Of a stretch of 64,000 nucleotides of DNA, positions 1-64,000 are shown one piece after another. The stretch comes from Kondoa malvinella (Eukaryota; Basidiomycota; Agaricostilbomycetes; Agaricostilbales; Kondoaceae), in contig BCIM01000012.1 in the NCBI GenBank assembly GCA_039545315.1, forward strand, positions 535,390 to 599,389. The letters run 5' to 3'. Position numbers and translations under genes: made by a program. How positions within the stretch are numbered: position 1 is the first letter of the stretch; each line of letters begins with the position of its first letter. The notes below the pieces were generated by a model. The model ran no database searches and was not told the origin of the DNA. It saw nothing but the letters and a program-made list of their open reading frames with translations.

Positions 1-55
1 CGTGTATGTCTTTGGGCTTCGACTACGACGAGCTTCGAGCTGATCTGCGCTTTAG

Positions 56-344
56 TGAGGGGAGAAAACGAAGAGCCGGAATGCGAAGCTGATATCCGCC
101 GCATGAAAGCTTTCTATGGTCCATCGCGTGGTAGGCCCAGCTCTGAATGCTGCTAGATCCAAGCTGAAGACTTAGTAGCACCCGCTAAGCCTTATTTGGA
201 GGACGACGAAGAGCAGGAGAACGAAGCTGAGAACCAGCGGACAAAAGCTATCTATGGTCCAGTGTGTGGTAGGTTCATGTCTCCTCCTACGATCTTGATC
301 AAGCTGAAAGCGTAGTAGAATCCGCTAAGTCGCAATCCGAGTAG
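56..344 (+). CDS. 3' end of an unrecognised gene (5' end outside window)
   Basis: The first visible exon follows an acceptor at 55 (branch-like gctgat, then ttag). Reading stays open through two introns, roughly 131-176 and 267-315, to a TAG at 342-344. Splicing both introns keeps one frame and gives an acidic, Glu-rich C-terminus that contains two related segments, KAFYGP and KAIYGP. No known domain is visible in this short piece. The two introns and exons resemble each other, so the end of the gene was probably extended by a tandem duplication. The intron calls rest on donor, branch and acceptor sequence only. Confidence 0.5.
75..331 (+). repeat. Degenerate tandem exon-intron repeat, two units
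   Basis: Units at about 75-195 and 210-331 share the order GAAG-AGC, GAAGCTGA, AAAGCT.TCTATGGTCCA, GTGGTAGG (donor), a branch-like AAGCTGAA, a .TTAG/.GTAG acceptor and .CCGCTAAG. Each unit holds the end of an exon, an intron and the start of the next exon. Divergence is clear, so the duplication is not recent. Confidence 0.55.
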
Positions 345-737
345 GCCTGAATGAGAAAATGATCGCGACGTCTGTCTGGCTGTTTCGTTGAAAGCTTCCT
401 TGCCTTTCCTCCGCTTCAACGAGATAGCGTGAATGCGGGGACCCGTATTCTGTCCCTTAAATTAGTAAGCCCAGACCCGCTTTCATAGTGGACATTCGTT
501 TCGGCATTTTTTAGCGGGAGGACGAATCTTCCTCTTTGCGGGCTCTTCGCGTCTCATCCGTGTTCGGTCTAAAAGAGTTGCTATTTTCTCCACGGAGTCC
601 CTCTCTACGTTTATCTCCTCCCGCTCGAACCATCTCTACCGCAGCAGGAAAGCAAAGATGCCTTGGGGTTTGTCAATTGCTCTGGTCTATCCTCAGTTCT
701 GATTCAGCTGCGTACAGGAATTCTAAATGACAAACAT
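345..737. other. Intergenic / 5' region of the MFS gene
   Basis: No convincing gene here. A possible 5' intron (about 665-718, ending gctgcgtacag) suggests that the MFS transporter may have one more short exon upstream, but the upstream start cannot be fixed. Confidence 0.3.
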
Positions 738-3217
738 ATGGTCGATGTGCCGGGCACGGCGCTTCTGGACGAACTCAAGAAGACTACTTACGATGGAGTG
801 GACACATCCAAGCTAAAGAAAGCGAAAGACGGGCACACTATCTTGGTTCCTCAACCTTCAAAGTCCGCATTGCGCTCGCTTTGAAGTACCACCTCTGATC
901 TTATTGTCGCCAGTGATCCTCGCGACCCGTTGAACTGGCCCCTTTGGAAGCGAATGGCGTGTTTCCGTAAGCCTGCAGTCTCTACAGCAGCCTTGCCATT
1001 AGCTGATCCGGCGCAGTCACACTCAACTATATGGCCGGTATCGCTGGCGCTTGTGGACCTTTGATCGCATCTGGATACGCGCAGATTGCGATAGACACCA
1101 ATGCCGATTTCAACTCTGTGGCAGCCTCGAACGGTTATCTTCTGCTTGGTCTCGGGTCAGTGTGCTTTTTGCGTTTTTTTACAACACGAGCTGACCTCCC
1201 ATGCGACAGTGTCGCAATGTAAACTGAAGAGATTAGCACATCTGGAGCATACTGAGCTATCGAGCAGGTTCTTCCAGTCTGCGCTGGCAGTCAAGTTCGG
1301 CAGAAGGCCTGTGTTCATCGTCGGTGCAATAGTCCTCTTTACCGGTTTCATCTGGTCTGCGGTCGCTACCAACAACACGTCCTTTACGATATCGAGAATA
1401 TATCAAGGCATAGGCATGGCACCATTGTGAGCATCCTTCCAGTCGGATCTTCACTTCGCTCATGCCTTTTTTTTCAGCGAGGCTCTAGTTACCGCCACCA
1501 TGTAAGTCTGCGATATGTGCAGTAGCGAATCGGTTCTCTTACGCGTGTGCGCTCAGTGGTGATCTCTTCTTCGTGCATCAACGTGGTAAAGCCATCACAC
1601 TATGGGGTTTCAGTATCATCGCCGGTATTTCGATCGCACCTTTGGTCAATGGCTATATTGTCGACAGCACTCTCGGGTGGAAGTGGTGAGCTACTGGCTA
1701 TAGTAGTGCTGCTGCGAGCTGACTAGCATCGTAGGTGCTTCTGGCTCGTGGCGGTTGTGACCGGGCTTGGACTCATTGCAACTATTCTCTTCGTGCCTGA
1801 GACTGTCTAGTAAGCTAAAATCACGACTATTATATGAGTAGTCTGCTGATTGTCGCTACAGTCACCGGGATGCAGCATACGAAACCGATAGTGGGGCATC
1901 AGCATCAGAAGCTGTCAAGGTCAACCAGGCTAAAGACATTGTCGACCACAAAGATGCCAGCAACGAGACAGAAGAGAAGGGCGAAATCAGACAAGCAGAG
2001 AATGTCCTCAGCTCGCATTATGTCAGCACGAGCGCAAATTACCTGCCAGCGAAGACTTTTATGGAAGAGCTCAAGCCTTGGTCTGGCTACACTAGTCCAG
2101 TGTCTTTCTGGAAGCTGTTCTTGCGTCCCTTCCCTATGGCATTGGTGCGGATCAAGTAATGCGACATTATAACAGCACTGACCCTTAAACACAGTCACCA
2201 GTCGTTTTCTGTGGCTTCTGGGTGTACGGAGGTATGTTACTATGTACATCTCGTACGATGGACTAGCTGATCAGTAACACAGTCACGACTTGCTGGATCG
2301 TTACTCTTTCAGTATCATCAAGTATCATCTTTGGCTCACCACCGCTCAACTTCAATGCATCCCAGACTGGATTGATGAGCGTTGGGCCCTTCTGTGCTTC
2401 AATCCTAGGTGCCCTCGTTACTGCCCCGCTGCTTGATTGGATAGCTGTTCGCCTGGCTCGAAAGAACAAAGGCATATTCGAACCGGAATTCCGATTGGTT
2501 CTCTTGCTGCCGATGCTCATCATCTGCTTCGCTGGCTTCATTGGGTGGTATGGCATGCTCAAGACTGGCACACCAGGCTGGGTCGGTCCGGAAATCATGT
2601 ATTCCCTTATTTGTAAGTCTGCCCGTGTCTGATGTCGACGGGTTGCTCATTGTCACATGCAGACTTTGGCAACGGTCTTGGCTCTTCCGCTGTTGTCTCC
2701 TATACCATCGATGTGCACAGAAGGACGTCGGCAGAAGCCTTCACCATCATCAGTGAGCTAGAATGCTAGCTTGCGCTGTCCTCGCTCACACACCCCCCAG
2801 ACTTTACCAAGAACATCCTCATCTACGGAATCACTCAATTTGTGGGAGCAGTAAGCGATCTTGTTCCTAAAAAGCTGTAACCAGACTGATGCATTCTCCG
2901 TTTGCAGTGGATCAGTAAGTCTGGTCATCAAAGAACATGCTATATACTAACATGACTACCTTCTCAGTGGATTGGGGGCTAGACAAGTCAGTCATTGTTC
3001 GTACATATGCTGTTCTCATACTGATTTTGCTTTTTGACATTCAGCATTTTCCTCGCTTTGACATTCTTCATGTCTGCCTCGATCCTATTCGGAGTACCTC
3101 TCTGGATCTTTGGCAAGCGTTTCCGCAGCTTCATCGCGCGGCATCAAACGTTCTACCTCGGTAAGTACATCACATACTTCGAGACCCAGCTGACGTCCAC
3201 CTTCAGAACAACACTAG
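738..3217 (+). CDS. MFS transporter, DHA1-like drug/polyamine antiporter family
   Basis: A multi-pass plasma-membrane transporter of the major facilitator superfamily, probably a proton-coupled exporter. The spliced protein begins with MVDVPGTALLDELKK and carries the family hallmark SNDPRDPLNWPLWKR just before TM1. It then has the TM2-3 loop motif KFGRRPVF and later hydrophobic segments such as LMSVGPFCASILGALVTAP and LVLLLPMLIICFAGFIGWY. A charged loop of about 90 residues separates the two six-helix halves. About 15 short introns are needed, and all joins tested keep frame. Two donors are non-consensus (GTCCGC near 861 and GTGCGG near 2145). The last exon gives ...FYLEQH and TAG at 3215-3217. 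An extra upstream exon is possible, so the start is tentative. The substrate is unknown. Confidence 0.8.
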
Positions 3218-3443
3218 TCGAGTACTCGATCGCGCATCACCTCAGAGAGGTGCTCTGCCCCATCGTGGCACATGTAAAATCATTTTGTATCATAAGGGTC
3301 AATTGCATAGGGGAGCTACTAGGGACTAGCAGAACATCTTGCATTGAAACTGGCTGTTTCACTTATCACTTTCAAGTCTGACCAAGAACCATGCTGTGTC
3401 GTCATTGCAGATGCGTATTTACAGGAATGCCATACTGTCTGAA

Positions 3444-4879
3444 TCAAGCGACCTCTTCGAAATCTTCCTCGTCTGAATCCTCTATCACTGTCGCTTCCAC
3501 TTTCGCTTTCTTTCCCTTCTCGTCTTCCGCAGCGACAGGCGATCTACTACGCTTCCCATTTCCGTTCACTACTGCTACTGGAACTGCTTCGAAATCTTCG
3601 TTGGACGAGGAAGGTGATGGTGCTTCGACCGGTTTCTGAGCAGCCAGCGAAGCGTAGTATTCTTCCAACCCCATTCCTGACCACAAGATCAGCTTTGTGG
3701 ACGACACGAAAGAGGGAAGGCTGACCATCACCACTCTCTTTACCAGGAGATCGAGTAGGACTACTTGGAATCACTTGGGCCTGTCCAGCATTCTTATCCC
3801 TCATGCCAGCAGCCGTGAATCCACCATCAACAGTAGATTTTGCAATCCAAGAAGGTAAAGCATTCTGCACACGGCGCGCTTCTGAGTCTGCTAGTTTCTT
3901 TGCTCGTTCTTCTGCTAGATCCGCTTCGCTGGCTAATTGAACAGAGACTGTTGTAGCTAATTGACCACCTTGAGCAATCTTTAGACCGTCGTTGGGGTCT
4001 TTCTTGACTGTTACAGATTCCAGGACAGGGTGGTTGATATCGAGCCATTTCTTGATATCGAGTCTGTAGCCCACTTGAGTTACGAACTGAAGAGCAAGGA
4101 AAGAGATATACGGTGGGATGATGATAGTCTCAGTCTTCTTGAGCCCTTCAGACACATAGCGACACTGCTCGTTCAGTCTTCGAATCTTGGTCTTGCCTTG
4201 TTCGACTTGATCGGCCGAATCGTTGTCTTGTAAAATGGTAGAGCATATGTCGCATCTGAAACCTCCTTCTACGGGATCGACCACAAGACCATTGATGTCC
4301 AGGGTAGAGTAAGCTTTCTTGCACAAAGGGCATAGGTAGCCTTGGGTTTTGATTTCCTATCCACGAGGTATGAATATCTTGCAAGATGCTCGAATACAAT
4401 TTACACACATCTCTGAGCTTGTCTTCTATGTTTTTGCGAATCTTGAACATTTTCCATTTGACTACGTCGATAAAAGTCTTGTAGTCAATGTAATAGTACG
4501 AGCGGGAAGTAGCTTTGATAGAGCCTTCTTTCACTTCATTACGACGAAAGCTATAAGACACAGCCATCGTTGAATCAGGCTGAGGTCAAACGAGTGACAC
4601 GCAGCAACCTACACTGCCAGCATCCGTTGTTTCACGAGCGGTTGGCATAATTTCGCCAGGTCTTTGATAGATAATTGGATTTTGCCAGCCAGTTGTTCGT
4701 CTTTCTGACTGATACCAGCTGAATACTAGGTATAGAGGGGGAGACGTTCGACAAGTCACTCACGCCAGGTCGTTCGACTGGATCAGAAGATCATAGACGA
4801 CAATTACTTTGGTATCAAAGAAAGCCCTTGCGACGTGTTGTACGAGCGAATGCACAGTGGACAGATCTGTAGCTGCCAT
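3444..4879 (-). CDS. TFA1: Transcription initiation factor IIE, alpha subunit
   Basis: TFIIE-alpha recruits and stimulates TFIIH at RNA polymerase II promoters. The start at 4879 opens a winged-helix region (MAATDLSTVHSLVQHVARAF, then a KIQLSIKDLAKL segment). The family zinc ribbon follows, with the Cys pairs CPLC (in exon EIKTQGYLCPLCKKAYS) and CDIC (FRCDICSTIL) and the typical LDINGLVVDPVEGGF spacer. The C-terminus has GMGLEEYYASLAAQ and ends in a lysine/acidic tail with DSDEEDFEEVA. Five exons join in frame. The length of roughly 390 residues is normal for fungal Tfa1. The gene is convergent with the MFS gene and divergent from STT3, whose start is 212 nt away. Confidence 0.93.
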
Positions 4880-5091
4880 TGCCCGGAAAATGTAGAGCAG
4901 GACAATGTAAACCCGGAATCAAGGGAGAAAAGAGGGGGTATCACAGGGTATCAGAGCAGCGAATTACACAACTGCTACTGGTCAGGGAATCACTGCTTGC
5001 CTCTAGCTTGGCCGTCGTGCTCCAACATATTTCACCTCGTTTGACTTCGACTTCGAACAGCCGCTGCTCCAACAAATCGGTTCGGTCAAGG

Positions 5092-8066
5092 ATGCCTGAA
5101 GCTCTCTACCCGGTGCCAGAAGGCCTGGTCAGAGGTAACAAGACAGTTGGGTCCACTCTCTCAAGCTTGAGGCTCGTCATCCTCGCTTGCATTGGCCTGT
5201 CTGCTGTTGCATCGCGTTTATTCGCTGTCATTCGCTTTGAGAGCATCATACACGAATTGTGAGCTTTTGCATCTGAGTCTGTCGTGCTCTGTGTGCTGAT
5301 TACCTTTTGTCTAGCGATCCTTGGTTCAACTTGTGCGTGCAACTCAAGGCATGAAATACCTGCAACAGCTGACTTTTGCATGCACAGCCGAGCTACCAAA
5401 GTACTCACAGAAAAGGGCTTTGCGCAATTCTGGAATTGGTTTGACGCTACAGCATGGTATCCGCTCGGACGAGTTGCAGGCGGCACTTTATATCCTGGCC
5501 TGATGATTACTTCCGGAGTCATTCATAATGTCCTACATGCCATCAACATTCCAGTGGATATTCGCGAGATATGCGTCATGCTGGCGCCTGCTTTCAGCGG
5601 GTTGACGAGCACGGCTGCATATCTTTTGGCAAAGGAGATTGGCGCAAAGGCAGATGGGACAGGTGGTGAAGGAGCTGGGCTCTGGGCTGCTTTGTTCATG
5701 GGTATTGCTCCTGGTGAGATTCCTTTGGACAGTGAGCAGCCCAAATTTGACCTAATCTGCAGGCTACATCTCGCGGTCTGTTGCTGGATCATACGACAAT
5801 GAAGCCATCGCCATCTTCATCCTATGCTTCACTTTCTACCTCTGGTTGAAAGCATTGAAGCTTGGATCAGCTTTGTATGGTGCTTTGACTGCCTTGTTCT
5901 ACTTCTATATGGTCGGCGCGTGGGGTCAGTGGTTTGCATCAACTGCTGCACATAACCTGACATTTGCTTAGGTGGATACGCCTTCATTACGAACATGTTA
6001 CCTCTACACTGCTTTGCCCTCCTGATCATGGGCCGCTTCTCGTCCCGGATTTATGTCGCCTACTCGACATACTACGCAATTGGCACACTAGCATCCATGA
6101 ACGTACCTTTCGTAGGGTTCCAGCCAATCAGAACATCAGAACACATGTCCGCCTTGGGTGTTTTCGGTCTGCTCCAACTGGTCGCTTTCGTTCAATTGGT
6201 CAGGACGCATCTGCCGCGAAAACAATTTCGATATGTCCTATCTGTCTCTCTGGCTGCTGCGATTGTGTTTGGCTCGATGGCGGTTGTCGTGCTGACTAAG
6301 AAGGGTTGGATCGCGCCATGGACTGGCAGATTTTACTCGCTCTGGGACACAGGCTATGCCAAGATCCACATTCCTGTCAGTCGCACGCTTCGTCTGACTT
6401 TATACAAGTCTGAGGTCGTGTTGCGCGTGACAGATCATCGCAAGTGTCTCGGAACATCAACCTACAGCCTGGCCATCGTTCTTCTTCGACCTCAACCTGC
6501 TCATCTACCTCTTCCCAGCTGGTGTATACCTATGCTTTCGGGAGCTACGGGATGAGCATGTCTTCGTCATCGTCTACGCCATTGTCGGCTCCTACTTTGC
6601 AGGCGTGATGGTTCGACTTATGCTCACGCTCACGCCGGTCGTCTGCATTTCGGCCGCTGTGGTCGTCGCGCGCTACTTTGAGACTTTCATCGACCCGTAT
6701 CCACCTGCTTTGTCTACACCAGCTGCTGCAGAAAAGCCCGAGCTCATTGAAGAAGACGAACTCCTCAATTCTTCTCCCGCCAAGAAGCAAAAGAAGAAGA
6801 CTACCTCGACACCTGTAGAGGCTACCAACAAACCTGCAAGTATTCTATCACCAGAAAAGTCTTCTACATCATCCTTCGGCTTACACGGACTTGACACTCG
6901 TATCTTCTCCATTCTCGTGCTGCTTTTCTTCCTTGTGACCTTCTGCCTACACTGCACCTACGTCACGTCCACCGCATATTCTTCACCTTCCGTCGTGCTG
7001 GCTAGCAAGAACCCAGACGGCTCGCAAAACATTATCGATGATTTCAGAGAAGCGTATTATTGGTTGAGGCAGAACACGGAGAAGGATGCCAAGGTCATGA
7101 GTTGGTGGGATTATGGGTACCAGCTTGCTGGATTCGCGGATCGGACTACGCTTGTTGATGTAAGTCTGGCTTGAGAGACATGTCAGATTGGAGCTGATCA
7201 CCAAGGCAGAATGCGACATGGAACAATACACAGTACGTACTAATCTAGCCTGACAATCGTTTGTCTAAGTGTTGACGGTATTCGTACAGCATCGCTACAG
7301 TGGGCAAAGCCATGTCATCGCGAGAAGAAGTTTCATACCCGATTCTGCGCGCTCACGATGTGGACTATGTGATGATAGTGTTCGGTGGTCTAATAGGCTA
7401 CAGTGGAGATGATATCAACAAGTTCCTATGGTACGTCTATGCTTCGGCTCTGGGATCAAGCTAATGTCGTGACAGGATGATTCGAATTGCGGAAGGCATC
7501 TGGCCGGACGAAGTCAAAGAAGCAAACTACTTCAACAGAGGAGAGTACAGGATCGATGATGGCGCTACTGCGACAATGAGGAACAGTTTGATGTACAAAA
7601 TGAGGTGTGCTGATTCGCTAATACGCTTGAATGACGCTGATCTCAGTCTTTGCTTAGCTACCATCGGTATGTTGTGAATAGTCTTATGGGAGACAGTGAC
7701 TTATAGCCTTTCAGCTTCAACGATCTGTTCCAAGGCCAGGGATTGGATCGAGTGCGCAACCAGAAAGTGCCAGTACCTGGGCCGACTTTAGATACATTAG
7801 GCAAGCTTCCAATCTGCTTGACTACTATCAAATCCTAATACGGGCTCCAGACGAAGCTTTCACGAGCGAAAACTGGCTCGTGCGGATCTATCAAGTGAGG
7901 AAGCCTGACATCTTGGGTCGGCCGCTACCGTCGGCCAACGCATTCGTATGTAGTACCCACATGAGCATGCAATGGCAGCTAATGTGTACTGCAGGTCGGA
8001 GGAAAGAAGAAGAAGCGGAGCAAGCTTGGCCCAAGTCAAGCGCCTGTAAGGAAAATAGCAGTATAG
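5092..8066 (+). CDS. STT3: Oligosaccharyltransferase catalytic subunit STT3
   Basis: The catalytic subunit of the ER oligosaccharyltransferase, which moves the lipid-linked glycan to Asn in N-X-S/T sequons. The start [11 protein letters not shown] is followed by TM1 and the first luminal loop with a spliced DPWFN (metal-binding Asp), then [15 protein letters not shown] and several TM helices. The signature WWDYG motif is at about 7105-7119 ([16 protein letters not shown]), followed by the conserved [18 protein letters not shown] and DINKFLWMIRIAEG (DK-type motif). A Lys/Ser-rich insert ([15 protein letters not shown]) sits before the last TM. The C-terminus is lysine-rich ([11 protein letters not shown]) and ends at TAG 8064-8066. 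Roughly ten short introns. Confidence 0.95.
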
Positions 8067-8715
8067 ATGCATCGAAATGAAAGCTATGCTAGACTAACAT
8101 CGAGGAGCAGCAGACCAGATGCCTTCTGCGTACTTTCTGCCTCTGTCTGTGGGCGACGCGGACTGCTGCTCATATTGTCGTTCTGTTTCGTCCACTCTTC
8201 TACCTCGGGTTTACACTAGACTCACTCGCTGGCAAGACGACATATAGTGCTCTGAACATCTGACTTACTGAAACTGTCTCGAATTGCTGTGGAAAGCTTT
8301 GCCTAACAGTTTCAAGTTTATGCCTGCACTCTGTGCCCCCTGCTTGCACAAGCTCAACCTGACACAACGCGCGACAAGAGTACTCGTACTGCTGAAGAGG
8401 TGCCTACTGCCCTGCGCTTTCCGTGAAATCCCCCTCTGGTAAACCCTTCTGGGCAGTTCTCCTGCTTTGTATAGCGCCGTACAGCAAGTCGGATGCAATG
8501 TCTCTGTTCCTCGGTTTACTGTTGATCGCACGGTCGATTGCTCCTGTCTTCGAGACCGACTGCACAGACTTTACATGCCCAGATATGCCCCGAGCGCTGG
8601 CGTTTTGGGATTTTCCGCCTGCTTCCACAGACAAACGAAACGTGTCTAGGGACCTGTGCTGATTCCTTATTTTCGCCTCAACTTTGTCTAGCCCTTTCTT
8701 CCGCTCCCATTCATC
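8067..8715. other. Intergenic region, no gene recognised
   Basis: Short overlapping reading frames on both strands (for example 8404-8730 minus, 8423-8662 plus) have no recognisable domain. The sequence before 8716 is pyrimidine-rich (ctagccctttcttccgctc), as expected of a 5' leader. Confidence 0.4.
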
Positions 8716-10747
8716 ATGTCTGCTGATCAAGTCTCCGATTTCGTTGATGTGCTCAAGGGACTTGATCCGTCTGTCGATGTAAGATTGTTCGCTCCAGGTC
8801 TCTCTCCATTTCGTACTGATCCCATATCTACAGCCCTACAAGTATGTGCAAGAACAATTGCAAGCCAGTATGGTGTGAGTGATTTGGTTGGAATTGCTTG
8901 CACAGCTGAGATGACAAGTCAATAGTCCCGCAACGTCTGCCAAATCTCTCAGTGTATCTGAAGGCTGTCGCTGATGCCCTACTGTCTACAGCTCTCAAGC
9001 CTTCAAGAATCTGCTCAAAGCAAATTATGCATTCGCTACCGTCGGTCTCCTGGCTGGTCTGGTTGCCATTATCGCAAAAAGCATGTCGCGTGGTTTGTGG
9101 ATCGTGAGAAGACGGCCCACTGCCCATGGTGTTCTCTGGACTCCAAGCATGTGTACACCGCTTTAGAAGAAACTGCAGGCTGACCGGCTCTCGTACAGAT
9201 ACGACTCTCTTCTTGGTCACACTCAGCTGCATTTTCTTCGTCTGTATGTCTGTATTTCACATGGCTAGCCCGGCCCTCATATTTGGCAGTCTCTATATTG
9301 GCAACATACTATTACATCGATGCCTTCGTAGGCGGACGTTATAGCTCGTTGAACATGTGGTTTCATTATCCGCTATACCAGCCTTTGCTGTGGTGTAAGT
9401 ATCACCGTTTGTCACTCAACGCTGTAACTGAAACTCTTCGAATAGTGATCCACTCGGAATGCTGGGTAAGGCGTCATCCGCAGCCAATCTCTGTTATCTT
9501 ACCCGTATGATAGGGCGCAGCAGCTTCTGGCATCATCCAGTCAAAGGCAGCAGCTACCTCTAGGCGAGACTCTGCCAACCGATTGAACCGTGTCACTGGA
9601 CCTAAGAGCTTGTTCACCGCCGTATCGCCTCGCTTCGTCAATTGGATTTTCAGCTCATTCTATCTCGTCCATGCGGCTATGTAGGTGGCAGTCTGATCGA
9701 TTGTCGAAACAGTTGCTGATCTGAAGTGTAGTATCTTCACTCTCTTCTGTCGAATGGCTTTGGGTGCGGAATCAGGCGATGCCGCCTACCACCGCCTTTA
9801 TGACAGCCTACAAGTCTCGAGCGACAATTGGCGTCCTGGTCAGACTTTCGCACTTTCGCTTACCTTCATCCAGAAATTCGGCGAATACACCTCCACTATG
9901 ACAGAACAATTTTTGCCTCGTTCGACGTAAGTATTTTCAACCGAGATAGCCAACTTACTGACCTTATATGCAGAATTGCTATGCGCGGCTTCGGTCTATT
10001 ACTGTTGGCGCAACTTCTCATCTTCATCCCCATAGCGCTGCGATATCACTCGCTCCTAGGTCAGCAGCTCAAATACCTCAAAAGCACATCGTTCGACAGA
10101 AAACGCGTTGCCCCGCTGCAGAGGTCCTATCTGATTCTACGAGGGCAATCGGTGGGAGTACTAGGACTTTCAATTACGTATAGTAAGAAGCCTGTTACAA
10201 GTCGTCGCTGTTGCTGATTCGTTTCGCAGTCACGTTGGGACTATCGATGGGTTTTGGAGGTCAAGAACAGTTCACGCTTCCGAAGCACCTGGAACGCAAT
10301 ATCATTTGTGGATTGTATTGTATGCCACCTCCCGCTCGATACGTCGAGGGCTAATGGTTGATGCAGTCTTCTCCCTTATCGCTGCACCGATGAATGTACT
10401 GCTAGCATGGCGAGCTATCAGACCTTTGCTCAACCGCAAGGCAGTCGACGTTACGCAAACCTCTTCAATGTCAGGCATCCAGATCCATGTAAGGCCCTTG
10501 CTTTCCTTCCTGATTTCGCTAATCCCATCATTAGACTGAAGTCGCTACCGCAGTCGACGTGGACGAGAAAACGACCAAAGAACTGACCAAAGACTCGAAT
10601 CGCTACCCTATCGAATACCTTTGTGTCCTTTACGAAGAGACGGAAGAGCTCAATCAGGTGCCTGTAATCAAGCTGCATCAGCTTGATAGGGATATGCCTT
10701 TAAGAATTGCAGAGGAGAAAGGCGAAGATGAGAAGGGCGACTGTTAG
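8716..10747 (+). CDS. Unrecognised multi-pass membrane protein
   Basis: Starts MSADQVSDFVDVLKGL and is rebuilt from about 12 exons that join in frame. After a soluble N-terminus there are several hydrophobic segments: ANYAFATVGLLAGLVAII, LRLSILATYYYIDAFVG, FSSFYLVHAAIIFTLF, GFGLLLLAQLLIFIPIAL, SVGVLGLSITYITLGLSMG and VFSLIAAPMNVLLAWRAI. A cytosolic-looking charged tail rich in Glu and Lys ends at TAG 10745-10747. The layout suggests a six- or seven-helix protein, but I do not recognise the family and assign no function. Confidence 0.65.
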
Positions 10748-11281
10748 ATAAATAGCGCGGGTGTCGAGTTACAAATGGAATACAAGGCTATCAGTGCAGC
10801 TTTCGGTACTTTACACGTCATACAGCATTTCTACATTTCTAGTCCAGTCGACTGTCTTTTGATGTGCACGAATACCAAGCAATCGAATCTGTTAAAGCAA
10901 GCCCAGGAGCTTAGCATACGCGACAAGCCGTCATAAGCGATTGCCCAAGCTTGTTGTTATCAAGCCGCTGTGATCTTGCGCATCTCGAAGAGGCAGCGTC
11001 CCATGTCTTCCCTCTTTCTGCCCTTTGGTTACGTGTGACGATGTTGCTACGTGGAATGCATCTACACTATCCGCGCTATGTTGGATTGCTTTGCAACTTT
11101 GGGCGTCACTAAGCAAAGAAGAGCTAAATGAGTGACAAGGCAATTTAGTCGGCATGAAAGAACACATTCAAAGGGCATCTGGTCCTCAGATTTGCCTCAA
11201 GCTACTCCTCTTCTCTCTTTCCCGCTTTCTTTCTTGCCTCTCGCACTGCTGTCTTTCAATCTTTCACTTGCTTTCCCTGAC
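10748..11281. other. Intergenic region, no gene recognised
   Basis: No open frame with recognisable content. The pyrimidine-rich stretch at about 11205-11275 is probably the 5' leader of the gene starting at 11282. Confidence 0.4.
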
Positions 11282-12974
11282 ATGGACGCCGCTGCACCCC
11301 CTCCACCAACCGCTGCTCAGCTCAAGGTGAACCCCTCTGCCATGCCTGTCTGAGCACTTTGCTAAAATTCGTCTAGGAGCTCGAGTCTGCCTTGTACTGG
11401 GGCGACTTTACACTCGTCGCTTATAGTTGCTTCTTTACACTTCTTTGCTATGATATTCTCGTGAGTAGCTAGTAACACCCAGAAAGGCTCAGCTGACACG
11501 CACGTGTAGATCACGCTGCCTGAAGAACGCTCCAAGATCTGGAAGGCTCGCGCCAGCTTGGTCAAAGGCATGTATCTATTCAATAGATACTGTGAATCCT
11601 TTCATCTTTGCTTTGTGATCTGGGCTGACTTTGCCATAGTCGGACTTGGTGCTTTCTTATGCGTTCTGCTGTAATGCTTCTCCTGTAAAGACTCGGCTTT
11701 CTCCTAATCCGTTGCGCAGCATGTACAATATTCAAGTCACTACTGCCACCTGCCTTCGCTGTGAGTGACTTCAAGAGACCTGAGTGTGATTGACTGTTCT
11801 CACAGATGTCAAATGGGAGCCTGCCTTGATGATACCCGTCTTTGCATGCTACCAGTCTATTCTGGCCGGTAAGTTCAATTGATTCGCCTCGTAAACTTTG
11901 CTGATACTTGTATAGTCCGCTGCTATGCTCGTGAGTCCAAGTGTTCTGCGATTGGAAAATCTCAGGTTAACTTGAACATACAGTCTGGGGCAGGAATCGT
12001 AAGCTTGCACTTCAACAGCGGCTCCAGTTCGCTCATCTTTGTCTCGCGTCTGCTCTAGTATATGTCGCTGGTGGACTCGGCGCACTTATCCTCTGCAATG
12101 TGGTCTATCAAGCATATGTCGTGAGCCAGACCACGGCTATCGCCGTTCCGTAAGCTCTCTTTACTCTAGTTTACAATCGCTAAGCGTTCCGAAGTGGCTA
12201 CGACAAATTCTCCTGCATTGTCACTGGCGACAATCGACTCATCAGTGGCTATTTCTTGCTTCCTCTAGCTGTGGACCTTGTGATCACGATTGTCAGCTTT
12301 TGGAAGATTATCGAATTGACGAAAAAGACCGACTCGCCTGTGTTGCGTGTCTTTGCTCGAGAGGGTGCTTTGTTCTTCTCTGTCGTCTTCTTTTGCAATC
12401 TGGCTAATGGTAGTAAGTCTCCTTTGTCTTTGTTGCTTGTCTTTGCTGATGCTTGCGGCAGTCCTCTACCTTCAAGTGAGTTTTCCTTAATATGGTAGGT
12501 TTTACCGCTAAACATCCTGACATAGCCATATCAACCTGTCTCGAGCATATTTGCTGGGGCGGCCACAATTCTCTCTTCCATTTCTTCCGCCAAACTCATC
12601 CGTATGTGCTCTGCTTCCTCACCGACCTATCAGCTAAATCCCTTCACAGTTTCGCTCCGATCCACTGAAGCCTTTCACGAAACGCACAATGCAGACAGTC
12701 GCAACATCAGCAACCCTGCTTTGAAACCACTGTCTCGTCGTACCGCTACTGCCAACCTGTCTTTGACTCATGAAAATGCCTTTCACAACGACGTTGATCG
12801 AGAGGATGAGAAAGTCACTCCTGATGAGATTAGGATGAATGATTTGGAGAGCTACGGTCCTGATGTGGGAGAGTAAGTACTTTCCGAGATGTGCGTTTTG
12901 AGTGATCTGATACTCTGGGCAGCAAATCAAACATTCTGGTCACCAAGACGCGCACCGTCGAATATGGTGCTTAG
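11282..12974 (+). CDS. DUF6533-type seven-TM membrane protein
   Basis: The N-terminus MDAAAPPPPTAAQLK is followed by ALYWGDFTLVAYSCFFTLLC, YDILITLPEERSKIWKAR, SLVKGMYLFNRYC. This matches the pattern I associate with DUF6533, a basidiomycete-expanded integral membrane family of unknown function. Further helices include IWADFAIVGLGAFLCVLL, LIPVFACYQS, LVYVAGGLGALILCNVVYQ, LPLAVDLVITIVSFW and EGALFFSVVFFCNLANG. A Ser/Asn-rich cytosolic tail ends at TAG 12972-12974 after a last small exon. About 11 short introns. Such proteins look receptor-like, but no ligand can be named. Confidence 0.75.
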
Positions 12975-13082
12975 GCTAGTGATATGCTGGAACGGACAGA
13001 AGGGGAAAAAGATTATGGAATCCGTCACTCATTTCAACTTTCGTGTCATTGCATGTTTTGAATTCGGACAACGCTCATATGA

Positions 13083-13816
13083 ATGATGAACATCCGGCAT
13101 GAGTGGCAGCTGCGATGCGTAGCAGCCAAGCACATTCGCGCCTACAGCAGTCGTAAACCTAAGCCTAAGCCCAGGCCAATCTTAGCTCGATACGCAGTCA
13201 CGACTCGGGACTTGTTTCGCATTCAACCTAGAACAAGATGCGAATTGCGAGATCGGGACAAGATGCTCAAGATGGGAAAGACTGATTACGATGTGATATT
13301 GGGCCGCGATGGGCTGGTTCATCCTAATAGCGGACCCAGGTCAAAAGGTCTGTCTATGCTGATTTCGGTAGGAGTGAGGAGAGTGGGCTAAGGCAAATAG
13401 TAGGACGCAATGGCGCTTCATGCAGGGGTATGTGTGGACCGCTAAAAGATCAAGTGCAACAAATGCCAGGCGATCACCCGATCATCTACCGCCTACCTAA
13501 AGGTTTTCTTTCTCTCCCCTCTCCTGCTTCTATTCAGCCGCTGATGAGATGTTGAAAAGGAACTACACTCCCACCTTCACTCATACTTCTGCGTGAAGAC
13601 AGAAGTCAATATTCGATCCAACCTAAACACAAGATGACGCTCTCTGAACTTGCATGGGAGATTACTTATTTGTTGAAAAGGAAGGCAGAGTTGATTTCGA
13701 AAAGGGACTTTACGCGTCGCTATGTTGAAGTGAGGGAGGGTCCGGAAAATTTACACGAACCAGAGCAGTCAATCGAGGAAGAGGAGGACGATTGGATGGA
13801 AGCTTATCGGGGTTGA
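13083..13816 (+). CDS. Tse2-like ADP-ribosyltransferase-fold domain protein (possible toxin domain)
   Basis: Three exons, with joins near 13350/13405 and 13505/13558. The N-terminus (about 25 residues) is basic and free of acidic residues after position 8 (HIRAYSSRKPK), which could be a mitochondrial presequence. The body has a TTRDLFRI segment, then KTDYDVILGRDGLV, NGAS, an IIYRLPKGT turn, LILLREDRSQYSIQP and MTLSEL. In that order these resemble fungal proteins annotated with the Tse2 ADP-ribosyltransferase toxin domain. The C-terminus is a charged helix ending EEEEDDWMEAYRG. Tse2 is known from a type VI secretion toxin; the role of the fungal relatives is not known to me. The family call is from memory of the pattern and is moderate. 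No immunity partner is recognisable nearby. Confidence 0.5.
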
Positions 13817-14488
13817 TGAGATGTGATCGAAACAGGAAGAGCGCAGGAAGAGCGCGGAGCATTTGCGTTGCAAGATCGACTTGACTTACGCAAGCGGACA
13901 GACAAGCCAAGGACAAGGCAATAGCAATACAGCACGTCCAGCAAACAACAGAGTGTACTCCGATCAAAAGAGGAAATGGCGCGCAGGACAATGATGTTCG
14001 TGTTGCAAGAGAAGCAGATTGCCTGAGAAGGGGAGAAAGAGAAGCAGATAACAGATGCGCGCACGACACGATGTACATGTAACATTGCAAGACCTACTAC
14101 TACTTGTACAGCTGGAGTTGACCTTGACAGACACCTAAAGCGAGAAACATCAGCTCTCGCTCTTGCTACATACACTTTTTCCAAGGAGTGAAAAGGTTCA
14201 GACGTGTAATGTTGGACTCATTGATAAAATCTCATACGCAAATTACTGTGAACCCAAACAACTGTTGAGCACAAGTACAGCGCAACCGAGGTATGGACGA
14301 CTCACTCCATGCCCGAAGGCGTTTTTATATGTGTTCATCAAGAAAAGGAGCAGAGTGACGCAACGATTGGACGGATGGACTCACTATGCAGCTATGAATG
14401 CGTGCGGCAAACTGTGCGGAAGGCGAATGACGGTGCAGGAGCAACAAACATATTTTCAATTTTTTCCCGTCAACAGCGTCTCCGTGCA
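13817..14488. other. Intergenic region, no gene recognised
   Basis: Minus-strand frames at 13710-14090 and 13804-14184 are open but Ser/Leu/Cys-rich and featureless. I regard them as chance frames. The stretch before 14489 is the 5' side of DBP4. Confidence 0.4.
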
Positions 14489-17042
14489 ATGTCCAAGCTA
14501 TCAAGCAAAGCAAAAGGCAAACAGCCAATGAAACAGAAAGCCAAACAAAAGTCTAGACGAGAAGAAGGAGCTCAAGTGATTGCGCAGTTGCAAGAACGAG
14601 TTGATGCTTTGGACGCAAGAGGATCTTACAAGTCGTTTGGGGACCTGCCGTTGTGCTCTCAGACTTTACAAGGACTCGAGAATGCGAAGTATACCACTTT
14701 GACACCGATCCAAGCGAAAGCGCTGCCTCTAGCTATCAAGGGTGAGTTGTCTGCCTTGGAGAGATCTCTAGCTGATATGCCGTGTGAACAGGTCAAGATG
14801 TACTCGGTTCAGCGAGAACAGGATCAGGCAAGACGCTGGCTTTCCTTATTCCCATCTTGGAAGGACTCTATCGCAAGAAATGGGGACCTATGGATGGACT
14901 AGGCGCTTTGATCATTAGCCCAACTCGAGAACTCGCTGTGCAAATCTTTGAAGTGCTGAAAAAGATTGGTGGTCAGCATACTTTCTCTGCCGGTTTGATT
15001 ATTGGAGGCAAGAATCTCAAGGATGAGAAAGAGCGCTTGTCTGGCATGAATATTCTTGTCGCTACACCTGGAAGATTGCTACAGCATATGGATCAAACTG
15101 TGGGCTTTGAAGCAGATAATCTGCAAGTGCTCGTGTTGGATGAAGCGGATCGTATATTGGATCTTGGTTTCGCTTCTGCCTTGAACGCCATTGTTGCAAA
15201 TCTGCCTGAAGAGCGTCAAACCCTTCTCTTTTCCGCTACGCAGACCAAATCAATCAAAGACCTCGCTCGCCTTTCTCTGAACGAACCGGAATACGTTTCT
15301 GTCCGTGATGGACCACAAACTCAATCAGAAGAAACCAACACCAACCTTGACGTACCCGCCTCCTTATCACAACACTACCTAGTAGTCAACCTAGACGACA
15401 AGCTTAACCGGTTATGGTCATTCATCAAAACGCACCTGTACCAGAAAACAATCGTCTTTCTCTCTTCATGCAAGCAAGTCCGTTTCGTTTACGAATGTTT
15501 CAGACAACTCCGACCTGGTGTACCTCTGCTCCATTTACATGGCAAACAAAAACAAATGCAACGTTTGGAAATCTACAATCGCTTTGCGGCATCGGAACAC
15601 GCTTGTTTGTTTGCTACAGACGTTGCTGCTCGAGGTCTAGATTTCCCTAACGTTGGCTGGGTTGTTCAATTGGATTGTCCGGAAGATGTTGATACGTATG
15701 TTCATCGTGTTGGTAGAACAGCGAGGTATACTGCAAAGGGAAAAGCGTTGATGTTTCTTTTGCCGAGTGAAGAGGAAGGAATGGTCAAGAGGTTGGAGGC
15801 GAAGGGTGTTAAAGTAGATCAGATCAAGGCGAGGGATAGTAAGCAGATGGATGTGAGGAAACAGTTGCAGAGTTTGGCTTTTAGGAGTACGGACATAAAG
15901 TTCTTGGCTCAGAGGGTTCGGTCCATTTCAATTTGCTCAGAAACGAGCTAATAGAGGGTGGGCTTGACAGGCATTCATTTCCTACGTCCGGTCAATCTAT
16001 CTACAGAAAGACAAGCGCGTCTTTAAGCTCGACGAATTACCTCTCGAAGCTTTCGCACTGTCACTCGGTCTAGCCGGTGCCCCTCAGCTCAAATTCCACA
16101 GCAAAGCCGATGCCTCGACAAAGAAGAATGCTCCTCGGGCTGTTGATGCGCTCAAAGATGGCGCAGCTGGTGGTGATTTGGATGAATCGTCAAGTGAAGA
16201 AGAGGAAGTCGAGACAGGCAAGAACGTCTTTGGTACTGTTTCTGGGGGTGCTCTAGATGCGGAAGAGAAAGATCAGGTCAGTCAAAGTTGGACACGAATC
16301 AGCGTAAGAGCTGATCAACATCCATGGATGACAGACTGCCAAAACTCGCTATGACCGAATGTTTTCGCGCAAGAATCAAAACATTTTGTCTGAGCATTAC
16401 AACAAGCTTGTCGAGCGAGAAGACGAGCAAGAAGATGACTTTATCACTCTTAAGCGCGCCGATCATACTTTGACAGCTGAAGATGGGGATGAATCACATC
16501 TTTCGAATCGCAAACTTCGCGCAGGGCAGAGCAAGAAGAAAATGGCTGCTACGAAAAGTTCTGGTAGCAAGCTCGTGTTTGATCAAGAAGGTGGTGCTCA
16601 TCCGATGTACGAGCTAGAGAATGAAGAAGACTTTGTGGCTGGTGGTGGTGCGAAAGAACAGGGTCAGAAGTTTGTTGATGCGGAGAGGGAGGTGATGAAG
16701 GCTAGAGATTTGGTGGACAAAGAGAGACTGAAGGAAAAGAAGCGCGAGAAGAAGCGCAAACGCAAGGACATCGAATCGGTCAGTTGAATGTCTGTCAGCG
16801 CTGGCGAATATGCTGATTGACTACCATAGAACCATATGGCTGCACCAGAGCTTGGCAGTGATGCAGAAAGCGGTGACGGGGGCTATCAGTCACCCGCGTT
16901 TGACCTCCCGACCGATGATGAAGCGGACGCTGCGGCTGAAGAAGAGATCGCTAGGCTGCGGAAGCCAAAGAAGGTCAAGCGCAACGATACTGCGAATGAG
17001 ATGGAGTTGTTGGCTTTGAGGGCTCTGAGCCGCAAGAGATGA
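14489..17042 (+). CDS. DBP4: ATP-dependent RNA helicase DBP4 (DEAD-box, ribosome biogenesis)
   Basis: Nucleolar helicase for 18S rRNA processing and U14 snoRNA release. Start [12 protein letters not shown]. Motifs in order: Q-motif region [19 protein letters not shown], motif I ARTGSGKT (split by the first intron), [31 protein letters not shown] box [18 protein letters not shown] motif [11 protein letters not shown], motif [18 protein letters not shown] and motif [11 protein letters not shown]. The Dbp4-specific C-terminal half follows: [48 protein letters not shown] and a Lys-rich tail. The first introns lie in the N-terminal half and others near 15915-15970, 16276-16333 and 16780-16829. Ends at TGA 17040-17042. 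A stretch of its third-last large exon has been copied to 20941-21111. Confidence 0.95.
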
Positions 17043-17273
17043 TTACTGGGTTGGGCACGAACGATTGTATTCCTCTCGCTATCAGTGCTTTGCTACCCTA
17101 CGATGTCTATACGTCAGTCAAGCCGGGAATTAGCCTGTTGAGGCCCTGCTTGCATCGCCTTGCTCTCCCTGTTGACTTGACCGAATTGCTCTTCTTTCCT
17201 GCTTCAAGACTCTCTTCGCAGCGATACTGGCTATCGTCTGACATCACTCTCTTTCATTTCCTTTACTCTCAAG

Positions 17274-17869
17274 ATGCCGGCATCTATCCATAATCTAGTC
17301 TCTCTGGCAGAGCGCTACAATCCTGAAGACGCAGTTGACCCAAACTTGGCTCTCAAAGGCTACTACGATCAGCATAAAGAATGGATCATGGTCACTAGTA
17401 AGCCAGACACGTTTGGGTAAGGGCAGAAGTATTGACCGCTTCCGAATAGTCGTTCTCGGATCTGCTCTTCTCGTTGAATCTCTCATCGTGCTGTTCGTCT
17501 GGCGACGCTCATGCATCAAGCGTAAGAAGGCCAAGGACGCCGAGCAGTAAGCTCTTTTGCTAATCGACAGCGAGATTTGTTTTGACGAGGCGATGTAGAG
17601 CCATAATCGCAGAAAAGCCGCCAGCGTATCAAGCGCCGCCTGAGCGCAAAGTACCAGCCCCTAGACCCAAGATGACAATCAGAAAGAACACTGACGGCTC
17701 AGAATTCAAGCTTGCCCCTGCTCCCGTACCGTCTCGAAGAGGCAGCCAGCAATCGACCTATGCCCAGAATTCGCGAGACCCGCTCGGACGCTCCAACTCA
17801 GAGTCTGATGCAGAGACTTTGTGCGATGTCGAAGTGGACTATTCAAAAGAGAAGCGCATGCAGGACTAG
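17274..17869 (+). CDS. Small single-pass membrane protein with PPxY motif
   Basis: Three exons give about 165 residues: an N-terminal extracellular or luminal part (MPASIHNLVSLAERYNPEDA), one TM helix (IVVLGSALLVESLIVLFVW) with a stop-transfer RRSCIKRKK, then a cytosolic tail. The tail holds EKPPAYQAPP (a PPAY motif of the kind bound by Nedd4/Rsp5 WW domains), a Pro/Lys-rich stretch and a Ser-rich end (RSNSESDAETLCDVEVDY). Intron joins at about 17399-17450 and 17546-17598 keep frame. The family is unrecognised; by architecture it could be a ubiquitin-ligase adaptor or vacuole-sorted protein. Confidence 0.65.
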
Positions 17870-18131
17870 CGTTTTCGTGTCACTTTGATTGCCTTGAAAT
17901 ATACCTGCCTGACGGCCATAACCTTGTCTTGATACCCTTGTCTTGTCCTCGTATACCATCTATATCAGCCTTTTCTCCTCCCATGATTGCTCAGAGTCGA
18001 TATTCGTTCGCGTTTCAGAATGTTGCCGAGCATCGCCCGCCCTCTCACGGATAACGTCTGATTTGGCCAGGTTGTTCTCCATCCTCAACTTTCATTATCT
18101 CTGGCTGGTCCAGCTGGTCTATGCCAGAAGC

Positions 18132-19717
18132 ATGGCAACCTCCCAGATTATGATATCCTTGATCCTATTACTGCTGGTCAACCAAACCGATGCTGCACCA
18201 ATTCAGAAGAGACAAGCCGAAACGTCGCTCAGCCCGATGCTCATTGTCCTTGTAGATTGGAACAAGCCATGGAACGATGAAGTTACGACAGAATTGCCGA
18301 ACGATGCTCCAGAACAGTCAATCGAAGATCAAGGCGGTGCCATCGAACCTGCGACAGAGCAGGTCTTGCCAACTGAAACGAGTAGCGCTGATACCACTGA
18401 AGCCGACGCTACGCAAGCAATAATAGGTGAAGAACCTATGGAGACTGCGATGCCTGCCGAACCTATACAACCAAATCCAGCAGCTGAAGGATCAGAAGGC
18501 AATAGCGACAATGAAGATTCAGCGAACAGCGAGATTGTAATTGCCCAAGAGACTGCTACGGGCTCAGAAATTGAAGGATCACAGAAGCAGACGACAAGCA
18601 CTTCAGAATCTGTACAAGAGGATACGAGTCCGTTCGATAACGCTGGAGATAGCTCAGACGGAGACTCGGAAGATTCCAGCAATGACCTGAGTCTCTCCTC
18701 GAACAACGCGAACGATGATGAGAAGCAAGAGGAAGACTCTCTCACTATCGAGCCGACACCGACTGACTCTCTCGAAGTTACCATCCAAACAACTACCGAT
18801 GATCAAGGCAATGATCTTACTTTGAGTACCCAGGCATCTACCACTGCAATTGCGGCAGATGGAGATCTCACGCCTGAAGAAGCTGCCTTCAAATCCCAGA
18901 TTAACGACTATACTGATGGCGCAAATATTCAAGTGACTCACGAAGGCGACGATAATGATGGCTGCTGTAATGGTCTCCTTGACTCGGGCAATACAAGCGA
19001 CAGTGATTCGACTCAGAATGGCTCAGGTTCTTCCTCTTGGCAGGATTACATCTTTGATGGAAGTCGTGAAGACGATCCAGATCTAGCCAATGTCAATTGG
19101 CTCCAAATTGCTTTACCTGATCCTGCGGATCCCAAATCTGCTGATATGGCCAAGCTGATCAAAGAGAGTAAGCATTGTTTATTGTGTTTGCTGCACTTGA
19201 ACTGAGAGCGTTCTCAGATCAGCAAAAGCTTGCGATTGGAGGCGGAGTTACTCTGGCTGTCATCGGTCTACTCATCCTGCTTTACTTTTGGCACCGGTGC
19301 AGCAAGAATAGGAGAACCAGAAACCCAAGCAGCAAGTCCAAGACTTCAAAGTCTAGATTTGGCCGAGCAAACAGGACAGGGCGAGAAAACACCTCCGAGC
19401 GATATCCTGCGCGAACGGACTCTAGGCACCCTGTAGGCCATGCAGGAGATGGGCATGAGCGCACAGTGGCTACTCACCCACCTCTCTTTTCTTTATCTCC
19501 ACCCAAAGTGAATCGGTCTCGTAGCGGAAATCAGCCCTCGACGGAAATACCCAAGCGAGATATACCTAAGCGAGATGGCCTTTCTGGCCCGCTTGGGCTG
19601 TTTCGACGAATGGGTCGACAGCCCCGTGTGAGACAAGTCGTCTCGAAAGGCACCAAGAAGTTCGGTATTCGACCACGCTTTGTGGATGTCAGACGAAGAA
19701 GAAGAAGAAGGGGATAG
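18132..19717 (+). CDS. Secretory type I membrane protein with acidic ectodomain (paralogue A)
   Basis: Begins MATSQIMISLILLLLVNQTD with signal-peptide features, then APIQKRQAE, a likely Kex2 (KR) cleavage site. About 300 residues of Ser/Thr/Glu/Asp/Asn-rich, probably unstructured and glycosylated sequence follow. Then come a conserved patch NVNWLQIALPDPADPK, one intron (about 19168-19218), a TM helix (LAIGGGVTLAVIGLLILLYFW) and a basic cytosolic tail of about 140 residues ending in a poly-Arg run and TAG. Ectodomain pI is very low and tail pI very high. A diverged paralogue lies at 22753-24494 with the same order of parts. I do not recognise a named family; a cell-wall sensor-like (WSC/Mid2-style) role is only suggested by architecture. 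Confidence 0.75.
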
Positions 19718-20008
19718 GAATGGTTGAACGAGAGAGCAGCATAAAGGGAGACTGAATTCACCAGCGGATCAGCGTATGTTAAGGCACCTGTGCAATGCAA
19801 TTTGTTTACGCCTGCACAATTGGTTCAGGTTTGCAATCGTCCATCGTCTGCGAGCGGCGTCAAGCAGAGCACCAAGCAGCTGCTGGAGCTTCGGTCTTCG
19901 CTCTTCAGCTGCTCGCTGCTTCGGTCCATAATCACGGAAGTCAGTCACGTGACCTGCTTTGTGCAGGCCGAGCCGAGAGCCTGCGTTCCTCCCAAACAGT
20001 CAACAACG

Positions 20009-20685
20009 ATGAACCAAGAATTACTGGCTGTCGAAACGAGCTATCGAAATATTGCGGACAATGTACACCTTCTAGCGCAGAATCCAGCGCCTCAATTAGT
20101 GCCGCCTTGGGCGCTTCAAATGCAGCAAGCGCAGCAGCAGATGTTGCAAAGCCTGCAGCAGGTGTTGCAGATGCAGCAGCACATGGCGATACAGATACAC
20201 AATAATCAGTGTGAAGTAGCCTTCGTCGTTCAGCTGGCCCCAGCAGCACAAATTGATTGTTGTTTTGTAGGCGATGGATCAGTGCGTCGGAAAGTCATCT
20301 GTCGATTAGCACGATAAACTGACCTTTGCAGGTCGGACTGGCAAACGGCCCGAACTTTCAATAGCCTCCAAAGGACCGACAATTCGGTGCTGGAGGCACT
20401 TGCTCAACCGAGACCGAAGCAACCGATCGCTCAGCCTCTAGTCGCCGGCGCACCTCTGCCAGCTCTTCCAGCTTCTGGCCTTCCTCATCCTCTGTTTCCG
20501 GCCACTGTAGCGGCAGCGAGAAGCTTATCTGGTTTGCTCTTACCTACAAAGTCAGTCAACTCTAGCTGAGAACTTTCTGTACAGGCGCGCACCTCGACAC
20601 CCTGCTACAAGCTTACCAACTTCCTGCTGCAGTCTTGGTCGCTGCCAAAAGGCAAACGCTCAATCAGTTTATCGGCGTATTCTAG
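20009..20685 (+). CDS. Mug135-like C-terminal domain protein
   Basis: Four exons. The N-terminal part, MNQELLAVETSYRNIADNVH, leads into a Gln/Met-rich coiled coil (QMQQAQQQMLQSLQQVLQM). A 10-nt exon (20270-20280) bridges to DWQTARTFNSLQRTDNSVLE, LFPATVAAARSLSG, HLDTLLQAYQLP and RQTLNQFIGVF. The order FxxxL-FPAT-L-LLxAYxLP-RxxLxxFIGV is the one I know from the Mug135-like C-terminal domain, common in basidiomycetes and of unknown molecular function. The micro-exon keeps frame only if both flanking introns are removed. Confidence 0.55.
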
Positions 20686-20940
20686 AAGGAGGGATTGGAC
20701 TGCTTGAAGGATGAGATACCCTAGCATAATTGACCTAGCATCACTGTATTCATCATAATATCATACCAATCGCTTTATATCAACTCGCACTTGCTTGACT
20801 TCCACAGCTGATGAAACACATGCACGTGATATCTGTTGTTTGATCGTTGGAGAGCGAGATGACGCAGTAGCGTCGAAAATCAACCAGGCCGAGAATTTGC
20901 TGTACAAGAGAGATACGATTGCATGAATACTGAAGGAAGG

Positions 20941-21111
20941 TTTTCGCTCGACAATCAAAACATCTTAGTCTTGAGCATTACAACAAGCTGGGCGAGAGAG
21001 AAGACGAGCAGGAAGATGATTTCATCGCTCTTGAGCGCGCCGATCATACTGTAACAGCTAAAGATGGGGATGAATCACATCTCTCGAATCGAAAATTTCG
21101 CGCAGGGCAAA
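20941..21111 (+). pseudogene. Duplicated fragment of the DBP4 coding exon
   Basis: About 171 nt resemble DBP4 at 16364-16531 at roughly 85-90 percent identity. Shared blocks include GAGCATTACAACAAGCT, CGCGCCGATCATACT and GATGGGGATGAATCACATCT. A 2-nt difference near 20965 shifts the frame relative to the parent. No start, no flanking exons and no other DBP4 sequence accompany it, so it cannot make a helicase. It starts and stops inside the parental exon, so it is a DNA-level segmental copy or a fragment of one rather than a complete retrocopy. Confidence 0.85.
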
Positions 21112-21308
21112 GTGAGCATGCGCGCATTGCATACAATTGCGCTTCTATTGTTCTTCTAGTCGCTGCTCTGGTTCATGCCGCTTGGTCGGTCCACTTGAGA
21201 GACCAGATAGCAAAGTGCCCTCCTTCGCGAAGGGGCAGATGACATCCAGAGACCAGCTCGAAGCCGCATCGTTTATGGAAGGCGACCTGCTAAGCTATGA
21301 GCATGGCA

Positions 21309-22057
21309 TCAAAGTACCGGTATGACCTGACTGACATTCTCGGGATCATCCACATCAACAATGACATCGCATCGGTGCTGTTTGGCTCGAAAATGTTGCA
21401 TTAGCCATGGCAAGTCTAGCTGAAAGGGGATATCTACCATTGTTTTCGCGGCTTCTACTAAAGCTTTCCCTCTTCCTTGACGTCGGCGATCTTCTGGAAC
21501 ACACAGATGGCTGATATACAGGTTGTGTAACTTTTCGTTGTTTGGCCATATTTGACGATCAGCCCGCTTTTGCAGTGGTTCCAGCTGCGACAAAAACACC
21601 AGATCATCAGGAAGAAGAAGTTGCTGGCGCATACCTCATTCTGTAGGTAATCTAAGTGACCTGCGTCCGATTGCAGGGCTTTGCGATTTTTGCGTTCAGG
21701 AAAAGTACCAGGCGGGAAGCACAAAGCAATGCCTTCAGCTCCATGTAAGACGACAAACACCGCTGAGCCTTGTGCTTGGGCCAAGTTTGCACGAAATCCG
21801 ACTGTTGTGTCGTAAGAATGACAGAGAAGAGTGGAACGAATTAGCACGTACTATGCCATTTGGATTTGCCGTTTTTGTACTAGATAGTATAAGCTGTGAA
21901 ACAACGGTAATAGCTTCAGACTTACGGATACTCCTCTCTCCGAAGCTACAGAAGGACAGTTCGAATGCCCAAACGTTTTCGCCATCATGTCTGCCAATGT
22001 GACTAGCTGATCATCTGCAGCATACATTAGCCAGAGTATCTTACGCCGAATCAGCAT
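21309..22057 (-). CDS. GNAT-family N-acetyltransferase
   Basis: Three exons join in phase 0. The N-terminal exon (MLIRRKILW..., DDQLVTLADMMAKTFG) fits the first helix of a GNAT fold. The middle exon has GSAVFVVLHGAEGIALCF (beta 2-3). The last exon has NLYISHLCVPEDRRRQGRGKALVEAAK, which contains the acetyl-CoA-binding motif V.P..RRQG.G.AL and the following helix. The C-terminal strand has HRCDVIVDVDDPENV. Acceptor substrate unknown. The start could also be the in-frame ATG at 22027. Confidence 0.75.
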
Positions 22058-22752
22058 TACACACTGGAAAGGTCTCGCATCTGCGAAATGAAAAAGTCGG
22101 AAGTCATGCTTGAGGAGATTCCAGACGAGCAGACAGACGTGACGAGCAGATAGACGGTGGTAACAAGCACACGTCTGTCTGCAAAATTCCACATCTGTTG
22201 ACTTCCGGGAAGCCTGACATGATATCTTGGCCAATGAATTATCATTTCTTTTGGTGACAGCCGCTATAACACAGAGTGTGACTAGGAAGGCAAGAACACT
22301 GCGACGATTCCCAGAGAGATTTCTTTAAGAACATAGCCAGACAATTGGGCTACAGCAAGGCAGCAAGCGCAAATCGCGACGTGTTGGCGAAGTTCTTTCC
22401 GAGTCGAGGCATGAAGCTTCAGCGCGGGTCGCACCGAAGACAGAATGCAACGGATAAGGTAACAGGCCACTGAACGTCTCGTTGTGAGAAGACTATTTGC
22501 GAAGGCTAGCCATTGCTTGACGACAAGACAAATCGAATCATATATCTAAGCACCTCGACAGGTATTCCAAAAGGGTGATGCAGAGTCTACTACCTACCGC
22601 CTTCTACAGCCAGCTCGTACTCGCTCAATAGTCTTCCATTCTTTTTGCTTTGCATAGCCGACCAGACGGGATTGCCGAGCAATGATCAGATCTGCCTCTC
22701 AGTCAAGCAGCCATCCGAATTCTGGCTGGTCCAGCGCCTTCTTGTCTGTGAC
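22058..22752. other. Intergenic region, no gene recognised
   Basis: No coding signal that can be supported. It separates the divergent GNAT gene and the second acidic membrane protein and should hold both promoters. Confidence 0.4.
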
Positions 22753-24494
22753 ATGGGATCTACCATACCAGCTGCTATCGTTATACTTTCTTTAACGGGC
22801 GCTCAACTTGTTGAACAAGCGAATGCAGCGCCCATCAAGCGGCAAGATATTGTCGTGGAAGACTCGTTCGCGGATGCTCTTCAGATATGGAAAGCCCCTG
22901 TCAAGCCGCCTGATATTAATGAGGATGTCGAAGGATTGCCAGGGGAAGAGGCGGCGACTGCCAGCTCAGCGGTGGACCCAGCAGAGGAGTCTGCGTCAGA
23001 CGCTGCGCAGCAAGATCCTACCGCCGATGAATCATTACAAGCGGATCCTTCATCTACTCTTTTGCCTGCCCCGAGCGAAGTCGGCGAGGCAAATCCTACC
23101 TCCAATGTCGTCGACCCTACTGTAACAGATACAACGGAGAGTCAGCCAGACAACAATGCTAATGCAACAGAAGAGGAGCAGTCTGACCTACCTGAGCCTA
23201 CAGCTGGAACTGCTCAAGAATCCGATTCTTCTAATGATTCAGCAAACGCGAATGGTGAGCAAAATCAAACAGAAAACCCTTCCAAGCCGGCCGGCAGCGA
23301 GGAAGACTCTAACAATCAAGAGGAGCAAGGCGCTGTCCAGACTCCGACAGACGAGGACGGCGAGCCAGCAACAAAGACCTTGAACTTGCCAGACGCTAAA
23401 GTCACCGAGGGACCCATGCTGCGACCATCATCTGATTCGAACAATGAGGGTGATACCGACTCTCTCGAAGCAGCAGAGGAAGAAGCCTTCAAATCGAAGA
23501 TCAACACCTATATCAACGACCCGAATACTCATATTGATGTCGATCAGCAAGGCGATGATGACGACAAGTAAGTCGTAACTTGATAAGATGTACTCAGGCT
23601 GATGCTCTGGCATGGCATGGCAGCTTGTTCCCTTGGCCAAACGATCCCGACAATCCTGACAACCCAAATTCCAATCCTGATATAAATCCTTCAGACTTTC
23701 CCGATTACATTGGTGACAACATCGGTAGCAATGATTCAAATACCTCCAAAGCGAATTGGATACAAATTGGTCTACCTGATCCTGATGATCCGAAATTGTC
23801 TGGGCTGAAGACGTTGAGTGAAGAAAGTAAGCTCTTGTCCACAGGGCTATGATGATGACTGATGAGTTGAGCAGATCAGAAGAAGCTCAAGCTTGGCGTT
23901 GGTATCAGCTTAGGCGTCATTGGTCTTTTGGTCCTACTATACTTCCTGTTTCGATGCTTGAAGGCTAGACGGAAGACTATGGCAAAGGAGGAGAAGCCGC
24001 AGAGAAGAACAAGGGGTGGGCCTGATCTTGAGAGAGGGCACAAACTCGGTCATATACCTGATCGACATCAACAGCCAGATGATCCATCGCATCATAAGAA
24101 AGATCCGCATGCTGAAAAGTGGCTCGATGGCGTACCCAATAGACATCCACCTCCTGTTGGCAGCCATCCGTTATTGCATCATAGCGGTGAAGATGGTCAG
24201 CCTGAGCGCAAAGGTGGATTAAAGGGCTTGTTTGGAAGGCGGAAGAAGAAACTGGCTCCTTCAATTGAGCAATCGGTCAGCAGCAGCAAATCAGAACGCG
24301 CCCGTAACGCTGCCAGGTCGCTCAAGGGAAGCAGAGCAGTTGAGACTCTTCGAAATCGATCGCGTCAAGGATCGAAACGAGCGTTTACAGGATTACAGCG
24401 AAGCGTGTCTTCAGTGAAGAGTGTACGTGCTCGGCCACTTCTTTCAGGGGCAAGCCGCGCATCCACAAGGAGGCTGCGAGGAGGAAGAAGATAG
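22753..24494 (+). CDS. Secretory type I membrane protein with acidic ectodomain (paralogue B)
   Basis: Start MGSTIPAAIVILSLTGAQLV gives a signal peptide, followed by NAAPIKRQD, with a Kex2 KR site at the same place as in paralogue A. A long Asp/Glu/Ser/Thr/Asn-rich ectodomain has the shared segment EEEAFKSKINTYIND (A: EEAAFKSQINDYTDG) and NWIQIGLPDPDDPK before an intron (about 23826-23875). A TM helix (GVGISLGVIGLLVLLYFLF) and a long basic, Ser/Arg-rich tail (LKGLFGRRKKKLAP and onwards) follow. One further intron lies at about 23569-23622. The parts shared with A are the ends of the ectodomain, the TM and the basic tail; the low-complexity middle has drifted. Function unknown. Confidence 0.75.
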
Positions 24495-24676
24495 GCAGAC
24501 CTTCCAGCATGAGTCTGTGGAATATGTACTCTATGACAATGAAGCGCTTCAGCTGGATAGCTAGCATGTGTAAATGCGGCAGGTATACGCATCTCCAGCT
24601 TCCGTAAACATAAAAGTAGTTGTTCGCGTCCATCTGAGTGACTTCCCCTCCTTGACCTGGACAGTCATCTCTCGAC

Positions 24677-25425
24677 ATGAGCGAGAAAGCCAACGACATG
24701 GCGAATGAAGCGCCAAAGGTGCGCGTCTAGCCCTAATCAAGCAAGGAGACTGCAGCTCATGCTACCCTGCTCTACCCTCACTTTCACTTTCTATCTCATT
24801 CTCGCGTCTTTTGGCATGTACACATAATAGGCGACTATCAAATCCACAGACATGGAAGAAGACATGCAACAAGCTGCTGTAGACATTTCAATCGAAGCAA
24901 TGGACAAATACGTTTGTTCCCCCCCTTGTTCTGCTCTTTTTGGCTGTTCTCAAGGTTCATTCTTGGGGGAGACAGAGCGTGGAGAAGGACATTGCTTCGC
25001 ATATCAAGAAGGAATTTGATAAAAAGTATGGACCTACGTTTCATGTTGTTGTGGGCAAGAACTGTCAGTCTTTGCCGCTTACGTCTCAGTTTATGACTGA
25101 TGCTTAGGCGTCGAATCTGACAGTTGGTAGCTTTGTGACTCATGTGAGTGCCGTGGGAGCGCTGTCGGCCATTCGCTGACTGCCTTTACCATGTGGACTC
25201 GCAGGAAACAAAGTACGGTGCTATTCATACAAACTCGACCTAGCTGATCGAAGGTAGACACTTTTTCTATGGATACATTGGGCCTATCGCTGTGGTACGT
25301 GTTGCTTGAGATTTGTCTACAGAACTAGACTGACTTCTAGTCGGCATGTTCAGCTGATATTCAAGGTCTTTCTTCGCGTCACTCAAGCTCTATGATGCAT
25401 GCTGACCTTTGTATAGTCTGGTTGA
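24677..25425 (+). CDS. DYN2: Dynein light chain LC8
   Basis: A small hub protein that dimerises and binds dynein intermediate chain and many other partners. The spliced product of about 95 residues reads [97 protein letters not shown], matching LC8 throughout. Eight exons are needed for so short a gene. One exon holds only ETK and the first bases of the next codon, and the final exon (25417-25425) encodes only Ser-Gly-stop. All joins preserve frame. One donor is weak (G|TTTGTT after DKY, near 24910). Confidence 0.9.
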
Positions 25426-25742
25426 GCTGGTATGACTAGTGCAGATGGGACAGTATCGCGTGTTGCAATGGAGGACAGCACAATCAGTTTTGGGTTTGAA
25501 CGAGATACAAGGAATAGCCGGCAGTTATCGCACGATCCAATAGCACGAGGATTGATTACAAGTACAGATTGCGGCGTCTCTACCTCTGATTTCTTTAGTC
25601 AATCCGATCCCTGAGGTTTGCTGGTCTGTTTGGTGAGACTGATCTGCGTCTTTGTTGTGTCGCTGCTGCTGCGTTGTTTTTGGGTCTGTAAGTCCGCAGT
25701 GTTCATTAGCAAGATGACCCTGCGACTGAACAGATACGAAAC
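25426..25742. other. Convergent intergenic region
   Basis: 3' flanks of LC8 and Y14. No gene seen. Confidence 0.4.
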
Positions 25743-26392
25743 TCACGCGGCAGCGGTAGGCGGCCTAATGAAAGCGAAATCGCAATAAATCTTCTGTTCC
25801 AATAACATGCTGTTGCTCGCATCGGTGATTGCAGCTTCTGCTTCCCTCCTCGTCTCGTATTCGACCAAAGCGTAACCTTTCACGTAACCCGTCCTTCTGT
25901 CCAAGTTGAGGTGCAAGTTTTTAATCTCGCCAAAGTCACCAAACTTGTCTTGCAAGTCTTCTTCTGTCGCTTCTTCGTGAACGTTGGTCACTAGTACGAT
26001 CCAACCTTCTACCGCTGTATTCCTTTAGTGTTAGCATATGGTATGGGCGAGACAGAGAGGGCGAGAGTAACGGACAACGAGCAGCTTTACCAGCTGTAGC
26101 TTCATGCGATTCATCTATTCTATCAAAGACGGCGTTCTTGCCTAATAGATCACGATCTGTCCACAACCCACGTCTTCAGTACGCCTGCACTGCAGGGTCA
26201 TACAAAGAGACGCAGCATGACGGACCTGCTGATGGTTCTTCGTGTCCTGCTTTGAAACCTCTGCCTTTCCTCTTTACGCCAGAATCTGTTCGTAACTCCC
26301 ACCCTTCAGCTCTAATACAGAGCTACAGAGGCCAAGTGCTACGAACCGTCAACTTCCATTTGACCATTCTTGTTTCCTCCATCAATTTCCAT
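25743..26392 (-). CDS. RBM8A: RNA-binding protein Y14 (RBM8A), exon junction complex
   Basis: Y14 pairs with Mago in the exon junction complex deposited on spliced mRNA. Four exons: [16 protein letters not shown], then [20 protein letters not shown], then [20 protein letters not shown], then a single RRM. The RRM has [40 protein letters not shown] (RNP1 degenerate, as usual for Y14, which uses this face to bind Mago) and [14 protein letters not shown]. Presence of Y14 fits the intron-dense genome. It is divergent from the kinase-like gene at 26576 (183 nt between starts). Confidence 0.9.
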
Positions 26393-26575
26393 ATTTGCTG
26401 CTGGAAGTCTGTGGTTACCGACACGCGCATCAGCTATACACTGAGGCGCCTGTCTTCTGCACTCACAGAGATGAGCAGCTTGGTCGATAACAGCAGAGAA
26501 GGGTATCGGGTCGGTCTTTTCCGAAACCCTCTCTCACAACCCGTCAGAAATTGTTTGGAGCGAGACCACGAAAAG

Positions 26576-28204
26576 ATGTCTAGAACTATAGGTGGTTTTA
26601 CACGGACGCGCACTCAGACGCAGACGCAGAGCACTGAATGCGCTCCTGTGGATGCTTTTCCTTTGCAGAGCGTGTTGGTTTTCGTGGGTGTCATGTGAGT
26701 TTGGCTTTCCTTTTATCTCTGTCTCTGCTCTTTATATCTGTTACATCGCACTCTCTGTCCCTTGCTACGGATTGCACGGGTCATCTCTGCTCGAATGGCG
26801 AGAACTGCTCGACTTTTACGTGAGAGCTGTAAACGCGCTCTACTTCTTGCTCCATACTCATCTCTCTCTCTCCTTCTCCTTGCCAATGACGATAAGATGT
26901 TCTGCAATTCTGAAAAGAGCCATTGCGTTTTACGCTTTGGACTCTGTCCGTGAATGACCAAAAAACATACCTGCGTTATATTGTTCCGAGGCATCATTCT
27001 TTTCTGCTCTTCATATTCTTTATTTGAAGATTGGAAACTGATGCGCAAATGCCGCTAGTGGTTCGGGAAAATCAACTCTGTCAAAAGCTATCGTTGAACA
27101 ACTTGATGTAAGCGAGATCTTGGACTTTTCAGCACAGCTGATTCATTCATCTTCGGCCTTACAGAACTGGGCTAGAGTCTGTCAAGATGTGCGTTTTCTA
27201 AATGTGGTTCACACGGTAAGATGGGAAGCTGATGTAGGGTAAAGGATAGGAATTAGGCAATCGGGCTGCTTGTGAATCTAGAGCTAGAAGCTATTTAACT
27301 CAGGTGCGTGCAATGATGATGCTGTTTGCCTTGATTTGGCTAAGTCCGCATCCCACATGCACAGGTGCTTTTCTTCCCTGCTTCGCACCTCTTTCGCTGA
27401 CATCGTACCATAATCTATCCATCAGGTGAGCATCCATGAATAGCACAGGGGAATCTGCTTACAAAGTATCAGGGCAACAACCTGATCATCGATCGCCAGA
27501 ACTTTGACGCAAAGCAACGATCACACTTTGTTCGCCTAGCAAGAGAATTTCAAGTCGAGTTGACTGCTGTCGTCTTTGACGTCTCGCCTGATGTGAGTTC
27601 TCTGCATGTATCATTGATTCAGCTCTCATGAGTATACAGGAATGCGCACGACGACTGAAAAGAAGGACGAATCATCCTACTATCGAATCACCTGAAAAGG
27701 CACTGGAGTTGCTGGACAACTTTCTAGACATCTTTGATGATGTAGACGAGTCCGAAGTCAGTCTGTGTCGACATGCTCGCTGCGAGTTTCGCTGACTGCC
27801 CGGCTTGACAGGGCTTTGACCGAATCTTTACTCTACCTTCTATTTCACTCTCACCTTCTCGTCAAGAATTATCACAACTCATTTCTGCTATCGACGCTGC
27901 GCCAAAGAATGTACCACGAGCGAGTTCAAGTAGGGGCAGAGGACGCGGCACACGAGGAAGCAGAGCAAGAGGTCGAGTCGCACCTCGAAGTCAACCAAGT
28001 CGAGCTGCTCCTTTCCCAAATCCATGGCAGCGAGCTCGAGGTGGTACATCACCGCGCGGAAATGGTGGGAATCGATTAGGCGGTTCTACTACGGATGATG
28101 CGGGTGTAGTGGACGATGCAGCGGCGTTACGAGCGAGGAGGGAAGCGGCTTTACAAGCTATTGAAGCGCGGCGAGCGGTAACTCAGAATTCGGACATTTT
28201 GTGA
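26576..28204 (+). CDS. P-loop kinase of the PNKP/aprataxin-kinase type with RG-rich tail
   Basis: The first exon MSRTIGGFTRTRTQ...QSVLVFVGVI splices over an unusually long intron (about 26697-27057) to GSGKSTLSKAIVEQL, which restores the Walker A motif exactly across the junction. Later exons give NWARVCQD, NRAACESRARSYLTQ, NLIIDRQNFDAKQRSHFVRL (the nucleotide-kinase lid region), VELTAVVFDVSPDECARRL and RRTNHPTI. This is the order of AAA_33-type polynucleotide kinases found in PNKP and in plant/fungal aprataxin-like proteins. The tail is a GRGRGTRGSRARGR region ending at TGA 28202-28204. No phosphatase or HIT domain is visible, so the substrate (DNA or RNA 5' end) is open. Exon boundaries at 27200-27430 are approximate. 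Confidence 0.65.
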
Positions 28205-28231
28205 AATTACATCTTCGGTTTGAACAACAAC

Positions 28232-29592
28232 ATGGACCAAGAAGCTTTTCGTGCTTTGTTATCTACTCCGCGTGATACTCCCTCCACATCAACGCGAGCC
28301 TTTGGCGTTCGGCATAAGCGTGTAGCAGAGACTTCAGCACCAGCTCAGAAGTCGACTTTGTTCAAACCTAGGCCGCAAGCTCCCAAGAAGGCTAAAAGCA
28401 AGAAAGACAAGCCCGAAAGCGAGGATAATGCGAGTGCAAGTAGTCAATATGTGGACAGAGCTGCTCTGAGAAGACAAGGGTTGGACCACGACTATTCTCA
28501 TGTTGATCAACTTAAGGCTGAGCTTGAGGCAAGAAATGGCGAAGATGGGCTGGATAACGAGCAGATGCAATACCTCGTATGTCTCTGATCTCTCGCAGGT
28601 CACCAGAGCAGGCTGATGTCCGCGTCAAGGGAGGAGACGCTGAACACTCGGTCTTGGTCAAAGGCTTGGATCACTCTCTTCTTGCACAGAACAAGGCCAA
28701 ACAAGCTGCTGAGAACGAGCAAAAGGCAGAAGAAGAGCTAGAGACGTTACTGGATTCCTCTGCACCCGCACCTGTCGTGTCCAAGAAACGCTCTCGACAA
28801 GAAAGGATTGAACAACTCAAGGGTAAACTAAACAAAGTCGAGCCTGTACAGGAGGAGGAAGATGCGTTTAGATCAAAGTTCAGGAAAGTCGGAGAGGCCA
28901 AGGTTGCGCCTGTTGAGAAAAAGATTGATGGCAAGGGCAAGAAGTTGCGCAAGAAGAAGAAAGTACCTGAGCCTTCTACTGTTCCTGCTGTTGCTACAGA
29001 AGCGCAGGTCGAAGCGCAGATACCTCAACCTGTCGCTGAAGCTAAAGCGCCTGAACCTGAAATGCGCAAAGTAGAGCCAGACGAGCCACCGGAAGAAGAA
29101 ATGGACCCAGACATGGACATTTTCGCCGGAGCAGCAGAATACGGCGCTACATCGTCTTCAGACGAAGAAGAAGGTTCCATCAAACCACCTCCAGAACCCA
29201 TCGCATCTACTTCAAAAGCCAATTGGTTCGACGACGACACCGAGGTTCACGCAGATCCCATTTCAGCACCTTCATTGCCTAAACGCGCACCCGTTCCTGT
29301 AGTCGAAGTAGATGATGGTCGACTCAAGGGGTATGAGGGAGGGATTGATGTCAAGGGGATACTGGAAGCTGATCGAGCTGCTGAGAAGGAAGAGAAAAGG
29401 AAAGAGCGGAAAGCGAAATATGCGAAACCTGTTGAGGGTGAACCAAAGGAAGAAAAGAAGAAGAAGAAATTGACTGATGTGAGTGCTTTTTTGAGAGCGA
29501 ATTGATGGTTGTACTGATTGGCTGTGCAGGCGGATAAGCTGAATCGGGATCATCAGGAATTGGAGGCATATTGGGCCAAGGATGTCGAGTGA
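28232..29592 (+). CDS. RED/IK spliceosome-associated protein
   Basis: The RED_N region is clear: YVDRAALRRQGLDHDYSHVD, then FLxGGDxEHxxLVKGLDxxLL read here as YLGGDAEHSVLVKGLDHSLL after splicing of the intron at about 28576-28628. RED/IK is a component of the spliceosomal B complex and partner of SMU1. After this come a long Lys/Glu-rich region, DMDIFAGAAEYGATSSSDEE, DDGRLKGYEGGIDVKG and a terminal exon DADKLNRDHQELEAYW. Only 27 nt separate its ATG from the stop of the upstream kinase-like gene. The ATG at 28232 is used because upstream in-frame initiation would need TTG. Confidence 0.85.
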
Positions 29593-29640
29593 GTCACGCT
29601 ATCAGTCATTAGTCTCGCTCAACGAACAGCTGCAGCAGCA

Positions 29641-30059
29641 ATGAGCAAGTCAAAGCCAGGAGAGCAAGAAGAGATCAAGAGATCAGAAGCCCATCTGGAT
29701 GAAGCTGCGATCACGCCTGACACTTTGGCAGCTCGATTTCCCGACATCGCCGAGAAGAAGCTCTTGCGAAAGATAGATCTGCATTTGGTGCCCTGGCTGT
29801 CTGTACTTTATTGTGCGTTCTGGCTGTTACAGAAATTCTTGCGTATTGACATCAACATTCCTTATAGTGCTGTCTTTCTTGGAGTATGTGATACTGTCTC
29901 GTCGTTCCCGCAGTGTTGCTGACTAATTGTTCGCATAGCCGAACAGCTATTGGAAATGCCAGACTTTATGGATTGCAAGCGGACATCGGAGCTTTCGATA
30001 GCGATTATCGTCTAGCTTTCGCGATATTCTTTGTTCCCTTATGGAAAATGCAATCATAA
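29641..30059 (+). pseudogene. Truncated allantoate-permease-like MFS transporter
   Basis: The N-terminus matches DAL5-type anion:cation symporters: EKKLLRKIDLHLVPWLSVLY, then after an intron (about 29812-29866) LLSFLD, then after a second intron (about 29883-29937) RTAIGNARLYGLQADIGA and YRLAFAIFFVP. Splicing is intact, but homology stops after the start of TM2 and the frame ends at TAA 30057-30059. About 110 of roughly 500 residues remain. No further transporter sequence follows, so this is a relic of a deletion or of a partial copy. Confidence 0.75.
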
Positions 30060-30331
30060 CTTTGTGACGAATAATCAATCTCCATTTGCTTTAACCAGAA
30101 ACTACCACCATCAATAATGATTTCCAAATAGGCTTTTGCATAGAAGCATCATCTTTCGGCAGCCTAACAGACTTGATTTAGTGCATATAATAGCATGAGA
30201 CTGAGACTGACCTGATCGTAGGCATCCCGACCACCTGATAGATATTAGAGCTCTACAGGAGCAGTATGTACCGCTTAACGCTCCGTTATATGCAAGCTTT
30301 CCATTTGAGTATGCCCAGCTGAAGTATATCC

Positions 30332-30976
30332 CTATTTCGCAGTAGCTTCGAGCTGTATAGACCATGGGCCATCGATTGTAGTAGAGAAGACATGCGTCCA
30401 AGCTTCTTCCTGCTTTGGCGTCAAAGCCTGCATCTGTTTCTGCACTGGACAAGAGGATCAGATATCTAGAACAACGTTCAGGTGTGCTACACACACATTT
30501 CATTTCCGAAGTCTTGATACCACTAGTCCCAAGAGAGGTGAGAAAGTCACTAAGTTCTGGCGTAGACTTGAGAGCGAGACGTCTTTGCCGATGGACATGA
30601 GTCATGCATGAATCTGGCATAAATTACTAGCGTACCTCGCACGTTATATCGTATTGGAAGAAGAAAGAGCCTGGTCCAAAGGAGAAAGAGCAGGGAGATC
30701 AAGAGTAGTGCAATATCAAGCGAAACGACATCTTGCGCGTCTCCAGAAAGTTGCAAGCTCGTGCAACGTCTATACTCTGTTCAGAATCGTCCAGCCACGG
30801 CAGAGTACACGCCAAGCGAAGCCATGGACTCTCGAAGCATCTGCTCAGGCTGTGACCATCGAACTTCGGCGGTCTGAAAAACAACAAGGGCAATGGGTGT
30901 ACATACGTACCATGGTGGCACGACTCAGCGGAGGTAGGACCACTGCAAAACAGCTCAGGAACCCGCTCCATGTCAT
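30332..30976 (-). CDS. Possible small single-pass membrane protein, unrecognised
   Basis: A spliced reading on the minus strand gives a TM-like segment VVSLDIALLLISLLFLLW, then after an intron LALKSTPELSDFLTSLGT, then after another (about 30440-30492) LQKQMQALTPKQEEAWTHVF ending ATAK and TAG. The last join is in frame with a good branch site. The 5' exons around 30810-30976 are uncertain, and stops appear unless extra introns are assumed. It may be a real small gene or a decaying one. The region 30060-30331 holds nothing recognised. Confidence 0.35.
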
Positions 30977-31035
30977 TTTGTTGACTTCCAAAAAAATTTG
31001 ATGCCAGCGCGAGTCACAGATACTCGACCAACTAG

Positions 31036-31134
31036 ACGATCCTGGCCTACGTATACCGCAGCTTGAGAGTTACCAGATTGACTTGTATACCTCGTTCGAC
31101 CTCTATACCTCGTCTTCACCTCGAATACCGCAAA
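31036..31134 (+). promoter_or_regulatory. Possible non-AUG-initiated mitochondrial leader of ArgRS
   Basis: The frame upstream of the ArgRS ATG stays open back to a TAG at 31033-31035. It encodes about 33 residues with seven Arg, one Lys and only one acidic residue, including SLRVTRLTCIPRSTS and PRLHLEYRK. Near-cognate starts in frame are ACG 31036, CTG 31042, TTG 31063 and TTG 31078. Fungal synthetase genes are known to make a mitochondrial form from such codons. No separate mitochondrial ArgRS is in the window. Confidence 0.4.
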
Positions 31135-33351
31135 ATGTCGTCTGTCGCTTCGACTTCTGCTTCAAATCATCCCCTGTTCTCTGGGTTGAGCCCTCAATTG
31201 CCTACTTTGGCCAATGCAGAACCTACGAAGATTGCTCTGGATGCCTTCAAACTGGCAGGAGCCATGCAAGTCGCCAAACACTTTGATTTGGATTTGGCGT
31301 TCGCTTTCAACAGCGTAGAGATTGGCTCAAAAGACCGTGATCTCAATATTCCTGTCCCTAAGTTGCGTATCAAGGGAGATGCAAAGAAGATGGCTCAGGA
31401 ATTAGCTGCTTCTGTATGCGCATGACCTTGCTCTTTATTGCCCGCTCTAAGGTCTTGCTGCTGTTCAGTTCGAGCCAAACGACTACTTAGAATCAGCCTC
31501 AGCAAATGGTATCAACGTTACCTGGAGCTTCCGTCTATCTACTCTATCGAAACTCGTGCTGAATCAAGTAAATGAGCTCACTCACCTATCTGAAAAGCCT
31601 TCATACGGCACCAATACCCTCGGAGGCCAACAACACGTCATCATGGAGTACTCTTCACCCAACATTGCAAAGCCTTTCCATGCCGGTCATCTACGGTCGA
31701 CAATCATTGGCGCTACCCTGTCAAACATATACGAAGCAAACGGCTGGAAAGTCACCCGAATCAATTACTTGGGCGACTGGGGCAAACAATTTGGTGTGCT
31801 TGCTGTTGGCTTTGCAAAGTATGGCAATGAGGAAGATTTGGCAAAAGACGCTATCACGCATCTGTACAATGTCTACGTCAAAATCAACGCTGATGCAAAC
31901 AAGGAAGACGCAGAATGGGTACAGAAGTCTCGAGCCGCGCGTAGGGAAAAGGGTGAGGAGAATGTACCTGCCGAGGGAGCGGACCCGACACCAGAGGAGA
32001 AGAAGGAGTCGAATGCTGCGAGTTCGATACATGGCGCTGCTCGCGAGATCTTTGAGAGGATGGAAGCAGGTGCGTGATGCTGCTTTTTCGCTGCTTTTGT
32101 AGCTGATTCCGCTGTCTTGAGCACAGGCGACAAAGAAGCGCTTGCTATATGGACCCGTTTCCGTGATCTTTCCATCGTCAAGTACAAAGAAATCTACGCT
32201 CGTCTCAACATTGAATTCGACATCTATTCAGGCGAATCTCAAGTCTCTATCAAATCGCAAACTGATGCTGTGAAAGCTTTGCGCGAATCTGGTCTAGCTA
32301 CGCAGGACAACGGCGCCATTATTATCGATTTAGAGAAGTACAAGCTTGGTAAGACTGTGCTGCAGAAGAGGGACGGTACAACAATCTATGTGTCGAGGGA
32401 TATCGGTGGTGCTGCTGAGCGGTATGAAAAGTTCAAGTTTGACAAGATGGTCTATGTGGTAGCTGTAAGCCGGTTCTTCCCCTGCCCAAACAACGCTGAC
32501 AAGAGACCTTATGGTGTGCAGTCACAACAAGAGCTTCATTTCCAGCAACTCTTTAAAATCCTCGATCTGATGGGCTACGAATGGGCGCCAAAATGCCAAC
32601 ACATCAGTTTCGGCATGATCCAAGGCATGTCGACTCGAAAAGGTACCTCCGTCTTCTTGGAGCAGATTCTTGACGAAGCGAAAGACACTATGCACGAGCA
32701 AATGCAAAAGACGGCGGACAAATACGCTCAGATTGAAGATCCGATTTACACTAGTGATGTGTTGGGCATGTCTGCTGTCAAGATTCAGGTACGTCGGCCG
32801 GTACGCGTAAGCACGTCGTTTGCTTACCGCTATGGTGGTGCTTTCACAGGATATGTCAGCGAAAAGGATAAACAACTACAACTTTGACTGGGCTCGAATG
32901 ACAAACTTTCTGGGCGACACCGGGCCGTAAGTACACACTGTTCATCGTGACATCAGTCTGATCGTAATCTAGATACCTGCAATACGCTCATGTCCGCGTG
33001 TCGTCCATTGTTAGGAAAGCAGGACCAGACGTCGTCCTTCCACCGGCAGACCAGATTGCTACCAAAGTCGACACCTCTCTTCTAACAGAACAGAAAGCTC
33101 GGGAAGTACTCATCATCCTCGCTGCCTACCCCGATGCCGTCAAGAACGCGCTCAGAGTACAAGAACCGTCTTCGATCGTCAACTGGTGCTGGAAGCTCAC
33201 GCACGCTGTCAGCAGTGCGTACGAAGTACTCATTGTCAAGGGACAGCCAGAGGATATTGCAGTAGCCCGGTTGCTACTGTACGTGAGCGCAAAGGATGCG
33301 TTGGCTGGTGCTATGCGCTTGTTGACCCTGACTCCGCTTGAGCGCATGTAG
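31135..33351 (+). CDS. RRS1: Arginyl-tRNA synthetase
   Basis: Class I synthetase charging tRNA-Arg. Start MSSVASTSASNHPLFSG. The N-terminal Add-1-type region holds IPVPKLRIKGDAKKMAQEL. The HIGH-type motif is SSPNIAKPFHAGHLRSTIIG (HAGH), followed by NYLGDWGKQFGVLAVGF. The KMSKS-equivalent is GMIQGMSTRKGTSVFL. The anticodon-binding DALR domain has DTGPYLQYAHVRVSSI, NWCWKLTHAVSSAYEVL and the C-terminal ALAGAMRLLTLTPLERM, the usual ArgRS ending. Introns near 31414-31468, 32070-32126, 32466-32520, 32790-32849 and 32929-32973. Ends at TAG 33349-33351. Confidence 0.95.
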
Positions 33352-33535
33352 AATAGAATTGTACGTCAGATGCAGTATGCCCTTCAGGATCTTCCTAGCC
33401 TTTTCTTCCCCCACATCTCATTCCGCTCTAGGACTTTCTCCGGTGGACATGTGGACGCGGGGCGCCAAACTTGAACACATTCTGCCTGGCTGAATAAGAC
33501 ATCTGCATCAGTTCTCTTCTGTCTCATCCACAGCC

Positions 33536-35928
33536 ATGATTGAACTCTCCCCTACTGTTCTCGCTGTCTTGGCAGCGTCTCTCGCGGCTGCCTATGTCTT
33601 ACTCTCCAAACCTCGCAATGACAAACCTTTCCCTCCCTCACCTCGCGCTCTGCCTTTGATCGGTCATACACATCTATTAAGCGGAGCTAAATACACATGG
33701 AAGACACTGCACGAAATCAGCAAAGGGCTCGGGAATCCTGTAAATCAGGCAGACCAGCAATTCTACTTTGCTCATGTTCGCTGTTTAGGATCTCATGTAT
33801 TTGAAATTGGGAACTTCGGATGTCATCGTCATCAACTCTGCAAAAGCTCAGACTGATCTGCTCGAGAAGAAAGGTGTGAGTGCTATCGTGCTTTGTTGTA
33901 GAGCTGGAGCTGATTATGTACCTAGGGCATCTACTCTGATCGACCTCGTAGTGCGTCTGATGGTTTTATCCATGTGATGCTGACTCTGCTCGTAGTGGTT
34001 GTACCAACGGAACTCATCAGCAATAACAAGCGCACTGTCTTGATGTACTATGGCGACAAATGGCGCAAGCTCAGACGCTTCCTACACTCAGTTTTATTCG
34101 ACAAAGCTGCTCAGCAATACGAGCCGGTTCAAGAGCGTGAAGCCAAGGCTTTATTGCTCAATCTGCTCGAAGATCCCAAAGATGTTTCGGGTCATCTGCA
34201 GCTCTTCTCGAGCAATGTTATCCTGCAGGTGGGCTCATAAGTAGGTCTTATCTGTGTTCGTCACTAATAACTTGCGTCAGACCACCTTCAATCGCCGAGC
34301 TACTTCTGTGAAAGACCAGAATATTCAAGATCTGCTTTATGATGTTGGGACCTGGATGCTGTCAGCAAATCCTGGCTATCGTATGTCCCTGTGTTCTTAG
34401 ATGGCGCAAGTTTTGACATAATGTGGCAGATCCCGTCCACGACTTCCCTTTTCTCGATTATCTGCCAAACTTCCTCGCTCCATGTAAGTCTGCAGCGTTT
34501 TCAGTAGGAACTTTGGATGCTCATGTCAATGTTTGGGACTGCTTCCAGGGAGAGCATATGGAAAAGGTGCCTACCTGTTGCTCATATGATATATACTCTG
34601 ACTGGTTGAGATCAAAAGGTCTGCACGATTTTGAGCTCAAGTTGTATAATTCGCTTGCATCAAAAGTTCGGGAAGAGATGGCTCGTGGTGAATCACCCGA
34701 TGTCATTATGAGAGTAAGCTACTTCACATTGCACCGTCTCGGTCCATCAAGACTGAGGCTTCATTGTAGTACTGTCTAGAGCGGAAGGACGAATTCGGCA
34801 TGGACGAGTTAGTCTGCTTTTTCGATGATATTTCTCATCTAAACTTACAACTTCTAGCGAGGACTGCCTATACCTAGCAGGAACTTTGTTCGAGGCTGGA
34901 AGCGACACTACCACCTCGCTACTCATTACGCTTTTCCTTGTTTGCGCTGCCAATCCGGAATTATGTCGCAAGGCGCAAGAAGAGGTGGACAGGGTGATAG
35001 GCAAAGGTATTTACTGCCACCACTCCTTCTACATGTCTCACCTCATGCCTTCAGACCGCATGCCTTCGTTTGCCGACTATGGCCAACTACCATGTCAGTC
35101 ATATCCTTTCTTCATGTATCGCGGCTCGGCTGATTGCCAATCTAGACTGCGAGGCTCTCGGGCTCGAGCTACAACGCTTTAGACCAGCTGTTCCCTCAGC
35201 TGTACCACATTGTTTGACGGAAGATGACGTCTAGTGAGCCTTTCGATTCTTTCGCTGTACCAATGTGTGTCTAACATGCATGTCTCCTCTTCCAGCCAAG
35301 GATACTACATACCTAAAGGTGCCACTGTCATCGGCAACACTTGGGCAATCGTGAGTCCAATGCTCAAGGCGCAGGATGTCAGACTGAGCTGTTAATAGGG
35401 TCGCGATCCTACTATCTTCGCTGATGGTGATGACTTCAGGCCAGAGTAAGCTTTCTGAATGCCGTCTCTGACTGAAATGTTAGCTAAGTGTCTCCAGTCG
35501 GTACATGCCTGGAGCAGAACGAGACAAAATCTTCAAAGCTCTACCGCGCGGACACACCGGATTTGGTCACGGTAGAAGAATTTGTAGTGGGATGCACCTC
35601 GCAGAAAGGAGCCTTCACATCGCGTAAGGGTTTTCAGCTATTGATTTGACATGTTCTAATGTCTGCTTCAAGTATCGCTTCTATATTTTGGGCTTTCGAC
35701 GTCCTTCCTCCTACAAGTGGTATCACTCCTGCTCAAGATGACTTTACGTCGGGCTTTGTTGTGAGTAACTTGTCCTGCTAAGAATTGCCGAAAGTTTACT
35801 TTATGTTTTTCAAGTCTCACTCAAGACCTTTCGATGTGCTCGTCCGACCTAGATCTGATGCTAAAGCTGAGATGATCAAGAGTGAGGGCAATCTGGCACT
35901 CAGCGAGATGACATCGATGTATGCCTAG
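33536..35928 (+). CDS. Cytochrome P450 monooxygenase (tandem copy A)
   Basis: The N-terminal anchor MIELSPTVLAVLAASLAAAY is followed by the proline-rich hinge PFPPSPRALPLIGH, as in CYP620/CYP64-like basidiomycete or ascomycete P450s. The I-helix motif is FEAGSDTTTS (about 34890-34919), the ExxR is in LELQRFRP, the PERF-region is RPERYMPG and the heme-binding loop FGHGRRICSG is at 35562-35591. About 14 exons; every motif is intact, so the enzyme should be active. Substrate unknown. Copy B begins 174 nt downstream and shares most blocks, for example PVHDFPFLDYLPNFLAPW and SLASKVREEMARGESPD. Confidence 0.88.
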
Positions 35929-36102
35929 GTTCCATTTCGTTCATACTTGTAATCAAGCTTGCCATATGGCTGTCCATGTCCCTTGTCAATCTATCCTGGT
36001 GTTCCTGGCTGTGTCTAGCAGCTGCATAGACAGCATCCTGAAACTTTGCCCTGTCTTTCCAATCCTTGCAGCGCGGGGTCCCAGGCTTTCCCCCGAACGA
36101 GC

Positions 36103-38434
36103 ATGTTTAAGATTGAGCTTGGGCTTCCGCTGCTCGGCTGTGTCGGTCTGGTATACCTCACTGTCGCATTATACCTGTTTTACGCGCAAGCCAGCGAAAA
36201 TGACAAACCTTTCCCTCCTTCTCCGAAAGGTCTGCCAATGATCGGGCATTCTCACCTGCTTCGCAATGTCAAATACACATGGAGAACGATGCACGAGCTG
36301 GCAATGTCGCTGGGCGATCCAACGAAACCAGGTGATATGGCCGGCGTTATGATGTTGCGGTTAGGTGAGCTTCAAAGGGATTCCAAAGGCCATTGAGTCT
36401 GATTGAAGTTCAGGCACATCGAATACTGTGGTCGTATCGACTGCCCAAGCGCAGACAGATTTGCTGGAGAAGCAGGGCGTAAGTGCAGCCAATAACCTTG
36501 ACCTCTAGAAGCTGGAAGCCGCATGCTAGGGCATCACCGCCAGTCGCCCAGAGATGAAAGTACCTACAGAGTTGATCAGCAATAATAGGAGAATGGTACT
36601 TCTAGGCTAGTGAGTCGCAGGCTGTCAAATTTCTACCCATCTCTGATTCTATGCATTTAGCAACCAGAAGTGGAGAACTGCAAGGAAGTTCCTGCATTCG
36701 GTGTGCGTGACTATTGCTGTGCTTGTAGACCGAAGCTTAGAGGGTCCTGACTCAGATTATTTGATAAGGCAGCAAAGACATACGAGCCAATTCAAGAGCG
36801 AGAAGCAAAGTGTATGATGCTCAGCATGCTGCAAGATCCGAAGAACTTTGCAGACCACTTTCAACTCTTCTCGAGTAACATCATTCTTCAAATCTCCTTC
36901 AATCGACGAGCTACCAATGTTCAAGATAAGGATATACAAGCTCTTCTTCAAGACGCCGATGAGTGGATGCAGTCGGCTAACCCTTCTCATCACCCAGTCC
37001 ACGATTTCCCAATCCTTGACTACCTGCCCAACTTTCTTGCACCTTGGCGAGCTCATGCGGCCCGAATACACGCTAACGAACTCAAGCTTTACGAGTCGCT
37101 CTCTTCCAAAGTGAGAGAAGAGATGGCTCGTGGTGAAACACCGGATGTTGTTATGCGATACTGCCTAGAGCGGAAAGAAGAGCTAGGCATGGACGACGAA
37201 GATGTGTTATACGTACGTCCGCGTCTGGCATAGTGTTTTCATCCTCTTACTCTGCCGTAGGTCGCTGGCACGTAAGTGTTAGCCTTATCAATAGCAACTT
37301 GGTTTGCTCATGTCTATGCTCATGACTGCAATAGGCTGTTTGAAGCAGGTGAGTCTGCTGTCTCGTAACCAATCCCGACTGGTCTGACTCGACGTGAGCA
37401 GGAAGCGAGACGACCACGTCTATATTGATGTCGCTCTTCCTGGCTTGTGCTATGGATCCTGACATATGTCGACAAGCGCAAGAAGAAGTCGATCGAGTGG
37501 TAGGACATGATAGAATGCCTTCTTTTGCAGACTATGGGCACCTGCCGTGTGAGTTTCTCTCGTGGAGTAGCTTTCAAACCAAAGCTAATCTGATCCTAGT
37601 CATTGAGGCTATTGCGGACGAGCTTCAAAGATGGCGACCTACAGTAAGCCTGATGCCTCTGCAATTCTGACTCCAGTTCACTCAACGTCGAAACTCAACA
37701 GACCCCTAATGCTGTACCGCATCGATCAACTGAAGACATCGTATAGTGAGTTGACTGGTTGCGGCTTAATCACGGAGATTTACGAAACAATAGTAACGGG
37801 CATTACATACCGAAAGGTACCACGATTATTGGCAACACTTGGGCTATCGTAAGACGAGCTTGCTGGTCATGGCTTGTAGCTGACTTGCTTGATAGGGTCG
37901 CGACATTTCGGTGTTTCCTGATGGTGACAAATTTCGCCCAAGGTAAGTCTAACACCCAATCAAAGCAGACGTTGATGAGCTTTGCAGTCGATATATGCCT
38001 GGCGAGGAACGCGATAGGATCTTTAAAGCGCTTTCGAGAGGTCACAGTGCTTGGGGATTCGGGCGGTAAGTTCACTACAGCAACCGAGAGGCAGCTTCCT
38101 AGGCTAATACTGTACTAGCCGCGTCTGTGTGGGACTCCACCTCGCAAATCGTTCGCTGCACATCGCTATCGCCAATCTCTTCTGGGGCTTTGACGTGTTG
38201 CCAACAGAGGATGGTAAAATGCCCGAGCCATACAATTACTCGACAGGCTTCGTGGTAAGTAGGAGCATCTTACGCAGTAACTCTAAGCTGATGGTTTGCT
38301 TCCGGACTCATGCTAAACCCTTCGATGTGCTGGTTCGCCCTAGAAGCGCTGAAAAGAGCGAGATCATCAGAGCTGAAGGAAAGCACGCACTCAGCGAGGT
38401 TGGAGCGGACTTTGAGCATGAAGTGCAGGCCTAG
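36103..38434 (+). CDS. Cytochrome P450 monooxygenase (tandem copy B)
   Basis: Paralogue of the preceding gene with the same exon order. Anchor LGCVGLVYLTVALYLFYA, hinge PFPPSPKGLPMIGHSHLL, I-helix LFEAG|SETTTS split by an intron, ExxR in ADELQRWRP, and heme loop WGFGRRVCVG, also split by an intron (about 38067-38118). The C-terminal FDVLVRPRSAEKSEIIR matches copy A. Exon joins tested are in frame, so the gene looks functional. Divergence from A is substantial, mainly at the two ends, and suggests different substrates. Confidence 0.87.
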
Positions 38435-38486
38435 AAGGTGTGGGATTTATAGTGATTTTGTGATCTGTATTTCAAGGTTGTCCCAA

Positions 38487-38532
38487 CTCGTCGACGTGTA
38501 TCAATTGTCCTCGTCGACGTGTATCAATTGTC
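38487..38532. repeat. Perfect 23-bp tandem direct repeat, two units
   Basis: CTCGTCGACGTGTATCAATT plus GTC occurs twice head to tail (38487-38509, 38510-38532), followed by a partial GTCGATTG. It lies between the P450 stop and the methyltransferase start. Confidence 0.9.
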
Positions 38533-38586
38533 GTCGATTGTTTTACGCTTGAACTCCCTGACTGGACTTTCTTTTGCTCGCGTATC

Positions 38587-39459
38587 ATGGCCTGGCGTTG
38601 CTCTGGAAGCTCGAACGTTGAGGTGAGCTCGATTACGTGAAAGCAAATCCTCAGCATCTCACGATCACGACAGCTTGTCGAGAATCTGTTCAATGCAAAT
38701 ATCATTCAATCTGAACGCTTGTTCAGCGCGATGAAGGTCAGCCGCAAAGAGCAGAGGAGGGCGATGAAATCGCTGAGCAATTTTGGCTTCAGAATGTCGA
38801 CCGCGCGAACTACTGTACTCGCAAGGCGGACGCTTACGTTGACGCGCCTCAGTCTATAGGCCATTCTGCAACTATCAGTGCTCCTCACATGCAGTAAGCT
38901 GGTGGTGCTACGATACAGCTTCCAATGCTGAATACTCATGGCAGCGCGCTCGCTTGCGAGAACCTTCTCCCTTTCTTGAAACCAGGCAGCAGCGCTCTAG
39001 ATGTCGGGTCTGGCAGTGGATATCTACTCGCCATTATGCATCAGCTAGTCTCTCCTGGCGGTCGAGTAGTCGGCATCGATCACATCCCCGAGTTGACAGA
39101 GATGTCAGTCAAGAACCTGCGTGCCGATGGTCGAGGGGATGCTCTAGACGATGGCACGGTCAAGGTCGTGACGGGAGATGGCCGTCAAGGTTTCGCAAAG
39201 GGAGCACCTTTAAATTATTCTGCCATCCATGTTGGAGCTGCTGCTCCTTCAATGCCTCAAGCTCTCATAGACCAGCTTGCATCTCCAGGCAGAATGTTCA
39301 TTGTAAGCTGATTCATCCGATTTCAAGCTATCGCTGATCTTTCGACAGCCCGTCGGAACACATAGCCAGTCCATCATTCAAGTTGACAAGGACGAGTCGG
39401 GAATAGTCACACAAGAGACTTTGTTCGGAGTTCGCTACGTGCCTTTGTGCGATCGCTAA
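38587..39459 (+). CDS. PCM1: Protein-L-isoaspartate O-methyltransferase
   Basis: Repairs isoaspartyl residues in aged proteins with S-adenosylmethionine. Exons: MAWRCSGSSNVE, LVENLFNANIIQSERLFSAM, NVDRANYCTRKADAYVDAPQ, SIGHSATISAPHM (the PCMT-specific IGxxATISAPHMHA block, completed across an intron), ALACENLLPFLKPG. Then the SAM-binding motif I LDVGSGSGYLLAIM, VVGIDHIPELTEMSVKNL, GDGRQGF, YSAIHVGAAAPSMPQALIDQ and a last exon with PVGTHSQSIIQVDKD ending at TAA 39457-39459. Four introns. Its stop is 20 nt from that of the convergent nucleoporin gene. Confidence 0.93.
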
Positions 39460-39479
39460 ATTGCCGACGAACGAATGTG

Positions 39480-41537
39480 TCATTGCGCTTCGCTGATATC
39501 ACTAGCTACACTACCCGCTCTCTTGCTCCTCCCACCGGCCTTTTTGGCTCTACCAGGCTTCTTCACAGGTGGCGGAGGACTGATAGGCTCGCGCGACTGT
39601 TCTCTGCTCGCTGCTGATATGCGCTTTGATCTTCGAATAGGTTGTGCAGGAGTAGGTGGTTCAGGAGCAGTACCTCGAACATGTCTTGGTTTCCTGCTGC
39701 TAGTTGATGCCTTTGATACCGGACTGGAGTTCTTGACTTGTCGCATTTCTGGGACTTCATCTTCTTCCTCTTCCATCTCAGCTTCTGGTTCCGGTGCAGG
39801 AGCAGATGTTTCTTCTTCGTTATCTGATGTAGAGCCAAATGCACCGGGTAGAACTTTACGCGAGGGTGTAGCGGGTTTCTCTTTCGGCTCTTCCTCCTGT
39901 TGATCTTGCTGCTCCTTTCCAGCATCAGCCTCTTCATCTACCTCCATTTCGACCGCTCTCATCTTCTGTCTGTTTGCTCTACTGCGAGGTTCCGGTGCGC
40001 TCCTCTTGCTCGATGCAGGCTGCTGTTGCTGCGGAGGTGCAGGCGAACGATCGCGTGGATAAGGTGACTGCGAGCTCTGTGCAGGTGGAGCAGGTCTTGA
40101 ATGAGGTTGGTACGCAAAGTCGCGCTGCAATCGCATTTGCGCGGGTAGGGATTTCTGCGGTGCAGGACTACCATAAGTCGAGTTGGTCGTCCGATTGACC
40201 GGTTTATCTTGTACTCGGGGAACAAAGGGAGATCCAGCGTAAGGTGAGCCCATGGGTGACGCAGGCCGAGGGGAATGCGGTGTACCGAAAGATGTTTTGC
40301 GCATTGGACTGCCTAGACGTAACGCTTCAACGACGTGCTTGATTGCTCGCGAGTCTCCAGATGCGCGGAAAGCTGGAGAGGCCGAAAGAGGAATGTTGCG
40401 ATTATCGGAAGCTTTCTCTGCTGCAGCGGAAGGAGGTGCCCAAGGTAGTTGCGCGACAGCTGATCCTTCCTCCATTTGGTGATCTACGCCGTTTGTCATT
40501 GGCTCTGGTTCTTGTTGTTCCGTTTCTAGTATGGAAGCATCCAATTCCGACATGATGCTGAAAAGACCTTTCTTGAGCAGCGCGCGTTTTCTGGCAGCTT
40601 GATTATCAGAAGGTTTGAGGGAAGGAGAGTCGACAAGTTTGGAAGCTTCTATGTAACGACCTTGAGCTATGAGACGAGCGAGAATCCATTCGGCTAGCAT
40701 ATCTCGGTTGGCAGCTTTCATGTCTGCTGGTGGTTTCTCTGCATAGGCGAGAACGATGGAGTCTTCGAATTCGTCGAATGGAGCGTTGAGAAGAGCTTGC
40801 ATCGCTGATTTAATGATGACACCCGTCTGATTGGCTGCTAGGAAATCAGCCTTGACTATGCATTGAACTAGGTTGATTACCTCCAAGCGCAGTGGATAAG
40901 ACAACGCGGACCAGTTCTGCATGCATCGTCCCAGTTGTTCTAGCCCATCTCAGTGCTTCCGATGGATCACCGACGCGCACAAAGGCTTCTACGACCGCTT
41001 GAATCGCTGATGTCGAATCCAGCGATACTCTCGCTTGACGAACAAAAGCGACGAGATCCTTTGGCGATACCGAGAGAAGGTGTAGTATAGATGGTAAGAA
41101 CTGTAGACATCCATCGCTATCAGCTCTCAGCGTTGTAAATAGCAAAAGCCTCACGTCTGGAACAACGCCAGGATACGATAGAGCCTTGACACCAGCCTGA
41201 GAACGATCTGAGAATGGGACCAGGACGTCAGGATTGTGCTTACCTCGATCTGAACATGGTCAAGCTGCCAATAGCCCGTTGTTGACTTGACAAAGCTTTT
41301 GGGCAGACAAGACTCTCGTGCGAATTCCAATGCCGCTGCTTTCGATTGATCCAAATACAGATAGAATCTACCGGTACACTTGAGCACCAGTACTTTGCGA
41401 GCAACACAGCTTTCAAGAGCTCACTTGAGGCAATTCCTCTCGAGGGAATGGAAAATGTTGCTCTCTTCCACCATCCGCATCAGTGAAGCTTGCTGCATTT
41501 CTGTTTGCGGTGGATAAAGCCAGCTCTCTGCGATCAT
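39480..41537 (-). CDS. ELYS-like nucleoporin / nuclear pore assembly protein
   Basis: The N-terminal exons read MIAESWLYPPQTEMQQAS, then CTGRFYLYLDQSKAAALEFA, CLPKSFVKSTTGYWQLDH. This LxLD...FA..F.LP..FVKST.GFW.LDH order is the one I know from the ELYS-type nuclear pore assembly domain. Helical repeats follow (FVRQARVSLDSTSAIQAVVE, LRLEVINLVQCIVKADFLA, EWILARLIAQGRYIEASKL). The last 330 residues are disordered, Pro/Ser/Glu-rich, with repeated SP motifs (candidate CDK sites). The end KKPGRAKKAGGRSKRAG resembles an AT-hook. The last exon is a single ORF of 480 codons. Fungal ELYS relatives are usually shorter; the long tail is the odd part. Confidence 0.7.
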
Positions 41538-42216
41538 GCAGGCGTCTCAGCCTTGTCTTGCTTGCCTGTTTTTACTCTTACCGTCATTTTGTATTCCGGC
41601 TAATTCGAGCAAACGGTCTATCAGCAGCTTGCCATCCAAGCATCGCGTCCTTTCTATTGTCTGAGCCTTGCTTGCCGTCTCGCCTTCTACCTCCATTGTC
41701 GCTATTCTTCTCGTTGTTTTGTATCAAAAAAGATATTCGTCCTGAGCGTGCTATGCCTCTTGGTGAAGGCTATACGAGCCGGTAGCCTTATAGACGTGCT
41801 CATGCCGGCCTGCTGGGGCAGTATTCGCGTCTGTCATTACTTTACATGCGCGCCGTCTGTTTGCAGAAGAATCGCCCAGTGGAAACACCCTTAGAGGTTA
41901 ATAGACAACCATCCGCGGACACCGGCAGTCAAATCGCTAAAAGCATGCTTGCCATATAACGTCCAATTGAAGATCATAGAACACGGGTGCTCGAGCTATC
42001 TTGCACGCGCTCGAATTTGCTGCTAGGACTCCCCGAGCCTTGGGCTCCACGCGCTGTCACGAGCTACCTTTCTTGCTGAGCCTCTCGTACTCTTTCACTG
42101 GCCTATGTTATCTATCCATCATTCCTTACTAAGCAGAGACATCGGCAAATCTTCAAGTCGCGGAGTCCCGCTTCCTATTTCTCTCGCCCTCTTTCTTCCC
42201 TACCATCACAGCTAGT
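41538..42216. other. Intergenic region, no gene recognised
   Basis: Lies between the divergent ELYS-like gene and the beta-lactamase pseudogene. Pyrimidine-rich tracts at about 41655-41715 and 42170-42205 look like leaders. No RNA gene signature found. Confidence 0.4.
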
Positions 42217-42508
42217 ATGGCACAAGAAAGCGTTCAACAGGTTCTGGACAGAGCAATCAATTCTGAAAATGGTCCGCAGGACTTGTCTTCGCTTCTATTG
42301 ACAAGACGGGCAAAGTATTGGCTTCTGCGGCTTCTGGTGTTAGGTCGGTGGATAAGCCAGATGACAAGGTAAGCGCTTGATCTCTTTGGAATGCGGAGGG
42401 TCGACTGAATGGTTGTAGATGACGCTTGATACTGGTGAGCAATAGCTTATTGGCAAATATCCGAAGCAGACGCATAGTACAGTCTTCCCAATCTGGTCCT
42501 GCACCAAG
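42217..42508 (+). pseudogene. 5' part of a serine beta-lactamase/esterase-family gene, interrupted
   Basis: The ATG at 42217 opens MAQESVQQVLDRAINSENGP. Homology to the intact copy at 55454 then continues one frame over (AGLVFASIDKTGKVLASAAS), which requires a 1-nt deletion near 42272. Two introns sit where those of the intact copy do (about 42369-42418 and 42436-42477). The third exon ends TVFPIWSCTK, containing the catalytic SxxK motif (SCTK, 42497-42508). Coding homology stops exactly there. About 240-300 middle residues are absent, and the last ~38 codons reappear at 53691. The gene is dead on two counts: frameshift and interruption. Confidence 0.88.
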
Positions 42509-42518
42509 GTTGGCTCTT

Positions 42519-45500
42519 CTACCAGTTACTGAAAATCACATACTGACTCATTCTGCCCTTGGGCTGCTTAAGGCATAAAGCCCAGCTGTGAGGAAGGTCC
42601 GTAATCGTTTTCCTCATTCCTGCCCAGACTGGTATCAGTTTGATCGAATGTGGAAGCCACGTTGTCACTCGCGTGTTTGATGATCTCCAAGGATCACGAC
42701 CAAATGCCAGCAAGTGCCATCCCGCGTACACAATGTTCAATGCCGCGGCCTTGTCCCTATTGTAGATCGCCGTGCAAGTGCAGCATTGACTGAGCCTGCC
42801 GTTCTGGTGCTTGCTAATCTGGTGCTTTGGGTAGTATACGCTAATGATGAAGCAGTCAAACCCGGTCGACCAGATCTGGAAACCCAAAGACTCACGTTGA
42901 TCTGATTTGGCAAAAGTCGCCCTTTGATCTATCCATGGTGCACTTCGGCTTTGGGCAAATCTGCGATGTCCAATCTTCGTTCACTAGCCTGAACAAGACG
43001 TTGAGACCCAGATAGGCACATCTCTTCTTGAGTGCCTTGATCAACGACGCCCTTTGATCAAAAGTGTGCGACATCCCTTTGCCCAGCACATCAACACCAG
43101 CACCAATGAGCATGATGAATAATGGCGAATCGGGAGCAGAAGTAACGCCCATCTCTTTGATGATCGCGTCGACCGTCGTGTCCAGCAAAGACCTTTGCCG
43201 CTGCTTGTGCAAGTAAGCCTGCTTTCGCACAGAGTAGGAGGAGCGATGTAGCGTGTCAAAGAAGTCGCTTGCGGTCGCGAGATCTGGATCGTGCGCTCCG
43301 ATGGCCTTGAGTTGCTGCAGGTCGACCATGAAAGGCTGCTTCGCCATTTTCCGCTGATGCTGACGCAACAGATCTTGAGCTCGGTTTGCAGTGTACATTG
43401 CGAAGCCTTGAATCCGATCTTGTTCCTCATCGGTCTTGATGATGGCTGTTGCAATCTTGAACTTGCCGCCCATGTCAATCCCTCCCCAGCTCACATCTTT
43501 GGACTTGAAAGTTGCACAGTCGAACGATTCATCCTTCGCTATGCCGCACTTCTCCTTGATCAGGGACTGCAGTTCTTCGATGCTTCCATTGCCTTCGCGC
43601 AAAGTCTTCATCAAAGGCAGACCGTTGACAGTCTTGCTGGGCTTTAAAGACTTGACTTCAGCAAAGGTGCGTGCTTTGATCGCCTTGTTCTTGCGATGCG
43701 TTGCATGCCAAGGCAAGACGATTGAGCGATTCAGACAGCCTTGTAGATTGCCTTGCCGATCGATCTTGGCCTTTTGTCCAACACCGTTGACCTTGAGCTT
43801 CTGCCAGTAGGTGCCAAGGTCGTGATCCCACGACGACTTCCTCTCATCCCAAAGAGGTTCAGACTTGTTCTCCCTGTTGAAATGAAGCAGCACATCCCGG
43901 AAAACGTCCCAGACTGGGCGGATCACTCCATCCACGGTTCCAGACACTTCCTTGGGCAATCGACCTCGGCCAACATCCAGGCAAGTGAACTTGATTTCAA
44001 AGGTGACATCGCATGTGATTTCGATCGGAACATGGTTGAGGGGTAAGGACGAGGTGTCGTAGATGGTCTGGAGAGCAAGAAGGTGAAGACCGCGAAATTG
44101 TCCTTCCGAGAAAGAGGTGATTCCTAGTCGTTCCGATACTGAGCCGAGACATTTGGATAGTGACTCTCTCCAACGAGCACTTGCTTTGACCTTTGGCATT
44201 CTCACGGTATGAGGTAGTGACAGTCCAATTTGTCCGCGAAGACTCTTCTCAGGCTGATCGGTGTGCTCAAAGATGGCGAGCGAGTCGATGAAGCCTAGAG
44301 CGAATGTCGTACTGTCTTCTGCCGAGCCGGTAGGCACCACATCGATCTTGCCTGAAGCAGTATTTGTTTGCACAACCCCAAAGGCATTTTGCATCACTCT
44401 GTTGATATGGCGGATGGAGTTGTCGATAAAGTTGTCGACATCGGCGAAAAGAGCTCGATGCCTATCACCTCCGAAAGCGATGCGACCACCTTGCAAACTC
44501 TTGAACACGCTATCAGAGTGATAAACCTCGATCGACACATGTCACTCACCACAGCGATGCCTTCTTCTATTCCAGCAATCTTCTTGATGTGATGTAGCCA
44601 AGGCAGCAGCGCAAAGTATGTACACTTTGCGATGTTCGGCCGCTCAAGAATCAGCCGAGGATATGCATTCTTGGGCATGCAATCGATCGCTGACAATTCA
44701 TGGCGATTGAGCATCATATCTCGAAGCTTGCAAATCACAGCGTCTCGTAGACCTGACTCCAGCCTCCGAGGAGCGAATCGCTTGATTGAATCTGACATCT
44801 TCTTGACGACTGTTTCGCTGAGTTGATTGACTCCGATGCTGGAGGAAGGGGTCAGGTAGACGCTGTCGAGCAAATAGTCGGCGAAGATGTTGGAAATGGC
44901 GGAAATCAATTGCTTGGACTTGTTCTCAGCTTCGATTTCAGATGTTGTATCCCAAGATTGTGCTGCCACAATATCTTGCAAGACGGCAACACAGGCCGCT
45001 CGAACACTGATTTGGAAAGCTTCTTTTGCCGAGGTGAACAAGTTGGAAGAATATTGCCGACAGATGCCATTCCAATGCGTCTTGAACGCATAGTGATCAA
45101 TCAAAGGAGGTTTCTTCGCTTTGAACAGTGTCATTTTCGCGGCTTCAATCATGAGAGGATCCAGAGTCTCCGAGCTTGCGTTTTGGAGGATCTGAACTGG
45201 TATGCGAGCAACGTAATCGGCCAAGCTGTCCGGTTGGGAGCGGAAAGGGAAAGTCCCACTCTGGTGTTGTTCCAGTAATCTTGACACACGGACACGATGT
45301 TGAGTCAATTCTGATGGCGAGAGTTCCTTTTGAAATGTGCTTTCTTTCAAGAGCGGTAGCAACCCGTTGACCATGCCACTGGTGAACTCGCTGGATGATG
45401 CAAAGCGTGATAAAGCAGAACCAGCCTCGAGCAAATTGCAGAGGCGGTCGACATAGTTGCTCACGGCACAGTGAACAGTTGGAATTTCGAGAGACTGCGA

Positions 45501-47766
45501 CCCTGCAGCCAGGCAGATGAGGCCGAGAATAGGGTTGTGTCGAGAATTTGCAGCATCGGCAGTGAGTGCTCGGAAGCTCGCTGAGTTGGTTCTGCCGTCG
45601 GTGCTGATGGCGTACGTCCTGCGCAGACTAGTCGCTCCCCCTTGTGCTTGATCATCTTCTTGAGCGTCTGGGTCGGGATTTTCTGCCAAGTCATCTTGAT
45701 CTGCCACTTCAGCAGCTCGCTCCTTCCGAGCTCTCTTTTGTTCTTCGCGGACCGCGTTGACGGGAGCAACCTTTGTAGGGACAAACTTGCTCTGAGGTGG
45801 TTTCGAATTTGCTGCATTCCCTTTTTTTGTTGGAGCAGAGGATCTTGCTAGCTTGTTTGAGTCGGACGCAGATCTGGGGACCTCTGGTACGTTGCTGAAT
45901 TCCATTGCTGCCATTTTAAATCCGTCCTTCGTCTTCCAAGCAACTCGAATCGGCCGTTGGGATGTTTTCTTCTTTTCCTTTGCTTTCCGCTGTTTAGCCT
46001 CTTCTCGCTCGCGCATTCTTTCTGCTTGAAGATGAGCATTAGTGTAGCCGAATGACCCTTGAATGTCTTGCAAAGAGTCAGCTGGCAGAGGTCTTGCGCT
46101 TTTCTTAGGCTGCACCGACTGCCATGCGTCTGCGGCTTCACGTCGTTGGACCTTGACGGCTTGCTGCTTGGCTTTGACTCGGTCACGCTCTTGGGAAGTA
46201 GCAAAGCTGCTAGCGTCTAGAGGCATTCGGAGAAAAGGAAAGATGTTGGAAGGAAGGCGAGCATCACCCTTTGATTTCTTGACCAAATCGGAAGGTTTTG
46301 CACGCCATTGGCGGAAAGGGATGCAAGAAGCTGACGAGCGTCGATGCTGACCGAACGCGGCTACCAGATATGCTGAATGGAAGACTTCTTTGTTTTCCTT
46401 GAAGTGCTCAGCAATCGCCTGAGCTTTCTTGCCAGCCAGCAGCTTGATTGCAGGATAGAGCCCGTCGTATCCTCCCTGCTTAGCAAAGTTAGCTTGAGCT
46501 TTACCCCAGTAAAAGAGCAATTGACCTTGCAAATCCTTCGAATGTATTTCCGCACCCATCCGAGACCAACACCAGGCGACCCCTTTCCCGTCTCATCAGA
46601 TCCTGCCATCATCCGAGCGACAATCCTCTCAAAACCAGTCTGCATACCCCAGCGCTCATCGTTCTGCAATCCAACGTTATCCACCACAACCCATTTCTTC
46701 ACCTGACCCCTGCGACGACTCTTGTCCTTGAACAGAACTTGCTGAATCGTTCTTCCATCAGCGACGAACAACAGATCGCAGTCGCCGCTGTAGGTGGTGT
46801 TCTTGTTGCTGGCGTCAGCCCGCTGGAGTATTTCGCAACCATTCTTTATGCACAAGTCGGATTCGCTGGCCGAGAGGATGTAGGTGATGCTGCTTTTGCT
46901 CTCAACAATCGATCGGTTCAGCTGATGGTATCGCTTCCAATACTCGTCGGCGTCCGCCGCATCCTCTGACTCTGGATAGGCTGGGACGCTGTTGCCTAAA
47001 TCGTCTTGCGTCAACACTGGAGCTTCTCGGATGAAAGCAGGCAGGTAATCGCGTTGTAAAGGCACTGATTCGAAAGGATGGAACGTTGCGGAGCGCAAAT
47101 GTGATAGGTCGGGAGTGTTCAGAAGAGGTTCAAACGGATGTCGAGCGAGGATGCTGCTACCGAGTGCGTAGGCTGGATTGTAGAAGATGGATGTAGCATT
47201 CTTCCTGACGGCATAGAAGAGGTTGCGTAGTCGTCGACCTTGTGGATTGGACGGTCGACCGCTGATTCCCCTGTCCAATTGACGGGCTACTCTCAGTGAG
47301 GAGATTGTTGAGCTGTATTTCATCCTGATCTTTTCCTGTCGCCCCATTTGCTCGACCAATTTGCCTTGACTTTGAAAGTCCGGATTGTCGCAAACACCAA
47401 AGACACGAGTAAACTCTTGAGACAGCTTGAGCATCAGCTTCGCGACTTCTTCCCAAAACGCCTGATTCAGAGCTTCTTGCGCCAAATGCAAGGTCAAGTA
47501 CGCTGTCAGCTGAGGACGGATCTTGGTGAAGCAGCCTTCGAGGTTGACAAAGTCGACAGCAAGAAGCTGGAACATATCGTGGCATACGTTGTGCAGGTCA
47601 ACCCAGAGGTTGGCTAAGACCAGGTCTCAGCTCAAAATTCTTGAATGCTTGATGTGAACTCACAAGAAGCACCGTGCCCTGCAGCTGCCAAAGCTGCCTG
47701 CAGCGATGGAAATCTCTTGATACATTCCGATGCTAGAACATGTGCTGTGCCTCCATGCGCACCCAT
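42519..47766 (-). CDS. Very large Fanzor-like (TnpB/OrfB superfamily) RuvC nuclease
   Basis: Five exons (47766-47664, 47613-46648, 46582-44550, 44499-42896, 42840-42519) join in exact phase to 5028 nt, about 1675 residues. Introns are 50, 65, 50 and 55 nt with branch sites. Residues ~1035-1675 carry the TnpB/Fanzor core. RuvC-I is WGGIDMGGKFKIATAII (Asp ~1376). The RuvC-II strand FIMLIGAGVDV has Gly where Glu is expected (~1500), and a Glu sits ~40 residues later in VNEDWTS (~1542). A zinc finger has Cys pairs CPKPKC and CCTC, and RuvC-III is YNRDKAAALNI (Asp ~1598). Fanzors are eukaryotic RNA-guided DNA nucleases; a moved Glu is, as I recall, a Fanzor trait. Residues 1-1034 are unlike anything I know: helical N-terminus, basic Lys/Arg/Glu coil (REREEAKQRKAKEKKK) and a helical region that may be recognition lobe. 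The stop lies 10 nt from the broken beta-lactamase exon. Confidence 0.78.
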
Positions 47767-48173
47767 CCTATAACACTACTTAATGTGACCTGCGATACTG
47801 TAATGTCGAAGGCTTACTGCTCGATTCAAACACCATACGAACGCGTTTGCGATCCGTTGCAGGTTTTTTGCAGAGCAAGAGGCTGACTCGAGCCTTTGAA
47901 TGCGCAAGCGAAGGGCTCGCAAGGTAACGTCGACGAATTCGCCCAATTTGGCCTAGCTTGCTTGTCGCAAATGCAGCTGATGCTGTGGTGTGCAGTTGAT
48001 GCAGAGGTGTGCCACCAGGTCCAGCCTGGTAATCCCTTTGGGCTCTGATTGGTCGCTCGGCAAAAGGGAATTTGACGAGCTCGCAGCCTTTGCTGCTGTG
48101 CCGTCATTTTTTTCGTCTCAAGGCAGCTTCTATTTGCTTTGAACAGGCTGTACTACCACATGTATTCTCACTT
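47767..48173. other. Region between Fanzor-like gene start and next minus-strand gene
   Basis: No gene seen. It contains a weak imperfect repeat of short CAGCTGATG/GCAGTTGATG words (about 47990-48010) and a T-run at 48107-48113. It should hold the Fanzor promoter; a transposon end is not evident. Confidence 0.3.
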
Positions 48174-49902
48174 TCACTCAAAATCACACTCCGAGCCCGA
48201 ATCTTCTGTTGCATCTGGTACTTGAATATCTGAATCTTGTCCCTCTGCGTAAGACGTGCGGCCGACCCTGCTTCGACTTGGTCTTTGCACCGAGGTAGGT
48301 GTTGGTGGAAGCGCGCTGGTACCTGCAATAGGTGTGCTTTGACGGGCAGCGAATGATTTGCCTGTAGCGATTGCAGCAAAGTAGTTTTCTAGTGAGTCGG
48401 GTAAGTCATCCTTGTTGTTGGCCAAGTCTTTGCGTGCTATTGATGCGATCAGCGCCGAGCAGCATCTGCCTGGTCATTGCCTACCTTTATCGACCTCTTT
48501 CTTTCTTCTGATACTCGTTTTGCAATTAGTGTACTTCTTGAAGTGACCGCTCTCTTCCCATATTTGCCGATATACCAACAGAAGTGCTCTTGCATCCTCA
48601 TCTTTGAGCTCTTCCTATTTGCAAAACAGTTTTTTGGCAATTGCCCAACTTTGCAAGCAACGATCGCTCACCTCAGGTTTCAGCTCTATTGCTGATCTTT
48701 CACCTGTTCCACCCATCAGTCTTCGTATCTCGACGTGGAGGTATACCGACCCACGAGTCAGAATCTCGCTTATCTGGCTTTCGCTCAAATCTTTCAGAGG
48801 CGAGACACTCCTGCCCTTGCTTGGATTGGCCTTTCTACTCTTCTTTGTCTTTGCTTCTTTCGCTGGCGCGTCAGTGCTTTCTCGCTTCCTCTTTTTCGCC
48901 TTCCTTTCCTCTTCAGCATTAAAGTCTTTGATCGCCTGCGCTTCCTCTCTCATTTTCCTGGCCGAGAAGCTTGCTTGTAGCGCCTCTTGATGTCGATAGC
49001 CCAACAATGCATTTATTTGTGAGCTTTTGATCATGCGCTCCATTTCAGATGCAGCGACATCATTGCAGGATGCAGCGAGACCTTGCTCAACTTCTTTCTG
49101 CGATTGTTGCAAATTCGCCAGGAGTTGGCGTGAGTGACCTTCTGGATCACAGACAAGATGCTGTCGAGTCTTGTCGGTAATGCTGGGAAATGGCCACGGC
49201 TGAGAGGTGATACGAGCCAGGTGTCTTTGTGCCTCTTTTATAGCTAGGATGAGGTGACCCTCGTCCCAGACTACGCCTTCTGGTGCCCTCTCGACATGAG
49301 CAAACACTGAATTTTCGAGGTAAGCCATTTCATCAGGATTCTTGCCAAAGGTCGGATCGCAGACGAGGGAAGCCATGAAGCTTGCAGTGAGGGCGTCTTC
49401 TACAGCGTGCGCAAGCTCGCTTTGCAGTTCCAAGACCTTGGGCGATTCGGTATGGCTCTTGCAGAGTAGACTTCCCACGAGTTCTTGGTGCTTGCTCAGG
49501 AGCTGTCTAAGCAGAACTGAGAACGGTACGTCTTTGGACGGGTGAAAAGAGACATCTTGCACCACAACAGGAGGACTACGGGCCGAGTCTTGCTGTGCCG
49601 CCTGTTTCAGCTGGTTCATGGTATCTTTGACTGCCTGTTGGCCTGCGTCGTGCTCGGCCTTCGATAAGAGGACGCTGTCATGCCGCCCGTTTAAGAATCT
49701 GTTCAGGCTGTAGTTTATGAGGACCTTACCTTCGACCGTAGCTCATGGCTAATTTGGAAGCGTCTGCCAATACATGACACTGCACTATGAGATTGATCAG
49801 TCTGTTGAAGTTAGCGGTGTAGTCCAAGAGCTCACCATGTCCGTAATCTTGTTTGCCTTTCGAGCATACAATGTAGCTGGACACGCTGGCGATCGGCTGC
49901 AT
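48174..49902 (-). CDS. Unrecognised lysine-rich, probably nuclear protein in the block
   Basis: Five exons join in frame from the ATG at 49902: MQPIASVSSYIVCSKGKQDY, HVQCHVLADASKLAMSYGRS, then the main exon VLLSKAEHDAGQQAVKDTMN onward, EELKDEDARALLLVYRQIWE, and KDLANNKDDLPDSLENYFAA to SGSECDFE. About 500 residues, helical in the first half. A strongly basic segment KKRKRESTDAPAKEAKTKKS (bipartite NLS-like) is followed by ISEILTRGSVYLHVEIRRLM, and an acidic end. No known domain is recognised. Frame conservation over four introns indicates a functional gene. Its stop is 407 nt upstream of the Fanzor start on the same strand. Confidence 0.65.
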
Positions 49903-50109
49903 TGATCTGCCACATACTGTCCTTCTGCGTCAGCTGGGCGCTGATGTGCGCATGGAGTACTGACTCGAGCACGACTGGATCTGTTCATCTGTAGTATCCA
50001 TGATCATCAAGTCTTTCTCTCGCTTCCGGTGATCAAGAATTGGCGATGCTAGTTTTGCACGCGGTCTGCGCAACCATCAGTCTAAACGATATCTTCAGCC
50101 AGTCTTTCC

Positions 50110-51347
50110 TCACTCGTATTGACGGATCGAGAGAGTGTTGTCCGCGGTAATGTTCTCCAGACATTCCCGAATCTTGCCAACAGCCTCCAGCAAACCCTGC
50201 ATCTTGCCTTCCTTGTTATTCATCTCTGCATAATTGTCAAGGCCGTTCAATTGGAAACAAGGTGTCTTACTCACCTGTTTTCCACTCGCCGGTTCCTATA
50301 TCAAGCCAGCTGAGAGCGGTTTGTCCTTGACCGCTGATCGGTGCTTTATCTTTGGCGATCGACACGTAAACGATTCTGTCTTCGGTTATTGCAGTGGCCA
50401 AGAGTTGATCCAACCATAAGAAGAATTGGTATACCAGTTGCGCGACAGAGATGGTTGGAGGTAAGCAGAATCCAGCCAAAGCCGCTCGAATTGAACTGCA
50501 GCGTGCTTGCCGTGACTCTTCGGCGTCTTTGACATTGGCAAAAGCATGTTGCGCAGGATGTCTTGACCGTATGTTAGATCAGGAAGCTAAACGAGCAGCG
50601 GACTCACGTCATCGTGGGCATATCGTAAACGTCCACTACGAATGCGATAAAACAGTATGTCAGGCAAGCCGATCTGAAGGTAGTTTGCTCCCTATTCGTT
50701 TTGCCTTGAACGGTTGGCAGCACCATCTTGTTGAGTTGCTTGATGATGATAAGGGAAATGCGGAGTCGCTCGTCCTCCGATAGGTATGCTGCCATTGTAT
50801 CGGCCAATGCAATCCCGACACTGTTTTCGCCGGTCAAATCGACCTTGACTTGCACGCCATCGACGTTGACCTCTCCCTGCAGGCCCCTATGTTCTGCAGA
50901 GCCCACGCCGCGAACATTTTGCAACACATTATCGACTTTTGCGTTCATGATCAGACGAAGCAAGTGTTGCATAAGGGTTTTGCGAGAAAGGTCCAGAGGC
51001 ATGTTATCGAGCAGAACCATAAAGTCGACATCGTACTCTGTTCCTGGCAGAGAACTAGTCGTACATCCTCCTGCAGTCAATCGACCATTTGCTGATCCAA
51101 AGCGTATGAGGTGGACTTTAGTCGAATCGTCGAACAAATCTTGAAGAGTTCTCTGGACTTTCTTTTCGACCAGGTCTGTGAGCCGGTCTCGCCTCGAGTC
51201 GTCGAAGCCACGGGAGAGCCCTGTCTCGCTATGAGCACGGATTTGGATCTCTTTGCTTGGGTGGTGTACATAGCTTGGCGTACTCGACTGGCGACGAGAT
51301 CCGTCAGATGCGATAATATCGTATGACTGTGCAGTACTGACGATCAT
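50110..51347 (-). CDS. Pol-beta-superfamily nucleotidyltransferase (poly(A)/poly(U) polymerase-like)
   Basis: Start MIVSTAQSYDII, chosen as the first ATG of the open frame; an upstream exon is possible. The catalytic pattern is RFGSANGRLTAGG (GS motif), then DVDFMVLL (first two acids), and VDGVQVKVDLTGENSVGI (third Asp). Then ADTMAAYLSEDERLRISLII and QTTFRSACLTYCFIAFVVDV fit the helical central domain of non-canonical poly(A) or terminal uridylyl transferases. After two introns the end is SVAQLVYQFFLWLDQLLATA ... NNKEGKMQGLLEAVGKIREC ... SIRQYE. About 380 residues with no RNA-binding domain. CCA-adding and OAS-type enzymes are alternatives. It shares strand and spacing with the Fanzor-like and lysine-rich genes. 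Confidence 0.6.
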
Positions 51348-52769
51348 TCGCTGACAGCGGAAACCTCTCTGGAAGTGATGAACCACATCAGACTAGAAAG
51401 CTGCTGAGGCGGAAGGGACGCTCACTTGCAAAGCTCATGAACCACGAACAGGTGCAGTTACAGTGGCAGCATGAGAGCAACAGACTCGGCTTTGCAAAAC
51501 TCATCGCCAGTCAAAGCCGCCAAAAGTTTAAATGAATGAGGTGTCTGAAACCTGCGCCTTGCCCCGCATTTTGACTTTTCAAGTAGCGCATACGGACGTT
51601 GCTCCGCTGCACATACTCGTAGTGTTGTCGCGTGCAGAGACCGGCAGCTGATTTGACCGATGCATATTCCAAATCAAACACGTTCCCTTGCAGCGTGAAT
51701 GGCCCGAAGACACAAATGATCCGAGCTTTTCATCATCAGAGGGTAAAGGAATACAACCAAAGAAGAGGGTACAGTTGGTGCTGGGCCATGCGCGGGCCGC
51801 TGATCTGCTGTTGCAGAGACTTTGAAGTGAACAAAAGGCGAATTTTCAGATGAAAGGCAAAGATTGACCCGAAACTGAGTCTGTGGAATTTCAACCACCC
51901 CTATCAGGCCACCAGCATCTGGCTGTAGTCGTGCTATGGCGATACAGACAACATCTTGCAAGACTACAGTGCCCATCTGTTTGCGATAACCTGTCAGCAC
52001 ACGTCAGCACTTCTCCGAGTCTTTGGCGCACTGCAACAGACCTGACCATTTAACCATGATCTTTGTCGAACAGCTTTGATCTCTGTTATATCGGCTGCAA
52101 GTCATTGACTGTCTCATTCTCGTCTTGATCTTTATTCCATACATCCTAGACCACCAGGCAGATGATATACCTTTACATCGCAAGCGAGGCCGAGTAGACG
52201 AGTTGCCTTGCCACGATCTGGCAAGTGAGCTGAAGAGTTTAGGTACAGACAGTGAGACTGACCAGAGGCGCGGGAACTGGCAAAGCACGTCGCAATTTAG
52301 ATTGAATCTGTGCCCTGGTAGCTGCCGTTTGTGCAGCTGCTTTAGCTTGCCGCTGTTTGTCCACTGCGCGCAGCCTGATGCGACCTGTGAATTTTGGCTT
52401 TTGCAGTGATGAGCGTTGCATCTGGTTGCGGCTGTCTGGCTGGTGTATGTTGTAGACAGATGCCATATGGATTCGTGCTCTAGCGGACGCAAGTTGTGCG
52501 TATCTAGCCTTAGGTGGGAACAATGAAGGCGGAAACAATGGCGCCTCTACGCCTCCGAAGTGCGCGGAATGTAATTTGCGGCAGATTCCACTGCATGCGA
52601 GAGCAGCATGCAGGACTGCCTGAGCATCAAAGCGATCATGGCATCTTGTTTCGCTACAATGAGCAAGTACATGCGCCAGTGGTGCTGTTTCGGTGGAAGA
52701 AGCAAAGTTTGCAAAAGCATAATATTTGAGATAGTCATTTTGAACGTGACAGCCTGTCTCGCGGTGCCA
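51348..52769. other. Mostly uninterpretable stretch inside the block
   Basis: Minus-strand frames at 51674-52000 and 52239-52538 are open (the latter with KQRQAKAAAQTAATRAQIQS) and have possible splice sites between them, but no domain is recognised and no complete gene can be built. A short segment (CGCAAACAGATG and neighbours, about 51970-51995) recurs within the CCR4 intron near 53120. Confidence 0.3.
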
Positions 52770-53510
52770 TCATTTGCCTGCAGTGATGGCTTTCGCCTTT
52801 GGTTTGAATTTGAATTCCGACAATATGCAAATGTGATCCGATGGATAGTCCTGCAATATGTTATCAGTACCTGCTCTGACGTGTACCACACAGAGGTAGA
52901 CTGACCGTATTCGGAAAACCAACCACTTTAGACAGGTAATTCGGGTCAACTTCGCCCAACAAGCCAGTCACGTTGAGCGTGTTGGATGTATGCCAAATAT
53001 AATCAATCACGCCTCTGAACCCAGGCGTGCTGTGGGGCGTCAGATATTACTTTATAGTACAGGGAAAGCAAGGAGCATGCACAATGGATCGTTCACGCTT
53101 TGCCTTGCCCAGAAGTACCATAGACATCTGTTTGCGGCACGCTTTAGTAGTCCACACATTAGTCAGGTCTACAGATGCCTCACCTTCTATTGAGGTATCA
53201 CCTATAGTATTTCCGGAGTAAGCTACTACTGCATTTGGCAAAGAAGAGGGGAAGGACTGACTTACCAGATCTTGCTCAAGCATACCTTCTCCAGCCTAGG
53301 GCTCATGAGGTCTATATGCAGGTTGCCATATCGCTTGCCCAGCTCGGCATCCTTTGGTTTGGGATTAGCATTGTCGGTTTTCCTGTATTGTTCCGCTATC
53401 GCTTCTAGCTCTTGCACTCGGTCCCACTCCCAGTGTCGAAGATCATGATAGCAACGCGTCTTCTTGAGACATTTAGATCCGACAGCGAAAGTGTGTATTT
53501 CGGTGCCCAT
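52770..53510 (-). pseudogene. C-terminal piece of a CCR4-type deadenylase
   Basis: Exons read ELGKRYGNLHIDLMSPRLEK, AYSGNTIGDTSIEGEASVDL with LTNV at its end, TPGFRGVIDYIWHTSNTL, LGEVDPNYLSKVVGFPNT and DYPSDHICILSEFKFKPK, ending GK and TGA at 52770. This is the order of the last ~130 residues of CCR4 (YG..., SAY..., LTNyTPgFrGvIDYIWys, LLGEVD, FPSDH with catalytic His). The upstream sequence (MGTEIHTFAVGSKCLKK, RHWEWDRVQELEAIAEQYRK) is not CCR4-like. The rest of the nuclease domain, including the GDFNS region, is missing, and the beta-lactamase 3' piece begins about 180 nt away. It is a truncated or fused copy; a joined gene reaching across the junction cannot be excluded. Confidence 0.65.
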
Positions 53511-53690
53511 AAAGCTCTTCGCATCGTCAGAATCAGACGTGTCCGAGTTATAGTTGGCCTTCTTGATAGGCTTGAATGTGGATCCTACTAAAGTGTCAGA
53601 CCTGCAGCGTGATCAACGAGATCGACTAACTATCGTAGAATCTGCCAGACAAAGTAATCTCTACCTTACTTTGCCTTCCGCCTCTTTTAT

Positions 53691-53805
53691 TAGAGTGGGC
53701 GGTGTCGCCAACATGATTCTCTCCCAATGCCTGCCTTTCAACGATATGAAGGTCATTGGTACTTGGCTTGAGGCCGAAGGTGCTGTGTATGCCTCGCTTC
53801 GCTGA
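53691..53805 (+). pseudogene. 3' end of the interrupted beta-lactamase-family gene
   Basis: GGVANMILSQCLPFNDMKVI, GTWLEAEGAVYASLR and TGA at 53803-53805 align with GVANIMASQSVPFNDMKVI, PWLECEGAVYATL at the end of the intact copy (57212-57310). It lies on the same strand as the 5' piece at 42217-42508. Unlike the intact copy it stops after SLR and does not splice on to the SKL-encoding exon. Similarity upstream of GGVAN is lost at about 53690. Confidence 0.88.
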
Positions 53806-54117
53806 AGCGGACGCCGATTTTTTGACTGTACGATATTGTTACACCTGGACCATCGCAATGCTTTTGTAATCTGAATGCCTCAACGAACACAATTCGTGTA
53901 GCTCTCGCCCGCTTCGCTGAAGTCACATTTGTCTTTGCAGCTGACTGATGTGCTCCACCAACTTATGATGAAATCTTGCTTACAACTTTCGTAACATCTC
54001 TTCGTGCTGACCGTTGGTGGCTTCCTTCACCTGCAATCTGCCCTCCTTGAACTAGGACCCTGCTGTCTTTGACCTGTACTGTCAACACCTTGTGTATTGC
54101 GTTGTCGACAAATCATC
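53806..54117. other. Intergenic region
   Basis: Upstream region of the CmcJ-like gene. No feature recognised. Confidence 0.4.
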
Positions 54118-55184
54118 ATGCCCAACACCACTGCTTCCTTGATATACCAGTCTGTTCCTGCTGGCGAAAAGGCGTGGCAATGGATCAACCCACAACCAGT
54201 TGGCGAAGCGCGAGACAACATCAAGCTAACATCTTATGACTGGGACATTCAAGATATTCGAGGGCAAGAAGCTGAATACGATTTAGACTCTGCTGGATTT
54301 GCCGCTGTCGAGCGAGCTACTTCCCTTGCATATGATGATTGGTCAGATGAGGAAAAGATCAAAGGCGCATACTATGCCGAAGTGGAAGAGTGAGCTCTAC
54401 AGGTTCGCTTTGAGTTGATGACGGTTGACTTACCATTACTCTCTAGGCTGTTGAAGGAGCGCTTGGGTGCTCACAGAGTGGTTAGCCACAGGTACATGCA
54501 ATACAGTCATAAAGCTCATCCTACGGCGCCGATAGACTATATTCGATCACACGATCAGACGAGGTTCTCCACGGGGCATTGAGATTGAAGATACTCCAGC
54601 AACACGGCAGCCAGTGCCCAGAGTATGTGTTCTACGATAGCGGTTCTTTCCAACTGACTCATCTACTCTCAGGTGCACGTAGACCAAACTCCAGACTCTG
54701 CTCGGAATCGAGTCAAACGTCATGAAACGTCTAAAGAAGCAGAGAAGCTACTTCAAGGTCGAGTTCGGCTGATCAACGTCTGGCGGCCTTTCAGGCAAGT
54801 CAAAGATATCCCTTTGGCAGTAGCCGACTACAGAACCATCAACCTGTCTACCGACCTCCAGCCTTCAGATCTAATCTATTCAAGAGAGCAGGTTGGGGAA
54901 ACTTTTCTAGTCAAGCACAATCCACAACACAAGTGGTGAGCAGCTTCCCTTTATTGGCTGATAGCATCCCTTAATCGTATGAAAGGTTCTATCTGGCCGA
55001 CATGAAACCTGAAGAAGTCCTTCTTCTCAAATGTTTCGACTCTGCATCGCCAACGACAGCTCCAATTGATGGTATTGCTTCTCTCACACCGCATACAGCT
55101 TTCATCGACCCAAAGTACCAGAATCAACCTCACGTGAAGCCACGAGAGAGCATCGAGATCAGGGCTCTTGTATATTCTGATTGA
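54118..55184 (+). CDS. CmcJ/NvfI-family oxidoreductase-like protein
   Basis: Start MPNTTASLIYQSVPAGEKAW, then DNIKLTSYDWDIQDIRGQE, DSAGFAAVERATSL, and after two introns TIRS-like and RVHVDQTPDSARNRV, RVRLINVWRPFRQVKDIPLA, FYLADMKPEEVLLLKCFDSA, PHTAFIDPKYQNQPHVKPRE and SIEIRALVYSD. The HxDQ...NVWRP...P..FxDP order is that of fungal CmcJ/NvfI proteins (about 280-300 residues, double-stranded beta-helix-like). Relatives occur in secondary-metabolite clusters and as standalone genes. The HVDQ and later His are candidate metal ligands. Exact reaction unknown. The two plus-strand genes that follow may belong to the same pathway. Confidence 0.75.
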
Positions 55185-55453
55185 TTCATAGCACTGTGAC
55201 GCTTTTGTACAATAGTTAACAGACCAATTTGTTACCCAAACTGTCGGTGCGGATTTCTTTCACCTTAGCGTCCGACCCAAACGATCATGGCTCTGTGACT
55301 CGCTCTTACACAGATCAGCGCAGACCATATTGCTCTGTTGAATCCTCTTGCCCTTGGCCCATGACCGGTTATGGAGCTCCGCTTTGTAGCATCTGCGCGT
55401 GAAATCCTCGCAACGCAATCCACAGCAGCAACAGCGATCTACAGATCGCAGTC

Positions 55454-57387
55454 ATGGCTTCGAGATCTACTTCAGCGGCCCAGAGCAACGTACAAAAGTC
55501 TCTAGACAAAGCTGTCAACGCGAAAGATGGACCAGCGGGTCTTGTTTTCGCCAGCATAGATAGGAAAGGCAACGTTCTGGCTGCAGCAGCAGCTGGGCTC
55601 AAATCTCTAGACAACAAGGATGACCCTGTAGGTGGACTGTGTTGCCATAGCACGTTCAGCGGCTCATGTGCAAATAGATTTCACTTGATACAGGTGAGGA
55701 GAACCCGTGTCCATGCAGACTCGAGATGACAGGAAGCACTAGTATTCCCTCTCTGGTCGTGTACAAAGGTATGGGTAGTTCGCAGCAGGAGTATTCGAGC
55801 TGATACAATAACCAGATGATCACTGGCGTCGCCTGCATGCAATTGGTCGACCAAGGCCTGATCAAGCTAGATGAACCAGCAGACAAGTACCTGCCAGAGC
55901 TCGGCCAAGTGAAGCTCATTACCGGATCCTCGCCCAAAAACAAGATCACGCTTAGGCACCTTCTTTCGCATACCGCTGGATTCGCTTATTCAATGTACAG
56001 CAAGGAACTGAAAGAATACACAGAGAAGACGGGCAAATCTGAATTCGACGGATCAGTTGAAGGCACTTTTGGTTTGCCTTTGATCGCCGAGCCTGGCACA
56101 GAATGGCATTACAGTATATCTCTAGACTGTGAGCATACCAGGCTGACCTCGACCGTAATCGCTGATCGTTTAACAGGGGCGGGTAGACTGCTAGAAGCAA
56201 GTGAGTCAGATGACCAATAGCTCCATCCATAGGCTGACTTCACACAGTAACTGGCATGACGCTTGGTCAATATTGCCTCAAGAACATATTTGAGCCCTTG
56301 GGATGCAAAGATATTCAGTTTGGCGTAAGTCTTGGCTCGAGAGATTCCTACGTGGTTGAATCTAGACCTTTCCTACTTGCAGGCCAAGGCTGAACACCGA
56401 AGTCGATTCGCTACATTACACTCTCGAGCAACCAATGGCACTATCTCTGTTCCAAGTGAGCTTGCAGCTTGTCGGTCCCAACGTTTGCTCACCACGCAGC
56501 CGTTGTCAATCAGAAGCGACTGGCGGCAAAAGATCGAAATCGCAGTTTGACAGTGGAGGAGGTGGTTCGACAGGAACTGTAGGAGAGTCAGTACTGTCTT
56601 GGCACTGTGCAGCGTGATTTGCTGACTTTTTGTTGTTCCTCAGCTACCTGAAAATCGCAAATGTTCTAAGTCGGTGGTTGCCTCAGACACTTTGCGAGTT
56701 CTAATTAATCGTGACCAGTCAACGAGGGCGTTGGCGCCAACGGAGCTCGCATACTGCAAGCCGAAACAGTCAAGTTGATGCTTAGCGATCAACTAGGTGA
56801 TCTGCCACAGAAAGACCCTCTGGACCAACGTAAGGCGAACACGTCTCCTCTGTATGCTCTGCTGAATCATGCTCTCAGCTACGCCATCTTTCCGACCAGA
56901 CTTGACTCCAGCTGCTGAGCTCATGCCAGGTCTTAAAAAGGGATGGGTAAGTCGAATCTTCCATCAAGAGAGACTTCTCTGATTCATGTGCTTGACAGGG
57001 ACTTTCTTTCTTGATTGTGAATGAACCTTTACCTACTGGAAGATCAGCAGGATCAGTCTGGGTGCGTGCCATTCTTTTCGAAATGATCCTCTTTCATTTG
57101 ACTGACTGTGATCTTCAGTGGGCTGGACTGGGCAAGTAGGTCCTCTCACGCTCTCTCCAGTCTAGAGCTAATACCGCTGTAGCCTGTATTGGATGGCAGA
57201 TCCAGTCAAGGGCGTAGCAAACATCATGGCTTCTCAAAGTGTTCCATTCAACGATATGAAAGTCATCAAGCCCTGGCTAGAATGCGAAGGCGCGGTCTAC
57301 GCTACACTGTGAGCATTTCCACTTGAGGCAATGGCTAAGCTGACAGCTTTCATTTTCGTCAGAAACCGACCGACGAGCAAGCTCTGA
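55454..57387 (+). CDS. Serine beta-lactamase/esterase-family hydrolase with peroxisomal PTS1
   Basis: Intact relative of the split pseudogene. Start MASRSTSAAQSNVQKSLDKA, then GPAGLVFASIDRKGNV. The catalytic SxxK is SCTK (55757-55768) in LVFPLWSCTK, followed by ITGVACMQLVDQGLIKLDEP and ITLRHLLSHTAGFAYSMYSK, typical of class C-like esterases/transesterases. The Tyr motif is in EWHYSISLDW. The C-terminal part has GWGLSFLIVNEPLP, SAGSVWWAGLG and MADPVKGVANIM. About 15 exons. After ATL an intron (about 57309-57362) leads to a last exon NRPTSKL and TGA 57385-57387, a canonical peroxisomal targeting signal. Without that splice the protein ends at ATL in an in-frame TGA. Substrate unknown. Confidence 0.8.
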
Positions 57388-57611
57388 ATTAGGCGATCAC
57401 TTTCTACTTGTACTCTAGTTGCTGTAATGTCACAATGCCATTCATCACCGCGCACTGCAGGTCTCGACGCGTCAAGCTGGGCGCGTCTCGGGTCGTGATC
57501 GATCCGCATAATGAATTTGCCAGCGTCCCGTAAGCTCGACGGTAAAGAGTACTCGAGAGGCTCCGCAAATGACTTTCTACTTGACTGCCTCTTGCTTGAG
57601 CAACGAACAAG

Positions 57612-60954
<3,343 letters not shown>

Positions 60955-61109
60955 CGGTCTAGTGTCTCGCTTTTGTCCAGTCAATGTATTTCTTCATCGA
61001 TTTGCTCCTCAAATGTATCGTGTTGGCGATCTCCTTGCTGGATAAAGTGCTGAATAGCATAAGGAATGACCATCTTAACAATCCATCGCAACTATCGAGT
61101 ACAGTATTA

Positions 61110-62921
61110 CTATTGTTCAGTCGTATCGAGCTTCTGCTTCTTTGCTTGCCGATCTGCTTTCTTCTCCTGCAGTGTCTTACCGCGAACCTTCTTCTGCCTA
61201 GGACCGCTGTTCTTGATCTTCTCCTCGACATCAAAAACTTGTTCAGTAGGGTCTTTGTGAAGTAGATAGAGATCAGAATAGAGCATTGCTGATACTGGAA
61301 ACGGTGTTTGTTCAGTGACTGCACAGCTTGTGTCAGATGCATCCGGCAGACAAGGGCAGTGTGCTGACCTGTTGGAGATTTCTCGTCAAGTAGATCGACT
61401 AGAGGACTGTCAGCGACAGTGAGCTGAGAGAGATTTAGCGAATGTCATATGAAAGATTAAGTTTGACCATACCTGGCCGTCCTTCACCTCAAGTACCCGA
61501 CACAGTTTATCGCCCTCTTCTTTCGCAATTGGATCCGAATGCGAAAGATCAAGAGAGACGAGCAGCTTGCCATTCTTGAGTAAGCACATGTCGAGAACTG
61601 GATGATGCAGGTTGAGGTATTTGACATCTGGTGTTTCTTTATCAAGATGGAAGAAGCCAACAGCTGAGGAGCTGTGAGAGGTACAAGGAAATATATTAGA
61701 CTTGAGCCTAAGCGATCCGAAACCTCTTACCCGATTGAGGAAAAGGCAATCAGATCATCTTGCGGATTTAGCATCTTCCTGATCAAGATTGAACGATCGT
61801 CCTTTGCCTCCGCTGGCTCTACTTTTTCATCTACTACAGCCGGCGCAGGTACTTCCGATGCCTGCTCTTTTTCGGGCTCTTGGGCTACCTCCTCTTCTGG
61901 TACTAGCGTTGCAGCTTCCTCTTCCACATCAATAATCATCTCGGTCTGCTCTTCCGATGCTTTCCCTTTTCCCTTGTTCTTGCCCTTTCCACCACCCTTC
62001 TTCTTCCCTGGTGCTTTCTTTTCCGGTTTCTCTGGCTTGACGATGGAATACGCCAACATTTCGGCAACGTCGACTGCTTTCCGCTTGGTGTGCGTCGACA
62101 TGTCCCACACAAAGATATCTGGATCGCCTCCTGCGCTGAGAAGAAGTCCTTGCACGAGCAACAAGGCAGAGACAAAGCTGTGATAGGTCAGCCTGAATGC
62201 GCGCAGATGAGCTAGTAGCTAACCTCGTGTGACCAAGCAAGAAAGCAACAATATCGTAACCTTCAGGCCACCTCGACACTCTTACATGTTCATCCCGATC
62301 ACAAGTAACAATTTCCTTGTTTTCCGTCAAGACGAGGTCCGTCACTACAGACACATGACCTAGTTTCGGTTCGTGTTTAGGTTCTTCTTCGCCAGCTGGT
62401 ATTTCTACTGGAGTAAAGAGCAGGGGTAAAGAGTAGACGTCGCCGAACTTGTCTGCTATGGCGATCGTGGTACCTGCGGCATCTAGCTTCAATGCGTTGG
62501 CTTTGCGATTCAGTGTTCTGTGAGACAAGCACTAGCTCGTAAGGTCACGGACACATATATACAGTGACTCTCGCACCTGGTAGAGAGCAATTCCAGCTTT
62601 GGGATGGACCAGACTTTGACAGACTTGTCTTCTGCAGTGGAAACGATGTGCGAGGCAGAATAGGCCAGGAAGCGGACGGGGCTCTTGTGTGCCTCTTCAG
62701 CTGAAGCAGATAGTGTGGATGCGAGTACTTCATGCGATCTAAACACGTAGGCAAAGGCACAGCGTAAGAAAAGCATGGCCAATTGAAATTTGTAAAGAGG
62801 CGAACGATTGGTCTATGAGCTGAATGTGGGTATCAAAGGACACGGCCAGGTAGTTATTGTCTGGGTCAGAAGCCAAACAAGTCAAAGGTAGCTTCATCGT
62901 TGCCAAAAGATGACCAAACAT
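61110..62921 (-). CDS. TRM82: tRNA (guanine-N7)-methyltransferase non-catalytic subunit TRM82
   Basis: WD-repeat partner of Trm8, needed for m7G46 in tRNA. Start MFGHLLATMKLPLTCLASDP. Repeats: DNNYLAVSFDTHIQLID, SPVRFLAYSASHIVSTAEDK, VKVWSIPKLELLST, ANALKLDAAGTTIAIADKFG, DVYSLPLLFTP, LGHVSVVTDLVLTENKEIV and TCDRDEHVRVSRWP (a Trm82 hallmark), SAGGDPDIFVWDM. An insert of over 100 acidic and Lys-rich residues follows (GKKKGGGKGKNKGKGKA), then LLKNGKLLVSLDLS and the Lys-rich end KADRQAKKQKLDTTEQ, TAG at 61110. Five or six short introns. Convergent with the monooxygenase; its start is 34 nt from the start of the TPR gene. Confidence 0.85.
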
Positions 62922-62955
62922 TTCTCTTCCACTCTCGACCAAGTGAAAGCAATCA

Positions 62956-63757
62956 ATGGCTGCCATAGCATCTCTCAACCGTGTCCTTCTTCGGCAAGCA
63001 GTCCCTTCCACCCGACAACGATTGACACCCGCCCTCGCACGCTCGTATGCCGTGCCAACCAACGAAGGCCCATCCTTCGTCAACCCCGCTCACATGCAAT
63101 ACGAAAACCTAATGGCTGAAGCCTTCACCGCACTGAACGAATCCAACCAAGCCAAAGCCATTGAAACCTATCGCCAAGCAGCAGCGATCAATCCTGATTC
63201 CTTTACACCTTTGTACAATCTCGGTATCCTGCAGCACGAGACGGGCAAGACAGATGAAGCGATCAAGACATGGAAAGAAGCGCTAGAGCAGGCGAAAGGG
63301 GTATCGAAGTTGACGAAAGAGCAGGAGATTGAATTGGCGGATCTGTATACGAATATCGCTTCGGCGTTGATGGTGAGGAAAGGGTCGAATAAGGAGGATA
63401 GAAAGCAAGGATTATCGTACATTCGAATGGCGAGTAAATACAATGCTGAAGATGGGGAAGTTGCTTTCAAGTGAGTATGAGATGCTGGTGCTGTCCTATA
63501 GCCAAGCTGATGTCGTGATAGCCATGGAGTGCTGGCAGAGCTTGAGGAAGTGTACGACGAGGCTGTGCAGGCCTACGAGCGCGCTGTCAAGCTTGGTGTC
63601 GAGCGAGCCCAGCAAAATCTGCGGAATGTGCGTTGCCTTTCGGTATCGATGAGTTCAATGGCTGACGACTGTTCTTCTTCAGGTCGGAGGCAAGCTAATG
63701 AGACAGAGAATGGAGCAGACGTCTGCTGGTACAGACCGAGCTCAGCACAAGGAGTGA
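62956..63757 (+). CDS. Mitochondrial TPR-repeat protein
   Basis: Three exons, about 230 residues. The N-terminus MAAIASLNRVLLRQAVPSTR, RLTPALARSYAV is Arg/Ser/Ala-rich without acids, a typical mitochondrial presequence with a cleavage site near RSYAV. Tandem TPR helices follow: NLMAEAFTALNESNQAKAIE, YRQAAAINPDSFTPLYNLGI, HETGKTDEAIKTWKEALEQA, LADLYTNIASALMVRKGSN, and after the intron (about 63471-63521) HGVLAELEEVYDEAVQAYER. It ends AGTDRAQHKE at TGA 63755-63757. Probably a matrix or inner-membrane adaptor; partner unknown. Confidence 0.75.
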
Positions 63758-63786
63758 TTGTTTAAAATACAGAACATACCTTCGCA

Positions 63787-64000
63787 TTACTTGCTCGCGC
63801 TTCGCTGCGCCAAACGACTTTTCCCGTTCACCTCATGCTCCAATTCCTCATTCTTCAAACTGAGAGCTTCTTTCTGCTGCCTGACGGCTTGTAACCTCGC
63901 TTCGAGTTCAGCCAGATTGCTCTGTTCGGCTTTCTTTGCTGAGCGTTGCGATTCCTGTTCCCTGGCTGGTCAGAGACGTCTCAAAAGGGAGACGACTGAG
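63787..64000 (-). CDS. C-terminal end of a coiled-coil protein (5' end outside window)
   Basis: The last exon, after an acceptor near 63961 (ctgaccagccag), reads REQESQRSAKKAEQSNLAEL, EARLQAVRQQKEALSLKNEE and LEHEVNGKSRLAQRSASK, with a TAA at 63787-63789. Heptad-like Leu/Glu/Lys spacing indicates a coiled coil. Too short to identify. Confidence 0.55.

What the first reader, a model, noticed from the sequence alone, without database searches (positions are those of the whole stretch)
42519..47766. A ~1675-residue Fanzor-like RNA-guided-nuclease candidate in an intact five-exon gene
Four introns with correct splice and branch signals join three different reading frames into one open frame ending in RuvC-I (GIDMGG), a Cys4 zinc finger and RuvC-III (NRDKAAALNI), the TnpB/Fanzor arrangement. 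From memory, described Fanzors are mostly well under 1000 residues; here over 1000 residues precede the catalytic core and resemble nothing I recognise. An intact frame of 5 kb argues for recent activity or selected function.
Basis: partly seen in the sequence, partly recalled or inferred. Interest (0 to 1): 0.93.

Follow-up and report, generated by a model that had tools for sequence, protein, structure and literature searches.

The report
Fanzor-like protein with flap-nuclease-like front
A fungal gene encodes a very long protein whose tail looks like a Fanzor-type DNA cutter and whose front looks like a second, DNA-repair-type nuclease, and the same genome keeps three more intact, anciently diverged copies of this combination.

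Summary
On the minus strand, 47766-42519, five exons join into one intact 1680-residue frame. The tail carries a RuvC D/E/D triad and a split Cys4 finger with Fanzor-like spacing; Pfam's TNB model matches 5 of 5 C-terminal sequences at E <= 1, FZ1 above its cut-off.

New here: the genome holds three more full-length intact genes (FZ2-FZ4) and two partial relics; all four genes share four intron positions and phases. The "unrecognised" front is most likely an XPG/FEN1-type nuclease domain, with its motif residues in 4 of 4 genes. Profile-profile score is 33.9 against 12.9 +/- 2.4 for 300 shuffles, maximum 23.2. Pfam and PDB sequence searches do not see it, and FEN1 rows alone do not match.

Four-fold sites are saturated while second positions are conserved: old genes under purifying selection, not recent insertions. 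RNA guidance and both activities are untested. I found no such fusion in the searches made. Verdict: new variant of a known kind.

The parts
47664..47766 (-). Exon 1, residues 1-34, begins MGAHG (MG..G as in FEN1/XPG)
47614..47663 (-). Intron 1, 50 nt, phase 1, shared by FZ1-FZ4
46526..47613 (-). Exon 2, residues 35-397: XPG/FEN1-like nuclease domain; D40 47599-47597, D110 47389-47387, K119 47362-47360, R126 47341-47339, E285 46864-46862, D287 46858-46856, D312 46783-46781, D314 46777-46775, D374 46597-46595
46526..46603 (-). GSD...G...G stretch (residues 372-397), matching the H3TH region of the XPG/FEN1 profile
46476..46525 (-). Intron 2, 50 nt, phase 0, weak donor GTCAAT, shared by FZ1-FZ4
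44550..46475 (-). Exon 3, residues 398-1039: charged linker and a conserved stretch with no family assigned
44500..44549 (-). Intron 3, 50 nt, phase 0, AAG acceptor, shared by FZ1-FZ4
42896..44499 (-). Exon 4, Fanzor/TnpB-like part from residue 1040: RuvC-I D1381 43476-43474, E1547 42978-42976, first Cys pair C1554/C1559
42841..42895 (-). Intron 4, 55 nt, phase 2, inside the zinc finger, shared by FZ1-FZ4
42519..42840 (-). Exon 5: second Cys pair C1593/C1596, RuvC-III NRD1603KAA (42755-42753), C-terminus and stop

Best explanation
The gene encodes a fused two-nuclease protein: an XPG/FEN1-type 5'-nuclease domain (residues 1-397), a charged linker with an unassigned conserved stretch, and a Fanzor/TnpB-like RuvC nuclease (from about residue 1040-1105 to 1640). 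Shown: one open frame after splicing with the architecture conserved in four paralogues; a TnpB-type TNB/zinc finger and a Fanzor-spaced catalytic triad; purifying selection along all three segments. Strongly suggested: the XPG/FEN1 nature of the front, with its acidic residues intact. Inferred: the RuvC part cuts a chosen DNA site, perhaps RNA-guided, and the front trims or cleaves the resulting 5' ends or flaps, so that one protein makes and processes the break. After an old capture from a mobile element it is now a resident gene of the fungus, for example in genome defence or recombination.
For: Shared introns and full-length conservation of FZ1-FZ4. TNB matches and triad spacing. Front: motif residues in 4 of 4; profile-profile 33.9, 0 of 300 shuffles as high; 38.6 against the fungus's own RAD2/EXO1/YEN1/FEN-like rows plus one FEN1, while the middle and Fanzor segments give 14.0 and 18.5 against the larger profile. 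Saturated four-fold sites with conserved second positions in every segment.
Against: The front is missed by Pfam and by PDB sequence search, by FEN1 rows alone (17.8) and by FZ1, FZ2 and FZ3 singly; its first 150 residues align only at 1-11. Single-sequence AlphaFold of exon 2 failed (pLDDT 40.5). No guide RNA was found. NCBIfam TnpB stays far below its cut-off and no Fanzor was found among PDB sequences.
Confidence: 0.55

Rival explanations
1. Only the back is a nuclease. The front is an unrelated or dead domain that binds DNA or protein, and its XPG-like motifs are chance or a decayed remnant.
For: Pfam, PDB sequences and FEN1 rows alone give no match; in the plain HMMER ranking reversed decoys follow closely behind RAD2.
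Against: Motif residues kept in 4 of 4 genes across about 21% identity; 0 of 300 shuffles as high.
Confidence: 0.17
2. A resident, domesticated protein that has lost RNA guidance and acts as an ordinary DNA-repair or regulatory nuclease.
For: Single-copy flank, old conserved paralogues, no structured RNA found downstream.
Against: RuvC triad and zinc finger are intact in 4 of 4; the RNA searches were weak and could miss a guide.
Confidence: 0.18
3. A mobile Fanzor element that happens to carry a captured host nuclease, with no host role.
For: Two partial relics 94% identical over 1.5 kb sit at different places and share an end with a third site.
Against: The four intact genes are old and diverged; no terminal repeats or flanking copies at FZ1.
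Confidence: 0.07
4. Two or more separate genes wrongly joined.
For: No RNA-seq; introns 2 and 3 have imperfect signals.
Against: Four loci keep the same exon order and intron phases.
Confidence: 0.03

Closest known systems
Fanzor1 (for example Spizellomyces punctatus SpuFz1)
   Same: RuvC D/E/D triad with similar spacing (166/56, 169/55, 187/65 and 193/65 here; 158/65 in SpuFz1 as printed in PMC11423790), split Cys4 finger, TNB domain.
   Different: 1664-1757 aa against mostly 600-700; a nuclease-like front; introns; no terminal repeats or guide RNA found.
TnpB / Cas12f
   Same: TNB domain above cut-off for FZ1; weak guided_TnpB match in 4 of 4.
   Different: Eukaryotic multi-exon gene, far longer, NCBIfam score far below its cut-off.
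XPG/FEN1 family 5'-nucleases (RAD2/XPG, EXO1, YEN1/GEN1, FEN1)
   Same: Order of motifs MG..G, D, D...K-x6-R, E-x-E/D, DxD, GxD...G; this genome's RAD2 fragment ranks first of 706 sequences with the FZ profile.
   Different: Below Pfam detection; joined to a RuvC nuclease; the stretch between the N and I motifs is longer than in FEN1.

Membership tests
Fanzor/TnpB superfamily | Motif D-X(125,275)-[TS][TS]-XX-C4-X(5,50)-RD (Bao and Jurka 2013) | tested here: met
   D-to-TS gaps 168, 171, 189 and 195; C4 and RD present in 4 of 4, read; definition from PMC3627910 passages
Fanzor/TnpB superfamily | TNB/zinc-ribbon domain (PF07282) | tested here: met
   FZ1 above cut-off; 5 of 5 at E <= 1, but FZ2 below cut-off and 4 of 4 unspliced genome hits below cut-off
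Fanzor/TnpB superfamily | Full-length TnpB model (NF040570) | tested here: not met
   4 of 4 matched at E <= 1; the first has 19.4 bits against a cut-off of 100
Fanzor1 clade | Position in a Fanzor tree; RNA bound and guiding cleavage | not tested
   No Fanzor sequences were at hand; HMMER against PDB found none; Rfam and folding gave no guide
XPG/FEN1 family | Catalytic acidic residues and K-x6-R in order | tested here: met
   4 of 4 genes; E-x-E is E-x-D in FZ1, FZ3 and FZ4
XPG/FEN1 family | Profile match to the XPG_I and H3TH regions | tested here: met
   33.9, P 2.6e-4, 0 of 300 shuffles as high; but 17.8 with FEN1 rows only
XPG/FEN1 family | Pfam XPG_N / XPG_I above cut-off | tested here: not met
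   No match in any of 4 members; the genome search with PF00867 found 5 other places and none of FZ1-FZ4
XPG/FEN1 family | FEN/PIN fold | tested here: inconclusive
XPG/FEN1 family | 5'-flap or exonuclease activity | not testable with these tools
   Needs protein

The most novel reading that the evidence does not exclude
A eukaryotic RNA-guided nuclease that carries its own 5'-flap/end-processing nuclease in the same chain, duplicated long ago and kept as resident genes: one protein that chooses, cuts and processes a genomic site.
Probability: 0.3. Interest if true: 0.93.

Novelty: new variant of a known kind. Interest (0 to 1): 0.78.

Why it matters
What Fanzors do for their eukaryotic hosts is, to my knowledge, open. 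A Fanzor-like RuvC joined to a repair-type nuclease and kept intact in four old paralogues makes a host role directly testable, and suggests how a cut could be coupled to end processing within one protein. If both sites are active it would also be a natural template for a two-nuclease genome-editing enzyme.

Tried and rejected
Terminal inverted repeats around the gene (42448-42466 and 48554-48572, 19 nt, 84%, one of 22 pairs listed): genome-wide the left arm has 66 matches with up to 3 mismatches against 29 for the backwards control, the closest others with 2 mismatches, and no such site at FZ2 or FZ4 for the 9-nt core tried; not accepted. Guide RNA by Rfam (0 matches at E <= 0.1) and by folding the 3' flank (z 1.76) or the L012 tail (z 0.66): nothing. 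Viral contigs: 22 and 40 pattern matches, none confirmed. Protein database: none of 7984 scored candidates for whole FZ2 and none of 14 for the FZ3 C-terminus; both depend on shared 5-residue words and similar length. PDB sequences: no FEN with the N-domain profile, no Fanzor with A2 or A3 (A3 gave LaTranC and one TnpB at E 0.88-2, chance hits among them). Single-sequence fold of exon 2 unusable, so no fold search was run. hhalign of the full FZ front against full FEN1 failed (P 0.011 and not colinear; P 0.051, residues 1-11 only). In the profile, 13 of 120 FEN1 rows came out empty for want of a landmark (found), leaving 107 plus four rows of this genome; this weakens no control, since the shuffles used the same profile. 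Mis-joined genes: rejected on shared introns.
Full report
Observation. The window is G000:C12:535390-599389 of a 19.1 Mb, 20-contig genome. The genome's FEN1, stitched by eye as the query, has as best listed hit Atractiella rhizophila (75% over its whole length; a few others reach 76% over about 90%), followed by many basidiomycetes. The source is probably a Pucciniomycotina-like basidiomycete (inference). On the minus strand at 47766-42519, stop-free frames of 421, 732, 549 and 153 aa lie in three reading frames. Removing introns 47663-47614, 46525-46476, 44549-44500 and 42895-42841 gives one frame of 1680 aa. Intron 2 has a weak donor (GTCAAT) and intron 3 an AAG acceptor; with the nearer TAG the frame breaks.

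Comparative support for the gene model. Searching the same genome with the three long frames found a paralogue matching them at 50, 38 and 38% identity; spliced it is FZ2, C2:343790-338602, 1664 aa. FZ3 is C2:512466-506942, 1757 aa, and FZ4 is C3:1110577-1105101, 1743 aa. FZ1-FZ2 are 43.3% identical over aligned columns, FZ3-FZ4 37.2%, and between the pairs 20.5-21.9%. The four share introns of phase 1 (after residue 34-43), 0 (393-408), 0 (1009-1083) and 2 (inside the zinc finger); FZ3 and FZ4 have one more. A search with whole FZ4 gave 20 matches, which fall at six places: the four genes and two relics.

Back half. Pfam Cas12f1-like_TNB matches FZ1 above its cut-off (26.8 against 26.3 bits, E 5.7e-6) and FZ2 below it (22.4). 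On C-terminal pieces 5 of 5 match at E <= 1, best 1.3e-7. In a genome scan with the same model 4 unspliced places, in FZ3, FZ4 and the relics, score below the cut-off. NCBIfam guided_TnpB is matched by 4 of 4 at E <= 1 but far below its cut-off. The triad in FZ1 is D1381, E1547, D1603, spacing 166 and 56; FZ2, FZ3 and FZ4 have 169/55, 187/65 and 193/65 (whose last position is printed one too low, corrected). PMC11423790 gives D383, E541, D606 for SpuFz1 (158/65) and says that most Fz1 proteins have 600-700 residues (passages read). The motif of Bao and Jurka is met in all four (PMC3627910, passages read). PDB sequence searches found no Fanzor, so strict Fanzor1 membership was not tested.

Front half. 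Residues 1-397 start MG..G and carry in order D40, D110, K119-x6-R126, E285-x-D287, D312-x-D314 and GSD374...G; the same kinds of residue stand in 4 of 4 genes. That this is the motif order of XPG/FEN1 nucleases is recalled, and can be read in the FEN1 sequences. Pfam (4 of 4 members) and PDB sequence searches do not see it. Profile-profile comparison does: the unselected front scores 33.9, P 2.6e-4, against an XPG_I plus H3TH profile, with 300 column shuffles at 12.9 +/- 2.4, maximum 23.2, and the reversed alignment at 13.4. The preselected I region scores 36.5, with shuffles at 11.6 +/- 2.4, maximum 23.1 (P 1.5e-5, probability 79.8%). Against this genome's RAD2, EXO1, YEN1 and FEN-like rows plus one FEN1 the front scores 38.6; the middle and Fanzor segments score 14.0 and 18.5 against the larger profile. 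Results against: FEN1 rows alone give 17.8 (P 0.094); FZ1, FZ2 and FZ3 singly give 16.6, 14.8 and 13.7, only FZ4 reaches 26.1 (P 0.0034); the pairs give 18.1 and 26.5. The first 150 residues align only at 1-11 (19.8, 4 of 300 shuffles as good). Full against full FEN1 failed. In a plain HMMER ranking of 706 sequences, half of them reversed decoys, the RAD2 fragment is first (E 0.038 with the whole front, 0.0054 with the I region), YEN1 and EXO1 third and sixth with the I region, but reversed decoys stand third with the front and fourth with the I region. I put the XPG/FEN1 assignment at about 0.8.

Age and selection. Between FZ1 and FZ2, four-fold sites of conserved residues differ at 49 of 63, 85 of 120 and 94 of 125 in the three segments, near full randomisation, while second codon positions differ at 40, 41 and 30%. 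FZ3-FZ4: 39 of 59, 68 of 92, 86 of 120, and 48, 44 and 37%. The copies are old, and all segments, the front included, appear to be under purifying selection. FZ1's 3' flank has no second copy, and the one terminal-repeat candidate was not accepted.

Relics. C2 near 974 kb (L012) and C1 near 1975 kb (L013) hold partial copies closest to FZ3 and FZ4, 94% identical to each other over 1.5 kb; within the 11.4 kb taken at each, tblastn shows no part of the front. L013 has an in-frame stop. About the last 73 bp of their shared 3' end recur at C4:100833-100906, and its terminal 24 bases occur at exactly three places in the genome, with none for the backwards control. Some members of the wider family were therefore copied as DNA or mobile.

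Mechanism. Most likely the RuvC part cuts a chosen site and the XPG/FEN1-like part processes 5' ends or flaps. Guidance by RNA is knowledge of the family, not shown here; Rfam and folding gave nothing.

Known or new. No relative was found in the protein database or viral contigs, within the limits of those searches. Of the open-licence papers held, none has both Fanzor and XPG or Fanzor and PIN domain; Fanzor with FEN1, and TnpB with flap endonuclease and fusion, give one and the same review (listing only); TnpB with XPG gives one Cas12a paper (listing only); XPG with transposon, basidiomycet and fused gives none. Fanzor papers were seen as passages. A large 2023 Fanzor survey in Science Advances is recalled and was not seen. 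Not in print is therefore claimed only for these searches.

Noticed in passing
L012:3262-4760, L013:4056-5550 and G000:C4:100833-100906 (L060): Two partial Fanzor-like relics, 94% identical over 1.5 kb, end in the same short 3' sequence, with a small hairpin (ATGTCC...GGACAT), that also stands alone at a third place without a Fanzor part; it may be an element end or a remnant of a guide-RNA end.
   Followed up: partly
L063:3356-3379 and 4912-4935 (G000:C4): A 24-base exact direct repeat flanks about 1.5 kb whose right edge is that solo element end, a possible long target duplication; the two relics show no such repeat.
   Followed up: partly
L023:390-1779 (G000:C5): A further FEN-like gene (MGVKDLTSL...) of this genome with a long spacer between its N and I regions; not identified further.
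   Followed up: no
window 39480-41259 and 48174-50578, minus strand: Long frames on both sides of the gene; the five tested, and 42257-42535, match no Pfam family at E <= 0.01.
   Followed up: no
G000:C12:599389 (window 64000): The window ends at the end of its contig, with no telomeric repeat in the last 1 kb read by eye.
   Followed up: no
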